A program made the translations under genes and the position numbers. A model generated the notes under the pieces. That model was not told where the DNA came from, did no database searches, and was given only the letters and a program-made list of their open reading frames with translations. From Sphingomonadales bacterium (GTDB lineage: Bacteria > Pseudomonadota > Alphaproteobacteria > SMXS01): DNA of 64,000 nt. Shown one piece after another: positions 1 through 64,000 of the stretch (position 1 is the stretch's first letter; each line of letters opens with the position of its first letter). Where the stretch lies: NCBI GenBank assembly GCA_022844405.1, contig JALHLV010000015.1:1-64000 (forward strand). The letters run 5' to 3'.

Positions 1-151
1 CTTCATCCACACCTTCGTCAGGGACTACAATCGAACCAGACTGCGATGCCTCGGACACAAGGCACCTGCCGAAATCTTGGCTAACCTTCCGGGACACAAC
101 ACCTTCGCCGGGATGACAAATGATTTTGATGTTAGAGCGCCACCTTGCTGA
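1..151 (+). mobile_element. 3' end of an IS481-type transposase (cut by window edge)
   Basis: An open frame runs from base 2 to a TGA at 149-151, about 49 residues. It contains Y-N-R-T-R-L followed by H-K-A-P-A-E-I-L, the pattern that closes the DDE integrase core of IS481-type transposases. The element's own end is probably near base 118, where the sequence reads CGCCGGGATGACA, so the last residues of the frame would be host-derived. The frame overlaps the last 20 bases of murI on the other strand. Only the C-terminus is visible, so intactness of the element cannot be judged and the family call rests on a short motif. Confidence 0.6.
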
Positions 152-980
152 ACTGCCCATGCAGGTTCTGCATGAACACGGCCAATCCCCGCAGATGTGC
201 CGGATCGCCGGTCGTCAGATAACGCACCGTTCGTCCTCCCTGCCCCGCGTCGGAAAACTCCGGCCGCCGCCGCAGGTAGTCGGTCAGCGCCTCGGCCACC
301 AGATCCGGTTGCGATAGGATGCTTGTCCCTTCCGGCAGGCAGCGGGCGAACAGGTGACGGACCAGCGGATAGTGGGTGCAGCCCAGTACCGCCGCGTCGG
401 GCACGAAGCCCTTGTGGCCGTCGAGTGCTTGCGCGACCCGCGCCGAGATCGTGGCGAGCAGATCGGCTTCGGACGCACCGTCCTCGATCATGCCGGCGAG
501 ACCGGGACATGCCTGCTGGACGATGTCGCAGCCCGGCGCGCGCTTTCGCACCTCTTCCAGATAGGCGCGGCTCTCGATGGTTTTCGTCGTGCCGAACAGC
601 ACCACGCGGGGATAGATCAGCACGTCGTCCTCGTGCGGCACCTCGCGGTGCCACGGCACGCCGGCCAGCGCCTCGACCATGGGGACGAGCACGCCGAGCA
701 CGCGGTTCCGAGGATGGAGGAACGGCAGCCAGGTCTGCTGGATGGTGCGCAGCGCCACCGACGCCGCCGTGTTGCAGGCGATCACCACCAGCCGGCAGCC
801 CGAGCGCATCAGGAAATCGATGGCCTCGGTGGTATAGGCGACGATCTCAGCATTGTCGCGCTCGCCATAGGGCGCGCGGGCGTGGTCGCCGAGGTAGAGG
901 AACGATTCGTCCGGCAGCGCCGCGACCAGCGCCTCGAGCACCGTGAGACCACCGGAGCCTGAATCGAAGACACCGATCAT
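132..980 (-). CDS. murI: Glutamate racemase
   Basis: Converts L-glutamate to D-glutamate for peptidoglycan in the cytoplasm. The 282-residue protein has the N-terminal DSGSGGLTVL signature, the first catalytic cysteine in VIACNTAAS (Cys69) and the second in LGCTHYPL (Cys201), so both acid/base cysteines of the cofactor-independent family are present. Length is normal (265-285). The ATG start lies 6 nt after the stop of the carbonic anhydrase-like gene, so it is the last gene of an argC-carbonic anhydrase-murI unit. Its 3' end abuts an insertion-sequence remnant, but the reading frame looks complete. Confidence 0.96.
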   Translation of the reverse strand: MIGVFDSGSGGLTVLEALVAALPDESFLYLGDHARAPYGERDNAEIVAYTTEAIDFLMRSGCRLVVIACNTAASVALRTIQQTWLPFLHPRNRVLGVLVPMVEALAGVPWHREVPHEDDVLIYPRVVLFGTTKTIESRAYLEEVRKRAPGCDIVQQACPGLAGMIEDGASEADLLATISARVAQALDGHKGFVPDAAVLGCTHYPLVRHLFARCLPEGTSILSQPDLVAEALTDYLRRRPEFSDAGQGGRTVRYLTTGDPAHLRGLAVFMQNLHGQFSKVAL

Positions 981-986
981 GTGCGC

Positions 987-1505
987 TCAGCGGCCCATAT
1001 AGTCTTTGCCGCGCTGGATGTAGCCCAGCGTCAGCTTGCGGTGATGGGCGATTTCCTCGGGCTTCAGGTCGCGCATGTAGGCCGCGGGACGCCCTGCCCA
1101 GAGCTGACCGGCGGGCACGCGCTTGTTCGGCGTCACCAGGGAGCCGGCGCCGATCATGGCGTTTTCCTCGACCACCACATTGTCCATGATGGTGCTGCCC
1201 ATGCCGACGAGCACGCCGTCCCCGATGGTGCACCCGTGCAGCAGGCACATGTGGCCGATCAGCACGAAATTGCCGATGGTGGTGCCATAGCGGCCTTCGG
1301 TGACATGCACCACCGAGCCATCCTGCAGGTTCGACGAATGGCCCATGCGGATGCGGTGGACGTCGCCGCGCATCACGCAGTTGAACCAGATGGTGCAGTC
1401 GGCGCCGATCTCGACGTCGCCGACGATGCGTGCGCCGTCCGCCAGGAACGCTGTCGGATCGATCTTCGGCAGGATGCCCAGATACGGGATGATCTGCCCG
1501 GCCAT
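987..1505 (-). CDS. Gamma-class carbonic anhydrase family protein
   Basis: A 172-residue left-handed beta-helix protein with imperfect hexapeptide repeats (for example ADGARIVGDVEIG and TIGDGVLVGMGST). The likely metal ligands of the gamma carbonic anhydrase family are visible as R-G-D-V-H near residue 50, I-G-H near 84 and L-H-G near 90. Members of the YrdA/PaaY/CaiE group are often called carbonic anhydrases without proof of activity; a transferase role is also possible. The ATG overlaps the argC stop (ATGA at 1503-1506), which fixes the start and suggests translational coupling. Confidence 0.85.
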   Translation of the reverse strand: MAGQIIPYLGILPKIDPTAFLADGARIVGDVEIGADCTIWFNCVMRGDVHRIRMGHSSNLQDGSVVHVTEGRYGTTIGNFVLIGHMCLLHGCTIGDGVLVGMGSTIMDNVVVEENAMIGAGSLVTPNKRVPAGQLWAGRPAAYMRDLKPEEIAHHRKLTLGYIQRGKDYMGR

Positions 1506-2629
1506 CAGGGGAACATGGGCTGCTGGGTCAGGCCCGTGGTCTCGGCGAGGCCGAACATCAGGTTCATGTTCTGCACCGCCTGGCCCGAGGCGCCCTTCAC
1601 CAGATTGTCGATGGTCGAGACGATGATCGCCCGGCCGGGACGTCGGTCGGCGACGACGCCGATGAGTGCGTAGTTGGAGCCCAGCACGTGCCGCGAGGCG
1701 GGCACCTGACCGTAGGGCAGCACGCCCACGAAGTGTTCGGCCTCGTAGCGTACCGACAGAGTGTCGTGCAGGTCCTCGGCGGTGACGCCGGACGCCAGCG
1801 TCACATAGATGGTCGACAGGATGCCGCGGTTCATCGGTATCAGGTGCGGCGTGAACGCGACGATCAGGTCCTCGCCGGCCGCCCGCGACAGCTCCTGTTC
1901 GATCTCCGGGCCATGCCGGTGATTGGCGACGCCATAGGCATGGATGCCGGTCGATACCTCGGTGAACAGACTGCCTTCCTTGGCCGCCCTGCCCGCACCC
2001 GACACGCCCGACTTTGAATCGATGACGATGTCGTTCGGGTCGATCTGCCTGGCGGCCAGCAGCGGCGCCAACGGCAGGATCGCACTGGTCGGATAGCAGC
2101 CGGGGCACGCGACCAGGTCTGCGGCCCTGATCTTTTCCCGGGCCAACTCGGTCAGGCCATAGACGGCGACCTGCTGCAGCGATGGGGCGAGATGCTCGTG
2201 GCCATACCATTCGGCATAGGTGTCTACATTCTCCAGCCGAAAGTCGGCGGACAGGTCGATGATCTTCACCGGCTTGCGGATTTCGGCGACATAGTCCTCA
2301 CGGGTCTCGATCGCCAGTTCGTCGATCAGCGTGTGGCCGGTCCTGTGCATCAGGCCGCGGATCACGTCCTGGGTCGTGCCGTGCGGCAGGCAGCAGAACA
2401 CCACGTCCACGTCGACGCCCGCCCACTCCACCTGCTCGATGCTCATCAGATCCGGCAGGTCGAGGGCGCCGAATTGCGGAAACACGGTTTCCAGCTTCTC
2501 GCCGGCGCGGCGGTCGGCGGTCAGCACGACGATCTCCACATTGGGGTGCTGGCTGAGCAGCCGCACCAGCTCCGCGCCGGTGTAGCCGCTGGCGCCGAGA
2601 ATGGCCGCCCTGACGATGTCTTTTTTCAT
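1505..2629 (-). CDS. argC: N-acetyl-gamma-glutamyl-phosphate reductase
   Basis: Third step of arginine biosynthesis: NADPH-dependent reduction of N-acetylglutamyl phosphate to the semialdehyde. The 374-residue protein begins with the nucleotide-binding GASGYTGAELVRLL and carries the catalytic cysteine in VACPGCYPTSA (Cys178). It is slightly longer than the usual ~350 residues because of an insertion around residues 97-121. The start is an ATG following the rpsI terminator. It is first in a three-gene unit with the carbonic anhydrase-like gene and murI. Confidence 0.96.
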   Translation of the reverse strand: MKKDIVRAAILGASGYTGAELVRLLSQHPNVEIVVLTADRRAGEKLETVFPQFGALDLPDLMSIEQVEWAGVDVDVVFCCLPHGTTQDVIRGLMHRTGHTLIDELAIETREDYVAEIRKPVKIIDLSADFRLENVDTYAEWYGHEHLAPSLQQVAVYGLTELAREKIRAADLVACPGCYPTSAILPLAPLLAARQIDPNDIVIDSKSGVSGAGRAAKEGSLFTEVSTGIHAYGVANHRHGPEIEQELSRAAGEDLIVAFTPHLIPMNRGILSTIYVTLASGVTAEDLHDTLSVRYEAEHFVGVLPYGQVPASRHVLGSNYALIGVVADRRPGRAIIVSTIDNLVKGASGQAVQNMNLMFGLAETTGLTQQPMFP

Positions 2630-2702
2630 CGGTCTGTTCCTGCCTGGAATGCGCGAAACCTAGGAGCGTCTCCCGGGGTAATCAAGCGCCTCACTGTAAC
2701 AC

Positions 2703-2737
2703 AAAGAAAAAGGGCCTCCCGCCAGCGCGGAAGGCCC
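2703..2737 (-). terminator. Rho-independent terminator after rplM-rpsI
   Basis: On the minus strand a GC-rich hairpin (arms GGGCCT at 2732-2737 and AGGCCC at 2712-2717, extended inward by four more pairs after one mismatch) is followed by TTTTTCTTT. It lies 25 nt after the rpsI stop and before argC. Confidence 0.8.
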
Positions 2738-2761
2738 CGATTCGAACCCTGGCCTGCGCGC

Positions 2762-3235
2762 TTAGCGCTTGGAGAACTGGAAGCTGCGGCGGGCCTTGGC
2801 CTTGCCGTACTTCTTGCGCTCGACGACGCGCGAGTCACGGGTGAGGAAGCCGCCGTCCTTCAGCGGCTTGCGCAGTGTGGGCTCGTAGAGCGTCAGCGCC
2901 TTGGAGATGCCGTGACGCACCGCGCCGGCCTGACCCGACAGACCGCCGCCGACGACCGTGGCGACCACGTCGTACTGGTTCTTGCGGTTGGCGACCTCGA
3001 ACGGCTGGCGCAGGATCATACGCAGCACCGGACGGGCGAAGTAGGTGTCCTGGTCGCGGCCGTTGACGGTGACCTTGCCGGAGCCCGGCTTCAGCCAGAC
3101 GCGGGCGACCGCGTTCTTGCGCTTGCCGGTCGCGTAGGAGCGGCCTTGCGCGTCGATTTCCTGCTCGTACTTCGGCGCCGCGGTCTCCTGCGAGGTGGCG
3201 GCGCCCAGATCCTTCAGATCGGTGATGGTGGACAT
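2762..3235 (-). CDS. rpsI: 30S ribosomal protein S9
   Basis: Small-subunit ribosomal protein whose C-terminal tail reaches the P-site tRNA. The 157-residue protein shows [12 protein letters not shown] near residue 35 and ends in the family-typical S-F-Q-F-S-K-R. It carries a ~30-residue N-terminal extension, common in alphaproteobacterial S9. The ATG at 3233-3235 overlaps the rplM stop by one base (TAATG), so it is translated with L13 as the usual rplM-rpsI pair. Confidence 0.98.
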
Positions 3236-3699
3236 TACGCGTTCCTCTTGTTCTTCGGATTGCGGCTGGCGAAGTCGAACACCGCCGGCTGCTGCGCCTC
3301 GTGCGGGTGCTCGGCGCCGGCATAGACGCGCAGCTTGCGCATCTGGTCACGGCCAAGCGGGCCGCGCGGCACCATGCGCTCGACGGCCTTCTCGATGACG
3401 CGCTCCGGGTGGGCGCCGTCGAGGATCTTGGCGGCCGTGCGGCCCTTGATGCCGCCCGGATATCCGGTGTGCCAGTAATACACCTTGTTCTCGCGCTTGC
3501 GGCCGGTCAGGTGCACCTTTTCGGCGTTGATGATCACGACGTGATCGCCGCAATCGATGTGCGGGGTGTAGGTCGGCTTGTGCTTGCCGCGAATGAGCTT
3601 CGCGACCTCGGACGCGAGGCGGCCCAGGACGACGCCGTCGGCGTCGATCACCAGCCACTTTGCCTCGACCTCGGAGGGTTTGGCGGAATAGGTTTTCAT
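3235..3699 (-). CDS. rplM: 50S ribosomal protein L13
   Basis: Early-assembling large-subunit protein of 154 residues, the standard length. It begins [15 protein letters not shown] and contains the [10 protein letters not shown] and H-K-P-T-Y-T-P-H segments typical of L13. A longer open frame extends 27 nt upstream, but the ATG at 3697-3699 matches the conserved N-terminus. It is the first gene of the rplM-rpsI operon and is preceded by a good sigma70-type promoter and a short leader hairpin. Confidence 0.98.
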
Positions 3700-3716
3700 C
3701 GGTCGGTCCCTGCATG

Positions 3717-3778
3717 AGGGGCACACGCGCCCCTGGATCGTCGGCGGCGGAGTATGGCGATTTACATTCGCCTGTCAA
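3717..3778 (-). promoter_or_regulatory. rplM-rpsI promoter and leader hairpin
   Basis: On the minus strand a perfect -35 TTGACA (3773-3778) is followed after 17 bp by ATACTC (3750-3755), a reasonable -10. The spacer contains the short inverted repeat GGCGA/TCGCC. Downstream, the transcribed leader can fold a hairpin with arms AGGGGC/GCCCCT (3717-3734), ending 17 nt before the rplM ATG. The hairpin could expose or hide the ribosome binding site; L13 autoregulation is known in other bacteria but is only a guess here. Confidence 0.55.
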
Positions 3779-3853
3779 CAGGACGACGTTCAAAATTCCC
3801 TTTTAGAATCAGCGTATTAAAATTATGGTACTACTATACCACACGAATTGGCG

Positions 3854-4186
3854 TTATTTTGCGGTCTTGCTGGCCGTTTCGTCATGGATCCATGACAGAT
3901 AGGCCGGATTTCCCGCCTCGATCGGCCAGGAGACGATGCACGGCACGTCGTAGGAATGCAGCGTCCGCACCCGCGCGGCGAGCGCATCGAACAGCGCGGC
4001 GCGGGTCTTGGCGATCAGCGCCACCTCGGCGTCGCGCCGCACCGCGCCGTCCCAGCGATAGACCGAGCGGATGTCGCCCAGGATGTTGACGCAGGCGGCG
4101 AGCCGCTCTTCGACCAATGCCGAGGCGATGCGGTCCGCCTCCTCATCCGACGATGCGGTCATGTAGACCGAGACATAGTCGCTCAT
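3854..4186 (-). CDS. cutA: Divalent-cation tolerance protein CutA
   Basis: Small trimeric cytoplasmic protein of the CutA1 family, linked to divalent-metal tolerance although its exact role is unsettled. The 110-residue product has V-E-E-R-L-A-A-C-V-N-I near residue 28, then S-V-Y-R-W-D-G and E-V-A-L-I-A-K-T, and the late Y-L-S-W-I motif, all hallmarks of the family. Its ATG overlaps the stop of the heme A synthase gene (ATGA at 4183-4186). A longer frame upstream was rejected because CutA proteins are about 105-115 residues. Confidence 0.93.
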   Translation of the reverse strand: MSDYVSVYMTASSDEEADRIASALVEERLAACVNILGDIRSVYRWDGAVRRDAEVALIAKTRAALFDALAARVRTLHSYDVPCIVSWPIEAGNPAYLSWIHDETASKTAK

Positions 4187-5196
4187 GGGGCCCTCACCCG
4201 GTGCAGGACATACAGCGCCGCGGTGACCAGCACCAGGCCGCCGGCCTGGTGGAACACCGCCAGCCACGGCGGTACATAGGGCAGGATCAGCACGGTGACG
4301 ATGCCCGCGGCCACCTGGAACAGGGTCGCTAGCGCCAGCAGATGGGCCGGCGCGCCATTCCCCCGGTTGAGCCACCACCAGACGCCGACCAGCAGCGTGA
4401 TCAGATAGGCCAGCATGCGGTGGTTGAACTGGACGATGCGATGGTCCTCGAACATGCCGGGCCACAGCGGCGGGTCGGTCCAGATGCCGGGCGGGATGAC
4501 GTGACCATTATCCATGGCCGGCCAGGTGTTGTAGATGAAGCCGGCGTCGATGCCCGCGACGAACGCGCCCGACAGGATCTGCAGGAAGATCAGCACCGTG
4601 AGCAACAGGCTGAAGCGCGCAAGCCGTCCCGTTCGCGGCTGGCGAAGATCCGCCACCAGCCAGACGATGTAGCCGTAGACCGCGAAGGCAATGCCCAGAT
4701 GGGCGGCCAGCCGGTACTGGCTGACGTCCGGGCGGTCGACCAGCCCGCTTTTCACCATGTACCAGCCCATGAAGCCCTGGAGCGCGCCCAGTCCCAGTAA
4801 CGCCCAAAGGTGCGGCTTCAACGGAGCAGGAATCTGCTGGCGCCACAGCATCCAGAAAAACGGGATGGCGAACGCCACCCCGATCAGGCGGCCGAGCAGC
4901 CGGTGCAGATACTCGAACCAGAAGATGGTCTTGAAGTCGGCGACGGTGAAATCGCTGTTCTTCTTCAGGAACTCGGGCGAGGTCTTGTACTTGTCGAACT
5001 CGGCCTGCCACGCCTGGTCGGACAGCGGCGGCAGCGTGCCGGTCACCGGCCGCCATTCGACGATGGACAGGCCGGATTCGGTTAGCCGGGTGACGCCGCC
5101 GAGCAGCACCATGATGAAGATCAGGGCGGCGACGGTGACGAGCCAGCGGACGATGCGATTGCGGTCTTGCGGGGTCAGGCTGGTGCCTGTCGCCAT
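4183..5196 (-). CDS. ctaA: Heme A synthase (COX15/CtaA)
   Basis: Inner-membrane enzyme that oxidises the methyl group of heme O to give heme A for cytochrome c oxidase. The 337-residue protein has about eight hydrophobic segments and the heme-ligand histidines in F-E-Y-L-H-R-L-L-G-R, A-A-H-L-G-I-A, V-Q-F-N-H-R-M and V-F-H-Q-A-G, plus the family signature G-G-V-T-R-L-T-E-S-G. I chose ATG 5196, which has GAGG at a good distance. A GTG at 5229 is in frame but falls inside a strong hairpin next to tRNA-Pro. Confidence 0.93.
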   Translation of the reverse strand: MATGTSLTPQDRNRIVRWLVTVAALIFIMVLLGGVTRLTESGLSIVEWRPVTGTLPPLSDQAWQAEFDKYKTSPEFLKKNSDFTVADFKTIFWFEYLHRLLGRLIGVAFAIPFFWMLWRQQIPAPLKPHLWALLGLGALQGFMGWYMVKSGLVDRPDVSQYRLAAHLGIAFAVYGYIVWLVADLRQPRTGRLARFSLLLTVLIFLQILSGAFVAGIDAGFIYNTWPAMDNGHVIPPGIWTDPPLWPGMFEDHRIVQFNHRMLAYLITLLVGVWWWLNRGNGAPAHLLALATLFQVAAGIVTVLILPYVPPWLAVFHQAGGLVLVTAALYVLHRVRAP

Positions 5197-5218
5197 GATG
5201 GGGGCCTCGAAGTGAACC

Positions 5219-5242
5219 GGGGCCGGCACGGCGGCCGGCCCC
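5219..5242. terminator. GC hairpin between tRNA-Pro and ctaA
   Basis: Perfect 9-bp arms GGGGCCGGC and GCCGGCCCC around a 6-nt loop. The run of T (5243-5246) is on the plus strand, so for the minus-strand tRNA the hairpin has A residues before it rather than U after it. It may end tRNA transcription or simply be a processing structure. The in-frame GTG at 5229 lies in its loop. Confidence 0.35.
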
Positions 5243-5248
5243 TTTTAC

Positions 5249-5325
5249 TGGTCGGAGTGGCCGGATTTGAACCGACGACCCTCACACCCCCAGTGTGATG
5301 CGCTACCAGGCTGCGCTACACTCCG
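5249..5325 (-). tRNA. tRNA-Pro (anticodon GGG)
   Basis: A 77-nt cloverleaf with acceptor stem CGGAGTG pairing with CACTCCG, encoded 3' CCA, a T arm reading GGTTCAAATCC and an anticodon stem TCACA/TGTGA around the loop CTGGGGG. Loop positions 34-36 are GGG, which reads CCC proline codons. No direct repeat of the tRNA 3' end was seen nearby, so there is no sign of an integrated element at this site. Confidence 0.97.
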
Positions 5326-5412
5326 ATAGACGCCTCGGCAGGGATCCTGTCGAAAGCGGGCGGACTATAATGCCAGCCCGCGGCGGGATGCCAGCCCTAA
5401 TGTTGGATATCT

Positions 5413-5868
5413 CTACCGCGTCAGCAGCGTGCGGATTTCGTCCAGTTCGGCCACGAGCCGTTCGAGATCGACATCGCCGTCGCCCACAGCCTCGACCGGG
5501 TCAGGCGCCGTTGCCGGCGATGCGGACGCTGGCGACGATGCCACGGGCGCGTCGCCCTCCTCGCGGGCGCCGTCGGCCACGGCGCGCACGCCGCGCTCCT
5601 TCAACACCTTCTGGACACCCTTGATCGTATAGCCGTCCTCGTACAGCAGCCGGCGGATGCCGCGCAGCAGCATGACGTCCTCGGGACGGTAGTAGCGGCG
5701 GCGGCCGCCGCGCTTCAGCGGCCGGATCTGGCTGAACTTGCTTTCCCAGAAGCGCAGCACGTGCTGCGGCACGTTGAGCTCGTCCGAAACCTCGCTGATG
5801 GTGCGGAACGCATCGGGCGATTTACGCGGCGCGCTGCGCCCGTCGCTATTTTCCTGACTGAGCGGCAT
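5413..5868 (-). CDS. MerR-family transcriptional regulator
   Basis: A 151-residue DNA-binding protein. Residues ~22-90 form the winged-helix MerR domain ([31 protein letters not shown]). The rest is an Ala/Asp/Pro-rich tail without effector-binding cysteines. It lies 11 nt after ihfA in the same direction, an arrangement found widely in Alphaproteobacteria beside fabH-plsX, so it is probably co-transcribed. Its targets are not known to me. Confidence 0.9.
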
Positions 5869-5879
5869 TCAATCGCGAC

Positions 5880-6185
5880 TTACGAAGACCGGGTCGCGCT
5901 GGCGACGATGGACTTGAGTACCTGGCTGGGGCGGAACACCAGCACCCGGCGCGGCCCGATCGGAACCTCTTCGCCCGTCTTCGGGTTGCGTCCGGTGCGG
6001 CCGCCCTTCTTGCGGACGACGAAGCTGCCGAACGACGAAATCTTCACGCTCTCGCCCTCGACCAGCTTGTCGGAGATGATGTCCAGCACCCGCTCGACCA
6101 GCTCGGCCGACTCGTTTCGAGACAGGCCCACTTCCTGATAAACGGCCTCGCTCAGATCCGCTCTGGTCACGGTCTTTCCGCTCAT
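5880..6185 (-). CDS. ihfA: Integration host factor subunit alpha
   Basis: DNA-bending nucleoid protein that pairs with IHF-beta in recombination, replication and transcription. The 101-residue protein has the HU/IHF fold with the signature [12 protein letters not shown] near residue 64 and an alpha-subunit-like N-terminus ([12 protein letters not shown]). The start is ATG 6185. It lies between fabH and the MerR gene in a conserved alphaproteobacterial order. Confidence 0.96.
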
Positions 6186-6312
6186 TGCCTGCCCCTATTC
6201 CCCCGAATTGATGGGAACTAGGTTAGGCAATGCTGTTAAGCCAGTCAATATAAAAGGAAATTCCCGGCACCTAAGACAACGGTTTAGTTGTCACCGAACC
6301 GTTGCGACGGGA

Positions 6313-7281
6313 CTACCAGCGGACGAGGCTCGCGCCCCAGGTGAATCCGCCGCCCATGGCCTCGAGCAGCACCAGATCGCCGCGCTTGATCCGCCCGTCG
6401 CGCACCGCCCGGTCGAGCGCCAGCGGCACCGACGCGGCCGAGGTGTTGCCATGGTCCTGCACCGTCACCACCACCTTGTCGGGCGCGATGCCAAGCTTCC
6501 GGGCAGTGGCGTCGAGGATGCGGCGATTGGCCTGATGCGGCACGATCCAGTCGATATCCGAGGGCGATAGATCGGTTCCCTCGAACACCTCTTGAACAAT
6601 ATCGGCCAAGTTATTGACAGCGTGCTTGAACACGTCCCTGCCCCGCATCCGGAGCTTGCCCGTGGTCTGGGTCGTCGATGGCCCGCCGTCCACATAGAGC
6701 AGGTCGTGCTTGGTGCCGTCGCTGCGCAGCTTGCTGGCGATGATGCCGCGGTCGCCCGCGCCCTGTTCGCCCCGCAGCACAACGGCGCCGGCGCCGTCGC
6801 CGAACAGCACGCAGGTGGTGCGGTCTTCCCAGTCGAGAATGCGCGAGAAGGTCTCGGCGCCGATCAGCAGCAGGTTCTTCGACATGCCGCCGCGGATCAG
6901 GTTGTCGGCGACGGAGAAGCCGTAGACGAAGCCCGAGCAGACCGCCTGGATGTCGAACGCCGCGCCCTGGGTGATGCCCAGGCCGGCCTGCACCTTCACG
7001 GCGGTGGCGGGAAACGTTTCGTCGGGCGTGGCTGTCGCCACGATGACCATGTCGATATCGCCCGCATCGATACCGGCGTCCTCGATCGCGCGCTTGCCGG
7101 CGGCGATGGCCAGGTCCGAGGTGTATTCGCCATCGGCAGCGATATGGCGTTGGTTGATCCCGGTGCGCTCGACGATCCACTCGTCGCTGGTGTCCACCAT
7201 CCTCGCCATCTCGGCGTTGGTGACGATGCGATCGGGAAGATAGGAGCCGACGCCGGCGACGACTGTCCTGATGCCGTTCAC
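6313..7281 (-). CDS. fabH: 3-oxoacyl-ACP synthase III (KAS III)
   Basis: Starts fatty-acid synthesis by condensing acetyl-CoA with malonyl-ACP. The 322-residue protein carries the Cys-His-Asn triad: Cys115 in AVCSGF, His249 in VPHQANRRI and Asn279 in HGNTSAAS. The GTG start at 7281 overlaps the plsX stop (GTGA), so it is coupled to plsX. The plsX-fabH-ihfA-MerR order links lipid initiation with a nucleoid-protein gene, as in many alphaproteobacteria. Confidence 0.97.
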
Positions 7282-8330
7282 GGGACCAGCACCTCGGCGG
7301 ACGCTGTCGGGCGCTGGATGACGTACTGGGCCATGTCCTCGGCGATCTTGCCGTTGAGGTCGCCCTCGGCCAGGTCCTTGGCCACGCCGATGGCGCTCGC
7401 GATGCCCGCGGCATTAGCGCCACCGTGACTCTTGACCACCAGTCCATTCAGGCCCACGAACATGCCCCCATTATGCGTATTGGGATCGAGATGGGCGCGC
7501 AGCGTCCTGAGGGCGCCGCGAGCCAGGAGATAGCCCAGCATGGACATGGGCGAATTGCGGAACGCCCGCCGGAACAGGTCAGCGATCAGCATGGACGTGC
7601 CTTCCATGGTCTTCAGCGCCACATTACCGGTGAATCCATCCGTAACATAGACGTCGGCGCCGCCTTTCCCCAGATCGTTGCCCTCGGCGAAGCCGACGAA
7701 CTCGAAGCGCAGGTCGGCCGCGCGCAGCTCCTCGGCCGCGCGCTTGACCTCTTCGTTCCCCTTCAGCTCCTCGGTGCCGATGTTGAGCAGCGCGACCTTG
7801 GGCCGGCTGACGCCGAGCACGACACGGGCGTAGGCGGCGCCCATGACGGCGAACTGCACCAGGTTCTCCGACGAGCATTCCACATTGGCGCCCAGGTCGA
7901 GCATGGCGCTTTCCCCGCGCCTGGTCGGCAGCAGGGTGACCAGCGCCGGGCGGTCGATGCCGGGCATGGTGCGCAGGATGAATTTCGAGAGGGCCATCAG
8001 CGCGCCGGTGTTGCCGGCCGATACGGCGACGTTGGCGGTGCCCTCGCTGACCGCCTGGATGGCCAGGCCCATACTGGACGTGCGGCCCTTGCGCAGCGCC
8101 TGGCCGGGCTTCATGGCGCCGTCGATCACGGACTCGGCGTGGACGATGGAGCAGCAGTCCTTGAGCTTCTGGCGGCCCGCCAGCCCGGCTTCGAGCGCAG
8201 GGCCGTCGCCGAACAGCACATAGCGCAGACCGGGATGCCGCTCCCGCGCCAGTTCCGTGCCGTCGAGGATGACGCCGGGGGCGTGATCCCCGCCCATGGC
8301 GTCAAGGGCGATCGTCAGGGCGCCAGCCAA
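7278..8330 (-). CDS. plsX: Phosphate acyltransferase PlsX
   Basis: Makes acyl-phosphate from acyl-ACP for the PlsX/PlsY route to lysophosphatidic acid; peripheral inner-membrane enzyme. The 350-residue protein begins [12 protein letters not shown] and contains G-N-T-G-A-L-M and [10 protein letters not shown], all family signatures. The start appears to be an unusual TTG at 8330 preceded by a GGGGG run; the nearby ATG is out of frame. It lies between rpmF and fabH. Confidence 0.95.
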
Positions 8331-8353
8331 TGTGACATCCCCCGCACCCGTTG

Positions 8354-8539
8354 TTAGAAGGTCTCGGTGGCCTCGGTAACCTCGCGGCCATCATACTGGC
8401 CGCACGCGCCGCAAACGTGATGCGGCAGCTTGACCTCGCCGCAGTTCGGGCATTCGACCGCCTGCGTGCGCACCAGCGCATGATGCGAACGGCGCATATT
8501 CCGCCGCGAAGGCGTGGTTTTTCTCTTCGGTACCGCCAT
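8354..8539 (-). CDS. rpmF: 50S ribosomal protein L32
   Basis: A 61-residue large-subunit protein. It begins [13 protein letters not shown] and keeps the zinc-binding cysteine pairs C-P-N-C and C-G-A-C (around residues 30-48). The zinc ribbon form is complete. It is encoded between the YceD gene and plsX, the usual rpmF-plsX-fabH neighbourhood of Gram-negative bacteria. Confidence 0.97.
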
Positions 8540-8620
8540 CTGTCGAACTCTTGCTAGAAAAGCGCCCCGACCACCGGGGCGGCGTTTAGGCGCCAGAACA
8601 TACTCAGAATTCTACACGCT

Positions 8621-9160
8621 TCAAGTTTTGTCTTTCAGTTTCTTCAAAACAGCGAACGGATTCGGCACTGTGCTGTCGTCATCGCCGTCGTCTTCAGGCA
8701 AATCCGGCGCCGCGGCGCCGGGCGCGCGCGGATAGGGATCGAGCGCCAGCGCCAGATACTGCACGCCGATGTCGCCCAGATCGACGATTCCCGCGTCGGC
8801 CGTCTCGATGTCGTCCTCGTCCACGTCGATGTCGAGTTCGGCGCGCCGATCGGCCTCCTCCTCCGTCGCCAGCTGGACGCGGACCCGCTCGTCGATCTGC
8901 GCGGCGACCGGATCGCCGGTGATGATGCATTCCTGGGTGACAGCCGCCGCAAGCCGGGCGTCGAACACGGCCGAGCGGCCACGGCGCACGGGCTCGAGAC
9001 TGCCCCGCACCGTGAACGCCGCCAGGCCAAGCAGCCCCAGGCGCCGGGCGATGGCGTCCCGCTCGGCTTCGCTCGCGGTGATCTCGATGGCCCGCCCTCC
9101 ATCGGGCAGGGAGACGATGTCGAATGGACGGTGCAGTTCAGGGGGCTCGCGCGCGCTCAC
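8621..9160 (-). CDS. YceD/DUF177 family protein (23S rRNA accumulation)
   Basis: A 179-residue acidic protein of the YceD family, linked in Escherichia coli and plants to 23S rRNA accumulation. Visible landmarks are the central Q-E-C-I-I-T-G-D-P (Cys78), the D-L-G-D-I-G-V-Q-Y-L-A-L-A-L-D-P-Y-P-R stretch around 127-144 and the C-terminal N-P-F-A-V-L-K-K-L-K. The GTG start at 9160 overlaps the chaperone gene stop (GTGA). Co-location with rpmF fits a ribosome-related role. Confidence 0.88.
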   Translation of the reverse strand: MSAREPPELHRPFDIVSLPDGGRAIEITASEAERDAIARRLGLLGLAAFTVRGSLEPVRRGRSAVFDARLAAAVTQECIITGDPVAAQIDERVRVQLATEEEADRRAELDIDVDEDDIETADAGIVDLGDIGVQYLALALDPYPRAPGAAAPDLPEDDGDDDSTVPNPFAVLKKLKDKT

Positions 9161-9717
9161 GGCACGTCTCCGGGCGCGGGTCCGAAGCTGACCTCGCCCG
9201 CCATCAGGGCCGCGATCGGAAAGGTCTTCAGGGCGGCGTTCTCGCGGCGGACATAGAAGGCGATCCGCGCGAGTGCGTCCGCCGCCGCCGGCGCCGAGCG
9301 GTAGAGGTTGCGGGTCAGCGCCTCCTCGAGCGCGCCGCCACCCGCTTCCAGTGCTTCCTCATAGGCCTTCACCCGGCCCATGAACGCCTTTCCCATGGCG
9401 CGCACCCGCCGGCCGATTCCCATGTCGCCCACGCCCATCTCGCGCAGCGACCGGTCCATGTCGGCGAACATCTCGTCGAACAGCGCCTGGGACAGCCTCT
9501 CGCCGTCGGGACCGCCGTCGCGCAGGCGGCGCATGATCAGAAACGCGTGCAGCACGATCATGTCGAAGCGGCCGTCGATGGTGTCCGGCACGCCGCCCGC
9601 CAGGTAGAACCCGGGCCGGCGCGACTGGGCGACCGCCGTGTTGTAGAGCGTGTTGGCGCGGAGCTGGTCCGGCGAGGGCATGAACGCCCGTTGAAGGTTC
9701 TTGAGAAACTGCAGCAT
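9157..9717 (-). CDS. Ubiquinol-cytochrome c chaperone family protein
   Basis: A 186-residue protein of the CBP3/UQCC1-like family, which helps assemble cytochrome b into the bc1 complex. The diagnostic part is the middle (Y-N-T-A-V-A-Q-S-R-R-P-G-F-Y, then D-T-I-D-G-R-F-D-M-I-V-L-H-A-F and F-D-E-M-F-A-D-M-D-R-S-L-R-E-M-G-V-G-D). No signal peptide is seen, so it probably acts at the cytoplasmic face of the inner membrane. It is divergent from bamE and coupled to the YceD gene. Confidence 0.88.
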   Translation of the reverse strand: MLQFLKNLQRAFMPSPDQLRANTLYNTAVAQSRRPGFYLAGGVPDTIDGRFDMIVLHAFLIMRRLRDGGPDGERLSQALFDEMFADMDRSLREMGVGDMGIGRRVRAMGKAFMGRVKAYEEALEAGGGALEEALTRNLYRSAPAAADALARIAFYVRRENAALKTFPIAALMAGEVSFGPAPGDVP

Positions 9718-9854
9718 GTGGCCTATTCCAACAGGCGATCACCGACCGGCGCGAACGTTGACAGTGCCGGGGCGCGATGCCATTTTCTAGCCCAGCGAAT
9801 AGGCCCTTGGCCGCGCGCCGTCAACCGGCGGCCGGCATCTCGACATAGAGTGAG

Positions 9855-10319
9855 TTGGTGAACAGACAGACGCTTCTCGTTGCACTGGGTCTGGTGGCCT
9901 CGGCAGTCATGCTGCCGGGCTGCGCCAAGACCGTCGATACGCGCGGATATTTGATGGACGAGGATCTGATCAAGGAAATCAGGCCGGGCGTCGACAACCG
10001 CGCCTCCGTGCTGGCCGCCCTGGGCACGCCCACGGTACCAGGCACCTTCGACGACGAGAACTGGTACTACGTGGCCAGGACCCAGGAAAGCTGGGCGTTC
10101 TTCCGGCCCGACGTGGTCGACAACCAGGTGCTGCAGGTTTCGTTCGACCAGTCCGGCAACGTCAAGGAAATCTCCCGCGCCGGCATGGAATCGGCCCGCG
10201 AGATCGACCCGGTGGGCGAGAAGACCCCGACCCGCGGCAAGGAGCTGGGTTTCTTCGAGCAGATCTTCAGCAACATCGGCCGCTTCAGCGGCCCCGGTCC
10301 GGCCTCGCCGGGCAACTAA
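9855..10319 (+). CDS. bamE: Outer-membrane assembly factor BamE (SmpA/OmlA lipoprotein)
   Basis: Lipoprotein subunit of the BAM complex that inserts beta-barrel proteins in the outer membrane. The ~154-residue product has a lipoprotein signal with the lipobox L-P-G-C (Cys23), then the SmpA/OmlA domain (I-R-P-G-V-D-N-R-A-S-V-L-A-A-L-G-T-P, W-Y-Y-V). The start is a rare codon: TTG 9855 or the adjacent GTG 9858, with GAGTGAG just upstream. It is the only plus-strand gene in this part of the window and faces hppA across a shared terminator. Confidence 0.93.
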   Translation: MVNRQTLLVALGLVASAVMLPGCAKTVDTRGYLMDEDLIKEIRPGVDNRASVLAALGTPTVPGTFDDENWYYVARTQESWAFFRPDVVDNQVLQVSFDQSGNVKEISRAGMESAREIDPVGEKTPTRGKELGFFEQIFSNIGRFSGPGPASPGN

Positions 10320-10352
10320 GCCCTCACGCGGCATAACTCACCCCTCAAGGAA

Positions 10353-10382
10353 AAGGACCCGGCGGTTTCCCGCCGGGTCCTT
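10353..10382. terminator. Bidirectional terminator between bamE and hppA
   Basis: Perfect stem GGACCCGGCGG (10355-10365) with CCGCCGGGTCC (10370-10380), 4-nt loop, extended by AA/TT, with A-rich sequence on the left and TTCTCTTTTC on the right. It can stop transcription of convergent bamE (plus) and hppA (minus). Confidence 0.88.
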
Positions 10383-10402
10383 CTCTTTTCGTCCGCTTCC
10401 CG

Positions 10403-12490
<2,088 letters not shown>

Positions 12491-12857
12491 CAGAGACTTC
12501 CCTCATTTGTTTGTTAGGTTCTCTTTCCCGAGGCGACTCTCTCGAGAACCTGTGGAATCGCCCCATTTTTTAGGGCTTCGGTGCGGGCGGAACTCTGCCG
12601 TATTCGCCCCCCAAACGCAAGCGTCGCGCCCGTGCCACAAAGCGCCGAAGCGACGGCCTGTCGGCGTCATCCGTTCGGTTCAGCTTCGCGATCGGTCAAG
12701 GGAGTTGGGCGGGCTTACGTTGCCTGGCCCGAAAAAGCGAACGCCGGGTTTCGAGCGGGGAAAATGCCCGCTTCGAAACCCGGCGCTTATGCCGGCCCAA
12801 GTATACCCGGCAAAACTCCTGGCGCTTCCGCCTCGTGGTGAGGCGGTGCAGCCTGTG
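12491..12857. other. Intergenic region upstream of hppA (367 bp)
   Basis: Holds the hppA 5' region and the terminator of the luxI unit. In the hppA leader the 8-bp inverted repeat AGGTTCTC (12516-12523) / GAGAACCT (12544-12551) flanks a 20-nt spacer and could be an operator or leader hairpin. A T6 run lies at 12568-12573. The rest (about 12580-12740) shows no convincing ORF, tRNA or repeat. Confidence 0.5.
12743..12785 (-). terminator. Terminator after the luxI-small ORF unit
   Basis: Near-perfect stem (CGCCGGGTTTCGA..GCGGG with CCCGCTTCGAAACCCGGCG, one bulged base) around a short A-rich loop. On the minus strand it is followed by TTCGCTTTTT, so it ends transcription from luxI before the hppA promoter. 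Confidence 0.8.
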
Positions 12858-13043
12858 TTAATTCGCGCTGCCGCGAATCCACTTCGAGATATCGTTGATG
12901 GCGTCGTCGAGGATCTGGGCGACCTCGCTCAGTTCGGCCCACCGGGCCTCACGGGCGAGATACTGCAGACCGGGGAGAAGCGACTGGGCGTTCTCCTGCG
13001 CGGTCTCGGCCACCAAACCACTGATGCGCGTTTCCGGGGTCAT
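12858..13043 (-). CDS. 61-residue protein coupled to luxI, unknown function
   Basis: I do not recognise this family. The ATG at 13041-13043 follows the luxI stop by a single base, so it is almost certainly translated with luxI. The product is short, soluble and helix-prone: acidic and Ala/Leu-rich, with L-V-A-E-T-A-Q-E-N-A-Q and W-A-E-L-S-E-V-A-Q-I-L-D-D-A-I near the middle, ending in I-S-K-W-I-R-G. There are no cysteines, membrane segments or DNA-binding motif. A longer frame reaches 13139, but that would overlap luxI heavily. It could modulate the synthase or the receptor; this is inference from position only. Confidence 0.65.
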   Translation of the reverse strand: MTPETRISGLVAETAQENAQSLLPGLQYLAREARWAELSEVAQILDDAINDISKWIRGSAN

Positions 13044-13044
13044 G

Positions 13045-13689
13045 TTAAGCCACCTTTTCCTGTGTTTCGACGGCCGCGAGGTCGTCGGCGGTCTGTAGAA
13101 CGGAGTACGTGATGCCGAGCTTGCCGCGGACGCGTGCAAGGATTTCCGGCGATACTTTCGGCGCCACGGCGCGGACGGCTTCGCCGCCGATCATCCGGGT
13201 TTCACCCAGGACCGTCACCGGCCAGCCGGTGCGTTCCATGAGGATCGTCTGCAGCGCGACGGGCATCAGGATGTAAAACTCATCGATGCCTTCGCGGATG
13301 CCCAACTCGAGATAGGCGCACATCATCTCACCGACCGCGCGCGCCTTCTCGGCGTCGCCAAGATCGGGATCGACCGCAAGTCGTGTCCCCTCCCACACGC
13401 GGTCGGACTTCACGATCGGCGCGAAGGTGACCATGTCGGGGAACACTTCCTCGAGCATGTAGGGCATGCTGGTGGGACTGACGCGGGTGACGGCGCGAAC
13501 GACGTTCTGCTTGTCCCGATAGGTCAGGTACGTGGCAGCCGGCGTATCGAACTGGTCGAATTCCATGCCCCGATAGCTCGGGACGTCGTAGCCTTGCTGC
13601 TGAATGAATACCTTATAACGAAGACGATGCTGCGACGCGATCGCATCGCCGAAGAGATGGGCTGTTTCGCAGGTTATGCAATCGATCAT
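13045..13689 (-). CDS. LuxI-type acyl-homoserine-lactone synthase
   Basis: Makes an N-acyl-homoserine-lactone signal from SAM and an acyl donor. The 214-residue protein keeps the invariant residues of the family: Arg24 and Phe28 in R-L-R-Y-K-V-F, Asp45 and Asp48 in E-F-D-Q-F-D, Arg69, Phe83, and Glu100/Arg103 in W-E-G-T-R. The usual tryptophan after the first motif is Tyr34. Parts such as E-E-V-F-P and T-G-W-P-V-T-V-L-G recall the BjaI/RpaI group that uses acyl-CoA or aryl-CoA donors, but the signal cannot be read from sequence. It has its own promoter region with a lux-box-like palindrome. Confidence 0.93.
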   Translation of the reverse strand: MIDCITCETAHLFGDAIASQHRLRYKVFIQQQGYDVPSYRGMEFDQFDTPAATYLTYRDKQNVVRAVTRVSPTSMPYMLEEVFPDMVTFAPIVKSDRVWEGTRLAVDPDLGDAEKARAVGEMMCAYLELGIREGIDEFYILMPVALQTILMERTGWPVTVLGETRMIGGEAVRAVAPKVSPEILARVRGKLGITYSVLQTADDLAAVETQEKVA

Positions 13690-13751
13690 GGCTCTATCAT
13701 CAGGTTATGGGTTGAAGCCTGATGACGTTACCCCGCCGGCGCACGCGCCAC

Positions 13752-13771
13752 ACCTACGGTACTCCGTAGGG
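13752..13771 (-). promoter_or_regulatory. lux-box-like operator upstream of luxI
   Basis: Inverted repeat with perfect 7-bp arms CCTACGG (13753-13759) and CCGTAGG (13764-13770) around TACT, nearly extended by one more pair, about 20 bp in total like known lux boxes. It is centred about 73 bp upstream of the luxI ATG, where an activator site at -42 would put the transcription start about 30 nt before the gene. It is the natural binding site for the adjacent LuxR protein, giving positive autoregulation. Confidence 0.55.
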
Positions 13772-14002
13772 TATTGCGAAAATCTACTTACGCCTTGAAA
13801 TCAAATGGGGTTTCGACCCAGGCATAACGCGTTCGAACCGTTGGAGGCCGTTTGGACGGTCCGTTACCCGGGATAGATAAAACTTGAATTAGAATAAACT
13901 GGGGCCGAGCCGCAGCAGCTTTGTGACGACCGCCCGCGCGCGGCGGTCCCGCCGCCCGGGCAGTCTCGTCCCGCGTTTCTCTCGCCGCCAGACATGAAAA
14001 TG

Positions 14003-14035
14003 CGAAGGCCGCGACGGGGATCGTCGCGGCCTTCG
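14003..14035 (-). terminator. Terminator downstream of luxR
   Basis: Perfect 14-bp stem CGAAGGCCGCGACG / CGTCGCGGCCTTCG with a 5-nt loop, followed on the minus strand by CATTTTCATG. It starts 24 nt after the luxR stop. Confidence 0.8.
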
Positions 14036-14058
14036 GCGTAAAACCAGTGGTGTCAGCG

Positions 14059-14781
14059 TTACGGGAGGATCAAACCGAAATGCAGCGCCTTGACCACGGC
14101 GGTGATGCGGCTGTCGACATCCAGCTTCTTGAGGATGTTGCGGACATGGAACTCGACGCCGTGCTCGGAGATGCCGATGATTTCGCCGATCGTCCAGTTG
14201 CTCTTGCCCTGGGCGCACCAGTGGAGAACCTCACGCTCGCGCGCGGTCAGCGAGACGGCGATCTGATCGCGGCTGCCCGGCTCTTCGAACGACCAGTAAT
14301 TCAGGTGGAACTGGTGCACCAGGGCGTTCAGCACGCCCAGGTGACGCGGCGCATCCGTCTGGCCGGCGGAGCTGGCCAGGCCGACGCCCGAGCTTTCGCC
14401 GCGGGGGCCGTGAAGCGGAATGCCGACACCATCGTTCAAGCCGGCGTCAACGGCGCCTTCCATCAGGAAGCGCTGCTGCTTGGTCAGGTGCATGTGCTTG
14501 GGCAGCGCGTCCCAGCAGAACGGTCGCGGCGCGACGATACCGTAGCGCACGACCGGGTCGAACTTGTCCCAGCGCTTGGACGCATACTGGCCGAGCCAGT
14601 CATTGGGATAGTTGGTCAGCACGACGGAGGAGCCTTCTTCTTCGCCTTCGCCGACGGCGCGGGTGCTGTGATACATCACCCGGTCGAAACCATACTGGCC
14701 GACCACCTGCCGGAAGAGGACAAGAGCCTCGTCCCGAGACTGGGCGGCGTTTGAACGTTCAATGTACTCCAGGATCTCCAT
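14059..14781 (-). CDS. LuxR-type acyl-homoserine-lactone receptor/regulator
   Basis: A 240-residue cytoplasmic transcription factor. The N-terminal ligand domain keeps the pocket residues of the LuxR/TraR family: Trp62, Tyr66, Asp75-Pro76 and Trp90, with a glycine near 118-120. The C-terminal HTH (residues ~178-235) has L-T-A-R-E-R-E-V-L and V-E-F-H-V-R-N-I-L-K-K-L, including Glu182. It lies next to luxI in the same direction, and 4 nt after a degenerate LuxR paralog with which it forms an operon. It likely activates luxI through the palindrome at 13752-13771. Confidence 0.93.
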   Translation of the reverse strand: MEILEYIERSNAAQSRDEALVLFRQVVGQYGFDRVMYHSTRAVGEGEEEGSSVVLTNYPNDWLGQYASKRWDKFDPVVRYGIVAPRPFCWDALPKHMHLTKQQRFLMEGAVDAGLNDGVGIPLHGPRGESSGVGLASSAGQTDAPRHLGVLNALVHQFHLNYWSFEEPGSRDQIAVSLTAREREVLHWCAQGKSNWTIGEIIGISEHGVEFHVRNILKKLDVDSRITAVVKALHFGLILP

Positions 14782-14785
14782 GGGC

Positions 14786-15430
14786 TTATCCGATCTCAGG
14801 AGAAATCAAGTGCAGGCGAAGCGAGATGACCACTGCGTGGACTTCGTTCTGCGCGCGGAGGCTTTTGGTGGCGGTGCGCATGTGACGGCGGAAATCGTCG
14901 GGCATCATGCCATACATCTTCAGGCGCGCCGGTGTCACGGCGCCTTCCGCCTGCAGTCTCAGGCAGCACTTCTCTTCTTCCGACAGCTGCGGCACCGGCG
15001 GGATGAAGCCGTGGGCCTTGAGCGCCTGCGAGGTCAGATCGTAGAATTCGCGGCCCCGGTCGAGCAGGTCGCCGGTGGCGACCTCGCCGAGCGCGTGAGG
15101 CATCAGGGTCAGCAGCGCCTTTTCGTCGTCGCCGCCGCGATAGGGCAGGACGAGCACCGGAGACTGGCTGCCGGCCGGGTCCGACCACCAGAAAGCGCCG
15201 CGGCCCATGGACTCGCCGATGGACAGGGGCGCCAGAACGGTGGCCATGCGGGCCAGGTAGCCCGGCTGATCGACGATGGACAGGCTCGTCAGCGTGATGT
15301 CGGGGCACTCACCGTCGTTCCAGACGGTGTAGAGGTGGAATCCGAAGTGCGCGAAGCCCCGCGTTCTCACGAACGCGCCGAACTTGCGCTTGATCCCTTC
15401 CAGTTCGCCCACTTGCTCGTACTCTGCCAT
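14786..15430 (-). CDS. Degenerate LuxR-family paralog
   Basis: A 214-residue protein that can be aligned with its neighbour LuxR along its length. The C-terminal part (L-S-E-E-E-K-C-C-L-R-L, then F-R-R-H-M-R-T-A-T-K-S-L) matches the HTH spacing, but the glycine turn and the recognition-helix signature are replaced. In the N-terminal half the Trp/Tyr/Asp-Pro pocket residues are mostly absent; a W-W pair at 81-82 may correspond to the second tryptophan. It is first in the operon with luxR. It may be a ligand-independent modulator or heterodimer partner of LuxR, or bind another ligand. I do not know a named family for it. Confidence 0.7.
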   Translation of the reverse strand: MAEYEQVGELEGIKRKFGAFVRTRGFAHFGFHLYTVWNDGECPDITLTSLSIVDQPGYLARMATVLAPLSIGESMGRGAFWWSDPAGSQSPVLVLPYRGGDDEKALLTLMPHALGEVATGDLLDRGREFYDLTSQALKAHGFIPPVPQLSEEEKCCLRLQAEGAVTPARLKMYGMMPDDFRRHMRTATKSLRAQNEVHAVVISLRLHLISPEIG

Positions 15431-15669
15431 TACTGATCTTTTGAGCCCAATCCCATGTCAGCGGGATACTAGGCAACATTCCGCGCCCGCACAACGATTC
15501 TCGCGAGGAATGAGGGGCAAAACACCGTGATTCTGACACTTTCCGGTCAAAATTCGGGACCCTGGACCCCAACGCCGCCGGAAAATGCCCTGAAATCAGC
15601 CCAGTGGCGCTCAAAAGCGTCAGGAACCGGTCAACCGCTTCGAATCGTTGGTAACAATTTGAAATAATT

Positions 15670-16644
15670 TCAACGATGCCGGAATCCGGGGGTTTCCGGG
15701 GTGATGTCAGCACCCGCCGCATCGAACACCCGGATCCTCTTACCGGCGACGATCCGGCCGATGCGGGTCGCCGCTACCCCGACGCCCGACAACCGCCGAT
15801 CGAGCGCCCCGACCGCGTCCGGCGGGATGCTGAAGACCAGCTCGTAGTCGTCGCCCCCGGCCAGCGCGACCGCGATCAGGTCGGGACGGTGATCGATCGC
15901 TCGCCGCGCCTGCGGCGACAGCGGCACGAGCGCGGCCTCGATCACGGCCCCGACGCCCGACGCCGAACACAGATGGCCGAGGTCGGCGACGAGACCGTCC
16001 GAAACGTCCAGACCGGCGGAGGCGACGCCCACCAGGGCGGCGCCGGCGGCGAGGCGCGGCCGCGGCAGCCTGTAGCGGTCGGCCAGAAAGCCGTCGGGGT
16101 CGGCAACCGCGCCGCGCAGGGCCATCAGCCCCAACGCCGCGTCGCCGACGGTACCGGTAACGAACACCACGTCGCCGGGACTCGCGCCCGACCGGCGCAG
16201 CAGGCGCCCCTGCCGGACGAACCCGAGTGCGGTGAGCGACAAAGTCAGCGGGCCAGGCGTGGACGTCGTATCGCCGCCCAGCAGCGCGATGCCGAATTCA
16301 CGCTGGTCGGCGGCGAGGCCGGCGGCGAAGGCGCGCAGCCAGCCGTCGCCGATCTCCGGCGGCAGGCTCAGCCCCAGCGCGTAACCGTGGGGAGCGGCGC
16401 CCATGGCGGCCAGATCGGACAGGTTGACCCTGAGCAGCTTGCGCGCCACCAGATCGGGCGGATCGTCCGGCAGGAAGTGCACGCCCGACACCATCATGTC
16501 CTTGGTCATGACGATGTCGTTTCCGGCTGGTGGCGTGATGATGGCGGCGTCGTCGGTCAGTCCGAAGCCGCCGGGCGCGGCCAGCGGCGCGAACAGTTCG
16601 GCGATGAGCTCGAATTCACCCAGACGCGGCGTGTCGCCCGGCAT
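15670..16644 (-). CDS. thiL: Thiamine-monophosphate kinase
   Basis: Phosphorylates thiamine monophosphate to the active cofactor thiamine diphosphate. The 324-residue protein has the PurM/ThiL fold landmarks G-L-T-D-D-A-A-I near residue 28, K-L-L-R-V-N-L-S-D-L-A-A-M-G-A, L-L-G-G-D-T-T near 123 and the C-terminal G-G-D-D-Y-E-L. The ATG start is 9 nt after nusB, so it is the last gene of the rpiB-to-thiL run. A 239-bp gap with only a weak hairpin separates it from the lux genes downstream. Confidence 0.95.
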   Translation of the reverse strand: MPGDTPRLGEFELIAELFAPLAAPGGFGLTDDAAIITPPAGNDIVMTKDMMVSGVHFLPDDPPDLVARKLLRVNLSDLAAMGAAPHGYALGLSLPPEIGDGWLRAFAAGLAADQREFGIALLGGDTTSTPGPLTLSLTALGFVRQGRLLRRSGASPGDVVFVTGTVGDAALGLMALRGAVADPDGFLADRYRLPRPRLAAGAALVGVASAGLDVSDGLVADLGHLCSASGVGAVIEAALVPLSPQARRAIDHRPDLIAVALAGGDDYELVFSIPPDAVGALDRRLSGVGVAATRIGRIVAGKRIRVFDAAGADITPETPGFRHR

Positions 16645-16653
16645 GGCGGCCGC

Positions 16654-17136
16654 TCAGCGGGCCGGCCCGGGGCGGACCTGCCGGGAGACGTTGTCGAGGA
16701 CGCCGTTGACGAAGCCGGGCTCCTTGCCGGCGAAGAAGGCGTGGGCCACGTCCATGTACTCGTTGATCACCACCGCCGTGGGCACGTCGGGCCGGGCGAT
16801 CATCTCGTAGGCGCCGGCACGCAGCACGGCCAGCACGAGCCTTTCCAGCCGGTCCATGGTGCGGGTGCCGGTCAACGCCGCTTCGATGTGGCTGTCGATC
16901 ACGGCGCGGCGCTCCCAGGCGCCGCTCACGATATCGGCGAACAGCGCCTCGTCGGCCGGTGCATAGATGTCGCCGTCGATCTCCTTGCCGAACCGCCAGG
17001 CGCGGAACTCGGATATCACCAGCGCCGGCACCGGTTCGTCGGTGGAGGCGAGCTGATAGAGCGCCTGGACGGCCGCGAGCCTGGAGGCGCTGCGCGAGGC
17101 GCCCTTGTCCTTCGGAAGGGTACTTTCGGCCGTCAT
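16654..17136 (-). CDS. nusB: Transcription antitermination factor NusB
   Basis: Binds boxA RNA with NusE (S10) in rRNA antitermination. The 160-residue all-helical protein shows S-R-L-A-A-V-Q-A-L-Y-Q-L near the N-terminus, D-R-L-E-R-L-V-L-A-V-L-R, P-T-A-V-V-I-N-E-Y-M-D-V-A-H-A-F and F-V-N-G-V-L-D, the standard NusB pattern. The ATG overlaps the ribH stop by 4 bases. The riboflavin-nusB-thiL order is common across proteobacteria. Confidence 0.96.
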   Translation of the reverse strand: MTAESTLPKDKGASRSASRLAAVQALYQLASTDEPVPALVISEFRAWRFGKEIDGDIYAPADEALFADIVSGAWERRAVIDSHIEAALTGTRTMDRLERLVLAVLRAGAYEMIARPDVPTAVVINEYMDVAHAFFAGKEPGFVNGVLDNVSRQVRPGPAR

Positions 17137-17576
17137 GGCGGCCCGAGTTCCCGCTTGATCGCGATCATCCGCAGCGCCGCATGGGCGACTTCCGCGCCCT
17201 TGTTCTTGCGGTCGACCGACGCGCGGGCCCAGGCCTGCTCGCCGTTTTCGCAGGTCAGCACGCCAAAGCCGATGGCGAGCCGGTCGCGGAACGCGAGCTC
17301 CTGCAGGCCCCGTGCGCTCTCACCGCAGACATAGTCGTAATGGGTCGTCTCGCCGCGGATGACGCAGCCCAGCGCCACGTAGCCGTCATAGGATCGGGTT
17401 CCCGAGGCTTCGGCCATGGCGATGGCGGCCGGGATCTCGAACGCGCCCGGCACGTCGATGATGTCGTAGGTTGCGCCCGCCGCGTCCAGGGCAAGCGTGG
17501 CGCCGCGGGTCAGCTCGGCGATGATGTCCTGGTAGAACGGCGCGCGGACGATCAGCAGATGGAGGCTAGTGGACAT
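17133..17576 (-). CDS. ribH: 6,7-dimethyl-8-ribityllumazine synthase
   Basis: Penultimate step of riboflavin synthesis, condensing the dihydroxybutanone phosphate made by RibB with the RibD product. The 147-residue protein contains V-P-G-A-F-E-I-P-A-A near residue 43, the G-C-V-I-R-G-E-T-T-H-Y-D-Y-V segment with the catalytic histidine, and L-T-C-E-N-G-E-Q-A. It overlaps ribB by 11 bases and nusB by 4, so it is tightly coupled in the operon. Confidence 0.95.
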   Translation of the reverse strand: MSTSLHLLIVRAPFYQDIIAELTRGATLALDAAGATYDIIDVPGAFEIPAAIAMAEASGTRSYDGYVALGCVIRGETTHYDYVCGESARGLQELAFRDRLAIGFGVLTCENGEQAWARASVDRKNKGAEVAHAALRMIAIKRELGPP

Positions 17577-18693
17577 CGGCGCTCTCGACCTCGAGCGGTA
17601 TCTGGTCGACCACCGTCAGGCCGTAGCCCTCGAGTCCGACAATGGTGTGGTGAGTATTGGACAGCAGCACCATGTCCTTGACGCCGACGTCCAGCAGGAT
17701 CTGCGCGCCGATGCCATAGTCGAGCAGGCGCGGCGACGGCGTGCCGCCCGGCCGCATGGAGCGGGCGGCGACGGCGCGCGACAGCACGGTGGGCTGGATG
17801 CGGGTGAGGATGACGACGACGCCGCGGCCGATCTTGCCGATCTTCTTCATGGCGTTGTGGAGCTGTCCCGGGCGGGCGGTGACGTCGCCGACGATATCGG
17901 CGAAGGTGTCGAGCAGATGCATGCGTACTGCCACAGGCTCGTCGCCGCGGATGTCGCCCTTGATCAGCACCACGTGCTCGGCGTATTCGGCGGTGTTGGC
18001 ATAGACCTTCATCTGCCACTCGCCGCCATAGACGCTGTCGATCGTGGTTTCGGATATGCATTCCACGAGGCTGTCGTGCTTGCGGCGATAGGCGATCAGG
18101 TCGGCGATGGTGCCGACCTTCAGATTGTGGCGCTGGGCGAAGGCGATCAGGTCGGGCAGCCGCGCCATGGTGCCGTCGTCGTTCATCACCTCGCAGATCA
18201 CGCCGGCCGGGATCAGGCCGGCGAGCCGCGACACGTCGACGGCCGCTTCCGTGTGACCGGCGCGCACCAGCACGCCGCCGTCACGGGCCATCAGCGGAAA
18301 GATGTGGCCGGGCACGGCGATGTCGCTGGCGCCCTTTGTCGGGTCGATGGCCACCGAGATGGTCCGCGCCCGGTCGCGCGCCGATATGCCGGTGGTGACG
18401 CCCTGGCGCGCCTCGATGGAGACGGTGAACGCGGTCTGGTGCCGCGACAGGTTCTCGGTCGCCATCATCGGCAGGCCCAGCGCTTCGATGCGCTCGCGCC
18501 CCAGCGCCAGGCAGATCAGGCCGCGGCCGTGGGTCGCCATGAAGTTCACCGCGTCAGGCGTCGCCATCTGCGCGGGGATGACGAGGTCACCCTCGTTCTC
18601 GCGGTCCTCGTCGTCGACGAGGATGAACATGCGCCCGTTGCGTGCGTCGTCGATGACTTCCTCGATGCTCGACAGACCAGGGTGACGGTCCAT
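17566..18693 (-). CDS. ribB: 3,4-dihydroxy-2-butanone-4-phosphate synthase with inactive GTP cyclohydrolase II domain (RibBX type)
   Basis: The 375-residue protein starts with a complete DHBP synthase domain (residues ~7-205; D-D-E-D-R-E-N-E-G-D-L at 27-37). The C-terminal ~170 residues align with GTP cyclohydrolase II: H-L-L-D-T-F, I-G-R-G-V-V-V, D-Y-G-I-G-A-Q-I-L, G-L-E-G-Y-G-L. However, the zinc cysteines (normally E-C-L-T-G-D and R-C-D-C-G) are gone. Such RibB fusions with a dead RibA half are described as RibBX and keep RibB activity. A separate ribA must exist elsewhere. Start ATG 18693, 3 nt after ribE. Confidence 0.92.
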   Translation of the reverse strand: MDRHPGLSSIEEVIDDARNGRMFILVDDEDRENEGDLVIPAQMATPDAVNFMATHGRGLICLALGRERIEALGLPMMATENLSRHQTAFTVSIEARQGVTTGISARDRARTISVAIDPTKGASDIAVPGHIFPLMARDGGVLVRAGHTEAAVDVSRLAGLIPAGVICEVMNDDGTMARLPDLIAFAQRHNLKVGTIADLIAYRRKHDSLVECISETTIDSVYGGEWQMKVYANTAEYAEHVVLIKGDIRGDEPVAVRMHLLDTFADIVGDVTARPGQLHNAMKKIGKIGRGVVVILTRIQPTVLSRAVAARSMRPGGTPSPRLLDYGIGAQILLDVGVKDMVLLSNTHHTIVGLEGYGLTVVDQIPLEVESADVH

Positions 18694-18696
18694 GGC

Positions 18697-19284
18697 TTAC
18701 TCCCGTTCGTTCAGCCGCGCTACATAGCGCGCGAGCACGTCGACTTCCAGATTGATGCGGTCGCCAGCCGCCATTTGCCCGAACGTGGTCATCTGCTGCG
18801 TGTGCGGAATGATATTGACCCCGAAGCTGGTGTCGTCGACCTCGTTGACGGTGAGCGACACGCCGTTGACCGTGATGGAGCCCTTCTGTGCCACGAACGA
18901 GCTGAGCTCCGGCGGCACCTCGAAGCGGAACCGCAGGGAGTCGCCCTCCGGCACCACGCTCGCCACGCGGCCAACCCCGTCGACGTGCCCGAGGACGATG
19001 TGCCCGCCCAGCTCGTCGCCCAGCCGCAGCGAGCGCTCGAGGTTGATCGGCGTGCCTTCGCTCCACGCGCCCAGATTGGTCTTGGCAAGCGTCTCGGCCG
19101 AGACATCGACGGCGAACCAGCCGTCACCCTTGTCGACCACGGTCAGGCAGGCGCCCGAGCAGGCGATGGAGGCGCCGATCTCGATGGTCGCGGTGTCGTA
19201 GGCTGTCTCGATCTCGAACCGCGTGTCGCCACGCGGCTTGATGCTTCGGACCCGCCCGATATCGGTGATGATGCCGGTAAACAT
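18697..19284 (-). CDS. ribE: Riboflavin synthase alpha chain
   Basis: Last step of riboflavin synthesis, dismutating two lumazine molecules. The 195-residue protein has two similar barrel halves beginning M-F-T-G-I-I and L-G-G-H-I-V-L-G-H-V-D-G, with the substrate-binding N-G-V-S-L-T-V in the second. The frame is open further upstream, but the ATG at 19284 gives the invariant M-F-T-G-I N-terminus. It sits 7 nt after ribD and 3 nt before ribB. Confidence 0.96.
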   Translation of the reverse strand: MFTGIITDIGRVRSIKPRGDTRFEIETAYDTATIEIGASIACSGACLTVVDKGDGWFAVDVSAETLAKTNLGAWSEGTPINLERSLRLGDELGGHIVLGHVDGVGRVASVVPEGDSLRFRFEVPPELSSFVAQKGSITVNGVSLTVNEVDDTSFGVNIIPHTQQMTTFGQMAAGDRINLEVDVLARYVARLNERE

Positions 19285-19291
19285 GGCGCCA

Positions 19292-20407
19292 TTAATAGGT
19301 GCTGCGGCGGTAGGTTTCCAGCACATCTTGGCCCAGCCCCACCTGCCCGTCGGGCACGAAGCGCGGCATGGCGGCGACCGCGACGACACCGAGGGACTGG
19401 ACGGCCGTCATCCCGTCGCCGCCGATCACCGTCGGCGCGCGGAACCAGGCGATGCGATCGACCAGGTCGGCGCGCAGCAGGCTGCCCGCCACCGCCCTGC
19501 CCGACTCCGCCAGCACGCGGGTAATGCCGCGCGCCGCCAGCGCTCGCAGGACGGCGCGCATATCGAGACCGCCATCGGCCGTCGGCACGGTCAATAGCTC
19601 GGCGCCCGCGGCAGTGTAGCCCTCTCCGTGCGACTTGGCGGCTTGCGCAGCAGTCACCAGCCAGAGCGGGACGTCGCGGGCGGTACGCACGAGCCTGCTG
19701 TCCAGGGGCGTCCGGAGCGAACTGTCGGCGACGACGCGGATCGGGTTCATCCGGCCCAGGCCCTCGATCCGGCAATCCAGCATCGGGTCGTCGGCCAGCA
19801 CGGTGCCGATGCCGGTCAACACGGCGTCGTGCCGGGCGCGCAGCAGGTGACCGGCCCGGCGCGCCTCCTCGCCGGTGATCCAGCGGCTGTCGCCGCCGAT
19901 GGCGCCGATCATGCCGTCGAGCGACGTGGCGAGCTTCAGGGTCACCATGGGACGGCCATCGGCGATCCGCCGGAAGAAGCCTTCATTGACGGTTGTTGCC
20001 TCGGCCTCGCGGACCTTTTCGGTCACCTCGATGCCGGCGGCCCGTAGCCGCGCGATGCCTTGCCCGGAGACGCGCGGATCAGGGTCCGTTACCGCGACGA
20101 CAACGCGCGTCACGCCGGCGGTGATCAGCGCATCGGCGCAGGGCGGCGTCTTGCCATGATGCGAGCAGGGCTCCAGGCTGACATAGGCGGTCGCGCCCCG
20201 TGCCAGATCGCCCGCCTCGCCCAGCGCTCCGGTCTCCGCGTGGGGCCGGCCGCCGGGCTGGGTGAACCCGCGCCCCACGACGCGGCCATCCCTGACAATG
20301 ACGCAGCCGACGGCGGGATTGGGCGCCACGCTGCCAAGGCCGCGCGATGCGAGGCCGATGGCCGCGCGCATATGCCAGCGGTCGACGTCAGTCGTCGGCG
20401 TCGCCAT
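19292..20407 (-). CDS. ribD: Bifunctional pyrimidine deaminase/reductase RibD
   Basis: Second and third steps of riboflavin synthesis. Residues ~10-150 form the zinc deaminase ([27 protein letters not shown]). The rest is the NADPH reductase (K-L-A-T-S-L-D-G near 180, C-terminal G-G-D-G). I place the start at ATG 20407 (371 residues), overlapping nrdR by 20 bases; an ATG at 20371 would cut into the conserved deaminase N-terminus. It opens the rib block. Confidence 0.95.
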
Positions 20408-20849
20408 CCAGGGCCCCGATGAACTCCCCGAAATCCTTGGCTTCGCGGAAGTTCTTGTAAACCGAGGCGAACCGTACATAGGCGACCGGATCGAGGCCCG
20501 CGAGGCCTTCCATCACCAGTTCGCCGACCAGGTCGGAGGCCACGTCGCTCTCGCCCATGCTTTCGAGACGCCGGACGATGCCGTTGATCAGCCGCTCGAC
20601 CCGCTCCGGCTCCACCGGCCGCTTGCGCAGGGCGATGTTGATGGAGCGCGCCAGCTTGTCGCGGTCGAAGGGGACGCGGCGGCCGGTCTTCTTGATGACC
20701 GTCAGCTCGCGAAGCTGCACCCGTTCGAACGTGGTGAAGCGGGCGCCGCAGGCCGGGCAATGCCGGCGCCTGCGGATGGCCGATCCGTCCTCGCTCGGCC
20801 GCGAGTCCTTTACCTGGGTCTCTTCATTTCCGCAGAACGGACAGCGCAT
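20388..20849 (-). CDS. nrdR: Transcriptional repressor NrdR
   Basis: Senses dATP/ATP and represses ribonucleotide reductase genes. The 153-residue protein has the N-terminal zinc ribbon (C-P-F-C at 3-6 and C-P-A-C at 31-34) followed by the ATP-cone domain ([16 protein letters not shown]). The acidic C-terminal tail is short. It lies between glyA and ribD, the usual place in Alphaproteobacteria, and its end overlaps the ribD start. Confidence 0.97.
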
Positions 20850-20871
20850 AGGTCCCCCCTAAAAGAGCCGT

Positions 20872-22176
<1,305 letters not shown>

Positions 22177-22191
22177 GGGAACGTCCCTGTT

Positions 22192-22644
22192 CTAGTGCGT
22201 CGAGAGCTTGGCGACCCGGCCTGTATGGCGGCCACCGGCGAAATCCGTATTCAGAAAGGCGTGCAGTGCGTCGCGCGCGCTTTCCACGCCGATGATGCGC
22301 GCACCCAGCGCCAGCACGTTGGCATCGTTGTGCTCACGCGCCAGCCTGGCCTCGAGCCCCGAGTGGCACAGCGCCGCGCGCACCCCGGGATTTCGGTTGG
22401 CGGCGATGGAGATACCGATGCCGGTGCCGCAGACCACCACGCCCAGATCGGCGCGGCCCGACGCGACAGCCTCGGCGACCGCCTTGCCGAAGTCGGGATA
22501 GTCGGCGGATTCATGGCTGTTCGTTCCAAGATCGAGCACCTCGTACCCGCCTTCAGCCAGGTCCGCCTTCAACACATCCTTCAATGGGAAGCCGGCATGG
22601 TCGGCGCCCAACGCGACCAGCCGCTTCGACGAAACACGCGTCAT
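22192..22644 (-). CDS. rpiB: Ribose-5-phosphate isomerase B
   Basis: Isomerises ribose 5-phosphate and ribulose 5-phosphate; ribulose 5-phosphate is also the RibB substrate in this operon. The 150-residue protein shows A-L-G-A-D-H-A-G-F near the N-terminus, S-A-D-Y-P-D-F and the catalytic cysteine in [13 protein letters not shown] 22644 is preferred over an in-frame ATG 12 nt upstream. It is the first gene of the rpiB-glyA-nrdR-rib-nusB-thiL run. Confidence 0.94.
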
Positions 22645-22790
22645 ACCCGCCGCCATTCTGCAAACCCGGGCCGTCGCCAGACGATAGCCGTCCCGGAACG
22701 CGAGTTCCTACCATATATCGAAACGCCACGCCAAGCACGCGCAAGGTCGTGTGAGCGGAAAGCAACGATGCGGAATCGCTGGAGCGCGGA

Positions 22791-23381
22791 TCAACCGGGC
22801 AGATAACGGTAATGTCCGGTAATCTCATAATCGAACAGCATGTCCTCGAGCGTCGGCCCAGCGCCGATGTTGTGGACGATCAGCGGCCTGGTGCCGTCGG
22901 CGGAGCGGCGGTCGGTGACGATGCCGATATGCGGCAGGTTGCCGGGCAGGTTCCAGGTCACCAGGTCACCCGGCGCGTAGTCGCCGCCGTGCGCCGTTAC
23001 CGGCAGCGATTTGCCATGCCGGGTGAAGAACACCCGCAGGTTGGGCACCCGACGATGGTCGATGTTGCGGTCCGGGCGCGCGAGGCCCCACAGCTTCGGA
23101 TAGGCCCGGAAGGCGGCGCGCATGTCCTCGTGCACCAGACGCTGCAGGTCCATGCCGAGCGCCCGATAGGCGCGGATCACCTCGTCGGTGCACACGCCCG
23201 TCGATGCCGGCACGTCGCCCATGGGATAGGCGATGGTTCTGTACGCAGGATCGTAGGCCACCTTGTGCCGGGTGCGCTCGAGCGCGGCGGCGACGAGCTG
23301 GTCGGCCGTCGCGGCCAGAGCAGGAACGGTCCAGAGGACGACGGCGGCGAGCGCCGCGGCAATGACGACGATTGGCCTCAT
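22791..23381 (-). CDS. DUF1287 domain-containing secreted protein
   Basis: A 196-residue protein with an N-terminal signal peptide (hydrophobic I-V-V-I-A-A-A-L-A-A-V-V-L-W, cut after A-L-A-A). The mature part has the DUF1287 landmarks S-T-G-V-C-T-D-E-V-I-R-A-Y-R, R-V-P-N-L-R-V-F-F-T-R-H-G, G-D-L-V-T-W-N-L, H-I-G-I-V-T-D and V-H-N-I-G-A-G-P. The cysteine and two histidines fit an NlpC/P60-like papain fold, so it may be a periplasmic hydrolase of peptidoglycan or peptides; activity is not established. It sits alone between rpiB and hemA. Confidence 0.88.
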   Translation of the reverse strand: MRPIVVIAAALAAVVLWTVPALAATADQLVAAALERTRHKVAYDPAYRTIAYPMGDVPASTGVCTDEVIRAYRALGMDLQRLVHEDMRAAFRAYPKLWGLARPDRNIDHRRVPNLRVFFTRHGKSLPVTAHGGDYAPGDLVTWNLPGNLPHIGIVTDRRSADGTRPLIVHNIGAGPTLEDMLFDYEITGHYRYLPG

Positions 23382-23436
23382 GGACAGGATGTTTGAACGA
23401 CGCGGGGCGCTGTCCAGCGGTCGCCGCAAATCGTGA

Positions 23437-24648
23437 TCAGGCGGCGCGGCTGATCTTGCGGCGTTCCCAGACGATGTTCAGCGCCGTCACCAGGTCGTCC
23501 ATCATCTCGTCGGTATGGAACGGGCTGGGCGTGAAGCGCAGGCGCTCGGTGCCGCGCGGCACGGTCGGGTAGTTGATCGGCTGCACGTAGATACCGAACT
23601 CGGCCATCAGCTCGTCGGAGACCTGCTTGCACAGCGCCGCCTCGCCCACCCACAACGGGACGATATGGCTGGCCGAGTCCATCACCGGCAGGCCGGCGTC
23701 GCGGAACAACTGCTTCAGCCGCGCGGCACGTTCCTGATGGTGGATGCGCAGGTCGTTGGCCTGCTTGAGGTGGCGGATGCTGGCCCAGGCGCCCGCCGCC
23801 AGCACCGGCGCCAGCGAGGTGGTAAAGATGAAGCCCGAAGCGTAGGAGCGCACCACGTCGACCATGGTGGCCGAACCGGCGATGTAGCCGCCCATGACGC
23901 CGAACGCCTTGGCGAGGGTGCCCTCGATGATGGTCAGGCGGTGCATGGCGCCGTCGCGCTCGGCGACGCCGCCGCCGCGCTCACCATAGAGCCCGACCGC
24001 GTGGACCTCGTCCAGATAGGTGATGGCGTTGTACCTGTCGGCGAGGTCGCAGATCGCGTGGATCGGCGAGATGTCGCCGTCCATGGAATAGACAGATTCG
24101 AAGGCGATGACCTTGGGCGCGTCCGGATCGGCCTGCTTCAGCAGCGTTTCCAGGTGGGCCACGTCGTTGTGGCGGAACACCCGCTTGGTCTGGCCGGACT
24201 GCCGCAAACCCTCGATCATGGAAGCGTGGTTCAGTTCGTCCGAGAACAGGATGCAGCCGGGCAGGATACGGCCGATAGTGCTGAGCGTCGCCTCGTTGGA
24301 GATGTAGCCGGAGGTGAACAGCAGCGCCGCTTCCTTGCCGTGCAGGTCGGCCAGCTCTTGCTCGAGCAGCACATGGTAGTGGTTGGTGCCGCTGATGTTG
24401 CGGGTGCCGCCGGCGCCAGCGCCGCATTCATGCAGCGCCCGTTCCATGGCCGCGATCACGTCGGGATGCTGGCCCATGCCGAGATAGTCGTTGGAGCACC
24501 AGACGGTGATGTCACGTTCGCCATCGGCGCCGTAGTGACGGGCACGCGGGAAGTTGCCGCGCTCGCGCGCGATGTCCATGAATACCCGGTAGCGGCCCTC
24601 GATTCTCAGAGAGTCGATGGCCTGCCGGAATCTGGCCTCATAGTCCAT
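23437..24648 (-). CDS. hemA: 5-aminolevulinate synthase (C4/Shemin pathway)
   Basis: PLP enzyme joining glycine and succinyl-CoA, the first step of tetrapyrrole synthesis in Alphaproteobacteria. The 403-residue protein has the alpha-oxoamine synthase motifs [28 protein letters not shown] and the PLP lysine in G-T-L-A-K-A-F-G (Lys247). The open frame extends upstream to 24924, but ATG 24648 with AGGAG at -8 is the normal start. A near-perfect FNR-type box lies 65-78 nt upstream, suggesting oxygen-responsive control. Confidence 0.97.
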
Positions 24649-24712
24649 GTCGGCTCCTGAGCCTTCCTGCCGTGTCGAATGCTTAGCGTAAGCAGCCGTT
24701 TGCGCCAAGTCC

Positions 24713-24726
24713 CTGATGCGGATCAA
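24713..24726 (-). promoter_or_regulatory. FNR/FixK-type box upstream of hemA
   Basis: CTGATGCGGATCAA matches the FNR/FixK consensus TTGAT-N4-ATCAA at all but the first base. It lies 65-78 nt before the hemA ATG. FNR/FixK control of hemA is known in other Alphaproteobacteria, where haem demand rises under low oxygen. Confidence 0.5.
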
Positions 24727-24757
24727 TCTAGGCTGAATCGACCGGGCGGGAAACCCG

Positions 24758-25300
24758 TTATCGGCCCAGCCGCGCATAACGGAGGGCCTCGGAAAGGCCG
24801 GCAAGCGATATCTTGTGGCTGTCCTTGCGCGCACTCCCGCCGGTCTTGAGTTCGACGAACACGTAAAGCGTCGCGGACTCCGGCGCCTGTAGCACCGCCT
24901 CCAGCGCACGGCGGCCCAGCGCAAGCCGCAGGGCGCCTTCGTCGAACTGCCGGTTGCGGCCTACGAACTGAAGCGCCTGGTCAGGCCGGGCGCCTTCGGT
25001 GCGCAGCGAGATGATCACCTGGGCGGAGTCGTCGGGCCCGGCGGGCGCGACCCGGATGCCAAGCCGGGGCCGGTTGCCGGGTGAATCGATGATGGTCTCG
25101 ACGACGGCGTCGGTCTTGCCCGTCCGCCCGGTGTGGACCACGCGCCAGCCGTCGTCGATGCGGTCGTGACGCAGCGTCCAGGCGCACCAGGACTTGCCGG
25201 GCCCGAAGCACTGCGGCTCGTCGGCGCGGGCGGCAGGCGCGGCAAGCAGCAGGGCTAAGCAGGCGATAATCAGCGAACGCACGAACGGGCCTCGGATCAC
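24758..25300 (-). CDS. Secreted protein of unknown function
   Basis: I do not recognise the family securely. The 180-residue product has a clear signal peptide ([18 protein letters not shown]) and a compact mature domain with two early cysteines (Q-C-F-G, W-C-A-W). It ends with [11 protein letters not shown], which faintly recalls IalB-type periplasmic proteins. The best start is GTG 25300 or the GTG at residue 7; no strong ribosome site is visible. It lies upstream of hemA in the same direction but is separated by 109 bp with the FNR-like box. Confidence 0.7.
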
Positions 25301-25336
25301 GTTTCAAGCAGGATATAGGACCGGGCGGCGCGGCGT

Positions 25337-26035
25337 CTAAATTTCGCCGTGCATCACCGCGGCCGGATCGATCTGTTCGAACGACGACACATGGGGCCAG
25401 TCCGCCAGGTCGAAGCCGTTGCCCGGCCTGTCCAGTCCGATCACCGCGAATCCGGCCGCGCTCGCCGCGGCCAGCTCTTCCGGATTGTCCGACAGGAACA
25501 GTGCTTCGCGTGGCGCGACGCCGATCCCGGCGGCGATGCGGGCATAGGACCCCGCCTCTTTCTTGCCGCCGATCGTGGTATCGAACCAGCCGGAGAATAG
25601 CGCCGTCAGGTCGCCGGCGTCCGAATGGCCGAACAGCAGCTTCTGCGCATCGACCGAACCCGAGGAGTAAACACAGAGCGTCAGCCCCTGCCCTTTCCAG
25701 CGCCGCAGGGCGGGCGCCACGTCGGGATAGAGATGGCCCTTAGAGCCGCCCGCCTCGTAACCCTGCTTCCAGACCATGCCCTGCAGCGTCTTCAACGGGG
25801 TGACCTTGCGGTCCTCGTCCATCCAGCACAGCAGGGCCGCGATGCAGCCTTCGAGCGCCAGCGACGGATCGCCCGCCTCGCGCCGGACGTCGTCGAGCAG
25901 GCCGGCCAGATCGTCCGCGTTCGCCCGCACATAGGCCGGGATATGTTCGCGCGCATAGGGAAACAGCACCTCGTAGACGAACGACACCGAGGTCGTCGTA
26001 CCCTCGATGTCGGTGACGACGGCGCGGATCGCCAT
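25337..26035 (-). CDS. mtnC: Enolase-phosphatase of methionine salvage
   Basis: HAD-superfamily enzyme that enolises and dephosphorylates 2,3-diketo-5-methylthiopentyl-1-phosphate. The 232-residue protein has the nucleophile motif V-T-D-I-E-G-T-T-T-S, then Y-S-S-G-S-V near 128, the lysine in G-G-K-K-E-A-G-S-Y and the acidic D-N-P-E-E-L. The ATG at 26033-26035 shares one base with the mtnD stop (TGATG), so it ends a coupled mtnB-mtnD-mtnC operon. Confidence 0.94.
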   Translation of the reverse strand: MAIRAVVTDIEGTTTSVSFVYEVLFPYAREHIPAYVRANADDLAGLLDDVRREAGDPSLALEGCIAALLCWMDEDRKVTPLKTLQGMVWKQGYEAGGSKGHLYPDVAPALRRWKGQGLTLCVYSSGSVDAQKLLFGHSDAGDLTALFSGWFDTTIGGKKEAGSYARIAAGIGVAPREALFLSDNPEELAAASAAGFAVIGLDRPGNGFDLADWPHVSSFEQIDPAAVMHGEI

Positions 26036-26583
26036 CAGGCGGTTTCGTATTTCGGGAACTCGGCGCTGTAGCTGGTGCCGGTAAAGCTGGCCACCCAGCC
26101 GTCCGGCGACATGAACAGGCGCAGCGCGGTGAAGCGCGGACTTGGACCCATGTCGAACCAGTGGGTCGTGCCCGCCGGCACGCTGATGAAGTCGGCGGCC
26201 TCGCACAGCACCATGTACACCTTGCCGCCAATGTGCAGGTAGAACATGCCCGAGCCCTCGGCGAAGAACCGCACCTCATCCTCGGCATGGGTGTGCTCGT
26301 CGAGGAACTTGCCGCGCATGGCGGCGCGGTTTTCGTTGTCGGGCAGCACGCGGACCACGTCCCACGACCTGTAGCCCTCTTCCGCCACCAGCCGGTCGAT
26401 GTCTGGCTGGTAGGCGGCGAGCACCGCCGCGTCGTCGGCATCCTCCGGAATCTGGCGCAGCACGGTCCACTGCTCGAAGCGGATGCCGACCTCCTTCAGC
26501 CTGGCGGCGATGACGGCATGATCGTCGGAATGGAACAGCGGCGTCGCCGGATCGGCGTCGTCATAGATCGTCAGCGTGCCCAT
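26035..26583 (-). CDS. mtnD: Acireductone dioxygenase
   Basis: Cupin metalloenzyme oxidising acireductone to the 2-oxo precursor of methionine (Fe form) or to a dead-end product (Ni form). The 182-residue protein keeps the metal ligands in D-E-H-T-H-A-E-D-E-V-R-F-F and T-T-H-W-F-D-M-G. It overlaps mtnB by 13 bases and mtnC by one. Which metal is used cannot be read from the sequence. Confidence 0.95.
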   Translation of the reverse strand: MGTLTIYDDADPATPLFHSDDHAVIAARLKEVGIRFEQWTVLRQIPEDADDAAVLAAYQPDIDRLVAEEGYRSWDVVRVLPDNENRAAMRGKFLDEHTHAEDEVRFFAEGSGMFYLHIGGKVYMVLCEAADFISVPAGTTHWFDMGPSPRFTALRLFMSPDGWVASFTGTSYSAEFPKYETA

Positions 26584-27200
26584 CGTGAACGCTCCAGCTC
26601 ATAGGCCAACAATTCCTCGACAGCTTCCGTGGTGTAGCGGGCTTCGTCAACGGTCGTGCCGCCCACCGTCAGGCCGTGCCCCCGAACCAGGTAGACCGGC
26701 GGGGCCTCGGGATGGGACTCGAACCAGTCGTCCACCTTCCGCTGCAGCGCGGGCATGTCCTGGGTGTTGTCGCAAATCGGTAGCGCGACGACCGCCTCGT
26801 GGGTCGCGACGCCGGGAAACGCCTTGAGGAACTCGTAGCCAGTCATGCTCACCACCACCGCTTCCGCCAGCATCAGGCCATAGAGCACGCTGGCGCGCGG
26901 ATGGCTGTGCAGGATGGCGCCCACTTCCGGGCGCACGCGGTACAGACCGGCGTGCAGCAGCGTCTCGGCCGACGGCTTCTTGCCGTCGAGGGAGGCGCCG
27001 TTCATGTCGACCCGCATGATGTCGCCGGCGACGAGGTCGCCCTTGTGACGGCCCGAGACGGTGATCGCCACGCTGCCGTCATCCAATCGGCACGACAGGT
27101 TGCCGCCCGTCGCCGCCACCCAGCCGCGCGCGTCCAGCCGCCTGCCCGCGTCCAGCAGCTGTTCGATGGCCTGTTGGTATGAGATCGCCAAGTGGCCCAC
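26571..27200 (-). CDS. mtnB: Methylthioribulose-1-phosphate dehydratase
   Basis: Class II aldolase-fold zinc enzyme of methionine salvage. The 209-residue form begins V-G-H-L-A-I-S-Y-Q-Q and includes A-A-T-G-G-N-L-S-C-R, K-P-S-A-E-T-L-L-H and the zinc motifs H-S-H-P and R-G-H-G-L-T. I chose GTG 27200 because known MtnB proteins begin about there and because the stretch just upstream contains TATAAT (27219-27224 region), better read as promoter. An in-frame ATG at 27242 would start inside a palindromic repeat. Confidence 0.92.
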   Translation of the reverse strand: MGHLAISYQQAIEQLLDAGRRLDARGWVAATGGNLSCRLDDGSVAITVSGRHKGDLVAGDIMRVDMNGASLDGKKPSAETLLHAGLYRVRPEVGAILHSHPRASVLYGLMLAEAVVVSMTGYEFLKAFPGVATHEAVVALPICDNTQDMPALQRKVDDWFESHPEAPPVYLVRGHGLTVGGTTVDEARYTTEAVEELLAYELERSRWAR

Positions 27201-27238
27201 CGGATCAATGAACAACAACAAATGATTATAAATGTTTA

Positions 27239-27319
27239 TCATCCCGGCGAAAGCCGGGACCCAGAACGGGGAAAGGACACTGCCCTGTGATCACTGGGTC
27301 CCGGCTTTCGCCGGGATGA
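27239..27319. repeat. Inverted pair of palindromic repeat units (copy A)
   Basis: Perfect 26-nt inverted arms (27239-27264 and 27294-27319) around a 29-nt spacer. Each arm is itself a palindrome reading TCATCCCGGCGAAAGCCGGG followed by ACCCAG. It abuts the 5' region of mtnB and the 3' end side of mmsB. The same unit family occurs as inverted pairs at 53230-53334 and around the GIY-YIG gene at 60422-60938. Confidence 0.92.
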
Positions 27320-27368
27320 CGGTGAAATTTATGGGATGGGGTGCGCTTGCGCGCACCACGCACCAATC

Positions 27369-28259
27369 CTACAGCCGACCGGCCAGCATCTTGATGATGC
27401 CGGAGAAATCCAGGTTGCCATAGCCGTCGGCCGAGAGCTTGCCGTAGAGCTCCTCCGACTGGTGGCCCAGCGGCGTGTTGGCGCCGACGCTGTCGGCGGC
27501 TTCCTTGGCGAGGCGCAGGTCCTTCAGCATCATGTCGACGGCGAAGCCCGGCTTGTAGTCGTTGTTGGCCGGCGAGGTCGGCACCGGGCCCGGTGCCGGG
27601 CAGTATGACGTCATCGACCAGCACTGGCCCGACGCGGTCGACGAGATGTCGAAGAAGGTCTTGGCGTCGAGGCCCAGCTTCTCGGCCAGGTTGAACGCCT
27701 CCGAGGTACCGATCATGCCGATGCCGAGCAGCATGTTGTTGCAGATCTTCGCGGCCTGGCCATTGCCCGGGCCACCCGCGTAGAAAATGTTCTTGCCCAT
27801 GATGTCGAGGATCGGCTTGGCGCGGTTGAAGCCTTCCTGCGAGCCGCCGACCATGAAGGTGAGCGTGCCGGCCTGGGCGCCGCCGACACCGCCCGAAACC
27901 GGCGCATCGACCATCTCGAGGCCCTTCCTGTGGGCGACGGCGATCACGTCGCGCGCCGACTGCACGTCGATGGTCGAGCTGTCGATGATCAGCGTGCCCG
28001 GCGAGGCGCTGTCGATGACGCCGCCTGCTTCGGCGTAGACGCTGCGGACGTGCTTGCCGGCAGGCAGCATGCTGACCACCACATCCACGTCGCGGGCCGC
28101 GTCCTGGGCGGTCGCCACGGCGACGGCGCCGTTCGCCACCGCGCGGTCGACCGCTTCCTTCGACAGGTCGAACGCCTTCAGGCTGTGGCCGGCCTTCAAC
28201 AGGTTGTTGGCCATGTGGCCGCCCATGTTGCCGAGGCCGATGAATCCGATCTTCGCCAT
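27369..28259 (-). CDS. mmsB: 3-hydroxyisobutyrate dehydrogenase
   Basis: NAD-dependent oxidation of 3-hydroxyisobutyrate in valine catabolism. The 296-residue protein begins with the Rossmann signature I-G-F-I-G-L-G-N-M-G-G-H-M-A, has the substrate-binding D-A-P-V-S-G-G-V-G-G-A and the catalytic lysine segment G-N-G-Q-A-A-K-I-C-N-N. It follows the HIBCH gene by 85 nt in the same direction, completing a valine block. Other beta-hydroxyacid dehydrogenases look similar; the context makes this call firm. Confidence 0.93.
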   Translation of the reverse strand: MAKIGFIGLGNMGGHMANNLLKAGHSLKAFDLSKEAVDRAVANGAVAVATAQDAARDVDVVVSMLPAGKHVRSVYAEAGGVIDSASPGTLIIDSSTIDVQSARDVIAVAHRKGLEMVDAPVSGGVGGAQAGTLTFMVGGSQEGFNRAKPILDIMGKNIFYAGGPGNGQAAKICNNMLLGIGMIGTSEAFNLAEKLGLDAKTFFDISSTASGQCWSMTSYCPAPGPVPTSPANNDYKPGFAVDMMLKDLRLAKEAADSVGANTPLGHQSEELYGKLSADGYGNLDFSGIIKMLAGRL

Positions 28260-28344
28260 GTCTCTCTCCCGTTTTGAGGGACGCCTCCCTCGTCTAGCCA
28301 GCGTGCGGACGCCGCTCTGCGGCAGCGGCCCGCCTCATGAACAG

Positions 28345-29424
28345 TCAGTCGACCCGCTCGCCCGGCGCGCCTTCGAAATGGAGGTCGCTCTTGCCGAGCG
28401 CCGCGAAATAGGCGTCGATGTCGGCGTCCGAAACGTGGTCCAGGCTAGCCGGCACCCATTTCGGCGCATTGTCCTTGTCGACGATCACGGCGCGCACGCC
28501 CTCGTAGAAGTCGTGCCCGTCCATGGTGCGGGTGACCATACGGTATTCCATCCGCATGCAGTCATCGAAATTCGACTGGGCGCCCCGGCGCATTTGCTGG
28601 AAGGTGAGCTTGAGGCTGGTGGGCGATTTCTTGCTCAGGGTGTCGAGAGTCTTGAGCGCCCAGTTGGAGCCGTTCAGCTTCAGCGTCTCGATGATGTGCT
28701 CCACCGACGTCTCGCGGAACACCACGTCGATCTGGCCTTCCAGCAGTTTCACCTCCGACGTGCCCGGATCCTCGTGGAAGCTCTTCAGGATGTCCTCGAT
28801 GGCTGCTTTGTCTTTCAGGTCGCTGCTTTCCAGCGCCCGCTGCAACTCGGGCAGCCTTGCCGACGGCGTATAGGTCGTGGCGATGCCCAGGTGCAGCGCG
28901 TCGGCCGGCTTCAGCCGGTCGCCGGTCAGCGCCGAATACATGCCGGTCTCGCCGGGACAGCGCGGCATGAAATAGCTGCCGCCCACATCCGGGAACAGGC
29001 CGATGCCGGTCTCGGGCATGGCGTACATGGTGCGCTCGGTGGCGACACGGAAATCGCCGTGCACCGACAGGCCGCAGCCGCCACCCATGGTGATGCCGTC
29101 GATGAACGCGATATAAGGCTTGGGGTAATTCCTGATGTAGCGGTTCAGCCGGTACTCGTCCCAATAGAAGCCGAGCGCCTTCGGCCGATTCTCCAGGCCG
29201 TTGTTGCGCAGCCACAGGATGTCGCCGCCGGCGCAGAAAGCGCGGTCGCCGGCGCCGACGATCAGCACGGCCTTCACGTCCGGATCGCTTGCCCATTCGA
29301 TCATCTTCGGGTGGATCGCCAGCACCATGGGCTGGTTCAGCGCGTTGAGCGCCTTGGGCCGGTTGAGGGTGATCAGGCCGATGCCGCCGCGCTTCTCGAA
29401 CAGGACCTCTGGTTCGTCGGTCAT
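28345..29424 (-). CDS. 3-hydroxyisobutyryl-CoA hydrolase (enoyl-CoA hydratase/isomerase family)
   Basis: Releases free 3-hydroxyisobutyrate from its CoA ester in valine breakdown. The 359-residue crotonase-fold protein has the oxyanion segment G-G-D-I near 72, G-I-T-M-G-G-G-C-G-L-S-V-H-G and the catalytic glutamate in A-M-P-E-T-G-I-G-L-F-P-D-V-G-G, the pattern that separates HIBCH from plain hydratases, plus the longer C-terminal region. It lies 28 nt after the acyl-CoA dehydrogenase and upstream of mmsB. Confidence 0.92.
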   Translation of the reverse strand: MTDEPEVLFEKRGGIGLITLNRPKALNALNQPMVLAIHPKMIEWASDPDVKAVLIVGAGDRAFCAGGDILWLRNNGLENRPKALGFYWDEYRLNRYIRNYPKPYIAFIDGITMGGGCGLSVHGDFRVATERTMYAMPETGIGLFPDVGGSYFMPRCPGETGMYSALTGDRLKPADALHLGIATTYTPSARLPELQRALESSDLKDKAAIEDILKSFHEDPGTSEVKLLEGQIDVVFRETSVEHIIETLKLNGSNWALKTLDTLSKKSPTSLKLTFQQMRRGAQSNFDDCMRMEYRMVTRTMDGHDFYEGVRAVIVDKDNAPKWVPASLDHVSDADIDAYFAALGKSDLHFEGAPGERVD

Positions 29425-29452
29425 GTCTTCCCCTTCGATGTCAGAAAATGGA

Positions 29453-30595
29453 TCAGCCGTCCTTGAGGATCTGGCGGGAGATGATCACCCGCATGATCTC
29501 GTTGGTGCCCTCGAGGATCTGGTGCACCCGCAGATCGCGCAGGAAGCGCTCGATCGGGTACTCCTTGATGTAGCCGTAGCCGCCGTGAAGCTGCAGCGCG
29601 TCGTTGACGATGTCGAAGCACACGTCGGTGGCGAAGCGCTTGGCCATGGCCGCCTTGGTGGTGGCGCCCGGCAGCTTCTCGTTCACCGCGACGGCGGCCG
29701 AGCGGATCATCAGGCGCGCGGCCTCCAGGTCGGTCGCCATGTCGGCCAGCTTGAACTGGGTGGCCTGGAAATCGGCGATGGCCTGGCCGAACTGTCTGCG
29801 CTCCTTGGTGTAGGCGATGGCCCGCTCCAGGCAGGCGCGCGCGCCGCCGAGCGAGCAGGCGCCGATGTTGAGGCGCCCGCCGTCGAGGCCCATCATGGCG
29901 ATCTTGAAGCCCTCGCCTTCCGCGCCGATGCGGTTGGCGACGGGGACGCGGCAATTGTCGAAAATCACCGCCGAGGTCGGCTGCGACTTCCAGCCCAGCT
30001 TCTTTTCCTGGGCGCCGAACGACAATCCAGGCGTGCCGTTCTCGACCACGACGCAGGAGATGCCTTTCGGGCCGTCCTCGCCGGTGCGGACCATGCAGAC
30101 ATAGATGTCGGACCTGCCGCCGCCCGAGATGAACGCCTTCGAGCCGTTCAGCACGTAGTGGTCGCCGTCGCGCACCGCCTTGGTGCGCAGGCTCGACGCG
30201 TCGGAACCGGCGCCCGGCTCGGTCAGCGCATAGGACGCGATCAGCTCCATGGTGGTCAGCCGCGGCAGCCACTTCTGGCGCTGCTCCTCGGTGCCCCAGT
30301 TGTCGATCATCCACGACGCCATGTTGTGGATCGAGATGAAAGCCGCCGTCGACGGGCAGGCAGCCGCCAGTTCCTCGAAGATGATGGTGGATTCCAGACG
30401 GCCCAGGCCGACGCCGCCCACGTCGTCGCGCACATAGATGCCGGCGAAGCCCAGTTCGGCCGCCTGGCGCAGTTCGGCGACGGGGAAGTGGGACTCCTCG
30501 TCCCAATGGGCCGCGTTCGGCTCGAGCACGTCCTTGGCGAAGGCGCGCGCCGTATCCTGGAACAGGCGCTGGTCTTCGTTCAGTTCAAAATCCAT
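29453..30595 (-). CDS. Acyl-CoA dehydrogenase, probable isobutyryl-CoA dehydrogenase
   Basis: FAD enzyme introducing a double bond in acyl-CoA and passing electrons to ETF. The 380-residue protein has [12 protein letters not shown] near 130, W-I-T-N-like F-I-S-G-G-G, and [11 protein letters not shown] with the catalytic glutamate near the C-terminus, as in short/branched-chain enzymes. ATG 30595 gives the usual M-D-F-E-L-N-E-D-Q start. Being first in a run with HIBCH and mmsB points to isobutyryl-CoA from valine. No methylacrylyl-CoA hydratase or mmsA is in the window. Confidence 0.9.
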
Positions 30596-30731
30596 TCCAT
30601 CCTCCGGCGGCCGCGGGACGCGCGGCCTTGCGCGGGCCCGCTGTCTTGCGGGGCAATTCATACATGGGCGGTCGGCGCGACAAAAGGCGGAAAAGCGGCC
30701 ATCCGGCCAAATCGCGCCCGCCGAAACGCCA

Positions 30732-30763
30732 GCGCCCCGGCCCTCCTGCGAGAACCGGGGCGC
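30732..30763 (-). terminator. Probable terminator after the acylating aldehyde dehydrogenase
   Basis: Perfect 9-bp arms GCGCCCCGG (30732-30740) and CCGGGGCGC (30755-30763) around a 14-nt loop, 20 nt after the stop codon on the minus strand. The following T run is weak (GTTTCG), so termination efficiency is uncertain. Confidence 0.5.
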
Positions 30764-30783
30764 CCGAAGATCGTCGCAGAGGC

Positions 30784-32208
30784 TTAGTGGGCGAACTTCT
30801 CGATGATGTCCTTGCCGAACAGCTCTTCGTCGGACGGGATCACCTTGGTCACCGCCAGCGGCTTGGAGACCCAGGTCTCGTTGATCAGGTCACGCCAGGA
30901 GATGTTGTTGTTCGTGCCGTTGCCGCCCCACGAGCCGCAGCCCAGCGAGAAGGTCTGGCGCATGCCGTTCCACAGATTGCCCGAGTTCGACGCGGCCTGC
31001 GGCTGGTTGACCATGACGCGCGAGGTCTTGGTCGCGTTGGCCAGCTTCAGGATGTTCTCGTCGCTGCTCGAGTAGATGCCGCAGGAGTGACCCTGGCCCT
31101 GATAGGACTGGATCTGGTTGGTCTTCAGGATGGCCTCGTCGATGTCCTTCACGCGGTACAGCGCCATGACCACCGACAGCTTCTCGCCCGAGAACGGGTG
31201 ATCCGGGCCGTAGCCGGTTTCCGGCACGATGAAGAAGGTCTTGCCTTCCGGCAGGTCGATGCCGGCCATGGCCGCGATCTTGGCGGCAGGCTGGGCGACG
31301 ATGGCGGTGTTCAGGTGGCCGTCGTGCCAGATGGTGTGCTGCAGCTTGTCCTTCTCGGCGGCATTGACGACGTAGCCGCCCTTGCCTTCGAGCTTGGCGA
31401 CCATCTGGTCGTAGATCTTGTCGACCAGCACGACCGAGTTGTCCGACGAACACGAGGCCGCCAGGTCAAGGGTCTTGGAGATGCGGATCTTCTCGGCCGC
31501 GTCATCCAGGTCGGCGGTGTCGTCGACGGTGATGACCGCGTTGCCCACGCCCACGCCCAAGGCCGGCGTGCCCGACGAATAGGCCGCGGTGACCATGGCG
31601 CCGCCGCCGGTGGCCAGGATGCGGTCGCATTGCTTCATCAGCTCGTTGGTCTTTTCCAGCGTCGGCGTGTCGATGCCGATGACCAGATCGGCCGGCGCGC
31701 CCATGGCGACGATCGCCTCGCGCATCAGGTCGCAGATCATCTTGTTGGTCAGCTTGGCGCGCGGATGCGGCGCCACGATGATGGAGTTGCGGCCCTTCAC
31801 GGCGTGGATCGCCTTGATCACCGGGGTCGCTTCCGGATTGGTCGACGGGGCCAGGGCGCCGATGACGCCGACCGGCTTGGCGATCTTGATGATGTTGCGC
31901 TCTTTGTCTTCTTCCAGGATGCCCACCGACTTGTCGTCGATGATGTCCATCAGGGTGGCGCGGGTCTTGCGGAAGATCTTGAGGTACTTGCCGTCGTAGT
32001 TGCCCAGCTGGGTCTCGTCCACGGTAAACTGCGCGATCTTCTCGGCGACGCCGGGTTTCGCGACGGCCCACACCATGGCGCGGATCAGCGCGTCGACCTG
32101 CGCCTGGGTGTAATTCTCGATCTGCGCCTGCGCCTTGCGCGAGCGCTCGACGAGGGCGGCGATTTCCTGGGCGGGCGACAGCTCCGTATCGGAAACCAAC
32201 TGCGACAT
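30784..32208 (-). CDS. CoA-acylating aldehyde dehydrogenase (EutE/AdhE/SauS class)
   Basis: Oxidises an aldehyde to its acyl-CoA with NAD(P)+. The 474-residue protein lacks the glutamate and signature of non-acylating ALDHs and instead has the catalytic cysteine in [10 protein letters not shown] (Cys253), the A-P-S-T-N-P nucleotide motif near 121 and [10 protein letters not shown] near the C-terminus, as in EutE, AdhE and sulfoacetaldehyde dehydrogenase. The substrate is open. A TTG at 32220 with GGGAG at the right distance may be the true start, four codons upstream. A divergent LysR gene probably controls it. Confidence 0.82.
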
Positions 32209-32387
32209 CTGTGTAGCCAACTGCGTTCTCCCGTTTGAGCGGCAGGTCCTCTCCGAAACCGGCCGCATGCTTCGTGGGTGCACGTCACCCGAAATTACGG
32301 CGCAGACTCTACACAAGACATATTTGCGGGGCCATGCGAAATTGCTCGCCGAACCCCTGCAAAAATCCACAGAAAACGGGTCCGCGC

Positions 32388-33284
32388 ATGTTCAATTGGG
32401 ATGATTTGCGTTACGTGCTCGAACTGTCCAGGCGCGGCCGTCTGGCCGCCGCGGCACGCGCCTTGCAAGTCGACCACACGACGGTGGCGCGGCGCGTGGC
32501 CGCACTCGAAAAAACCTTGAATACCCGACTCTTCGACCGGACGCCGCGCGGCTACGTGCCGACCAAGGCCGGCACCGCGCTGCTCGCCTATGCCGAGCGG
32601 ATCGAGGCCCAGTCGATCAAACTGTACGAAGACGTGTCGGGCGAGGACGCAACGCTGACCGGCACGGTGCGCATGGCCGCGACCGAGGGACTGGCCATCG
32701 AATTCCTCGCCAAGCACATCGGAAAGCTGCGCGAACGCCATCCCGGCATCAGGGTCGAGCTGGTGGCGAGTACACCGCTGCTGGATCTGTCGCGCCGCGA
32801 GGCCGACCTCGCCATCACCCTGTCGCGTCCCCAGTCCGGCCGGCTGATCGCATGGAAGCTGGCGGACTATGCGCTCGGGCTCTACGCGACGCCCTCATAC
32901 CTGCGCAAGAAGCGGCCGATCCGCTCGAAACGCGACCTCGATGACCACGATCTGATCTGGTACATCGACGATTTGGTCACCCTGCCCCAGCTCCGCTTTC
33001 TCGACGACGTCGTCAGGGAGCCGCATATCGTGTTCGAATCGACCAGCGTCGTCGCCCACTTCAACGCAGCGCTGTCGGGCCTGGGGCTGGCTTTCCTGCA
33101 CTGCTTCGCCGCCGAGCCCGACCCCAACTTCGTCCGCGTGCTGCGGGGCGACGTGGAGATCAAGCGCGAGTTCTGGCTGGTGGTGCATGAAGACCTGCGC
33201 CATGTTGCGCGGGTGGAAGCGGTGTGCGATTTTCTCACCGACCTCCTGAAAAAGAACCAGGCCCTGCTCTTGGGCCGCACCTGA
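32388..33284 (+). CDS. LysR-family transcriptional regulator
   Basis: A 298-residue regulator. Residues ~3-62 form the winged HTH (F-N-W-D-D-L-R-Y-V-L-E-L, A-A-A-A-R-A-L, D-H-T-T-V-A-R-R-V, L-F-D-R-T-P-R-G-Y); the rest is the periplasmic-binding-like effector domain. ATG 32388 gives the standard N-terminus. It is divergent from the acylating aldehyde dehydrogenase across about 180 bp, the usual arrangement of a LysR protein and its target. It is followed 10 nt later by hemB, with which it may be co-transcribed by chance of position. Confidence 0.93.
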   Translation: MFNWDDLRYVLELSRRGRLAAAARALQVDHTTVARRVAALEKTLNTRLFDRTPRGYVPTKAGTALLAYAERIEAQSIKLYEDVSGEDATLTGTVRMAATEGLAIEFLAKHIGKLRERHPGIRVELVASTPLLDLSRREADLAITLSRPQSGRLIAWKLADYALGLYATPSYLRKKRPIRSKRDLDDHDLIWYIDDLVTLPQLRFLDDVVREPHIVFESTSVVAHFNAALSGLGLAFLHCFAAEPDPNFVRVLRGDVEIKREFWLVVHEDLRHVARVEAVCDFLTDLLKKNQALLLGRT

Positions 33285-34301
<1,017 letters not shown>

Positions 34302-34343
34302 CGTTTCGCCTTGTCCGGAAGCGATACTGGGGCGACGAGAAAG

Positions 34344-34446
34344 GCCCCCTCACCCTACCCTCTCCCACGAGGGGAGAGGGAAAAGTGTTAACGTCATCAA
34401 TAATATAGCCCCCTCTCCCCTTGTGGGAGAGGGTTAGGGTGAGGGG
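34344..34446. repeat. Inverted pair of CCCTCTCCC-type repeats
   Basis: Left arm (34344-34380) and right arm (34409-34446) are inverted copies built from CCCCTCACCCTA(A)CCCTCTCCC plus its internal complement, separated by a ~28-nt AT-rich spacer. It lies between hemB and bpt. The sequence differs from the GTCATCCCGG family but has the same paired layout. Such CCCTCTCCC repeats are widespread in proteobacterial intergenic DNA. Confidence 0.9.
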
Positions 34447-34560
34447 TAGCCGCGAAGCGGCTCCTGTCGCAATGATTGAATAATGGTCACCACAACCCCC
34501 ATTGACCTTCCATGGCTTCATGCCATGCTTGACGACATCTTCCTGTAATGAAGCGACGAC

Positions 34561-35301
34561 GTGACCGACCAGTTCATCCGCTTTCCCAGGTTCTACCTCA
34601 CGGTGCCGTCCGCGTGCCCGTACCTGCCGGGGCGTCTGGAACAGAAGATCTTCACCGAGTTGAAGGAACCGCACGCGCAGGAGCTGAACGACAGCCTGTC
34701 GAAGGTCGGGTTCCGCCGGTCGCAGAAAGTCGCGTACAAGCCGGCCTGCGACGGTTGCCACGCCTGCATCTCGGTGCGCATCCCGGTGAAGGATTTCGTG
34801 CCCAACCGCACCATGCGCCGCATCGCCCGCCGCAACGGCGACCTGACGCAGACGCCGGTGCCGGCCCACGCCACGCTGGAACAGTTCGAACTGCTCACCG
34901 CCTATCTGAACTCGCGCCATTCGAACGGCGGCATGGCCGGCATGACCGCCATGGACTACGCGACCATGGTCGAGGAGACCCCGGTCAGCACCTATCTGGT
35001 CGAATACCGCCGCCGCCTGCTCGATCCGCTCGACCCGCGCGACCCGCTGATCGGCACCTGCCTGAGCGACGTGCTCGATGACGGCGTGTCGATGATCTAC
35101 AGCTTCTACGATCCGGGCGCGGCGGACCGGAGCCTGGGCACCCACATGATCCTGTCGCACATCGAATGGGCGCGGAAGCTGGGGTTGCCCTATGTCTATC
35201 TGGGCTACTGGATTTCAGGATCGGACAAGATGGCCTATAAGGCGAAATTCCAGCCGCTGGAGATGTACGCCGACGACGCCTGGCGTAAGATGAGACTCTG
35301 A
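34561..35301 (+). CDS. bpt: Aspartate/glutamate leucyltransferase (Bpt, N-end rule)
   Basis: Adds leucine from Leu-tRNA to proteins with N-terminal Asp or Glu, marking them for ClpSAP degradation. The 246-residue protein has A-C-P-Y-L-P-G-R near residue 18, the cysteine cluster C-D-G-C-H-A-C near 63, and the GNAT-like C-terminal half ending Y-V-Y-L-G-Y-W-I. The start is GTG 34561. Bpt and arginyl-transferase Ate share the fold; the bacterial form is normally the leucyl enzyme. Confidence 0.92.
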   Translation: MTDQFIRFPRFYLTVPSACPYLPGRLEQKIFTELKEPHAQELNDSLSKVGFRRSQKVAYKPACDGCHACISVRIPVKDFVPNRTMRRIARRNGDLTQTPVPAHATLEQFELLTAYLNSRHSNGGMAGMTAMDYATMVEETPVSTYLVEYRRRLLDPLDPRDPLIGTCLSDVLDDGVSMIYSFYDPGAADRSLGTHMILSHIEWARKLGLPYVYLGYWISGSDKMAYKAKFQPLEMYADDAWRKMRL

Positions 35302-35320
35302 ACCGCCGGAGACCTCGCCC

Positions 35321-35716
35321 ATGTTGAAACTGCTCGCGACCGCGCTGATCGCCTCATCCCTCTTCGTCGGCGCCGCCATGGCCGCTGACGCCCCGGCCTG
35401 CAAGACCAGCCCCAAGGTCGTCGGCAAGTGCATGACCTTCTACGGCCCGCTGGCGGTGTATAGCGGCAGTCCGTCGCTGCGCCTCTGGCCGGTCGGCACC
35501 AAGCAGCTCTACGGCCTGCGTGGCACCGGCGCAGATCCCGAGAGCGTGGCGCTGCCCGAAAAGCTGCGCGAGCTCCTCGCCACCAATCCGCGCGAAGTGA
35601 ACGGCAAGTGGGAAGTCTGCCCGCTGGAGGCCGAGCGCCCGAACCAGCTCCGCAGCGTCTGCCTGGAAAGCGCGAGCGAGCTGCGGGCGGTGCCGCGCGA
35701 CGCGACAACGCCCTAA
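35321..35716 (+). CDS. Secreted hypothetical protein
   Basis: A 131-residue protein with a good signal peptide ([20 protein letters not shown]). The mature part has four cysteines (A-C-K-T, K-C-M-T, V-C-P-L, V-C-L-E), consistent with periplasmic disulfides, and the stretch [17 protein letters not shown] that I have seen in uncharacterised alphaproteobacterial proteins. ATG 35321, 19 nt after bpt. It is convergent with parC and shares its last 4 bases. No function is known to me. Confidence 0.78.
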
Positions 35717-37950
35717 CTGAACTTGCCGCTCGATGCGAAACCGCGCGGCACCATGCGGCCGGCCTGCGCGCGGGTGCCGGTCCAGTCGAGCAGGTTGGTC
35801 TCGGTCCGGGTGCGGTCGCCCGAGGCCCAGGTGAGGCCATCGGCGAGGGTGAATATCTTGGCGTCGGCGAGGCCGCCGTCCTTGTATTTCTGCAGGGTCA
35901 GGCCGCGGCCGCGCGCCATCTCGGGCAGCTGGTCGCGCGGGAAGATCAGCAGCTTGCGGTTGTCGCCGACGACGGCGACCGTGTCGCCCACCGCCGGCAC
36001 ACAGATCTTCGCCTTCACCTTGCCCTCGACGTTCAGCACCTGCTTGCCGTTCCTGGTCTGGGCGAGCGCGCCGTCGGCGTCGACGATAAAGCCGCGCCCG
36101 TCGGAGCTGGCGACCAGCAGCCTGGCCCCCGGCGTGTAGGTCATGGCCACGATCACGTCGTCGGTCGCCGGCAGGTCGATCATCAGCCTCACCGGCTCGC
36201 CCATGCCGCGCCCCCCGGGTAGCTTGTCGCAGCCCAGGGTGTAGAAGCGGCCATTCGAGGCGAACAGCAGCAGCTTGTCGGTGGTCTGGGCGTGGACCTG
36301 GAAGGCGGGCCCGTCGCCGTCCTTGAACTTGATCTCGGCCGACTTGTCGACATGACCCTTCATGGCGCGGATCCAGCCCATCCTGGACAGGATCACCGTC
36401 ACCGGCTCCTTCTCGATCAACGCCTCAGGCGTCGCCATGTCGACGGCGGCCGCCTCGCCGAACAGGGTGCGGCGCGCGCCCAGCACGGTATCCTTGCCGA
36501 AGCGCTTGCGCAGCGCGTCCAGCTCCAGCCGGATCGCGAGGCGCTGCTTCGACGGGCTGTCGATCAGCGCGGCCAGCTCGGCCTGCTCGGCCTCCAGCCC
36601 GGAATATTCCTTGAGGATGCCCTCTTCCTCCAGCCGGCGCAGGGCGCGCAGCCGCATGTTGAGGATCGCCTCGGCCTGCACCTCGGTCAGCTCGAAATGC
36701 GCCATGATCACCGGCCTGGGCTCGTCCTCGCGGCGGATGATGGCGATCAGCTCGTCGAGGTTGAGGAACACGATCATGTAGCCGCGCAGGATCTCCATGC
36801 GCCGTTCGATGTTGCCCAGCCGGAACCGCGACCGCCGGACCAGCACCTCGATGCGGTGATCGAGATAGGCCTGCAGCGCCTCCTTCAGCGACATGACCCT
36901 GGGCACCTGGTCCTTGTCGAGTACGTTGAGGTTGAGCGGAACGCGGGTCTCCAGCTCGGTCAGCCGGAACAGGCTTTCCATCAGCACCGCGGCATCGACC
37001 GAGCGTGCGCGCGGCTCCAGCACGACGCGGACCTTGTCGGTCGACTCGTCGCGCACGTCGGCAAGCAGCGCGGTCAGCTTGCGGTTGTTGATGAGCTCGG
37101 CGATCTTCTCGATCAGCTTGGACTTCTGCACCTGGTACGGGATTTCCGTGACCACGATCTGGTAGGTGCCGCGGCCCTGGTCCTCGATCTCCCATTTGGC
37201 GCGCAGCCGGAAGCCGCCGCGGCCGGTCTCGTAGGCGCGGGCGATGCTGTCGGCCGGCTCGACGCAGATGCCGCCGGTCGGGAAATCCGGCCCCTTCACA
37301 TGCACCAGCAGTTCGGCGACGGTCGCGCCCGGATGGGCCAGCAGGTGCTGCATGGCGAGGCTGAGTTCGTCCACATTGTGCGGCGGGATGCTGGTCGCCA
37401 TGCCGACGGCGATGCCCTGCGAGCCATTGGCCAGCAGGTTCGGGAAGCCGGCCGGCAGGACGAGCGGCTCCTCGTCGAGGCCGTCATAGGTCGGGCGGAA
37501 ATCGATGGCGTCCTGGTCGAGGCCCTCGAGCAGCGCCTCGCCCACATGGGTCAGCCGCGATTCGGTGTAGCGCATGGCGGCGGCGTTATCGCCGTCGATG
37601 TTGCCGAAATTGCCCTGCCCGTCGATCAGCGGATAGCGGACGGCGAAATCCTGCGCCAGGCGCACCAGCGCGTCGTAGATCGACTGGTCGCCATGCGGGT
37701 GGAACTTGCCCATGACGTCGCCGACGACGCGGGCGCATTTCTTGTAGCCGGAGTTCGGATCGAGCCGCAGCTGCTGCATGGCGAACAGCAGCCGCCGGTG
37801 CACCGGCTTCAGCCCGTCGCGCACGTCAGGCAGCGAGCGCGCCATGATCGTCGACAGGGCATAGGACAGGTAGCGCTCGCTGAGCGCATCGCCAAAGGGC
37901 ACGTCGCGGATGTTGTCGCCGCCGGCCGCCGGAGGGGTCAGTTCATTCAT
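35713..37950 (-). CDS. parC: DNA topoisomerase IV subunit A
   Basis: Decatenates daughter chromosomes with ParE. The 745-residue protein has the catalytic tyrosine in A-M-R-Y-T-E-S-R-L (Tyr128), the [20 protein letters not shown] start of the cleavage domain and C-terminal beta-propeller blades. At the quinolone pocket the sequence [10 protein letters not shown] has Gln89 where E. coli has Ser80; I recall this as usual in alphaproteobacterial ParC. ATG 37950. It lies near recO and era as in relatives. Confidence 0.96.
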
Positions 37951-38172
37951 ACGCCGAATATAGCAGGACGGGCGTTATTCGCTACCAGATGATGTGGGTT
38001 TTCCCAACCTATCCTCATTCATTATCGTCATGCCCGCGCACGCGGAGGGGATATACTGATTTAAGCCAACCGAAGCAAAAATGGCTGGCTTATGCGAACT
38101 TTGCCGTCGATTGTTGGGGCGTTACGAGAGAAGCCGGTCGTTACAATCCCGTGCATCCTCGACCGATGACCG

Positions 38173-38487
38173 TTGGGGGATTGGTTGAAAATCAGATCCT
38201 GGGTGATAGGCGGTTTCGTAGGCGCGGCCCTCTTGTGGCTCATTTTCGAGGTCATGAGCACGGTAGCCGTGATCGACACAACCGGGCAGATTACTAGCGT
38301 GGTCCTTACAAACAATGTCGAAGTTCAGCGCCTTCATGCTCTGCCGAGTGGCTTGTTCGTTTCGATCGCTCGGCTCGAAGGAGTTATTGAAATCCGCTGC
38401 CGCGACGGCTCCAAGCGCCAAATGTCGTACGTTACCCACCACCTACGTAATTGGCAGAAGATTGCCGGAGAGCGGCCATGCGGCTAG
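38173..38487 (+). CDS. Small single-pass membrane protein, unknown
   Basis: Not recognised. The frame starts at TTG 38173, or better at TTG 38185, which has GGGGGA upstream. It encodes about 100 residues with one transmembrane helix (I-G-G-F-V-G-A-A-L-L-W-L-I-F-E-V) and a short exported or cytoplasmic tail rich in charged residues, ending R-N-W-Q-K-I. The local base composition is clearly lower in G+C than the neighbours and codon third positions are less GC-biased, which fits recent acquisition or a non-coding frame. It fills a spacer between parC and recO that is usually empty. Confidence 0.4.
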   Translation: MGDWLKIRSWVIGGFVGAALLWLIFEVMSTVAVIDTTGQITSVVLTNNVEVQRLHALPSGLFVSIARLEGVIEIRCRDGSKRQMSYVTHHLRNWQKIAGERPCG

Positions 38488-38539
38488 CTCAAGAGCCACG
38501 TGCTGGCCTGCCCCGCGCACCCCATGACTACATTGGTAG

Positions 38540-39256
38540 TTAGCGCCTCAACAGCGCAACGAACCTGTCGCGTGCGGGCGGCAAGCGCATCTTGCTGGGG
38601 ACGTAGATGTTGCGCTCGAGGAAATACCCCGTCAGGTCGAAGCCGGCGACCATGCCCTCGAGCGTCGGATCGGTTAGCACCGGCAGCGGCAACAGGCGCT
38701 CGGCGTAGTCGCCCGCCCCTGCCCGGCTGACGGCGCGGCCGGTGCGCGGCGAGACGTAGGCGAGGTCGTCGGTCTGGCCGGTGACGGCGCAGGACGTCAG
38801 GTCGAGGCCGTAGCCGAGCGCGCCGAGCACGCCCAGCTCCCAGTAGACCAGCGCGGCGGCGATGTGGGCTATGTCGGTGCCGTCGTCGCGCAGCAGCGCG
38901 ATGACCGGCAGGGCGCCCAGAAACACTTCCGGATGAGCCTCGCGCTCAGGCAACGCGGTCGAGGCCACGGCGCACAGCGAGGCCAGCGCCAGCAATCGGG
39001 GTGGATCGGACAGGACGGATGCCGCGTTGGCGTCGATCAGCTCCAGCGTCGCGGTGCCGAGATGCTCGGAGAGCCGGCCGCGCCAGGTGACGGCGACGCG
39101 GTTGCCGGCCTGCATCACGCCGCGCATGCGGCCGCCCGATCCGCCGCGCACCAGTCCCTTGTGGCGGCCGTGCGAGCGGGTCAGCAGCTCGACGATGACG
39201 GAGGATTCGCCGTGCTTGGCGGCGCCAAGGACCAGAGCTTCATCCGTCCACTCCAT
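38540..39256 (-). CDS. recO: DNA repair protein RecO
   Basis: Loads RecA on SSB-coated gaps with RecR. The 238-residue protein starts with the OB-fold segment D-E-A-L-V-L-G-A-A-K-H-G-E-S-S-V-I-V-E-L and continues H-G-R-H-K-G-L-V-R-G-G, both standard. The C-terminal part contains single cysteines rather than a clear zinc cluster, normal for alphaproteobacterial RecO. It is 6 nt after era and last in the rsh-to-recO run. Confidence 0.94.
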   Translation of the reverse strand: MEWTDEALVLGAAKHGESSVIVELLTRSHGRHKGLVRGGSGGRMRGVMQAGNRVAVTWRGRLSEHLGTATLELIDANAASVLSDPPRLLALASLCAVASTALPEREAHPEVFLGALPVIALLRDDGTDIAHIAAALVYWELGVLGALGYGLDLTSCAVTGQTDDLAYVSPRTGRAVSRAGAGDYAERLLPLPVLTDPTLEGMVAGFDLTGYFLERNIYVPSKMRLPPARDRFVALLRR

Positions 39257-39262
39257 CGGCCC

Positions 39263-40162
39263 TCAATCGCTGTAGTCGAGACCCATCTCGCGGTAGCGCT
39301 CGCGCTCGTCGCCCCAGCCCTTGCGGACCTTGACGTTGAGGAACAGGTGCACCTTGCGGTCCATGATCTGTTCCAGCTCGCGCCGCGCCGCCTCGCCGAT
39401 CTCCTTGATGGTCTGACCGCCCTTGCCAATGACGATGGGCTTCTGGCTGTCGCGCTCGACGAAGATCACCTGGTGCACTGTCACCGAGCCGTCCTTGCGC
39501 TCTTCCCAGCTTTCGGTCTCGACCGTGGCCGCGTAGGGCAATTCCTGGTGCACCCGCAGGAACAGCTTCTCGCGGGTGACCTCGGCGCCCATCAGCCGCA
39601 TGGGGATGTCGGAGAGCTGGTCCTCGGGATAGAGCCAGGGACCGGCCGGCGCGCTGTCCGCGAAGAATTTCTTCAGGTCGCCGACGCCGTCGCCCTTGGG
39701 GGCCGCGATCATGAACACATGGGTGAACAGGCCGGTCTGGTTCAGTTCGTCGGCCAGCGACAGCAGCGATTCCCGGGGCACTAGGTCGATCTTGGTCAAC
39801 AGCAACACCGCCTTGCGGCCGGTGTCCTTGAGCCCATCCAGCACCAGGCGAACTTCCGGATCGATCCGCTTCTTGGCGTCGACCAGCAGGCAGACCACGT
39901 CGGCGTCGGCCGCGCCCCAGGCAGCGGCGACCATGGCGCGGTCGAGGCGCCGCTTGGGCGCGAAGATGCCGGGCGTGTCCACATAGACGAGCTGCGCATC
40001 GCCCTCGATGGCGATGCCGCGGATGCGGGTGCGCGTGGTCTGCACCTTCTGGGTGACGATGGATATCTTCTGCCCCACCAGCGCGTTGAGCAGCGTCGAC
40101 TTGCCGGCGTTCGGCGCGCCCAGCAGCGCGACAAAGCCACATCGTGTCTGTCGTTCGGTCAT
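39263..40162 (-). CDS. era: GTPase Era
   Basis: Ribosome-assembly GTPase that binds the 3' end of 16S rRNA. The 299-residue protein has G1 G-A-P-N-A-G-K-S-T-L-L-N, the D-T-P-G-I G3 box, L-T-K-I-D-L G4 and a C-terminal KH domain (I-V-I-G-K-G-G-Q-T-I-K-E-I-G). The ATG overlaps the rnc stop by 4 bases. The rnc-era pairing is conserved. Confidence 0.98.
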   Translation of the reverse strand: MTERQTRCGFVALLGAPNAGKSTLLNALVGQKISIVTQKVQTTRTRIRGIAIEGDAQLVYVDTPGIFAPKRRLDRAMVAAAWGAADADVVCLLVDAKKRIDPEVRLVLDGLKDTGRKAVLLLTKIDLVPRESLLSLADELNQTGLFTHVFMIAAPKGDGVGDLKKFFADSAPAGPWLYPEDQLSDIPMRLMGAEVTREKLFLRVHQELPYAATVETESWEERKDGSVTVHQVIFVERDSQKPIVIGKGGQTIKEIGEAARRELEQIMDRKVHLFLNVKVRKGWGDERERYREMGLDYSD

Positions 40163-40833
40163 TCCGTTCCGTTCAGTCTGTCGAGCAGGCTTCGTGCCGC
40201 CGACTGTTCCGCCACGCGCTTGGACGCGCCCTTGCCCGTGGCTTCATGCTTCCTGCCGACGGTGACGCCGACGGTGAATTCGGGCTCGTGCGGCGGCCCT
40301 TCGCGGGAAATCTCGCGGTAGGACGGCGCCGCCATGCCGCGACCCTGCGCCCATTCCTGCAGCAGGGTCTTGGGATCCTTGTCCTTCAGCGCCACGCCGG
40401 CGACGAGGTCGTGCCAGTGCTTCTCGACGAAGTCATGCGCCGCCGCGAAGCCGGAGTCCATGAACATGGCGCCGATCACCGCCTCGCAGCAGTCGGCCAG
40501 GATCGCCGGTTTCTCCCGTCCGCCATTGTCTTCCTCGCCGGTCGACAAGCGCACATACCGGTCGAGGCCGAGCCGCAGCAGGATCTGGGCGAGCGTTTCC
40601 TTGCGCACCAGCTCGTTGAAGCGGATCGCCAGCTCGCCTTCCTTGAAGCTCGGATAGTCGCGGTAGAGCCGCTGGGCGATGATCGCGCCCAGCACCCGGT
40701 CGCCGATGAACTCCAGCCGCTGGTAGTTGGGCACGCCGGTGCAGGACGGATGGGTCAGCGCCTGCTCCAGCAAGGAGGGATCGGCAAATTTGTAGCCGAG
40801 CAGCGCGTAGATATCCTCCAGGCCGTTCGACAT
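40159..40833 (-). CDS. rnc: Ribonuclease III
   Basis: Cleaves double-stranded RNA in rRNA and mRNA processing. The 224-residue protein has the catalytic signature Q-R-L-E-F-I-G-D-R-V-L near residue 38, the second acidic site in C-C-E-A-V-I-G-A-M-F-M-D and the C-terminal dsRNA-binding domain (P-K-T-L-L-Q-E-W-A-Q). ATG 40833 overlaps the lepB stop (ATGA). The frame is open far upstream but that part is a shadow of lepB. Confidence 0.97.
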   Translation of the reverse strand: MSNGLEDIYALLGYKFADPSLLEQALTHPSCTGVPNYQRLEFIGDRVLGAIIAQRLYRDYPSFKEGELAIRFNELVRKETLAQILLRLGLDRYVRLSTGEEDNGGREKPAILADCCEAVIGAMFMDSGFAAAHDFVEKHWHDLVAGVALKDKDPKTLLQEWAQGRGMAAPSYREISREGPPHEPEFTVGVTVGRKHEATGKGASKRVAEQSAARSLLDRLNGTE

Positions 40834-41666
40834 CACCCGATCAGGTTGAAGAAGCGGCCGTAGCGGATGGCGCCGAACCAGTTCCACGGCTTCCACAGCG
40901 GCGCGTCGCAATACTGGCCGCAGGTGGAGAAAAACAGGATGTCGGCCCGGCCGACCAGATTCTCGGCCGGCAGGAAGCCGACCCCGGTCTGCGTCGGGAA
41001 GCGGCTGTCGGCGGAATTGTCGCGGTTGTCGCCCATGGCGAAATAGTGGCCATCCGGCACCAGGAACGGCCCGGCGTTGTCGGCCATGGACTGCATGCAA
41101 TCGCGGGTGCCCGGAAAATAAGCGCAGTCGAGGGTGTTGTAGCTGACGCCGCTGGGCAGCGTCTCGCGCATCTGCCGGTAGGTCAGGTTGCCGCCCTCGA
41201 CGCCGGTCTCGCCCATGGTGAAGTCCTCGACCTGTTGGCGCTTGACAGGCTGGTCGTTGATGTGGAGCCCGCCGTCGATCATCTCGATCTTGTCGCCGGG
41301 CAGGCCGACAATGCGCTTGATGAAGTCGGTCTTGTTGTCGTAGGGGCGCTTGAACACCGCCACGTCGCCGCGCGTGACCTGGCTTTCCAGGACGCGGCCC
41401 TTGAACGGGATGGCGCTCATCGGCAGCGAATGCTGGCTGTAGCCGTAGGAGAACTTCGACACCAGCAGATAGTCGCCGATCCACAGGGTCGGATACATGG
41501 AGCCGGAGGGGATGTTGAACGGCTCATAGGCGACGGTGCGGAAGGCAAGCGCGATCAGCACCGCCACGACGATGGTCGAGACGAACTCGGAGAACGCCGA
41601 CTTCTCCTTGGCTTTCGCCGGCTTGGTCTCTTCGCCGGTCGTGGTTTCGCTCAGCGGCTCTGACAT
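40833..41666 (-). CDS. lepB: Signal peptidase I
   Basis: Inner-membrane serine protease that removes signal peptides. The 277-residue protein has one N-terminal transmembrane helix (~28-45), the catalytic serine in I-P-S-G-S-M-Y-P-T (Ser56) and the general-base lysine in F-I-K-R-I-V-G-L-P-G-D (Lys117), followed by the G-D-N-R-D-N-S-A-D-S-R box. The C-terminus has paired cysteines. It lies between acpS and rnc. Confidence 0.97.
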   Translation of the reverse strand: MSEPLSETTTGEETKPAKAKEKSAFSEFVSTIVVAVLIALAFRTVAYEPFNIPSGSMYPTLWIGDYLLVSKFSYGYSQHSLPMSAIPFKGRVLESQVTRGDVAVFKRPYDNKTDFIKRIVGLPGDKIEMIDGGLHINDQPVKRQQVEDFTMGETGVEGGNLTYRQMRETLPSGVSYNTLDCAYFPGTRDCMQSMADNAGPFLVPDGHYFAMGDNRDNSADSRFPTQTGVGFLPAENLVGRADILFFSTCGQYCDAPLWKPWNWFGAIRYGRFFNLIG

Positions 41667-41696
41667 GTTGGCTTTCTCGCGGATCGCGTGGACAGG

Positions 41697-42119
41697 CTAT
41701 TTCAACAGACCGGCATAGTCGGCCGGGACGGCGGTGATCAGCACGATGGCCTGGGCCAGCGGGAAGTCGTCGGTGATGGTCAGGTGCAGCTGCGCCACCA
41801 TGCCCGGCGGCGTCATCTGCTCCAGACGGACCTTGGCGCCGCCCGTCAGTTCCATGGTCGGGCGGCCCGACGGCAGGTTTACCACACCCATGGTGCGCCA
41901 GTGAACGCCGCGTCTGATGCCGGTGCCGAGCGCCTTGGAGCAGGCTTCCTTGGCGGCGAAGCGCTTGGCGTAGCTGGCGGCGCGGTTCATGCGGCCGTCC
42001 GACTTCTTCTGCTCGATCTCGGTGAACACCCGGTCGACGAAGCGCTGGCCGAAACGGTGCAGCGATTTCTCCACCCGCCGGATGTCGATCAGGTCGTTGC
42101 CCAGTCCCAGAACTATCAT
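41697..42119 (-). CDS. acpS: Holo-[acyl-carrier-protein] synthase
   Basis: Transfers the phosphopantetheine arm from CoA to acyl carrier protein. The 140-residue protein has the metal-binding G-L-G-N-D-L-I-D-I (Asp9) and [16 protein letters not shown] 42119 overlaps the pdxJ stop. Longer frames upstream belong to the opposite reading of pdxJ. Confidence 0.96.
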
Positions 42120-42853
42120 GCGATGCTCCGCCGTCCCGCGTCCATCAGGGCGCGCATCCGCCGGATCACGGGCTCCAGGCCGAGGAAAATGGCCTCGCCG
42201 ATGATGAAGTGGCCGATGTTGAGTTCGACCACGCCGGGGATCGCCGCCACCGCCTCGACGGTCTCGAAATTGAGGCCGTGGCCCGCGTGGCATTCGAGCC
42301 CGAGGCGCCGCGCCAGGGCCACGGCCTTCCGGATGCGCTCCAGTTCGCGCTGCCGCTCGGCGCCGGTCGCCTTGGTGTAGGGCCCGGCATGCAGTTCGAC
42401 GATGTCGGCGCCGACCATGCGGGCGGCCTCCACCTCACGGATGTCCGGATCGACGAACAGCGATACGCGGATGCCTTGCTCCTGAAGCCGCGCCACGTAG
42501 GGCTTCAAATGGTTCATGCCGGCATGGACCGCAAGCCCGCCCTCGGTGGTCAGCTCCTGGCGCTTTTCCGGCACCAGGCAGCAGGCATGCGGCAGGATGT
42601 CGGAGGCGATCGCCAGCATCTCGTCGGTCGCCGCCATCTCGAAGTTGAGCGGCAGGCCCACATCCTTCAGCCCGCGCATGTCGACGTCGCGGATGTGGCG
42701 GCGATCTTCGCGCAGATGGGCGGTAATGCCGTCCGCGCCGGCCGCGGCCGCCAGGCGGGCCGCCTCGACCGGATCGGGGTGGACGCCGCCGCGCGCGTTG
42801 CGCAGCGTCGCCACGTGATCCACGTTCACGCCGAGGCGGATGTGCTCGACCAC
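42116..42853 (-). CDS. pdxJ: Pyridoxine 5'-phosphate synthase
   Basis: Final ring-closing step of DXP-dependent vitamin B6 synthesis. The 245-residue TIM-barrel protein has [15 protein letters not shown] at the N-terminus, the H-L-R-E-D-R-R-H-I segment and V-E-L-H-A-G-P-Y. The start is GTG 42853, 2 nt after the rsh stop. Placement beside acpS is typical. Confidence 0.97.
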
Positions 42854-42855
42854 GC

Positions 42856-44988
42856 CTAGCTCCGTACCCGTTCGACGGTCTCGACGACGGTCAGCGTGCG
42901 CAGCGCCGCGATGATCTCGGTCAGGTGCTTGACGTCCTGCACCTCAAGATCGATCAGCATGGTGACCACCTTCATGCCCCGCTCGGTGAGCTTCAAATTG
43001 GTGATGTTGCCATGGTTCTTGCCGATCAGGGTGGAGATCTTGCCCAGTGCGCCGGGTTCGTTCTGTGATCGCACCTCGATGGCCGCCAGGTGATAGCCGT
43101 GGCGCGCCGCGTCGGGCTCCCACGACAGGTTGAGCCAGGCGTCCGGATCCTCGGTGGCGGCGCCCAGCGCCTCGCAATCGATGGTGTGCACCACCACGCC
43201 CTTGCCCGGCGTCACCACGCCGACGATGCGGTCGCCCGGCACCGGATGGCAGCAGGCGCCCAGCGTCATGGCCACGCCCGGATTGACGCCGCTGACCGGG
43301 ATCGCGGAGGGACCATCGCCGGGCAGCGGATCGTCGCCCTTGCGGCGCCGGTCGCGGCGGTTCTTCTCGCCCGGGAACTCGGCCTCCAGCACCTGGCGCA
43401 CGGTGATGTTGCCGCGTCCCACCTCGATCAGCAGGTCGTCGACGGTCTTGTGGCCCAGTGCCTTGCTGGCGGGCTCCAGATTCTGGTCGTGCAGGTTATA
43501 GCCGGCACGGATGAAGGCGCGCTCGACCAGCTTCTGGCCGAGCTCAAGGTACTCGCCGCGCCCCTGCGAGCGCAGGAAGCGGCGAATGGCGGCACGGGCG
43601 CGGCCGGAGACCGCCAGCGTTTCCCAGGCCGGTGACGGCGTCTGCGCCTTCGACCGGACGATCTCCACCTGGTCGCCATTGTTGAGCTGGGTCGACAGCG
43701 GCACCATGGTGCCGTTGACCTTGGCGCCGACCGTGGTATGGCCCACGTCGGTGTGCACCATATAGGCGAAGTCGATCGGCGTGGCGCCGCGCGGCAGGGT
43801 GATCAGGTCGCCCTTGGGCGTGAAGCAGAACACCTGGTCGCTGTAGAGGTCGATCTTGGTGTGCTCGAGGAATTCCTCGGGACTCTCGGCGTTCTCGAGC
43901 ATCTCCATCATGTGCCGCAGCCAGCCGAACTGGCTGCCGTCGAGCTTCTGGGCATCCTGCTTGTAGCGCCAGTGCGCCGCGACGCCATAGGTGGCGATGG
44001 CATGCATGTCGCGGGTGCGGATCTGGATCTCGATGCGCTGCCGCTCCGGACCCAGCACGGTGGTGTGGAGCGAGCGGTAGTTGTTCGGCTTGGGGTTGGA
44101 GTTGTAGTCCTTGAACCGTCCCGGCACCGCGCGCCACTCGCCATGCGTCACGCCCAGGGCCCGGTAGCAGGCATCGTCGTCCTCGACGATGACGCGGAAG
44201 GCCATCACGTCCGAGAGCTGCTCGAAGCTGACGTTGTCGCGCTGCATCTTGCGCCAGATCGAATAGGGCTGCTTCTGCCGGCCGAACACCTCGGCCTTGA
44301 TGCCGGCGCGCTGCAGCCGCTCGTGCAGCTCGTGGGTGATGCGGCCCTGGACGTTGCCGGCCTTCTCGGTGAGGAAGGTCAGCCGCGCCACGATGGACTC
44401 GCGGGCGTCCGGGTTGAGGTAGAGGAACGCCAGGTCCTCCAGCTCGGTCTTCATCGCCTGCATGCCGATGCGCTCCGCCAGCGGCGCATAGATCTCGACG
44501 GTCTCCAGCGCGATGCGGCGGCGCTTGTCGGCGTTCTTGATGAAGTGGAGCGTGCGCATGTTGTGCAGCCGGTCCGCCAGCTTGACCAGCAGCACGCGGA
44601 TGTCCTTGGACATCGCCAGCACGAACTTGCGGAAGTTTTCGGCCTGCTTGGCGTCCTCGGACGACAGCTCCAGCTTCGACAGCTTGGTGACGCCGTCGAC
44701 GAGCTGCGCGACCTCGACGCCGAACAGGGCTTCCACCTCGTCATAGGTGGCGACCGTGTCCTCCAGCGTGTCGTGCAGCAGGCCGGTGACGATGGTGGCG
44801 TCGTCGAGCCGCATGTCGGTCAGGATGCCGGCGACTTCGAGGGGATGCAGGAAGTAGGGATCGCCCGACGCACGCTTTTGCGCGCCGTGCGCCCTCATGG
44901 AGAACACATAGGCGCGGTCCAGCAGTTTTTCGTCCACATTGGGATCGTAGGCGCGAACGCGCTCGACAAGCTCGTACTGCCGGATCAT
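42856..44988 (-). CDS. rsh: Bifunctional (p)ppGpp synthetase/hydrolase (Rsh)
   Basis: Makes and degrades the stringent-response alarmone. The 710-residue protein has an N-terminal HD hydrolase domain (His48; H-D-T-L-E-D at 72-77), the synthetase domain with R-F-K-D at 291-294 (the R-x-K-D form of bifunctional enzymes), then TGS (~residues 385-450) and a C-terminal ACT domain (~635-705). It is the single long RSH expected of Alphaproteobacteria. It follows rpoZ, a pairing also seen for spoT in other bacteria. Confidence 0.96.
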   Translation of the reverse strand: MIRQYELVERVRAYDPNVDEKLLDRAYVFSMRAHGAQKRASGDPYFLHPLEVAGILTDMRLDDATIVTGLLHDTLEDTVATYDEVEALFGVEVAQLVDGVTKLSKLELSSEDAKQAENFRKFVLAMSKDIRVLLVKLADRLHNMRTLHFIKNADKRRRIALETVEIYAPLAERIGMQAMKTELEDLAFLYLNPDARESIVARLTFLTEKAGNVQGRITHELHERLQRAGIKAEVFGRQKQPYSIWRKMQRDNVSFEQLSDVMAFRVIVEDDDACYRALGVTHGEWRAVPGRFKDYNSNPKPNNYRSLHTTVLGPERQRIEIQIRTRDMHAIATYGVAAHWRYKQDAQKLDGSQFGWLRHMMEMLENAESPEEFLEHTKIDLYSDQVFCFTPKGDLITLPRGATPIDFAYMVHTDVGHTTVGAKVNGTMVPLSTQLNNGDQVEIVRSKAQTPSPAWETLAVSGRARAAIRRFLRSQGRGEYLELGQKLVERAFIRAGYNLHDQNLEPASKALGHKTVDDLLIEVGRGNITVRQVLEAEFPGEKNRRDRRRKGDDPLPGDGPSAIPVSGVNPGVAMTLGACCHPVPGDRIVGVVTPGKGVVVHTIDCEALGAATEDPDAWLNLSWEPDAARHGYHLAAIEVRSQNEPGALGKISTLIGKNHGNITNLKLTERGMKVVTMLIDLEVQDVKHLTEIIAALRTLTVVETVERVRS

Positions 44989-45030
44989 GCCGTTGCTTTC
45001 AGCGGTGTCCGGTCAGCGATATGCCGGATT

Positions 45031-45447
45031 CTAGAGGTCTTCGTCTCCGTCAGCATCCAGGCCGTCAGCGCCGTCGATGTTCATCTCCTGCTCGACCTCA
45101 TCTCCGATGATGTCGGAGAACACCTTGTGGAGGTTGTCGGCCGTCAGTTCCTCATGCACGGCCGAAAGCTGGCGGCCGGCGAATTCCAGGCTCAGTTCGT
45201 CTTCCTCGGGCTCGTCGCGTTCGACGTAGCGCTGCATGGTGCGGATGCGGGCTTCGCGCAGCTCTTCCGGGGTGATGGTGCCGTCGGCGATCTCGCGCAG
45301 GGCGACGACCGGATCCTTGTCGTTGTCGCGGTCGATGGTGAGCGGCGCGCCGGAGGAAATCTCGCGGGCGCGCTGCGCGGCGAGCAGCACGAGCTCGAAG
45401 CGGCTGGGAACCTTCTGCACGCAATCTTCAACGGTAACGCGGGCCAT
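45031..45447 (-). CDS. rpoZ: RNA polymerase omega subunit
   Basis: Small subunit aiding core assembly; part of the ppGpp site in proteobacteria. The 138-residue protein begins M-A-R-V-T-V-E-D-C and has the family core [16 protein letters not shown], followed by a long acidic alphaproteobacterial tail. A TTG one codon upstream is in frame, but ATG 45447 has AGGAG at a good distance. It is just upstream of rsh, whose product it may help to sense. Confidence 0.95.
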
Positions 45448-45519
45448 CAAGCCACTCCTGGATACGCTTGCCGGGACGAAGGACCGTTACATAGGGACAT
45501 AATATGCCAAAAGCAACAT

Positions 45520-46029
45520 TTACAGCCGCCTGACGTCATTCAGATCGGACAACTCAGCTATCAGCGCGTCGATGGTCCTGCCGGTATCCGGATGACGCCA
45601 ATCGGGCGCCACGTCCTTCAACGGCAGCAGCACGAAGCCACGCAGATGGGCGCGCGGATGGGGCAACACCAGCCCGTCGCCGCCCGGCCCGGTCACCACG
45701 CCGCGATAGTCGATGAGGTCCAGGTCGACGACCCTGGATTCGTTACGCTTCAGGCGCACCCGGCCGAGCCCATTCTCGATCCGGTGCAGCAGCGCCAGCA
45801 GGTCGGCTGGCCCGAGTTGGGTACCGACACGCGCGACGCCGTTGACATAGTCAGGCTGGTCCGAACGCGGCACCGGCGCGGTCGCATACCATGGCGACCG
45901 CGCCTCGAGCGTTACGCCCGCGGCGCGGATTGCCGCCAGCGCGGCTTCGAGCGTCGCCTCCGGCGCGCCGTGCTCCGACGGCAGATTGGCCCCGAGGGCG
46001 ATGTAGATGGCGTTGGTCTTACATGTCAC
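45520..46029 (-). CDS. folK: 2-amino-4-hydroxy-6-hydroxymethyldihydropteridine pyrophosphokinase
   Basis: Pyrophosphorylates the pterin precursor in folate synthesis. The 169-residue product has I-Y-I-A-L-G-A-N-L near the start, the G-R-V-R-L-K-R-N-E-S-R-V-V-D-L-D-L-I-D block and L-P-H-P-R-A-H-L-R-G-F-V-L-L-P-L, all diagnostic. The start is probably GTG 46029; the ATG beside it is out of frame. A TTGACA lies about 20 nt upstream. It is divergent from the NYN-domain gene. Confidence 0.94.
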   Translation of the reverse strand: MTCKTNAIYIALGANLPSEHGAPEATLEAALAAIRAAGVTLEARSPWYATAPVPRSDQPDYVNGVARVGTQLGPADLLALLHRIENGLGRVRLKRNESRVVDLDLIDYRGVVTGPGGDGLVLPHPRAHLRGFVLLPLKDVAPDWRHPDTGRTIDALIAELSDLNDVRRL

Positions 46030-46180
46030 AATCGCGCGAGACTCCGACCGGATTGTCAAAATTACACTTCCAAAGCTGGCTGGGCGCGCATATTTTTTCT
46101 GTTCGAGAAGTCTGTCCGGCTTTTCGGCGCGTACCACGCATCAGCCAAGAAGACGCTATTTTGCAGGAGTGGCATTTATC

Positions 46181-46795
46181 ATGATCTTCTATCCAAGCGA
46201 GCGCATTGCCCTGTTCATCGATGGCTCGAACCTGTTCGCCGCGGCGCGGACGCTGGGTTTCGACATCGACTATCGGGCATTGCTCAACGAGTTCTCGAGC
46301 AAGGGTCACCTTGTGCGGGCGCTCTACTACACGGCGATCCTGGAGGACCAGGACTTCTCGCCGCTGCGGCCGCTGGTCGACTGGCTCGACTACAACGGCT
46401 TCACCGTCGTCACCAAGCCGGCGAAGGAATACATCGATTCCACCGGACGACGGAAGATCAAGGGCAACATGGACATCGAGATCGCGGTGGACATCATGAG
46501 CCTGTCCGACCATCTCGACCACATCGTCCTGTTCTCCGGCGACGGCGACTTCCGCCGCCTGATCGAGGCGGTGCAGCGGCGCGGCAAGCGCGTCTCGGTC
46601 GTCAGCACGCTGCAGACCCAGCCGGCCATGGTAGCGGACGAGCTTCGCCGTCAGGCCGACAGCTTCATCGAGCTGGCCGACCTGGCGCCGGTGATCGCCC
46701 GCGATCCGGCTGCCCGCGCCCAGTCGCAGGCCAACCGCGCCGCCCGCGAGCATGCCGCGGCACCGGCGGCCGAGGATGTGGACGTGCGCGTCTGA
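46181..46795 (+). CDS. NYN-domain (LabA/DUF88-like) protein
   Basis: A 204-residue protein of the PIN-like NYN fold, predicted to cut or process RNA. The acidic cluster of the family is complete: L-F-I-D-G-S-N (Asp14, Asn17), K-G-N-M-D-I-E-I-A-V-D (Asp98, Asp104) and F-S-G-D-G-D-F (Asp121, Asp123). The C-terminus is an Ala/Arg-rich tail. ATG 46181 has AGGAG upstream. Homologs sit in this same folK/rpoZ neighbourhood in many Alphaproteobacteria, but the substrate is unknown. Confidence 0.92.
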   Translation: MIFYPSERIALFIDGSNLFAAARTLGFDIDYRALLNEFSSKGHLVRALYYTAILEDQDFSPLRPLVDWLDYNGFTVVTKPAKEYIDSTGRRKIKGNMDIEIAVDIMSLSDHLDHIVLFSGDGDFRRLIEAVQRRGKRVSVVSTLQTQPAMVADELRRQADSFIELADLAPVIARDPAARAQSQANRAAREHAAAPAAEDVDVRV

Positions 46796-46817
46796 GCGTT
46801 CGCTCGGACACACTCAC

Positions 46818-47465
46818 ATGCCGACAGGCGCAGCCTCCGGCCCATCCAGGGACTGTCCTCTCTGTCCCAGGCTTGTAGGACTGCGCCTGTCACTTCGTGA
46901 ACAGCATCCCGCCTGGTTCAATGCGCCGGTGCCGTCGTTCGGCGACCCGGCGGCACGGCTGGTCATCGTCGGCCTGGCGCCGGGCCTCAACGGCGCCAAC
47001 CGCACCGGACGTCCGTTCACTGGCGACTATGCGGGCGACCTGCTCTACAGGACCCTGCTGAAGCTGGGACTGGCGACCGGCGAATACCGCGCCGATCCGC
47101 AGGACAGCCTGACGCTCGTCGGGTGCCTGATCACCAATGCGGTGCGCTGCCTGCCGCCCGCCAACAAGCCGCTGCCCGAGGAAATCGCCGCCTGCCGGCC
47201 GTTCCTGACGGGGCAACTCGACGCGCTCCCGTCGGCCCGCGCCATCGTCGCGCTGGGCCGCATCGCCCACGAAAGCGTGGTGCGCTCCCGCGGCGGCAGG
47301 CTGAAGGACTACCCGTTCGGCCACGGCGCGCCGCACACCCTGCCCGGCGGCCTGCGGCTGTTCGACAGCTATCATTGCAGCCGCTACAACACCAACACGG
47401 GCCGGCTGACCGAGACGATGTTCGTCGAGGTGATGACGGCGGCGCGGGACTTCGCGCTCGCCTGA
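46818..47465 (+). CDS. Uracil-DNA glycosylase family 5 (UdgB)
   Basis: Removes uracil and some deaminated purines from DNA. The 215-residue protein has motif A as G-L-A-P-G-L-N-G-A-N-R-T-G-R-P-F-T-G-D, the form of family 5 (UDGb), which lacks the catalytic polar residue of families 1 and 4. The four cysteines for a 4Fe-4S cluster are Cys13, Cys16, Cys111 and Cys126. Motif B H-C-S-R-Y-N-T is near the C-terminus. ATG 46818, 22 nt after the NYN gene. Confidence 0.92.
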   Translation: MPTGAASGPSRDCPLCPRLVGLRLSLREQHPAWFNAPVPSFGDPAARLVIVGLAPGLNGANRTGRPFTGDYAGDLLYRTLLKLGLATGEYRADPQDSLTLVGCLITNAVRCLPPANKPLPEEIAACRPFLTGQLDALPSARAIVALGRIAHESVVRSRGGRLKDYPFGHGAPHTLPGGLRLFDSYHCSRYNTNTGRLTETMFVEVMTAARDFALA

Positions 47466-47469
47466 GCCC

Positions 47470-48144
47470 TCACGAATACCGCTCTTCCTTCCATGGGTCG
47501 CCGACATTGTTGTAGCCACGCACTTCCCAGAAGCCCGGCTTGTCACGGGCCGATATCTCGATGCGTCTTATCCACTTGGGCGACTTCCAGAAATAGTATT
47601 GCGGGATCACCAGCCGCACTGGCCCGCCATGCTGGCGCGGGATCGGCTGGCCTTCCCAGCGGTGGGCGAGCAGCGCGTCGGGCGCGGCAAAGGCCTCCAG
47701 CGTCACGTTGGTGGTGTAGCCGTCATAGGAATGCATGATGATGTGCCGGGCGTCGGCCTTGGGCCGGACCAACTCCAGAATATGGCCGGTGCTGACGCCT
47801 TCCCAGTGGTTGTCGTAGCGCGACCAGGTGGTGACGCAGTGGATGTCGGACACATCCTCGAACACCGGCTGGCTGATGAAGTCCCGCCAGTTCCATTCCA
47901 GCGGCTTCTCGACCAAGCCGTCGACCACCAGCTTCCACTTGTCGAGCGGCACCTCCGGCTGGACGCCCAGGTCGAGCACCGGCCAGTCCTTCGTCAGCCG
48001 CTGGCCCGGCGGCAGGCGCCGGGTCCGGTCCTCCATGGCCTGGCTGCCGGTGAGCAGGCGGCCGTCCCGCGCCCATTCCTGCTTGCGGCGGATCAGCTTC
48101 TGCTTGATCTCGCCATACATCTCGATGCCGTCCTCGTCCGCCAT
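47470..48144 (-). CDS. Sulfite-oxidase-fold molybdopterin protein without signal peptide
   Basis: A 224-residue protein of the sulfite oxidase/YedY fold. The molybdenum ligand is Cys103 in D-I-H-C-V-T-T-W-S-R-Y-D, and the pterin-binding segment R-Q-H-G-G-P-V-R-L-V-I-P is present. Unlike MsrP/YedY there is no Tat signal from ATG 48144, so it should be cytoplasmic. Longer frames upstream read poorly. No partner membrane subunit is adjacent. The substrate is unknown. It sits between the UDG gene and an acetyltransferase, in what looks like an insertion ahead of smpB. Confidence 0.88.
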   Translation of the reverse strand: MADEDGIEMYGEIKQKLIRRKQEWARDGRLLTGSQAMEDRTRRLPPGQRLTKDWPVLDLGVQPEVPLDKWKLVVDGLVEKPLEWNWRDFISQPVFEDVSDIHCVTTWSRYDNHWEGVSTGHILELVRPKADARHIIMHSYDGYTTNVTLEAFAAPDALLAHRWEGQPIPRQHGGPVRLVIPQYYFWKSPKWIRRIEISARDKPGFWEVRGYNNVGDPWKEERYS

Positions 48145-48244
48145 GCCGCGCCTCCGTTTGGGTCGCCCTGTTATATCGCCATTTCCCCGCTGACGGTTAC
48201 ACGCCGAATTGAGGTATGTGAGGCATGCGCAGCAGGAACGAGAC

Positions 48245-48748
48245 ATGACCGACGCCAAATGGCGGCCCATGACGCCAGCCGACATTGCCGCCGTCGATGC
48301 CATCGCGGCGGCGATCCACGTCGCGTTGCCCGAGCACGCCTTCGTCTTCGCCGAACGCCAGCGCCTTTATCCGAAGGGGTGCTTCATGCTGGAGGTGGAC
48401 GGTAAGCCGGCCGGCTACGTGATCAGCCATCCGTGGCATTATCTGCGGCCTCCGCCGCTGAACACGCTGGTCGAACGCATGCCCGAGGACGCCTCGACCT
48501 ATTACATTCACGACCTGGCGCTGCTGCCGCCGTCGCGGCGGACGGGTGCCGGCTCGGCCATCGCCCGCAAGCTGATCACCCATGCCGCCGCCGCCGGCCT
48601 GCCCAACGTGTCGCTGATCGCCGTCTATGACGCCGCCGCGTTCTGGCTACGGCACGGCTTCGATTATGTCGAGGATCCGGCGCTGACGACGAAGCTGGCC
48701 GGATACGGCCCGGAGGCACGCATGATGGCGCGCCGGCAGACGCCATGA
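48245..48748 (+). CDS. GNAT-family N-acetyltransferase
   Basis: A 167-residue acyltransferase. The acetyl-CoA loop is recognisable as L-A-L-L-P-P-S-R-R-T-G-A-G-S-A-I (about residues 99-114), followed by the late beta-strand/helix with A-A-F-W-L-R-H-G-F. ATG 48245 is chosen over an upstream in-frame ATG at 48209 because the family alignment begins here. It is divergent from the sulfite-oxidase-like gene and convergent with smpB. The substrate is unknown. Confidence 0.88.
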   Translation: MTDAKWRPMTPADIAAVDAIAAAIHVALPEHAFVFAERQRLYPKGCFMLEVDGKPAGYVISHPWHYLRPPPLNTLVERMPEDASTYYIHDLALLPPSRRTGAGSAIARKLITHAAAAGLPNVSLIAVYDAAAFWLRHGFDYVEDPALTTKLAGYGPEARMMARRQTP

Positions 48749-48769
48749 CCGATACAAATGCAGGGCGCC

Positions 48770-49246
48770 CTACCCCCGCGCCCGCATCAGCCGGGCTTTC
48801 TGCTTTTGCCAGTCGCGGGCTTTTTCGGTCTCGCGCTTGTCGACCACGTTCTTGCCCTTGGCGAGGCCCAGCTCCAGCTTGGCGCGGCCCTTGTCGTTGA
48901 AATAGAGCTTCAGCGGCACCACGGTCATGCCGCTGCGGCGGATCGCCTGGGACAGCTTTTCGATCTCGCGGCGGCGCAGCAGCAGCTTACGCGGCCGCCG
49001 CGTCTCGTGGTTCATGTAGCTGGCCTGGTTGTATTCGGGGATATAGGCGTTCACCAGGAACATCTCGCCGTCCTTGGCCTCGGCATAGGACTCGGCGATG
49101 TTGGACTGGCCCAGCCGTAGCGACTTCACCTCGGAGCCCTGCAGCATGATGCCGGCCTCGAGCGTTTCCTCGATGAAATAGTTGTAGCGCGCCTTACGGT
49201 TCTCGGCGACGAGCTTGCGGACTGGCTCTTCCTTCTTCTTGGCCAT
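48770..49246 (-). CDS. smpB: SsrA-binding protein SmpB
   Basis: Partners tmRNA in rescuing stalled ribosomes. The 158-residue protein has [22 protein letters not shown], and the basic C-terminal tail [15 protein letters not shown] that reads the empty A site. ATG 49246 overlaps the dapA stop by one base pair set (ATGA). dapA-smpB adjacency is typical of Alphaproteobacteria. The ssrA gene itself is not in the window. Confidence 0.98.
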
Positions 49247-50118
49247 CAGAGCAGCCCGGCATGGTCCATCGCCGCGCGCACGATCTGACGGGTGGAGTCG
49301 GTCACCTGCACCAGCGGCAGGCGCACGTCCTCGCGGCACTTGCCCAGCAGGCTCGCCGCGTACTTCACCGGCGACGGGCTGGTCTCGACGAACAGCGCGC
49401 TGTGCAGCGGCATCAGCTTGTCCTGCAGCTCGAGCGCCGCGGCGTAGTTCCCCTGCAAGGTGGCGTTCTGGAACTGCGACACCAGGCGCGGCGCCACGTT
49501 GGCGGCCACCGATATGCAGCCGACGCCGCCATGGGCATTGAAGCCCAGCGCGGTGCCGTCCTCGCCGGAAAGCTGGATGAAGCCGGCGCCGCACTTCAGC
49601 CGCTGTAGGCTGGGGCGAGTCAGGTCGCCGGTGGCGTCCTTCACGCCGACGATGTTGGGCAGCTCGGCGAGGCGGGCCATGATCTCGACGGACATGTTGA
49701 CCACCGACCGGCCAGGGATGTTGTAGATGAAGATCGGGATGTCGACGGCCCCGGCGATCGCCTTGAAATGAGCGAAGAGGCCTTCCTGGGTCGGCTTGTT
49801 GTAGTAGGGCGTGACCACCAGCGCGGCGTCGGCGCCGGCATGCTTGGCGTGGCGCGTCAGCGCGATGGCTTCCTCGGTGCTGTTGGAGCCCGATCCCGCC
49901 ATCACCGGCACGCGGCCGCCGGCGGCCTCGATGCACAGCTCCACCACCCGCTTGTGCTCGTCATGGCTCAGGGTCGGCGACTCGCCGGTCGTGCCCACCG
50001 GCACGAGCCCTTGCGTGCCCTCGCCGATCTGCCATTCGACGAAAGCCTGGAACGCCGCCTGATCGACCTGTCCGTCCTTGAACGGGGTGATCAGCGCCGT
50101 GATCGAACCTCTGAACAT
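49246..50118 (-). CDS. dapA: 4-hydroxy-tetrahydrodipicolinate synthase
   Basis: Condenses pyruvate and aspartate semialdehyde in lysine/diaminopimelate synthesis. The 290-residue TIM-barrel protein has the triad residues Thr44 in G-T-T-G-E, Tyr106 in T-P-Y-Y-N-K-P and Tyr132 in I-Y-N-I-P-G-R, and the Schiff-base lysine in V-G-V-K-D-A-T-G (Lys160). ATG 50118. It is co-transcribed with smpB. Confidence 0.97.
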
Positions 50119-50249
50119 TCTGTGCGCTACCGGGTCGTGATGCCGTTGTGGCCGCGAACATAATCATGCGCCGGTCCCGCCGCAAGCCAACAGGTCCAGG
50201 CGTCCGCAGGTAATCTCGAGCGGACAATCAATTTCCTGGTCCTTCAATC

Positions 50250-50277
50250 CAATATATTTGTATATTCGTATGTATGA
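50250..50277 (+). promoter_or_regulatory. AT-rich candidate operator/promoter of the arsR-sulP cassette
   Basis: A 28-bp AT tract sits directly before and over the arsR start in otherwise GC-rich DNA. It includes TATATTTGTATAT and the imperfect 16-bp palindrome ATTCGTATGTATGAAT (12 of 16 symmetric). BigR/SqrR-type repressors are known to bind AT-rich inverted repeats overlapping their own promoter, so autorepression is plausible. Confidence 0.4.
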
Positions 50278-50597
50278 ATGTTAATCCCGATCTCACCCTA
50301 GACAACATGACGGCGAACGCAGGCCGCGCCTGCGAATTCCTGCGCTCGATCGCCCACCCGCAACGGCTGCTCGTGCTGTGTCAGTTATCCCAGGCCGAGA
50401 GGCCGGTCGGCGAACTGGCCGGTCTGCTGGGCATGCGCCAGTCGACGCTGTCGCAGCACCTTGCCCGGCTGAAGGCAGAGGGACTGGTGGCCGCGCGGCG
50501 CGACGGAACCTCCGTCCGCTACTCGCTGGCGCGGACCGAGATCCTGCCGGTGATCGAGGCACTTTATGCGGTGTTCTGCAAACCGGCGGACCGGTGA
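50274..50597 (+). CDS. ArsR-family repressor, BigR/SqrR-like
   Basis: A 107-residue winged-helix repressor. The core reads H-P-Q-R-L-L-V-L-C-Q-L and L-G-M-R-Q-S-T-L-S-Q-H-L-A-R-L. Cys36 in helix 2 and Cys102 near the C-terminus match the pair that forms a tetrasulfide in the persulfide sensors BigR/SqrR; the arsenic and zinc site motifs of other ArsR proteins are absent. The stop overlaps the sulP ATG (TGATG), so it controls a sulfur-transport operon from its first position. A second ATG at 50278 is out of frame. Confidence 0.88.
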   Translation: MNVNPDLTLDNMTANAGRACEFLRSIAHPQRLLVLCQLSQAERPVGELAGLLGMRQSTLSQHLARLKAEGLVAARRDGTSVRYSLARTEILPVIEALYAVFCKPADR

Positions 50598-52345
50598 TGG
50601 TCGGGCTGGCGCGCTACATCCCGATCCTGTCCTGGGGACGCGCCTATTCCGCGCGCGATCTGCCCGGCGACCTGACCGCCGGGCTGATCACGGCGATCAT
50701 GCTGGTGCCGCAGGCCATGGCCTATGCGATGCTCGCCGGCCTGCCGCCGCAGGTCGGGTTGTACGCCAGCATCGCGCCGCCGATCCTCTACGGCATCTTC
50801 GGATCGAGCCGGGCGCTCGCCGTCGGACCGGTCGCCATCGCCTCGCTGATGACGGCGACGGCGCTGTCCGCGCTGTCGGCCCCTGGCAGCGCGTCTTACG
50901 TGGCCAACGCTCTCGTGCTGTCGCTGCTGATCGGGTTGATCCTGCTGATCCTGGGCATGGTGCGCGCCGGTTTCCTGGTGAACTTCCTGAGCCATCCGGT
51001 GATCTCCGGCTTTACCAGCGCCGCCGCCGTCCTGATCGTGATCAGCCAGCTCAAGCACCTGCTGGGCATCGACATTCCACGCGGCGAGTCCGTCGTAACG
51101 GTGGTCAACGTGATCCGCCATGCGGGCGAGACCAACATGGCGACGCTGGCGATCGGCGGGGGCGCACTGGCGATCCTCGTGATCATGCGCGGTCCGCTCG
51201 CCGCGCTGCTGTCGCGGTTGAAAGTGCCGCCGCTCGCCGCCCAGTTCATCACCCGGTCGAGCCCGCTGCTGGCGGTGGTCCTCGGCATCGCCGTCACCGC
51301 GGGCTGGCGGCTCGCCGAGACGTCCTCGGTGGCCATCGTCGGCGCGATTCCCAGCGGTCTGCCGCCCCTGACCCTGCCGAGCGCGGACACGGGAGTCTGG
51401 CAGGCGCTGCTGCCGGCGGCGGCGCTGATCGCGTTCGTGAGCTATCTTGAAAGCGTGTCGGTCGCCAAGGCGCTGGCGGCCAAGCGGCGACAGAAGGTGG
51501 ACGCCGACCAGGAGCTGGTCGGGCTGGGCGCGGCGAACATCGCCGCCGCCTTCACCGGCGCCAGCCCGGTGGCGGGCGGTTTCGCCCGGTCGATGGTGAA
51601 CTTCGCCGCCGGCGCGAATACCCCGCTCGCCTCCATCCTGACCGCGCTGCTGCTGGCGGTCTCGGTCCTGTTCCTGACGCCGCTGTTCCATTACCTGCCG
51701 CAGGCGGTGCTGGCCGCGACCATCGTCGTCGCCGTCGTCCAGCTCATCGATGCGCGGAGTTTCCGCCGCACCTGGCAGTACAACAAGGCGGATTTCATCG
51801 CCCAGGGCGTGACGTTCCTGATCGTGCTGATCGTCGGGGTCGAAAGCGGCATCGTTACCGGCATGGCCCTGTCGCTGCTGCTGTATCTGTGGCGGAGCAG
51901 CCGTCCCCATTTCGCGGTCGTTGGCCAGGTCGGCGACACCGAGCACTACCGCAACGTCAGGCGGCACAAGGTGCGGACCGACCCGGCCGTCCTGCTGTTC
52001 CGGATCGACGAAAATCTCTACTTCCCGAACGCCGGCTATCTCGAGGACAGCCTGCGGGCGGAAGTGGCCGCGAACCCCGAGATCACCGACGTGGTGCTGA
52101 TCTGCAGCTCGGTCAGCCTCGTCGATGCGAGCGCGCTCGAAACGCTGGAGGAATTGCGCGGGACCCTGCATGAAGCCGGCGTCACGCTCCACCTCGCCGA
52201 GGTCAAGGGTCCGGTCATGGACCGGTTGCAAAGGACCTCCTTCATCGCGGACCTGGCGCCAGGCCGGGTTTTCCTGTCGACCCACGACGCGGTGAAATAC
52301 CTGAGGGAACGGCTCTATGCCGATCCATACGGATCGGCGATTTGA
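50597..52345 (+). CDS. SulP-family anion (sulfate) transporter with STAS domain
   Basis: Inner-membrane transporter of 582 residues with about 10-12 helices. The start G-L-I-T-A-I-M-L-V-P-Q-A-M-A-Y-A-M-L-A-G-L-P is the SulP signature; a cytoplasmic STAS domain occupies roughly residues 440-560. Substrates in the family include sulfate, bicarbonate and dicarboxylates; sulfate or another sulfur anion is favoured by the neighbours. The ATG overlaps the arsR stop; the YeeE-like genes follow 10 nt later. Confidence 0.93.
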   Translation: MVGLARYIPILSWGRAYSARDLPGDLTAGLITAIMLVPQAMAYAMLAGLPPQVGLYASIAPPILYGIFGSSRALAVGPVAIASLMTATALSALSAPGSASYVANALVLSLLIGLILLILGMVRAGFLVNFLSHPVISGFTSAAAVLIVISQLKHLLGIDIPRGESVVTVVNVIRHAGETNMATLAIGGGALAILVIMRGPLAALLSRLKVPPLAAQFITRSSPLLAVVLGIAVTAGWRLAETSSVAIVGAIPSGLPPLTLPSADTGVWQALLPAAALIAFVSYLESVSVAKALAAKRRQKVDADQELVGLGAANIAAAFTGASPVAGGFARSMVNFAAGANTPLASILTALLLAVSVLFLTPLFHYLPQAVLAATIVVAVVQLIDARSFRRTWQYNKADFIAQGVTFLIVLIVGVESGIVTGMALSLLLYLWRSSRPHFAVVGQVGDTEHYRNVRRHKVRTDPAVLLFRIDENLYFPNAGYLEDSLRAEVAANPEITDVVLICSSVSLVDASALETLEELRGTLHEAGVTLHLAEVKGPVMDRLQRTSFIADLAPGRVFLSTHDAVKYLRERLYADPYGSAI

Positions 52346-52355
52346 GGAGGCAACG

Positions 52356-52784
52356 ATGGACATAGTCAACTTCACGCCGATCCCGGCGCTGATCGGCGGC
52401 GCGCTGATCGGCCTGGCGTCGGCGCTGCTGCTGCTGCTCACCGGCCGCATCGCCGGCGTCAGCGGCATCCTCGGCGGCCTGCTGCCGCCGGCTTCAGGCG
52501 ACACCACGTGGCGGCTCGCCTTCATCGCCGGGCTCATGCTGGCCGGGCTCGGCTTCGTCTATCTGGGCGATGTCTCGGCCATCGCCATCGAGGCGGACAC
52601 GCCGTTGCTGATCGCGGCGGGTCTGCTGGTGGGCATCGGCACGCGGGTCGGATCGGGCTGCACCAGCGGCCATGGCATCTGCGGCGTGGGACGCCTGTCG
52701 CCGCGCGGTATCGTCGCGACCTGCATCTTCGTCGGCGTCGCCATGGTGACGGTGTTCGTCACCCGCCACATCATCGGGAGCTGA
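52356..52784 (+). CDS. YeeE/YedE-family membrane protein, first half (PmpA-like)
   Basis: A 142-residue membrane protein with about four helices and the family motif [12 protein letters not shown] near residue 105, whose cysteines are implicated in thiosulfate or sulfur transport in TsuA/YeeE. ATG 52356 is preceded by GAGGAGG. It pairs with the next gene, which carries the other half of a full-length YeeE. Its place in an ArsR/BigR-like operon supports sulfur import. Confidence 0.9.
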
Positions 52785-52786
52785 TC

Positions 52787-53206
52787 ATGGGACGTCTTCT
52801 GGTACCGCTGTTGTGCGGCCTGATCTTCGGCGCCGGCCTCGCCGTCTCCGGCATGGTCAACCCGGCCAAGGTGCTGGGCTTCCTCGACGTGACCGGGCAA
52901 TGGGACCCGAGCCTGCTGCTGGTGATGGCCGCCGGTGTCGCGGTGTTCGCCGCCGGATTCCTGCTGGTGAAGCGCTCGGCCCGGCCGCTGCTGGCCGCGA
53001 AGTTCGAGATCCCGACCCGCCGCGACATCGATCCCAAACTGGTCGCCGGCGCGGTGATGTTCGGCATCGGCTGGGGTCTCGCGGGCTTCTGCCCCGGCCC
53101 AGCCCTGACCGGCCTCGCCTTTGGGCTCACCAAGGTCTACGTGTTCGTCGCCGCCATGGTTGTTGGTAGCTTGGCATATGGGTTGTGGATGCGGTTCAAA
53201 CCCTGA
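52787..53206 (+). CDS. YeeE/YedE-family membrane protein, second half (PmpB-like)
   Basis: A 139-residue membrane protein with about four helices. It shows [14 protein letters not shown] near the N-terminus and the second family motif [14 protein letters not shown] near residue 100, again with a conserved cysteine. It starts 2 nt after the first YeeE half, so the two are translated together and probably form one transporter. It ends the cassette before a repeat pair. Confidence 0.9.
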
Positions 53207-53229
53207 ACAGCTTCAAACCATAAATAACC

Positions 53230-53334
53230 TTGTCCTCCCGGCGGAGGCCGGGGCCCAGGTCCAACGCAGGTAAAGCCCTATCCGTGAAGTTGGCGCGGTA
53301 CCCCGCTGGGTCCCGGCCTCCGCCGGGATAACAA
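53230..53334. repeat. Inverted pair of palindromic repeat units (copy B)
   Basis: Arms at 53230-53258 and 53306-53334 are inverted copies (26 of 29 identical) around a 47-nt spacer. Each unit reads like TTATCCCGGCGGAGGCCGGG plus ACCCAG, the same family as 27239-27319 and 60422-60938. It lies between convergent genes and could also act as a terminator for both. Confidence 0.9.
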
Positions 53335-53350
53335 GAAAAAGAGGGGTGTT

Positions 53351-53872
53351 TTACGCCACCGGTGCGCCGGCGCGGGCGACGAAGTAGTAGAGGCCGCGCA
53401 GGCCGAACGCGTCGCGCAGGCCACGCCGCCGCAGGCCGGCCTTTTCCAGCACCTTGTGCGAGGCGGCGTTCTCCGGCCGGCTGACCGCGACAATCTCCTT
53501 CAGGCCCAGATCCTCGAAACCGTAGCGTAGCAGGCGCCTGGTCGCCTCTGTCGCGAAGCCCCTGCCCCACGCCAGCACCTTGAATCCGTAGCCGACCTCG
53601 ATGTCCTCGCTGCCGTCGAGGTGCGTCAGCACCACCCAGCCGAGGAACTGGCCAGTGTCGCGCTCGGTCACGATCCAGCGGCCCAGAGGACCCTCCATCT
53701 CCAGGGTTTCCTGGGTCAGCTCCTCGGATTCCTGCAAGGTCATGGCACCGTAGCCGATGAACTCCATGACCTGCGGGTCCATGCTCATGGCCATCAGTTC
53801 GACGGTGTCGCTTTCGGCCTGCGGACGCAGGATCAGCCGTTCCGTCTCGAGCGTGGGCTTCATCCCCGTCAC
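53351..53872 (-). CDS. GNAT-family N-acetyltransferase (RimJ/RimL type)
   Basis: A 173-residue acetyltransferase beginning P-T-L-E-T-E-R-L-I-L-R-P, then G-W-V-V-L-T-H, E-V-G-Y-G-F, the acetyl-CoA loop W-G-R-G-F-A-T-E-A and N-A-A-S-H-K-V-L-E-K-A-G-L. These are typical of RimJ/RimL-like enzymes, which acetylate ribosomal proteins or small molecules; the substrate is unknown. The start is GTG 53872 overlapping the GST stop, or ATG 53863 three codons later. Confidence 0.88.
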   Translation of the reverse strand: MTGMKPTLETERLILRPQAESDTVELMAMSMDPQVMEFIGYGAMTLQESEELTQETLEMEGPLGRWIVTERDTGQFLGWVVLTHLDGSEDIEVGYGFKVLAWGRGFATEATRRLLRYGFEDLGLKEIVAVSRPENAASHKVLEKAGLRRRGLRDAFGLRGLYYFVARAGAPVA

Positions 53873-54894
53873 ACCACCAGATAGCGCCAGGCGTCAGTGC
53901 CCTCGAGCAGAAGTTGCACCTTCCGGCGGTCGGCCTCGGGCAGCGCCGCCAGCTTTTCGCGCATCACCTGCAGGCAGCGCGCGTGGTACTTCATCGGCTT
54001 CTGGGAATGGATCATGCCGCCGAGTACTTGGATCTGCAACCGCTCCTCGCCGGCCTCGATGGCGCGCAGGGTGGCGTCCAGATAGGGCAGATAGACCGCG
54101 CCCGCCAGCCAGAGCAGTTCCCGGACCCCATCGCAGAGCGGCGCGTCCGGCGCGATCCACTCGCCCTCCACGCCCGATGCGTCGTCGATGATGGTCAGCC
54201 ACGGCACCATGCGCCTGGACTGCTGGATCATCACCTTGAACGATGCCGGGTTCCAGAAGCACTGGTAGAGCTGGCCATAGAAGCCGAAATCGCCCAGCGA
54301 CGGCCGCGAGCCGAACAGGAAATTCTGGTCGCGCAGCACCAGGTCCCAGGCGCTGACGATGCGGCCGAACATGCTCTCGATCAGCGGCACGTTCTGGGGC
54401 TCGATGCCGGCGACCGGCCATAGCGGCACCTGCCAGTCGCGGAACTTCTGCGCGGTCTCGCGCAACGCCTCGTCGCTCGACGGCCCGGTGCCCGGATAGA
54501 GCATCAGGTGGGCGACGTAGTCAGTATCGCCACCCTTGTCCTCGCCGACCCAGCGGTAGTGGAACATCATCTTGGTGCCCCACTCGTCGCCGAAATCCTC
54601 CAGCAGGTGCGCCAGGAAGGCGTGGGCCGGATCGTCCGGCAGGATCGAACGCTCGCCGTGCCTCTCTTCCAGCAAGTATGCCATCGGACTCGAATCGACG
54701 TGCCAGACGTCGTCGGGCTCCTCGGGGAAATGCACCTTGGGAATGATCGGCGGCTTGATGTGCTTGGTGCGCTCCTGGACCTCCCTGGTGTTGAGGATCC
54801 AGTCGTGAGGCAGGCGGCGGTAGCGCATGATCGCCCGCATCTTCACCGAAAACGGCGACGACAGCGAACCGATGACCTGATAGCGGCCGGTCAT
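53869..54894 (-). CDS. Glutathione S-transferase family protein
   Basis: A 341-residue protein, longer than classical GSTs (~210). Residues ~4-85 form the thioredoxin-like N-domain (G-S-L-S-S-P-F-S-V-K-M-R-A-I, then V-D-S-S-P-M-A-Y-L-L-E-E-R), with S-S-P in place of the usual cis-proline/glutathione segment. The C-domain includes F-G-S-R-P-S-L-G-D-F-G-F-Y-G-Q. An insertion lies between the domains and there is a C-terminal extension. The role is probably conjugation or lignin-ether type chemistry; no specific substrate can be named. It is coupled to the acetyltransferase. Confidence 0.85.
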   Translation of the reverse strand: MTGRYQVIGSLSSPFSVKMRAIMRYRRLPHDWILNTREVQERTKHIKPPIIPKVHFPEEPDDVWHVDSSPMAYLLEERHGERSILPDDPAHAFLAHLLEDFGDEWGTKMMFHYRWVGEDKGGDTDYVAHLMLYPGTGPSSDEALRETAQKFRDWQVPLWPVAGIEPQNVPLIESMFGRIVSAWDLVLRDQNFLFGSRPSLGDFGFYGQLYQCFWNPASFKVMIQQSRRMVPWLTIIDDASGVEGEWIAPDAPLCDGVRELLWLAGAVYLPYLDATLRAIEAGEERLQIQVLGGMIHSQKPMKYHARCLQVMREKLAALPEADRRKVQLLLEGTDAWRYLVV

Positions 54895-54954
54895 TTTTCC
54901 TCCCCTGAGCGTTCTGGACAGACAGTATGCATGGCGGCCAAAGCCGCGCCAGCC

Positions 54955-55827
54955 TCACTTGCCGCCGATGAAGTCCAGCACGGCCGTGGTGTAGCCGTCC
55001 GGGTCCTGTAGCATGGCGAAGTGGCTGACCTGGGGAAGGATGACCAGCTTTGCGCCGGGGATGGTCTTCGCCATGTAGTCGGTGTGGGCGCGGCTGATCG
55101 CTTCATCGCGATCGCCGATGACGATGGCGGTCGGCGCCTTGATGGACGCGAGCTGCGCTGCCGTCCAGCTCGGCTGGCTCGCCCACATGTGGCCGATCTG
55201 CTCCATGAAGGCATCGTAGTCGGATGGGGTGGGTTGCTCGCCGCGTTGCCTGCTGGAGTTCGCGTGCAGCCGGTCATAGTCAGCGCGCATGCGCTGCATG
55301 AAGGCGCCAAACACCGGATGCTTGTCCAGGTCGGGAAACACGCCGTCGGTGGTGACGTTGGCCGCCTGCGCGAACAGCCTGGTCAGCCGTTCAGGGTGGT
55401 TCATGGCGATGTCGAGGCCGACAATGCCGCCATCGCTCCAGCCGATGAGCGCCACCTTGCCGATCTTCAGGTGGTCGAGCAGCGCCAGATAATCGGACGC
55501 CATCAGGTGGTAGCCAAATGGCTCGGCGGTGCGGGTCGAGCGGCCATGGCCGCGGCTGTCGGCGACGATCACCTTGTGGCCGGCGGCGACCAGCGCCGGC
55601 ACCTGGTTCGCCCAGACGTCGGCGTGCGACAGGCCGCCATGGATCAGCAGGATGGGCGCGCCTTCGCCAAAGACGGCGTAATACATCTGGATGCCGCCCA
55701 CCGGCGCATAGCCGCTTTCCACCGGTTTCGGCATGGGCGGCGGCTCGGGCAGGGTCATCCAGCGGTCGGCGGCGGATGCGGCGGTGGCGAAAATCACGAG
55801 GAACAGGACGGCGACGATTGCGCGCAT
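54955..55827 (-). CDS. Exported alpha/beta hydrolase
   Basis: A 290-residue hydrolase with an N-terminal signal peptide (A-V-L-F-L-V-I-F-A-T-A-A-S-A). It has the oxyanion H-G-G near 62, the nucleophile serine in I-G-W-S-D-G-G-I, an acid in V-I-G-D-R-D-E-A and a histidine in V-S-H-F-A-M-L, so the triad is complete. It resembles haloperoxidase/esterase-type enzymes. ATG 55827, 2 nt before the glcF stop, in the same direction, so it may belong to the glc transcript. Confidence 0.9.
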   Translation of the reverse strand: MRAIVAVLFLVIFATAASAADRWMTLPEPPPMPKPVESGYAPVGGIQMYYAVFGEGAPILLIHGGLSHADVWANQVPALVAAGHKVIVADSRGHGRSTRTAEPFGYHLMASDYLALLDHLKIGKVALIGWSDGGIVGLDIAMNHPERLTRLFAQAANVTTDGVFPDLDKHPVFGAFMQRMRADYDRLHANSSRQRGEQPTPSDYDAFMEQIGHMWASQPSWTAAQLASIKAPTAIVIGDRDEAISRAHTDYMAKTIPGAKLVILPQVSHFAMLQDPDGYTTAVLDFIGGK

Positions 55828-55829
55828 GG

Positions 55830-57110
55830 TTACAGTCCCCTCGGCTTCGGGCCTCCGGTGGCCCAGTCCAGCAGTTCGACGGTGTGCACGACGGGCACGG
55901 ACGCGCCGCCGCGCAGCTGGGTGATGCAGCCGATATTGCCGCTGGCGATGACCTGCGGCGCGGTGTCGGCTAGGCGCTCCAGCTTGCGGTCACGCAACTG
56001 TCCGGCGATCTCGTCCTGCAGCAGGCTGTAGGTGCCGGCCGAGCCGCAGCACAAATTGGCTTCCTTCGGCTCCACCACCGTAAAACCCGCCTGGCGCAGC
56101 AGACTGACGGGCTGGCGCGTGACTTTCTGGCCGTGCTGCAGCGAGCACGCCGACTGATAGGCCACGCGCAGGCCCGGCGGCGACTGCACAGGTGTCACGC
56201 CTTCGACGGCGAGGAATTCCGACACGTCGCGGCTCAATGCGGCGATGCGCTCGCCGCGCGCGGCCCAGGCCACGTCGCCCGCCAGCACGAAACCGTAGTC
56301 CTTCAGCATGGTGCCGCAGCCCGAGGCGTTGGCGATGATGGCATCGAGCCCCTCGCCGTCCAGCTCCTTCTCCCAGGCCGCGACATTCGCCCTCGCCCGC
56401 GCAAGGGTCGACGCTTCCTGCCCGAGATGATGGGTGATGGCGCCGCAGCAATAGGCTTCGTGCAGGATCACCACCTCGCAGCCGTGGCGGGTCAGCAGCC
56501 GGATGGTGGCGTCATTGATCTCCGGGCCAACGGCCTGCTGCACGCAACCGATCAGCAGGCCGACGCGGGCGCGCCGCTCGCCCTGCGCCGCCACGCGCCG
56601 GTCATGGTCCAGCTTCTCGCCGATGGGCCCATCGGGCGCGGTCATCACCATGGCGCGCAGCCGGCGTGGAAGCAGATCGGCCACGGGACGCGCCAGCTTC
56701 GCCAGCCGCAGTGCCCAGCCGAACAGACCCGGGCGCGGCAGCAGCCAGCCCAGCATCCGGCGGGTCAGCCGATCTGGCAGCGGCCTCGTGTAGGTATTCT
56801 CGATATGCGCCCGGGCGGTGTCGATCAGGTGCATGTAGTTGACGCCCGACGGGCAGCCGGCCTGGCACGACAGGCACGACAGGCAGCGGTCTACATGCAG
56901 CACGGTGTTCGCGTCGGCGGGCTTGCCGCCTTCCAGCATCTCCTTGATCAGGTAGATGCGCCCGCGCGGGCTGTCGAGTTCGTCGCCGAGCAGGGTGTAG
57001 GTCGGGCACTGCGGCAGGCAGAAGCCGCAATGGACGCAGGTGCGCAGCGCTTTTTCGGCCTCCCGCAGGTGCGGGTCCGTCATCTGGTCGTCGGAAAAGA
57101 GTGTCCGCAT
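55830..57110 (-). CDS. glcF: Glycolate oxidase iron-sulfur subunit
   Basis: Electron-transfer subunit of glycolate oxidase at the inner membrane. The 426-residue protein has two 4Fe-4S motifs (Cys25/28/31/35 and Cys76/79/82/86) and C-terminal C-C-G domains (H-E-A-Y-C-C-G-A; N-L-C-C-G-S-A-G). ATG 57110 overlaps the glcE stop (ATGA). It completes glcD-glcE-glcF; no glcC regulator or glyoxylate enzyme is next to it. Confidence 0.95.
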   Translation of the reverse strand: MRTLFSDDQMTDPHLREAEKALRTCVHCGFCLPQCPTYTLLGDELDSPRGRIYLIKEMLEGGKPADANTVLHVDRCLSCLSCQAGCPSGVNYMHLIDTARAHIENTYTRPLPDRLTRRMLGWLLPRPGLFGWALRLAKLARPVADLLPRRLRAMVMTAPDGPIGEKLDHDRRVAAQGERRARVGLLIGCVQQAVGPEINDATIRLLTRHGCEVVILHEAYCCGAITHHLGQEASTLARARANVAAWEKELDGEGLDAIIANASGCGTMLKDYGFVLAGDVAWAARGERIAALSRDVSEFLAVEGVTPVQSPPGLRVAYQSACSLQHGQKVTRQPVSLLRQAGFTVVEPKEANLCCGSAGTYSLLQDEIAGQLRDRKLERLADTAPQVIASGNIGCITQLRGGASVPVVHTVELLDWATGGPKPRGL

Positions 57111-58348
57111 CAGGCCGCGCCGGGCAGTGAAACAGCTCCCATCCGGCCGGGGTTGAAGATGCCGCTGGGATCGAACCCAGCCTTAACACGCGCCGACAGT
57201 TTGGCAAGCCCTTCCGCCTGCGGCTGGAACACGGCCTCCTCGCGGCGCACGGTCTCCGGCGCGCGGACCAGCAGCGCGTGGCCGCCCCCGGTCATGGCGG
57301 CGCGGATACGGGCGCCCTGCCCGAGCGCGGCCGACTCGTAGCCGAGCCAGACCAGGCCGCCGGCCCAGTCCATCAGCCAGGAATCGGCGCCCGAGGCCGC
57401 CACGATCTCGGCACCGCTGGTCGGCGGCACGGAGACGCGCCAGACCAGCTGGTGATCAGGTGGCAGCAGCCAAGCGTCGCGGAGCTCGGTCCAGAAGCGG
57501 CCCGAGTTCATGCTGTGCAACTCGTCGAGCGGACCAAATGGGGCCAGCAGCTTCTTCAGCGCCTCCATGCGATGCATCACCGACACGCCATGGCCTTCGA
57601 CGCGGATGGCGGTGATCGCGCGGTCGGCGCGGCTCACATGGGATACCTGCGACCGCGCCGCCTCGGCGGCGGGCACATGGGCGAGGCCCGACACCTCGAA
57701 GGCGCTGTTGGCCGCCGCTGTCAGCGCCTCGACGGCGCGCTCGGGCTTCAGGCCATGGATCAGCAGCGTGTAGGTCTTCTCGGGCGCGGGCAGCACCTTC
57801 AGGGTGATCTCGGTGAACGCGCCCAGCGTGCCGTAGGCGCCGGTCATCAGCTTGTGCAGGTCGTAGCCGGTGACGTTCTTGACCACCCGGCCGCCCGACT
57901 TGAAGCATTCGCCGCGGCCGTTGACCGCGTGCGCCCCCAGCACGAAGTCGCGCGCCGCGCCCGCCTTCACCCGGCGCGGGCCGGAGCTGCCGACCGAAAT
58001 GGCGCCGCCGATGGTGCCGGCCTTGCTCTCGCCCGACAGCAGCCAGCCCCAGTCCAGCGGCTCGAAGGCCAGCATCTGGTTACGCTCGGCCAGCATCCGG
58101 TTGACTTCTTCCAGCGGCGTCCCCGGCCGGACCGAGACGACCAGTTCCTCCGGCTCGTAGAACACGACGCCGGCAATGCCCGACAGGTCGACCTTCGCCG
58201 GGATGCCGTGGCCGTTGATCCTGACCGGGCAGCCCAAACCGCGCTTGGTGCCGCTGCCGACCAGCTCCAGCGGCCGCGCCTCGGCCGACGCCCAGGAGAT
58301 CAGCTCGGCCAGTTCCTTCTCGTCGGTGGGTTTGTATGTGCTCGTCAT
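57110..58348 (-). CDS. glcE: Glycolate oxidase FAD-binding subunit GlcE
   Basis: Second flavoprotein subunit of glycolate oxidase. The 412-residue protein has the FAD-binding type-4 domain (L-E-L-V-G-S-G-T-K-R-G-L-G near 26, G-T-I-G-G-A-I-S-V-G-S-S-G, G-R-V-V-K-N-V-T-G-Y-D-L) and the C-terminal G-I-F-N-P-G-R. ATG 58348 gives the normal start; longer frames enter the operator-like spacer. It follows glcD after 142 bp and is coupled to glcF. Confidence 0.94.
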   Translation of the reverse strand: MTSTYKPTDEKELAELISWASAEARPLELVGSGTKRGLGCPVRINGHGIPAKVDLSGIAGVVFYEPEELVVSVRPGTPLEEVNRMLAERNQMLAFEPLDWGWLLSGESKAGTIGGAISVGSSGPRRVKAGAARDFVLGAHAVNGRGECFKSGGRVVKNVTGYDLHKLMTGAYGTLGAFTEITLKVLPAPEKTYTLLIHGLKPERAVEALTAAANSAFEVSGLAHVPAAEAARSQVSHVSRADRAITAIRVEGHGVSVMHRMEALKKLLAPFGPLDELHSMNSGRFWTELRDAWLLPPDHQLVWRVSVPPTSGAEIVAASGADSWLMDWAGGLVWLGYESAALGQGARIRAAMTGGGHALLVRAPETVRREEAVFQPQAEGLAKLSARVKAGFDPSGIFNPGRMGAVSLPGAA

Positions 58349-58400
58349 GCCCCGATAAGACCGCGTTTTGCCGCACTGCACAAGCCAAAGCATGCCAAAA

Positions 58401-58441
58401 ACTGCAGTGGATAACTCTGCAGTCCGGCGGCACTGCAGAGT
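58401..58441. promoter_or_regulatory. CTGCAG-rich dyad upstream of glcE (candidate operator)
   Basis: Perfect 10-bp inverted repeat ACTCTGCAGT (58414-58423) / ACTGCAGAGT (58432-58441) with an 8-nt spacer, plus the 8-bp palindrome ACTGCAGT at 58401-58408 and a further CACTGCA at 58374-58380. Repeated copies at regular spacing suggest a dimeric regulator site between glcD and glcE rather than a terminator, although a TTTTT run does follow on the minus strand. Confidence 0.4.
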
Positions 58442-58490
58442 AATATACAAGTCTTACAAATGGGTTACGAAATATTTGTGATTTTCTGTT

Positions 58491-59975
58491 TCAAAACCGC
58501 GGTAGCTCCGGAAATGCCGTTCTTCCCCTGTGAATGTGCATTGCACCCAGCTCCGCGCAGCGGTGCAGCGTGGGGAAAACCTTGCCCGGATTGAGGTGCT
58601 GTCCGGGGTCGAACGCGCATTTCAGCCGCTGCTGCTGCTGCATGTCCAGATCGGTGAACATTTCCGGCATCAGATCGCGTTTTTCGGTGCCGACGCCATG
58701 TTCGCCGGTCAGAACGCCGCCGACCGAGACGCACAGCCGCAGGATATCGTGGCCCAGGTGTTCGGCCGCCTCCATCTCGCCGGGCACGTTGGCGTCGTAG
58801 AGGATCAGCGGATGCAGATTGCCGTCGCCCACATGGAACACGTTGGCGATGGTCAGCCCCGAGGCGCGCGACATCTCGCCGATCCGCGCCAGCACGGGCG
58901 CCAGCTTGTTGCGCGGGATGGTGCCGTCGAGCACGTAGTAGTCGGGCTTCATCTTGGCCGCCGCCGGAAACGCCGACTTGCGCCCCAGCCAGAACAGCAG
59001 CCGCTCCTCCTCGGACTGCGACGCGCGCACGCCGATGGCACCGTTCCGGGTCGCAATGGCGGTCACCTGCCCGATCAAATAGTCGACCTCGGCGGCCGGG
59101 CCGTCCAGTTCGCAGATCAGGATGGCGGCGGCGTCCGCCGGATAACCCGGCGCGCAATATTCCTCGACCGCGTCGATGGTGATGCGGTCCATCATCTCCA
59201 TGCCGGCCGGGATGATCCCCGAGGCGATGACGTCGGCGACGCAGGCGCCGCCCGCCTCGATGCTGTTGAACGATACCAGCAGGGCGCGGACCGTCTCGGG
59301 CTTGGGCAGGATGCGGACGGTGACCTCGGTGATCACGCCCAGCAGGCCTTCCGAGCCGGTGATGATGCTGAGAAGGTCATAGCCTTCCGGGTCCAGGTGC
59401 TTGCCGCCGATGCGCAGCACTTCGCCATCCATAGTCACCAGCTCGACGCCCAGGATGTTGTTCACCGTCAGGCCGTATTTCAGGCAGTGCACCCCGCCCG
59501 AATTCTGCGCCACGTTGCCGCCGATGGTGCAGGCGATCTGGCTGGACGGATCCGGCGCGTAGTAGAACCCGTCGTCCTCCACCGCCTTGGTGATCCCCAG
59601 ATTGGTCACGCCCGGCTGGGCGACGACGCAGCGGTTGGCGTAATCGACGTCGAGGATGCGGTTGAACTTGGTCATGGCGAGCAGGACGCCGCCCGGCACC
59701 GGCGTGGCCCCGCCGGAAAGCCCGGTCCCCGCGCCGCGCGGCACCACCGGCACGCCGAAGTCCCGGCACAGCTTCAGCACCTCGGCGACCTGCGCCACGG
59801 TTTCCGGCAGCACGACGATCCCCGGCATCTGCCGGTGCATGGTCTGCGCATCGGTCTCAAACGGCTTGCGGGAGACGGCGTCGGTGACGACGCACTCAAG
59901 CGGCAACACCTGGCGGAAGCGTGCCGCGAGGGCGGACAGGTCGGGAGCGATGGGTTCGGCCATTGAGACGTTCAT
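58491..59975 (-). CDS. glcD: Glycolate oxidase subunit GlcD (FAD-linked oxidase)
   Basis: Catalytic flavoprotein oxidising glycolate (or D-lactate) to glyoxylate. The 494-residue protein has the FAD domain P-R-G-A-G-T-G-L-S-G-G-A, N-V-A-Q-N-S-G-G-V-H-C-L-K-Y-G, and the C-terminal H-V-G-D-G-N-L-H-P and G-E-H-G-V-G motifs. ATG 59975 is followed by another in-frame ATG at 59963; neither has a strong ribosome site. It is first of glcDEF. Confidence 0.94.
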   Translation of the reverse strand: MNVSMAEPIAPDLSALAARFRQVLPLECVVTDAVSRKPFETDAQTMHRQMPGIVVLPETVAQVAEVLKLCRDFGVPVVPRGAGTGLSGGATPVPGGVLLAMTKFNRILDVDYANRCVVAQPGVTNLGITKAVEDDGFYYAPDPSSQIACTIGGNVAQNSGGVHCLKYGLTVNNILGVELVTMDGEVLRIGGKHLDPEGYDLLSIITGSEGLLGVITEVTVRILPKPETVRALLVSFNSIEAGGACVADVIASGIIPAGMEMMDRITIDAVEEYCAPGYPADAAAILICELDGPAAEVDYLIGQVTAIATRNGAIGVRASQSEEERLLFWLGRKSAFPAAAKMKPDYYVLDGTIPRNKLAPVLARIGEMSRASGLTIANVFHVGDGNLHPLILYDANVPGEMEAAEHLGHDILRLCVSVGGVLTGEHGVGTEKRDLMPEMFTDLDMQQQQRLKCAFDPGQHLNPGKVFPTLHRCAELGAMHIHRGRTAFPELPRF

Positions 59976-60016
59976 GGGCCGCACTATACTCCCGTCCCAG
60001 CCGTAAGGAACGACGC

Positions 60017-60412
60017 ATGACGGAGATGACGACACACAGGGGCGGCTGCCACTGCGGCGCGGTGGTGTTCGAGGTGGACGCGCCGACCGAAGTGACGGTG
60101 CAGGACTGCAACTGCTCGCTGTGCCGGATGACCGGCTACCTGCACCTGATCGTGCCGGCCTCGCGCTTCCGGCTGCTGCAGGGGCAGGACGCGCTGACGA
60201 CCTATACGTTCAACACCGGCACGGCGAAGCACCTGTTCTGCAAGCATTGTGGCGTGAAGTCGTTCTATGTGCCGAGGTCCAATCCGGATGGTTTTTCGGT
60301 GAACCTGCGGTGCGTGGACCGGTCGATGTTCACGAAGGTGACTGTAGAATCGTTCGATGGTGCGAATTGGGAGGAAGACGGCGAGGCGTTGCGGCATTTA
60401 AGCGCCGAGTAG
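60017..60412 (+). CDS. GFA-domain (glutathione-dependent formaldehyde-activating/CENP-V-like) protein
   Basis: A 131-residue zinc protein. The GFA cysteines are complete: Cys11/Cys13 in G-G-C-H-C-G-A, Cys31/33/36 in D-C-N-C-S-L-C and Cys75/Cys78 in F-C-K-H-C-G. The founding member binds glutathione and formaldehyde, but most homologs are uncharacterised. ATG 60017 has AAGGA upstream. It is divergent from glcD and ends just before the repeat-flanked GIY-YIG unit. Confidence 0.9.
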   Translation: MTEMTTHRGGCHCGAVVFEVDAPTEVTVQDCNCSLCRMTGYLHLIVPASRFRLLQGQDALTTYTFNTGTAKHLFCKHCGVKSFYVPRSNPDGFSVNLRCVDRSMFTKVTVESFDGANWEEDGEALRHLSAE

Positions 60413-60421
60413 CCACCCCTT

Positions 60422-60938
60422 CAGCCGTCATCCCGCCGTAGGGCGGGATCCAGACTGGGCAATCAAGCCGTGAAGTCAGCCGATAAATCTCGCCACTCAG
60501 GATTCATCTCCTCGATGATCCGCAGCTTCCAGAGGCGGTTCCATTCCTTGAGTTGTTTCTCCCGATAGATGGCGGTTTCGGCGCGAGCGTGCTGTTCGTA
60601 CCAGACCAGCATGTGACATTTGTACTTCTTGGTGAAGCCGTCGACGGTGCCCTGCTTATGTTGGAATACACGCTTCACGAGGTCGCTGGCGACGCCGATG
60701 TAAAGCGTGCCGTTGCGCTTGTTGGCCATGATGTAAACGGCAAAAGACTTTTCCGACTTGAGCATAGTCTGGCAACGGCTGTGATTAATCGCTTAAACAT
60801 AGCCGAATAAGGTGCCGCCCTCACGTTGTTCGTCGTTCCTGCGAAGGCTGGAAGCCAGACCAGGAAATCAGGTCAACCGCGCAGGACCGCGCGTTGATTG
60901 TCAAGCCTGGATCCCGCCCTTCGGCGGGATGACGGCTG
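60422..60938. mobile_element. Inverted repeat pair enclosing a GIY-YIG nuclease gene (copy C of the palindromic repeat family)
   Basis: Terminal units at 60422-60453 and 60907-60938 are inverted copies, identical at 31 of 32 bases. Each contains the palindrome ATCCCGCC..GGCGGGAT and ends in CCAG. Weaker similarity continues about 20 nt inward (15 of 20, including CAATCAA). The enclosed 450 bp hold one gene, a GIY-YIG endonuclease, whose stop codon lies in the inner part of the left repeat. No clear target duplication was found. Layout is like the empty inverted pairs at 27239 and 53230 but with a gene inside. Confidence 0.7.
60463..60765 (-). CDS. GIY-YIG endonuclease domain protein (UPF0213 type)
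   Basis: A 100-residue single-domain nuclease. The GIY-YIG pair is present as V-Y-I-M-A-N near residue 10 and L-Y-I-G-V-A-S-D-L-V-K-R near 21; a histidine follows in F-Q-H-K, and the metal glutamate is in Y-R-E-K-Q-L-K-E-W. The end N-P-E-W-R-D-L is typical of UPF0213. ATG 60765. Its base composition is lower in G+C than its neighbours. The stop codon (60463-60465) falls within the flanking inverted repeat, so gene and repeat appear to travel as one unit. Confidence 0.9.
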   Translation of the reverse strand: MLKSEKSFAVYIMANKRNGTLYIGVASDLVKRVFQHKQGTVDGFTKKYKCHMLVWYEQHARAETAIYREKQLKEWNRLWKLRIIEEMNPEWRDLSADFTA

Positions 60939-60958
60939 AGGGGGTTGGGAAGTCGGCT

Positions 60959-62491
60959 CTAAAACTTCACCGGCCAATTCGCCAGCCGGTGCTCCCCGAC
61001 GCCACCCGGCCTCGCATGCGCGGCCAGCGCGCGGATGATGAAGTCCCGCGTCTCGACCGGATCGATCACCGTCTGCGTCGCGAACGCCTCGGCGAAGTCG
61101 AAGGCGGAGGTTTCGCCGGAGACCGCGTCCAGCATGGCGCCGAATTTTTCCGGGTCGTCCTCGTATTTGACTCCATAGACCACGTTCACCGCCGTCGCCG
61201 GGTCCATGAAGCTGATCTCGGCACCGGGCCAGCAGGCGGTTTCGCTGGCGCGGCCGACGAACATGTTGTGCAGGGCCATGCCGAACGCTTTGCGCAGGAT
61301 CACCGTGACCGTCGGCACGGTCACCTGGTCGAGCGCCAGGATCCAGTTCATGATTTTCGCGCCCAACTTCTCCTTCTCGCCGGCGCGGCCGATGAAGAAT
61401 CCGGGCGTGTCCGCGAGGAACACCAGCGGCACGTTGAAGCTGTCGCACAGCACGATGAACGGCAGCACCTTGTCGCAGCCCTCGGCGTCGAACGCGCCGC
61501 CCTTGAACAGGGGATTGGACGCGACGATGCCGACGCTCTTGCCGCCGATGCGGGCAAAACCGGTCACCGCCACCTTGGCGAAGCTGTCTTTCAGCGGAAA
61601 CCACGAACCCGTGTCGGCGATGATCTCGATCGCCTTGCGCATGTCGTAGACCCTGGTGCGCTGTTCGGGGACCACCTCGAGCAGCCGTTCCTGGTCCGCG
61701 CCCGAGCCTTCGGGCACGGGCGCGTCGGGCGGCGGCTCGCGGTTGTTGGAGGGCAGATAGGACAGGAACCGGCGGATGATGTGGAGCGCGTCGGCATCGG
61801 TTTCGGCGACGGCATCGATCATGCCGGTCTGCTGGGCATGGACGCGCCAGCCGCCCAGCTCCTCGGGATCGACCGGCTCGCTGATCGCCAGCTCGGTCAC
61901 CCGCGGCGAGGCCACGCCCATGATCGCGCCCTTGCGCATCACCACGAAGTCCGAAACCATCGCCTGCCAGGTCGACCCGCCGAAGCTCTGACCCAGGATC
62001 GCCGACACCCACGGCACGACCCTGCCCTTCTGGTAGCTGCCGCCGGCGAAGCCGGTGATTGTATCGGCCATGCCGCGCGCGCCCATGGCGTCCGGGATGC
62101 GCGAGCCCGAGCATTCCCCCAGCTCGATCAGCGGAAAGCCCGAGCGCTGGGCCGACTTCTTGACGTAGCCGTGCTTCTTGCCGGCGATGGCCGCCGACGA
62201 CGCGCCGAGCACGGAGAAGTCCGAGGCGCAGACGCCCACACGCCGCCCGTCGATCTCGCCGAACCCGCCGACGACGCTGTCGGCCGGCGTCTTGTCGCGT
62301 ATCTCCGGCCGGTCGGCGACGGCCAGCAGGCCGATCTCGTGGAAGCTGCCCGCGTCGAGCAGCGCGTCGACCCGCTGGCGCGCATTGAGCAGGCCGCTTT
62401 CCGCCATGCCGGCGAGGATGCGCGGCGAGCCCATGGCCTTCGCCTTTTCCGTCCGGCGGCGCAGCTCGGCGCGCTTGTCGTCAAAGCTCAT
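60959..62491 (-). CDS. Acyl-CoA carboxylase beta (carboxyltransferase) subunit
   Basis: A 510-residue carboxyltransferase of the propionyl/methylcrotonyl/geranyl-CoA type. The N-lobe has G-E-C-S-G-S-R-I-P-D and the A-G-G-S-Y-Q-K region; the C-lobe has F-L-A-D-T-P-G-F-F-I-G and A-Y-G-A-like K-A-F-G-M-A-L-H-N-M, with oxyanion glycines. No biotin-carrier or biotin-carboxylase gene is adjacent, so the alpha subunit must lie elsewhere and the substrate is open. ATG 62491. It is divergent from the Rieske oxygenase gene. Confidence 0.9.
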   Translation of the reverse strand: MSFDDKRAELRRRTEKAKAMGSPRILAGMAESGLLNARQRVDALLDAGSFHEIGLLAVADRPEIRDKTPADSVVGGFGEIDGRRVGVCASDFSVLGASSAAIAGKKHGYVKKSAQRSGFPLIELGECSGSRIPDAMGARGMADTITGFAGGSYQKGRVVPWVSAILGQSFGGSTWQAMVSDFVVMRKGAIMGVASPRVTELAISEPVDPEELGGWRVHAQQTGMIDAVAETDADALHIIRRFLSYLPSNNREPPPDAPVPEGSGADQERLLEVVPEQRTRVYDMRKAIEIIADTGSWFPLKDSFAKVAVTGFARIGGKSVGIVASNPLFKGGAFDAEGCDKVLPFIVLCDSFNVPLVFLADTPGFFIGRAGEKEKLGAKIMNWILALDQVTVPTVTVILRKAFGMALHNMFVGRASETACWPGAEISFMDPATAVNVVYGVKYEDDPEKFGAMLDAVSGETSAFDFAEAFATQTVIDPVETRDFIIRALAAHARPGGVGEHRLANWPVKF

Positions 62492-62585
62492 GGTGCCTCC
62501 CCTGGTTCTCGGGGAGCCTAGCAGTCACGTCCGGGTCACGCTAGGATACCGACCGGTAGCGGGCCTGGGGAGGACGCGGGAGATC

Positions 62586-63971
62586 ATGAAGTTCAGCAGT
62601 TTTTCCGAACGGTCCTACGACCACGAGACCGGCTGGCGGATCAACCCGGATGCCGGCGGCAACGCGCCCGAGCGCAAGTTTCCCTATATCGACAACGGCA
62701 CCGGACTGATCGAGCCCAGCCGGTACTACGATCCCGGGTTCGCGCAGGCCGAATGGGAGCGGATGTGGACGCGGGCGTGGTTGATCGCCGGCCGCGCCTC
62801 GGACATTCCCAACGTGGGCGACTGGTTCAAATTCGACATCGGCAACCAGAGCCTGATCGTCGTGCGCGCCGCGGCGGGAAATGACGGCATCCGGGCGTTC
62901 CACAATGTCTGCCACCACCGCGGCAACCGGCTGGTGATGGCCGATTTCGGCCATGCCGAACACTTCACCTGCGCCTTCCATTCCTGGCAGTGGAACATCG
63001 ACGGCAGCCTCAACCGCATCACCGACCGCGACACCTTCCGCGACCCGGTTATCCGCGACAATCCGGGGCTGTCGCCTGTGGCGCTGGACCAGTGGGGCGG
63101 CTTCGTCTTCATCAACCTGGACGCCAATCCTTCACGGAGCCTGGAGGAATTCCTCGGCTCCGTTCCCGCCCAGCTCGCGCCCTTCCATTTCGAGGACATG
63201 GTGGTGGTCAAGGACGTGCAGACGCGCTGGCCGGCCAACTGGAAGGTGGCGCTCGACGCGTTCCTCGAGAGCTACCACGTTCACGCGATCCACTCCGAAA
63301 TCCTGCCGTTCTACGACGACTACTACCAGCAATGGGACCTGATGGAGAACGGCATGAGCCGCATGCTGATGGAGTTCGCGTCCGTCAGCCCGCGCGTCGA
63401 GGACCAGGAAACCGTCAATGACGGCCTGAAGATGATGCTGGAGGACGCCGGCATGGATTCCGAGACTTTCAACGGCAAGGCCGGCGACGTGCGCAAGGCG
63501 ATCCAGCGGCACAAGATTCCGGCCTATGCCAAGGCCGGCAAATGGTTCGACGGGCTGGTCGAGAACCAGGCGACCGACGACTGGGCCTATTTCATCTTCC
63601 CCAACGTCACCCTGAACATCCACCCCGAAGGCTTCCTGTTCCAGCGCTTCCGGCCCGATCCGCGTGATCCCGAAAGCTTCGTCTACGACGTGCAGGTGAT
63701 CCTGCAGCCGGTCGAGAACGCCACACCGCCGGTCTATATGGGCGTCGAGGACGGCACCGACTGCACCGGCAACACCCGCCCGGAGCGCCAGCACATCAGG
63801 CACGGCGAACCGGGCCTGGGCTTCGTGCTGCAGCAGGATTCGGTGCTGGTGCCGGTGGTGCAACAGGGCCTGAGCTCGCGCGCCTTCAAGGGGCCGCGTT
63901 TCAGCGAGCAGGAACAGCGCCTGCGGCATTTCCATGCGGAGCTGGACCGGTATATCGCGGGGGAGAAATAA
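62586..63971 (+). CDS. Rieske non-haem iron oxygenase, large subunit
   Basis: A 461-residue aromatic-ring-hydroxylating-type oxygenase. The Rieske 2Fe-2S ligands are Cys109/His111 in N-V-C-H-H-R-G and Cys129/His132 in F-T-C-A-F-H-S-W. The mononuclear iron site is E-S-Y-H-V-H-A-I-H (His231, His236), with the bridging Asp224. ATG 62586 has GGGAG upstream. No reductase, ferredoxin or small subunit follows before the window ends 29 bp later, so the partner and substrate are unknown. Confidence 0.92.
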   Translation: MKFSSFSERSYDHETGWRINPDAGGNAPERKFPYIDNGTGLIEPSRYYDPGFAQAEWERMWTRAWLIAGRASDIPNVGDWFKFDIGNQSLIVVRAAAGNDGIRAFHNVCHHRGNRLVMADFGHAEHFTCAFHSWQWNIDGSLNRITDRDTFRDPVIRDNPGLSPVALDQWGGFVFINLDANPSRSLEEFLGSVPAQLAPFHFEDMVVVKDVQTRWPANWKVALDAFLESYHVHAIHSEILPFYDDYYQQWDLMENGMSRMLMEFASVSPRVEDQETVNDGLKMMLEDAGMDSETFNGKAGDVRKAIQRHKIPAYAKAGKWFDGLVENQATDDWAYFIFPNVTLNIHPEGFLFQRFRPDPRDPESFVYDVQVILQPVENATPPVYMGVEDGTDCTGNTRPERQHIRHGEPGLGFVLQQDSVLVPVVQQGLSSRAFKGPRFSEQEQRLRHFHAELDRYIAGEK

Positions 63972-64000
63972 CCCCGTCTCACGGTGATGGCGTTGGTGCG

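Follow-up and report, generated by a model that had tools for sequence, protein, structure and literature searches.

Architecture of the luxR-luxI locus

We analyzed a 64,000-nucleotide window from the genome of a Sphingomonadales bacterium (contig JALHLV010000015.1, positions 1 to 64,000), in which a luxR-luxI pair lies on the minus strand behind an additional gene, here called P (Table 1). The names thiL, for the gene upstream of P, and hppA are presumptive, assigned from the sequences. The P frame is open from start to stop and ends just ahead of an intact luxR, as the first-pass annotation had claimed, and the distance from the P stop to the luxR ATG is 4 nt in all seven genomes that carry the locus.

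Table 1. Coordinates of the genes, protein segments and sites discussed here, numbered along the window
Feature	Position	Strand	Description
hppA (presumed)	10403-12490	-	minus-strand gene in the window
S	12858-13043	-	61-aa small conserved protein directly after luxI
luxI	13045-13689	-	AHL synthase; Pfam Autoind_synth 5.8e-23
lux-box-like palindrome	13752-13771	.	63-82 nt upstream of the luxI start
hairpin	14003-14035	-	14 pairs, 23 nt past the luxR stop; terminator-like, would close the P-luxR unit
luxR	14059-14781	-	240 aa, intact AHL-type; Autoind_bind and GerE; all nine hallmark residues present
P	14786-15430	-	214-aa protein of predicted LuxR fold, ligand domain and recognition helix altered; first gene of the putative P-luxR unit
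P, C-terminal GerE-like HTH domain	14798-14986	-	residues 149-211; framework E/L/G and dimer helix kept
P, recognition helix	14858-14905	-	residues 176-191; carries another sequence, conserved in its turn, in place of the LuxR signature
P, N-terminal domain	15011-15430	-	residues 1-140; predicted LuxR ligand-domain fold lacking a helix and the G113 segment
P, conserved patch	15299-15355	-	residues 26-44; strand b1 and b1-b2 loop
intergenic region ahead of P	15431-15669	-	239 bp; presumed promoter of P-luxR
thiL (presumed)	15670-16644	-	upstream of P

The regions ahead of luxI and of P differ. A near-perfect palindrome, ACCTACGG-TACT-CCGTAGGG, precedes luxI, whereas a palindrome search found no lux box in the region between thiL and P; a promoter scan of the P strand found no sigma-70-like site before P. 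Using exact or one-mismatch sites and nothing looser, we located the lux box upstream of luxI in all seven genomes with the locus (six exact to the pattern, one mismatch in G001, the most distant relative), and in each genome it was the only site at this threshold. A genome-wide search at up to two mismatches was dropped, as the backward control pattern gave more matches than the pattern itself. From the P-luxR spacing and the strong hairpin past luxR we infer that P and luxR are co-transcribed, which would give two transcription units, P-luxR and, behind the lux box, luxI-S.

The S gene, which sits 1 nt past luxI in all seven genomes, may encode a quorum-sensing accessory; its product returned no match at E ≤ 1 in Pfam or NCBIfam. 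Judged by eye, S-like small genes also follow LuxR genes that have no luxI, both elsewhere in the same genome (L052, 2833-3102, minus strand) and in G004 (L056, 4199-4408) and G005 (L057, 2661-2936, minus strand).

Conservation and distribution of P

Every P ortholog in the seven family genomes with the locus is 214 aa long and begins with ATG, and the six from other genomes are 72-97% identical to the window copy. Measured against the window copies, dN/dS of P was 0.031-0.113, indicating strong purifying selection. This is about the same as for luxR (0.044-0.144) and luxI (0.044-0.094) and lies below thiL (0.147-0.458); the range for hppA was 0.097-0.193. Third codon positions account for 71 of the 82 substitutions between P and its G004 ortholog, and a 224-aa antisense ORF over P is broken by stops in three of six relatives, so the coding strand is that of P. 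Toward G001, P is better conserved (72% identity) than luxR (65%), and the difference widens in the N-terminal domain (0.72 for P, 0.58 for LuxR). The intact orthologs, low dN/dS and third-position changes therefore mark P as a maintained gene. The first-pass annotation had described it as maintained and altered, not decaying, and had named frameshifted homologs in close relatives as the observation that would speak against this; none of the seven orthologs is frameshifted, and their spacing to luxR is constant.

The P-luxR pair, which the same annotation had proposed to look for in other genomes, recurs within the family: P and the luxI ortholog co-occur in seven of ten family genomes, the present one included, and both are absent from the other three. 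Two genomes of a third genus contain distant luxI genes only (28-34%), without P. G006, which is 78% complete in 340 contigs, has neither P nor luxI, a result that a missing contig would mimic. Four of the P loci are also present in the named collection. A class-wide search with the P profile (E ≤ 0.001) matched 9 of 385 genomes, five of them from the same family, while the remaining four matches covered about the HTH alone (residues 112-210 at most). We further scanned 30 luxR loci from 30 genomes, one each, with flanks of up to 1.5 kb, and found P in five loci, all of this family, and in none of the 25 from other families; one of these 25 (L028) has another LuxR-like frame nearby. A plasmid search returned 4 of 72,556 records, all encoding proteins annotated as autoinducer-binding or LuxR (E 3e-3 to 8e-3), and no others. 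Across the genomes searched, P was confined to a single small family of Alphaproteobacteria, in which it invariably accompanies this luxR-luxI pair.

Sequence and predicted structure of P

P matches no Pfam or NCBIfam family at E ≤ 1, Autoind_bind and GerE included, whereas the adjoining luxR matches both of these Pfam families (8.7e-29 and 1.2e-20, respectively). The two proteins are about 20% identical, and BLASTP aligned them significantly over the HTH alone (17/63 identical, E 4e-4). Comparison of the profiles of 7 P and 19 LuxR sequences with hhalign extended the alignment to 203 columns (probability 98.0, E 1.9e-13). The full-length score was 87.6, whereas 100 column shuffles averaged 14.7 and peaked at 26.2, and the reversed profile scored 17.2. 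Taken separately, the N-terminal domain scored 32.1 (shuffle maximum 23.5) and the C-terminal domain 66.5 (shuffle maximum 21.8), values that 0 of 100 shuffles reached in either case.

Searching the sequences of solved structures with P gave nothing significant, the sole LuxR in the list being RhlR at E 0.91, and the P profile likewise gave nothing significant. AlphaFold2 run on the seven P orthologs alone yielded a poor model (mean pLDDT 44.5), so we treat the Foldseek result obtained with this low-confidence model as no more than supporting: all five matches at E ≤ 0.001 were LuxR proteins. RhlR accounts for four of these chains; the fifth match is 2q0o, an antiactivation complex whose chain A we take to be TraR. 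With 26 LuxR rows added to the alignment, pLDDT reached 84.6 and pTM 0.72, although these rows bias the model toward the LuxR fold. This second model matched QscR best among PDB structures (Z 14.7, 4.2 Å over 201 residues), by a small gap over RhlR (Z 13.3) and SdiA (Z 12.9); GAF-domain and Rag GTPase chains follow further down the same list at Z of about 9-11.

On these sequence and model comparisons, P is homologous to LuxR over both domains, more weakly over the ligand domain, and has the two-domain fold of LuxR. This agrees with the first-pass alignment along the HTH and part of the ligand domain, and a structure unrelated to LuxR, which had been named as refuting, is not what the predictions gave. 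The term paralog used there, if it means a duplicate of this very luxR, is not supported by our tree, in which the P stem (4.33 changes per site) is too long to place. Rapid early change with tight conservation afterwards is the pattern expected of a new function.

Helix names and roles are assigned here by analogy with solved LuxRs, and P was scored segment by segment against 26 LuxRs. The pocket strand-helix segment (P -0.92, LuxR mean 1.51) and helix a5 (-1.05) fall below every one of the 26 LuxRs. For the first helix and strand, P (0.51) is inside the LuxR range, with 10 of the 26 scoring as low or lower. P lacks a stretch of ~18 residues, corresponding to LuxR 101-118, which is helical in LuxR. 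The hallmarks of AHL-type LuxRs comprise W57, Y61, D70, P71, W85 and G113 in the pocket, six residues listed in both cited sources (PMC10134790, PMC11655674), and E178, L182 and G188 in the HTH (PMC10134790). G113 is lost along with the missing stretch in all seven P orthologs, which also carry Asp in place of W57 and Ala in place of D70; Y61, P71 and W85 are kept in all seven. The claim that most pocket residues were lost thus holds for W57, D70 and G113 and fails as to "most", three of six being retained. The pocket nonetheless looks disabled, and P has probably lost AHL sensing. The best conserved part of the protein is the patch at residues 26-44, in which 18 of 19 columns are invariant among the seven orthologs, and which falls partly in a loop that is variable in LuxR.

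All seven orthologs retain the HTH framework residues E178, L182 and G188. The recognition helix scores -0.26 (LuxR mean 2.05), below all 26 LuxRs, in keeping with the earlier remark that its signature is lost, and the same is true of a10 (0.70) and a11 (-1.23). P has probably lost the reading of the usual DNA site. Conservation of the replacement helix is close to that of the protein as a whole, with 12/16 residues identical between the window copy and that of G001 at 72% identity overall; Arg181, Arg182 and Arg185 are invariant among P orthologs. Residues 192-195, invariant in 4/4 columns, rank with the patch at 26-44 as the best conserved.

The two dimer helices behave differently. In the DNA-binding domain, the dimer helix of P scores 1.48 (LuxR mean 1.65), inside the LuxR range, as 8 of 26 LuxRs score no higher, whereas the N-domain helix a9 (-0.53) scores below all 26. 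The a9-like helix is also comparatively poorly conserved within P, with 8/18 columns invariant and 9/18 residues identical to G001, against 12/16 in the recognition helix. Because a9 has diverged, the usual main dimer surface of LuxR may not be shared by P.

A candidate LuxR partner and its alternatives

The reading that we favor, and to which we assign an even chance, is that P is a dedicated AHL-blind partner of the neighboring LuxR and sets its threshold through heterodimerization. The first-pass annotation had already proposed a modulator, for example a heterodimer that blocks or tunes LuxR. The operon position, the fixed spacing, the co-occurrence with luxRI, the disabled-looking pocket and the kept dimer helix of the DNA-binding domain all point to such a pairing. 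P would pair with LuxR subunits with no need for AHL. Because its recognition helix is unfamiliar, the P-LuxR pair would be expected not to recognize the symmetric lux box before luxI, and P would thereby subtract LuxR. Expression from one operon would hold the P:LuxR ratio roughly constant, as a built-in buffer, and luxI would come on only once AHL-bound LuxR homodimers outnumber P. The quorum threshold for luxI would thus be raised and sharpened and self-triggering of the cell prevented. A steady supply of P and LuxR together with a regulated luxI fits the presence of a lux box before luxI and its absence before P. Three features fit this reading less well: the diverged a9 helix may argue against pairing with LuxR, the three retained pocket residues weaken the case for AHL-blindness, and the conservation of the recognition helix exceeds what a dominant-negative protein would need, as if that helix may still touch DNA or another partner. 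The conserved helix with its invariant arginines and the diverged a9 thus leave some probability to a regulator acting on its own or to a functional heterodimer that has its own operator.

As an independent regulator, P would bind DNA as a homodimer of new specificity, respond to a non-AHL ligand or to none, and lie beside luxR for co-expression only. We consider this doubtful, though deserving of serious weight: a rewritten yet conserved recognition helix with three invariant arginines on an intact DNA-binding framework, together with a new N-domain patch such as a binding site for a ligand or partner would show, is set against strict linkage to this luxR at fixed spacing and the finding that P never occurs without the luxRI pair in the ten family genomes. 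Nor was a P operator found among the palindromes near the locus.

It is unlikely, in our estimate, that P is a positive partner that stabilizes LuxR or forms heterodimers activating distinct promoters. The linkage of P and luxR would fit, and in Cereibacter sphaeroides the level of CerM drops as well when CerN is lost (PMC11655674), so that an altered LuxR can stabilize its partner. The one clear lux box, however, has the palindromic symmetry that would suit a LuxR homodimer. We know of no hybrid operator. Distinctly unlikely is a working P-LuxR heterodimer whose two recognition helices, one from an AHL-sensing and one from an AHL-blind subunit, would read a second, asymmetric operator; in that case one luxR gene would drive two regulons, those of the homodimer and of P-LuxR, and the P N-terminal domain, with its patch at 26-44, would take a second input. 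Finally, that P is a decaying luxR duplicate that happens to be open is scarcely credible, the lost LuxR hallmarks and long stem branch being outweighed by seven intact orthologs under low dN/dS, by third-position substitutions and by an N-terminal domain closer to that of G001 than LuxR's is.

If the favored reading, an AHL-blind LuxR partner, is right, P is best read as a functional analog of TrlR, CerN and QscR with a different architecture. QscR of Pseudomonas aeruginosa differs in being an orphan and binds AHL and DNA, and TraM, QslA, RsaM and other small antiactivators are not known to be LuxR homologs. QscR, the best structural match of the P model, is like P a full-length LuxR-type protein and can pair with and restrain other LuxRs, pairing with LasR and RhlR when overexpressed (PMC13043044). 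The small antiactivators resemble the proposed P as quorum-sensing brakes, some of them beside luxR-luxI (PMC13043044, PMC3386692), and a survey of luxR/luxI topologies places negative regulators such as rsaL and rsaM between the two genes (PMC3386692). TrlR of Agrobacterium tumefaciens is, as proposed for P, a defective LuxR-type protein kept beside a functional LuxR, and acts through inactive heterodimers with TraR (PMC13043044, PMC11655674). TrlR has no HTH, is 88% identical to TraR and works with AHL, whereas P keeps the DNA-binding fold, is highly diverged from its LuxR and has a damaged pocket. CerN, likewise an altered LuxR homolog of an alphaproteobacterium encoded upstream of a luxR-luxI pair (cerR-cerI), diverged long ago from its target, another LuxR, CerM (31% identity), and with AHL weakens CerM binding to DNA (PMC11655674). 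CerN lacks an HTH but retains the complete set of six pocket residues, the reverse of the architecture of P. Since P keeps a GerE-fold HTH, where TrlR and CerN consist of the ligand domain alone, and its pocket is not intact, we place it outside the TrlR/CerN type.

Of the LuxR-derived brakes described in the papers cited here, TrlR and CerN have no DNA-binding domain, and QscR is itself an AHL receptor. P would represent a third design, AHL-blind, with a conserved but rewritten HTH and fixed in the luxR operon, and would offer a simple system in which to test the setting of a quorum threshold by a constant ratio of partner to receptor. Judged by titles and abstract openings, the literature searched, which lay mostly outside subscription journals, contained no AHL-blind, HTH-bearing LuxR partner. 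Standard domain annotation misses partners like P, so quorum-sensing loci may hold more than is recorded.

Other LuxR-type arrangements were seen in the family. At a second luxI-like locus in the present genome (L076, 676-1275, minus strand, contig C1) and in G003 (L072, 776-1375, minus strand), the neighboring LuxR-like protein ends inside the HTH at 199 aa and looks like the TrlR/CerN type; G008 (L075) and G009 (L074) have 225-aa versions of it. G003 also contains a 77-aa frame (L051, 3385-3618, plus strand) that consists of a degenerate LuxR-type HTH only, matches the P profile at E 4.8e-5 and overlaps by 4 nt with the beginning of another luxR. On contig C26 of G001 (L054, 2765-6691, plus strand), a run of apparently four consecutive LuxR-type genes lies behind a luxI-like gene.
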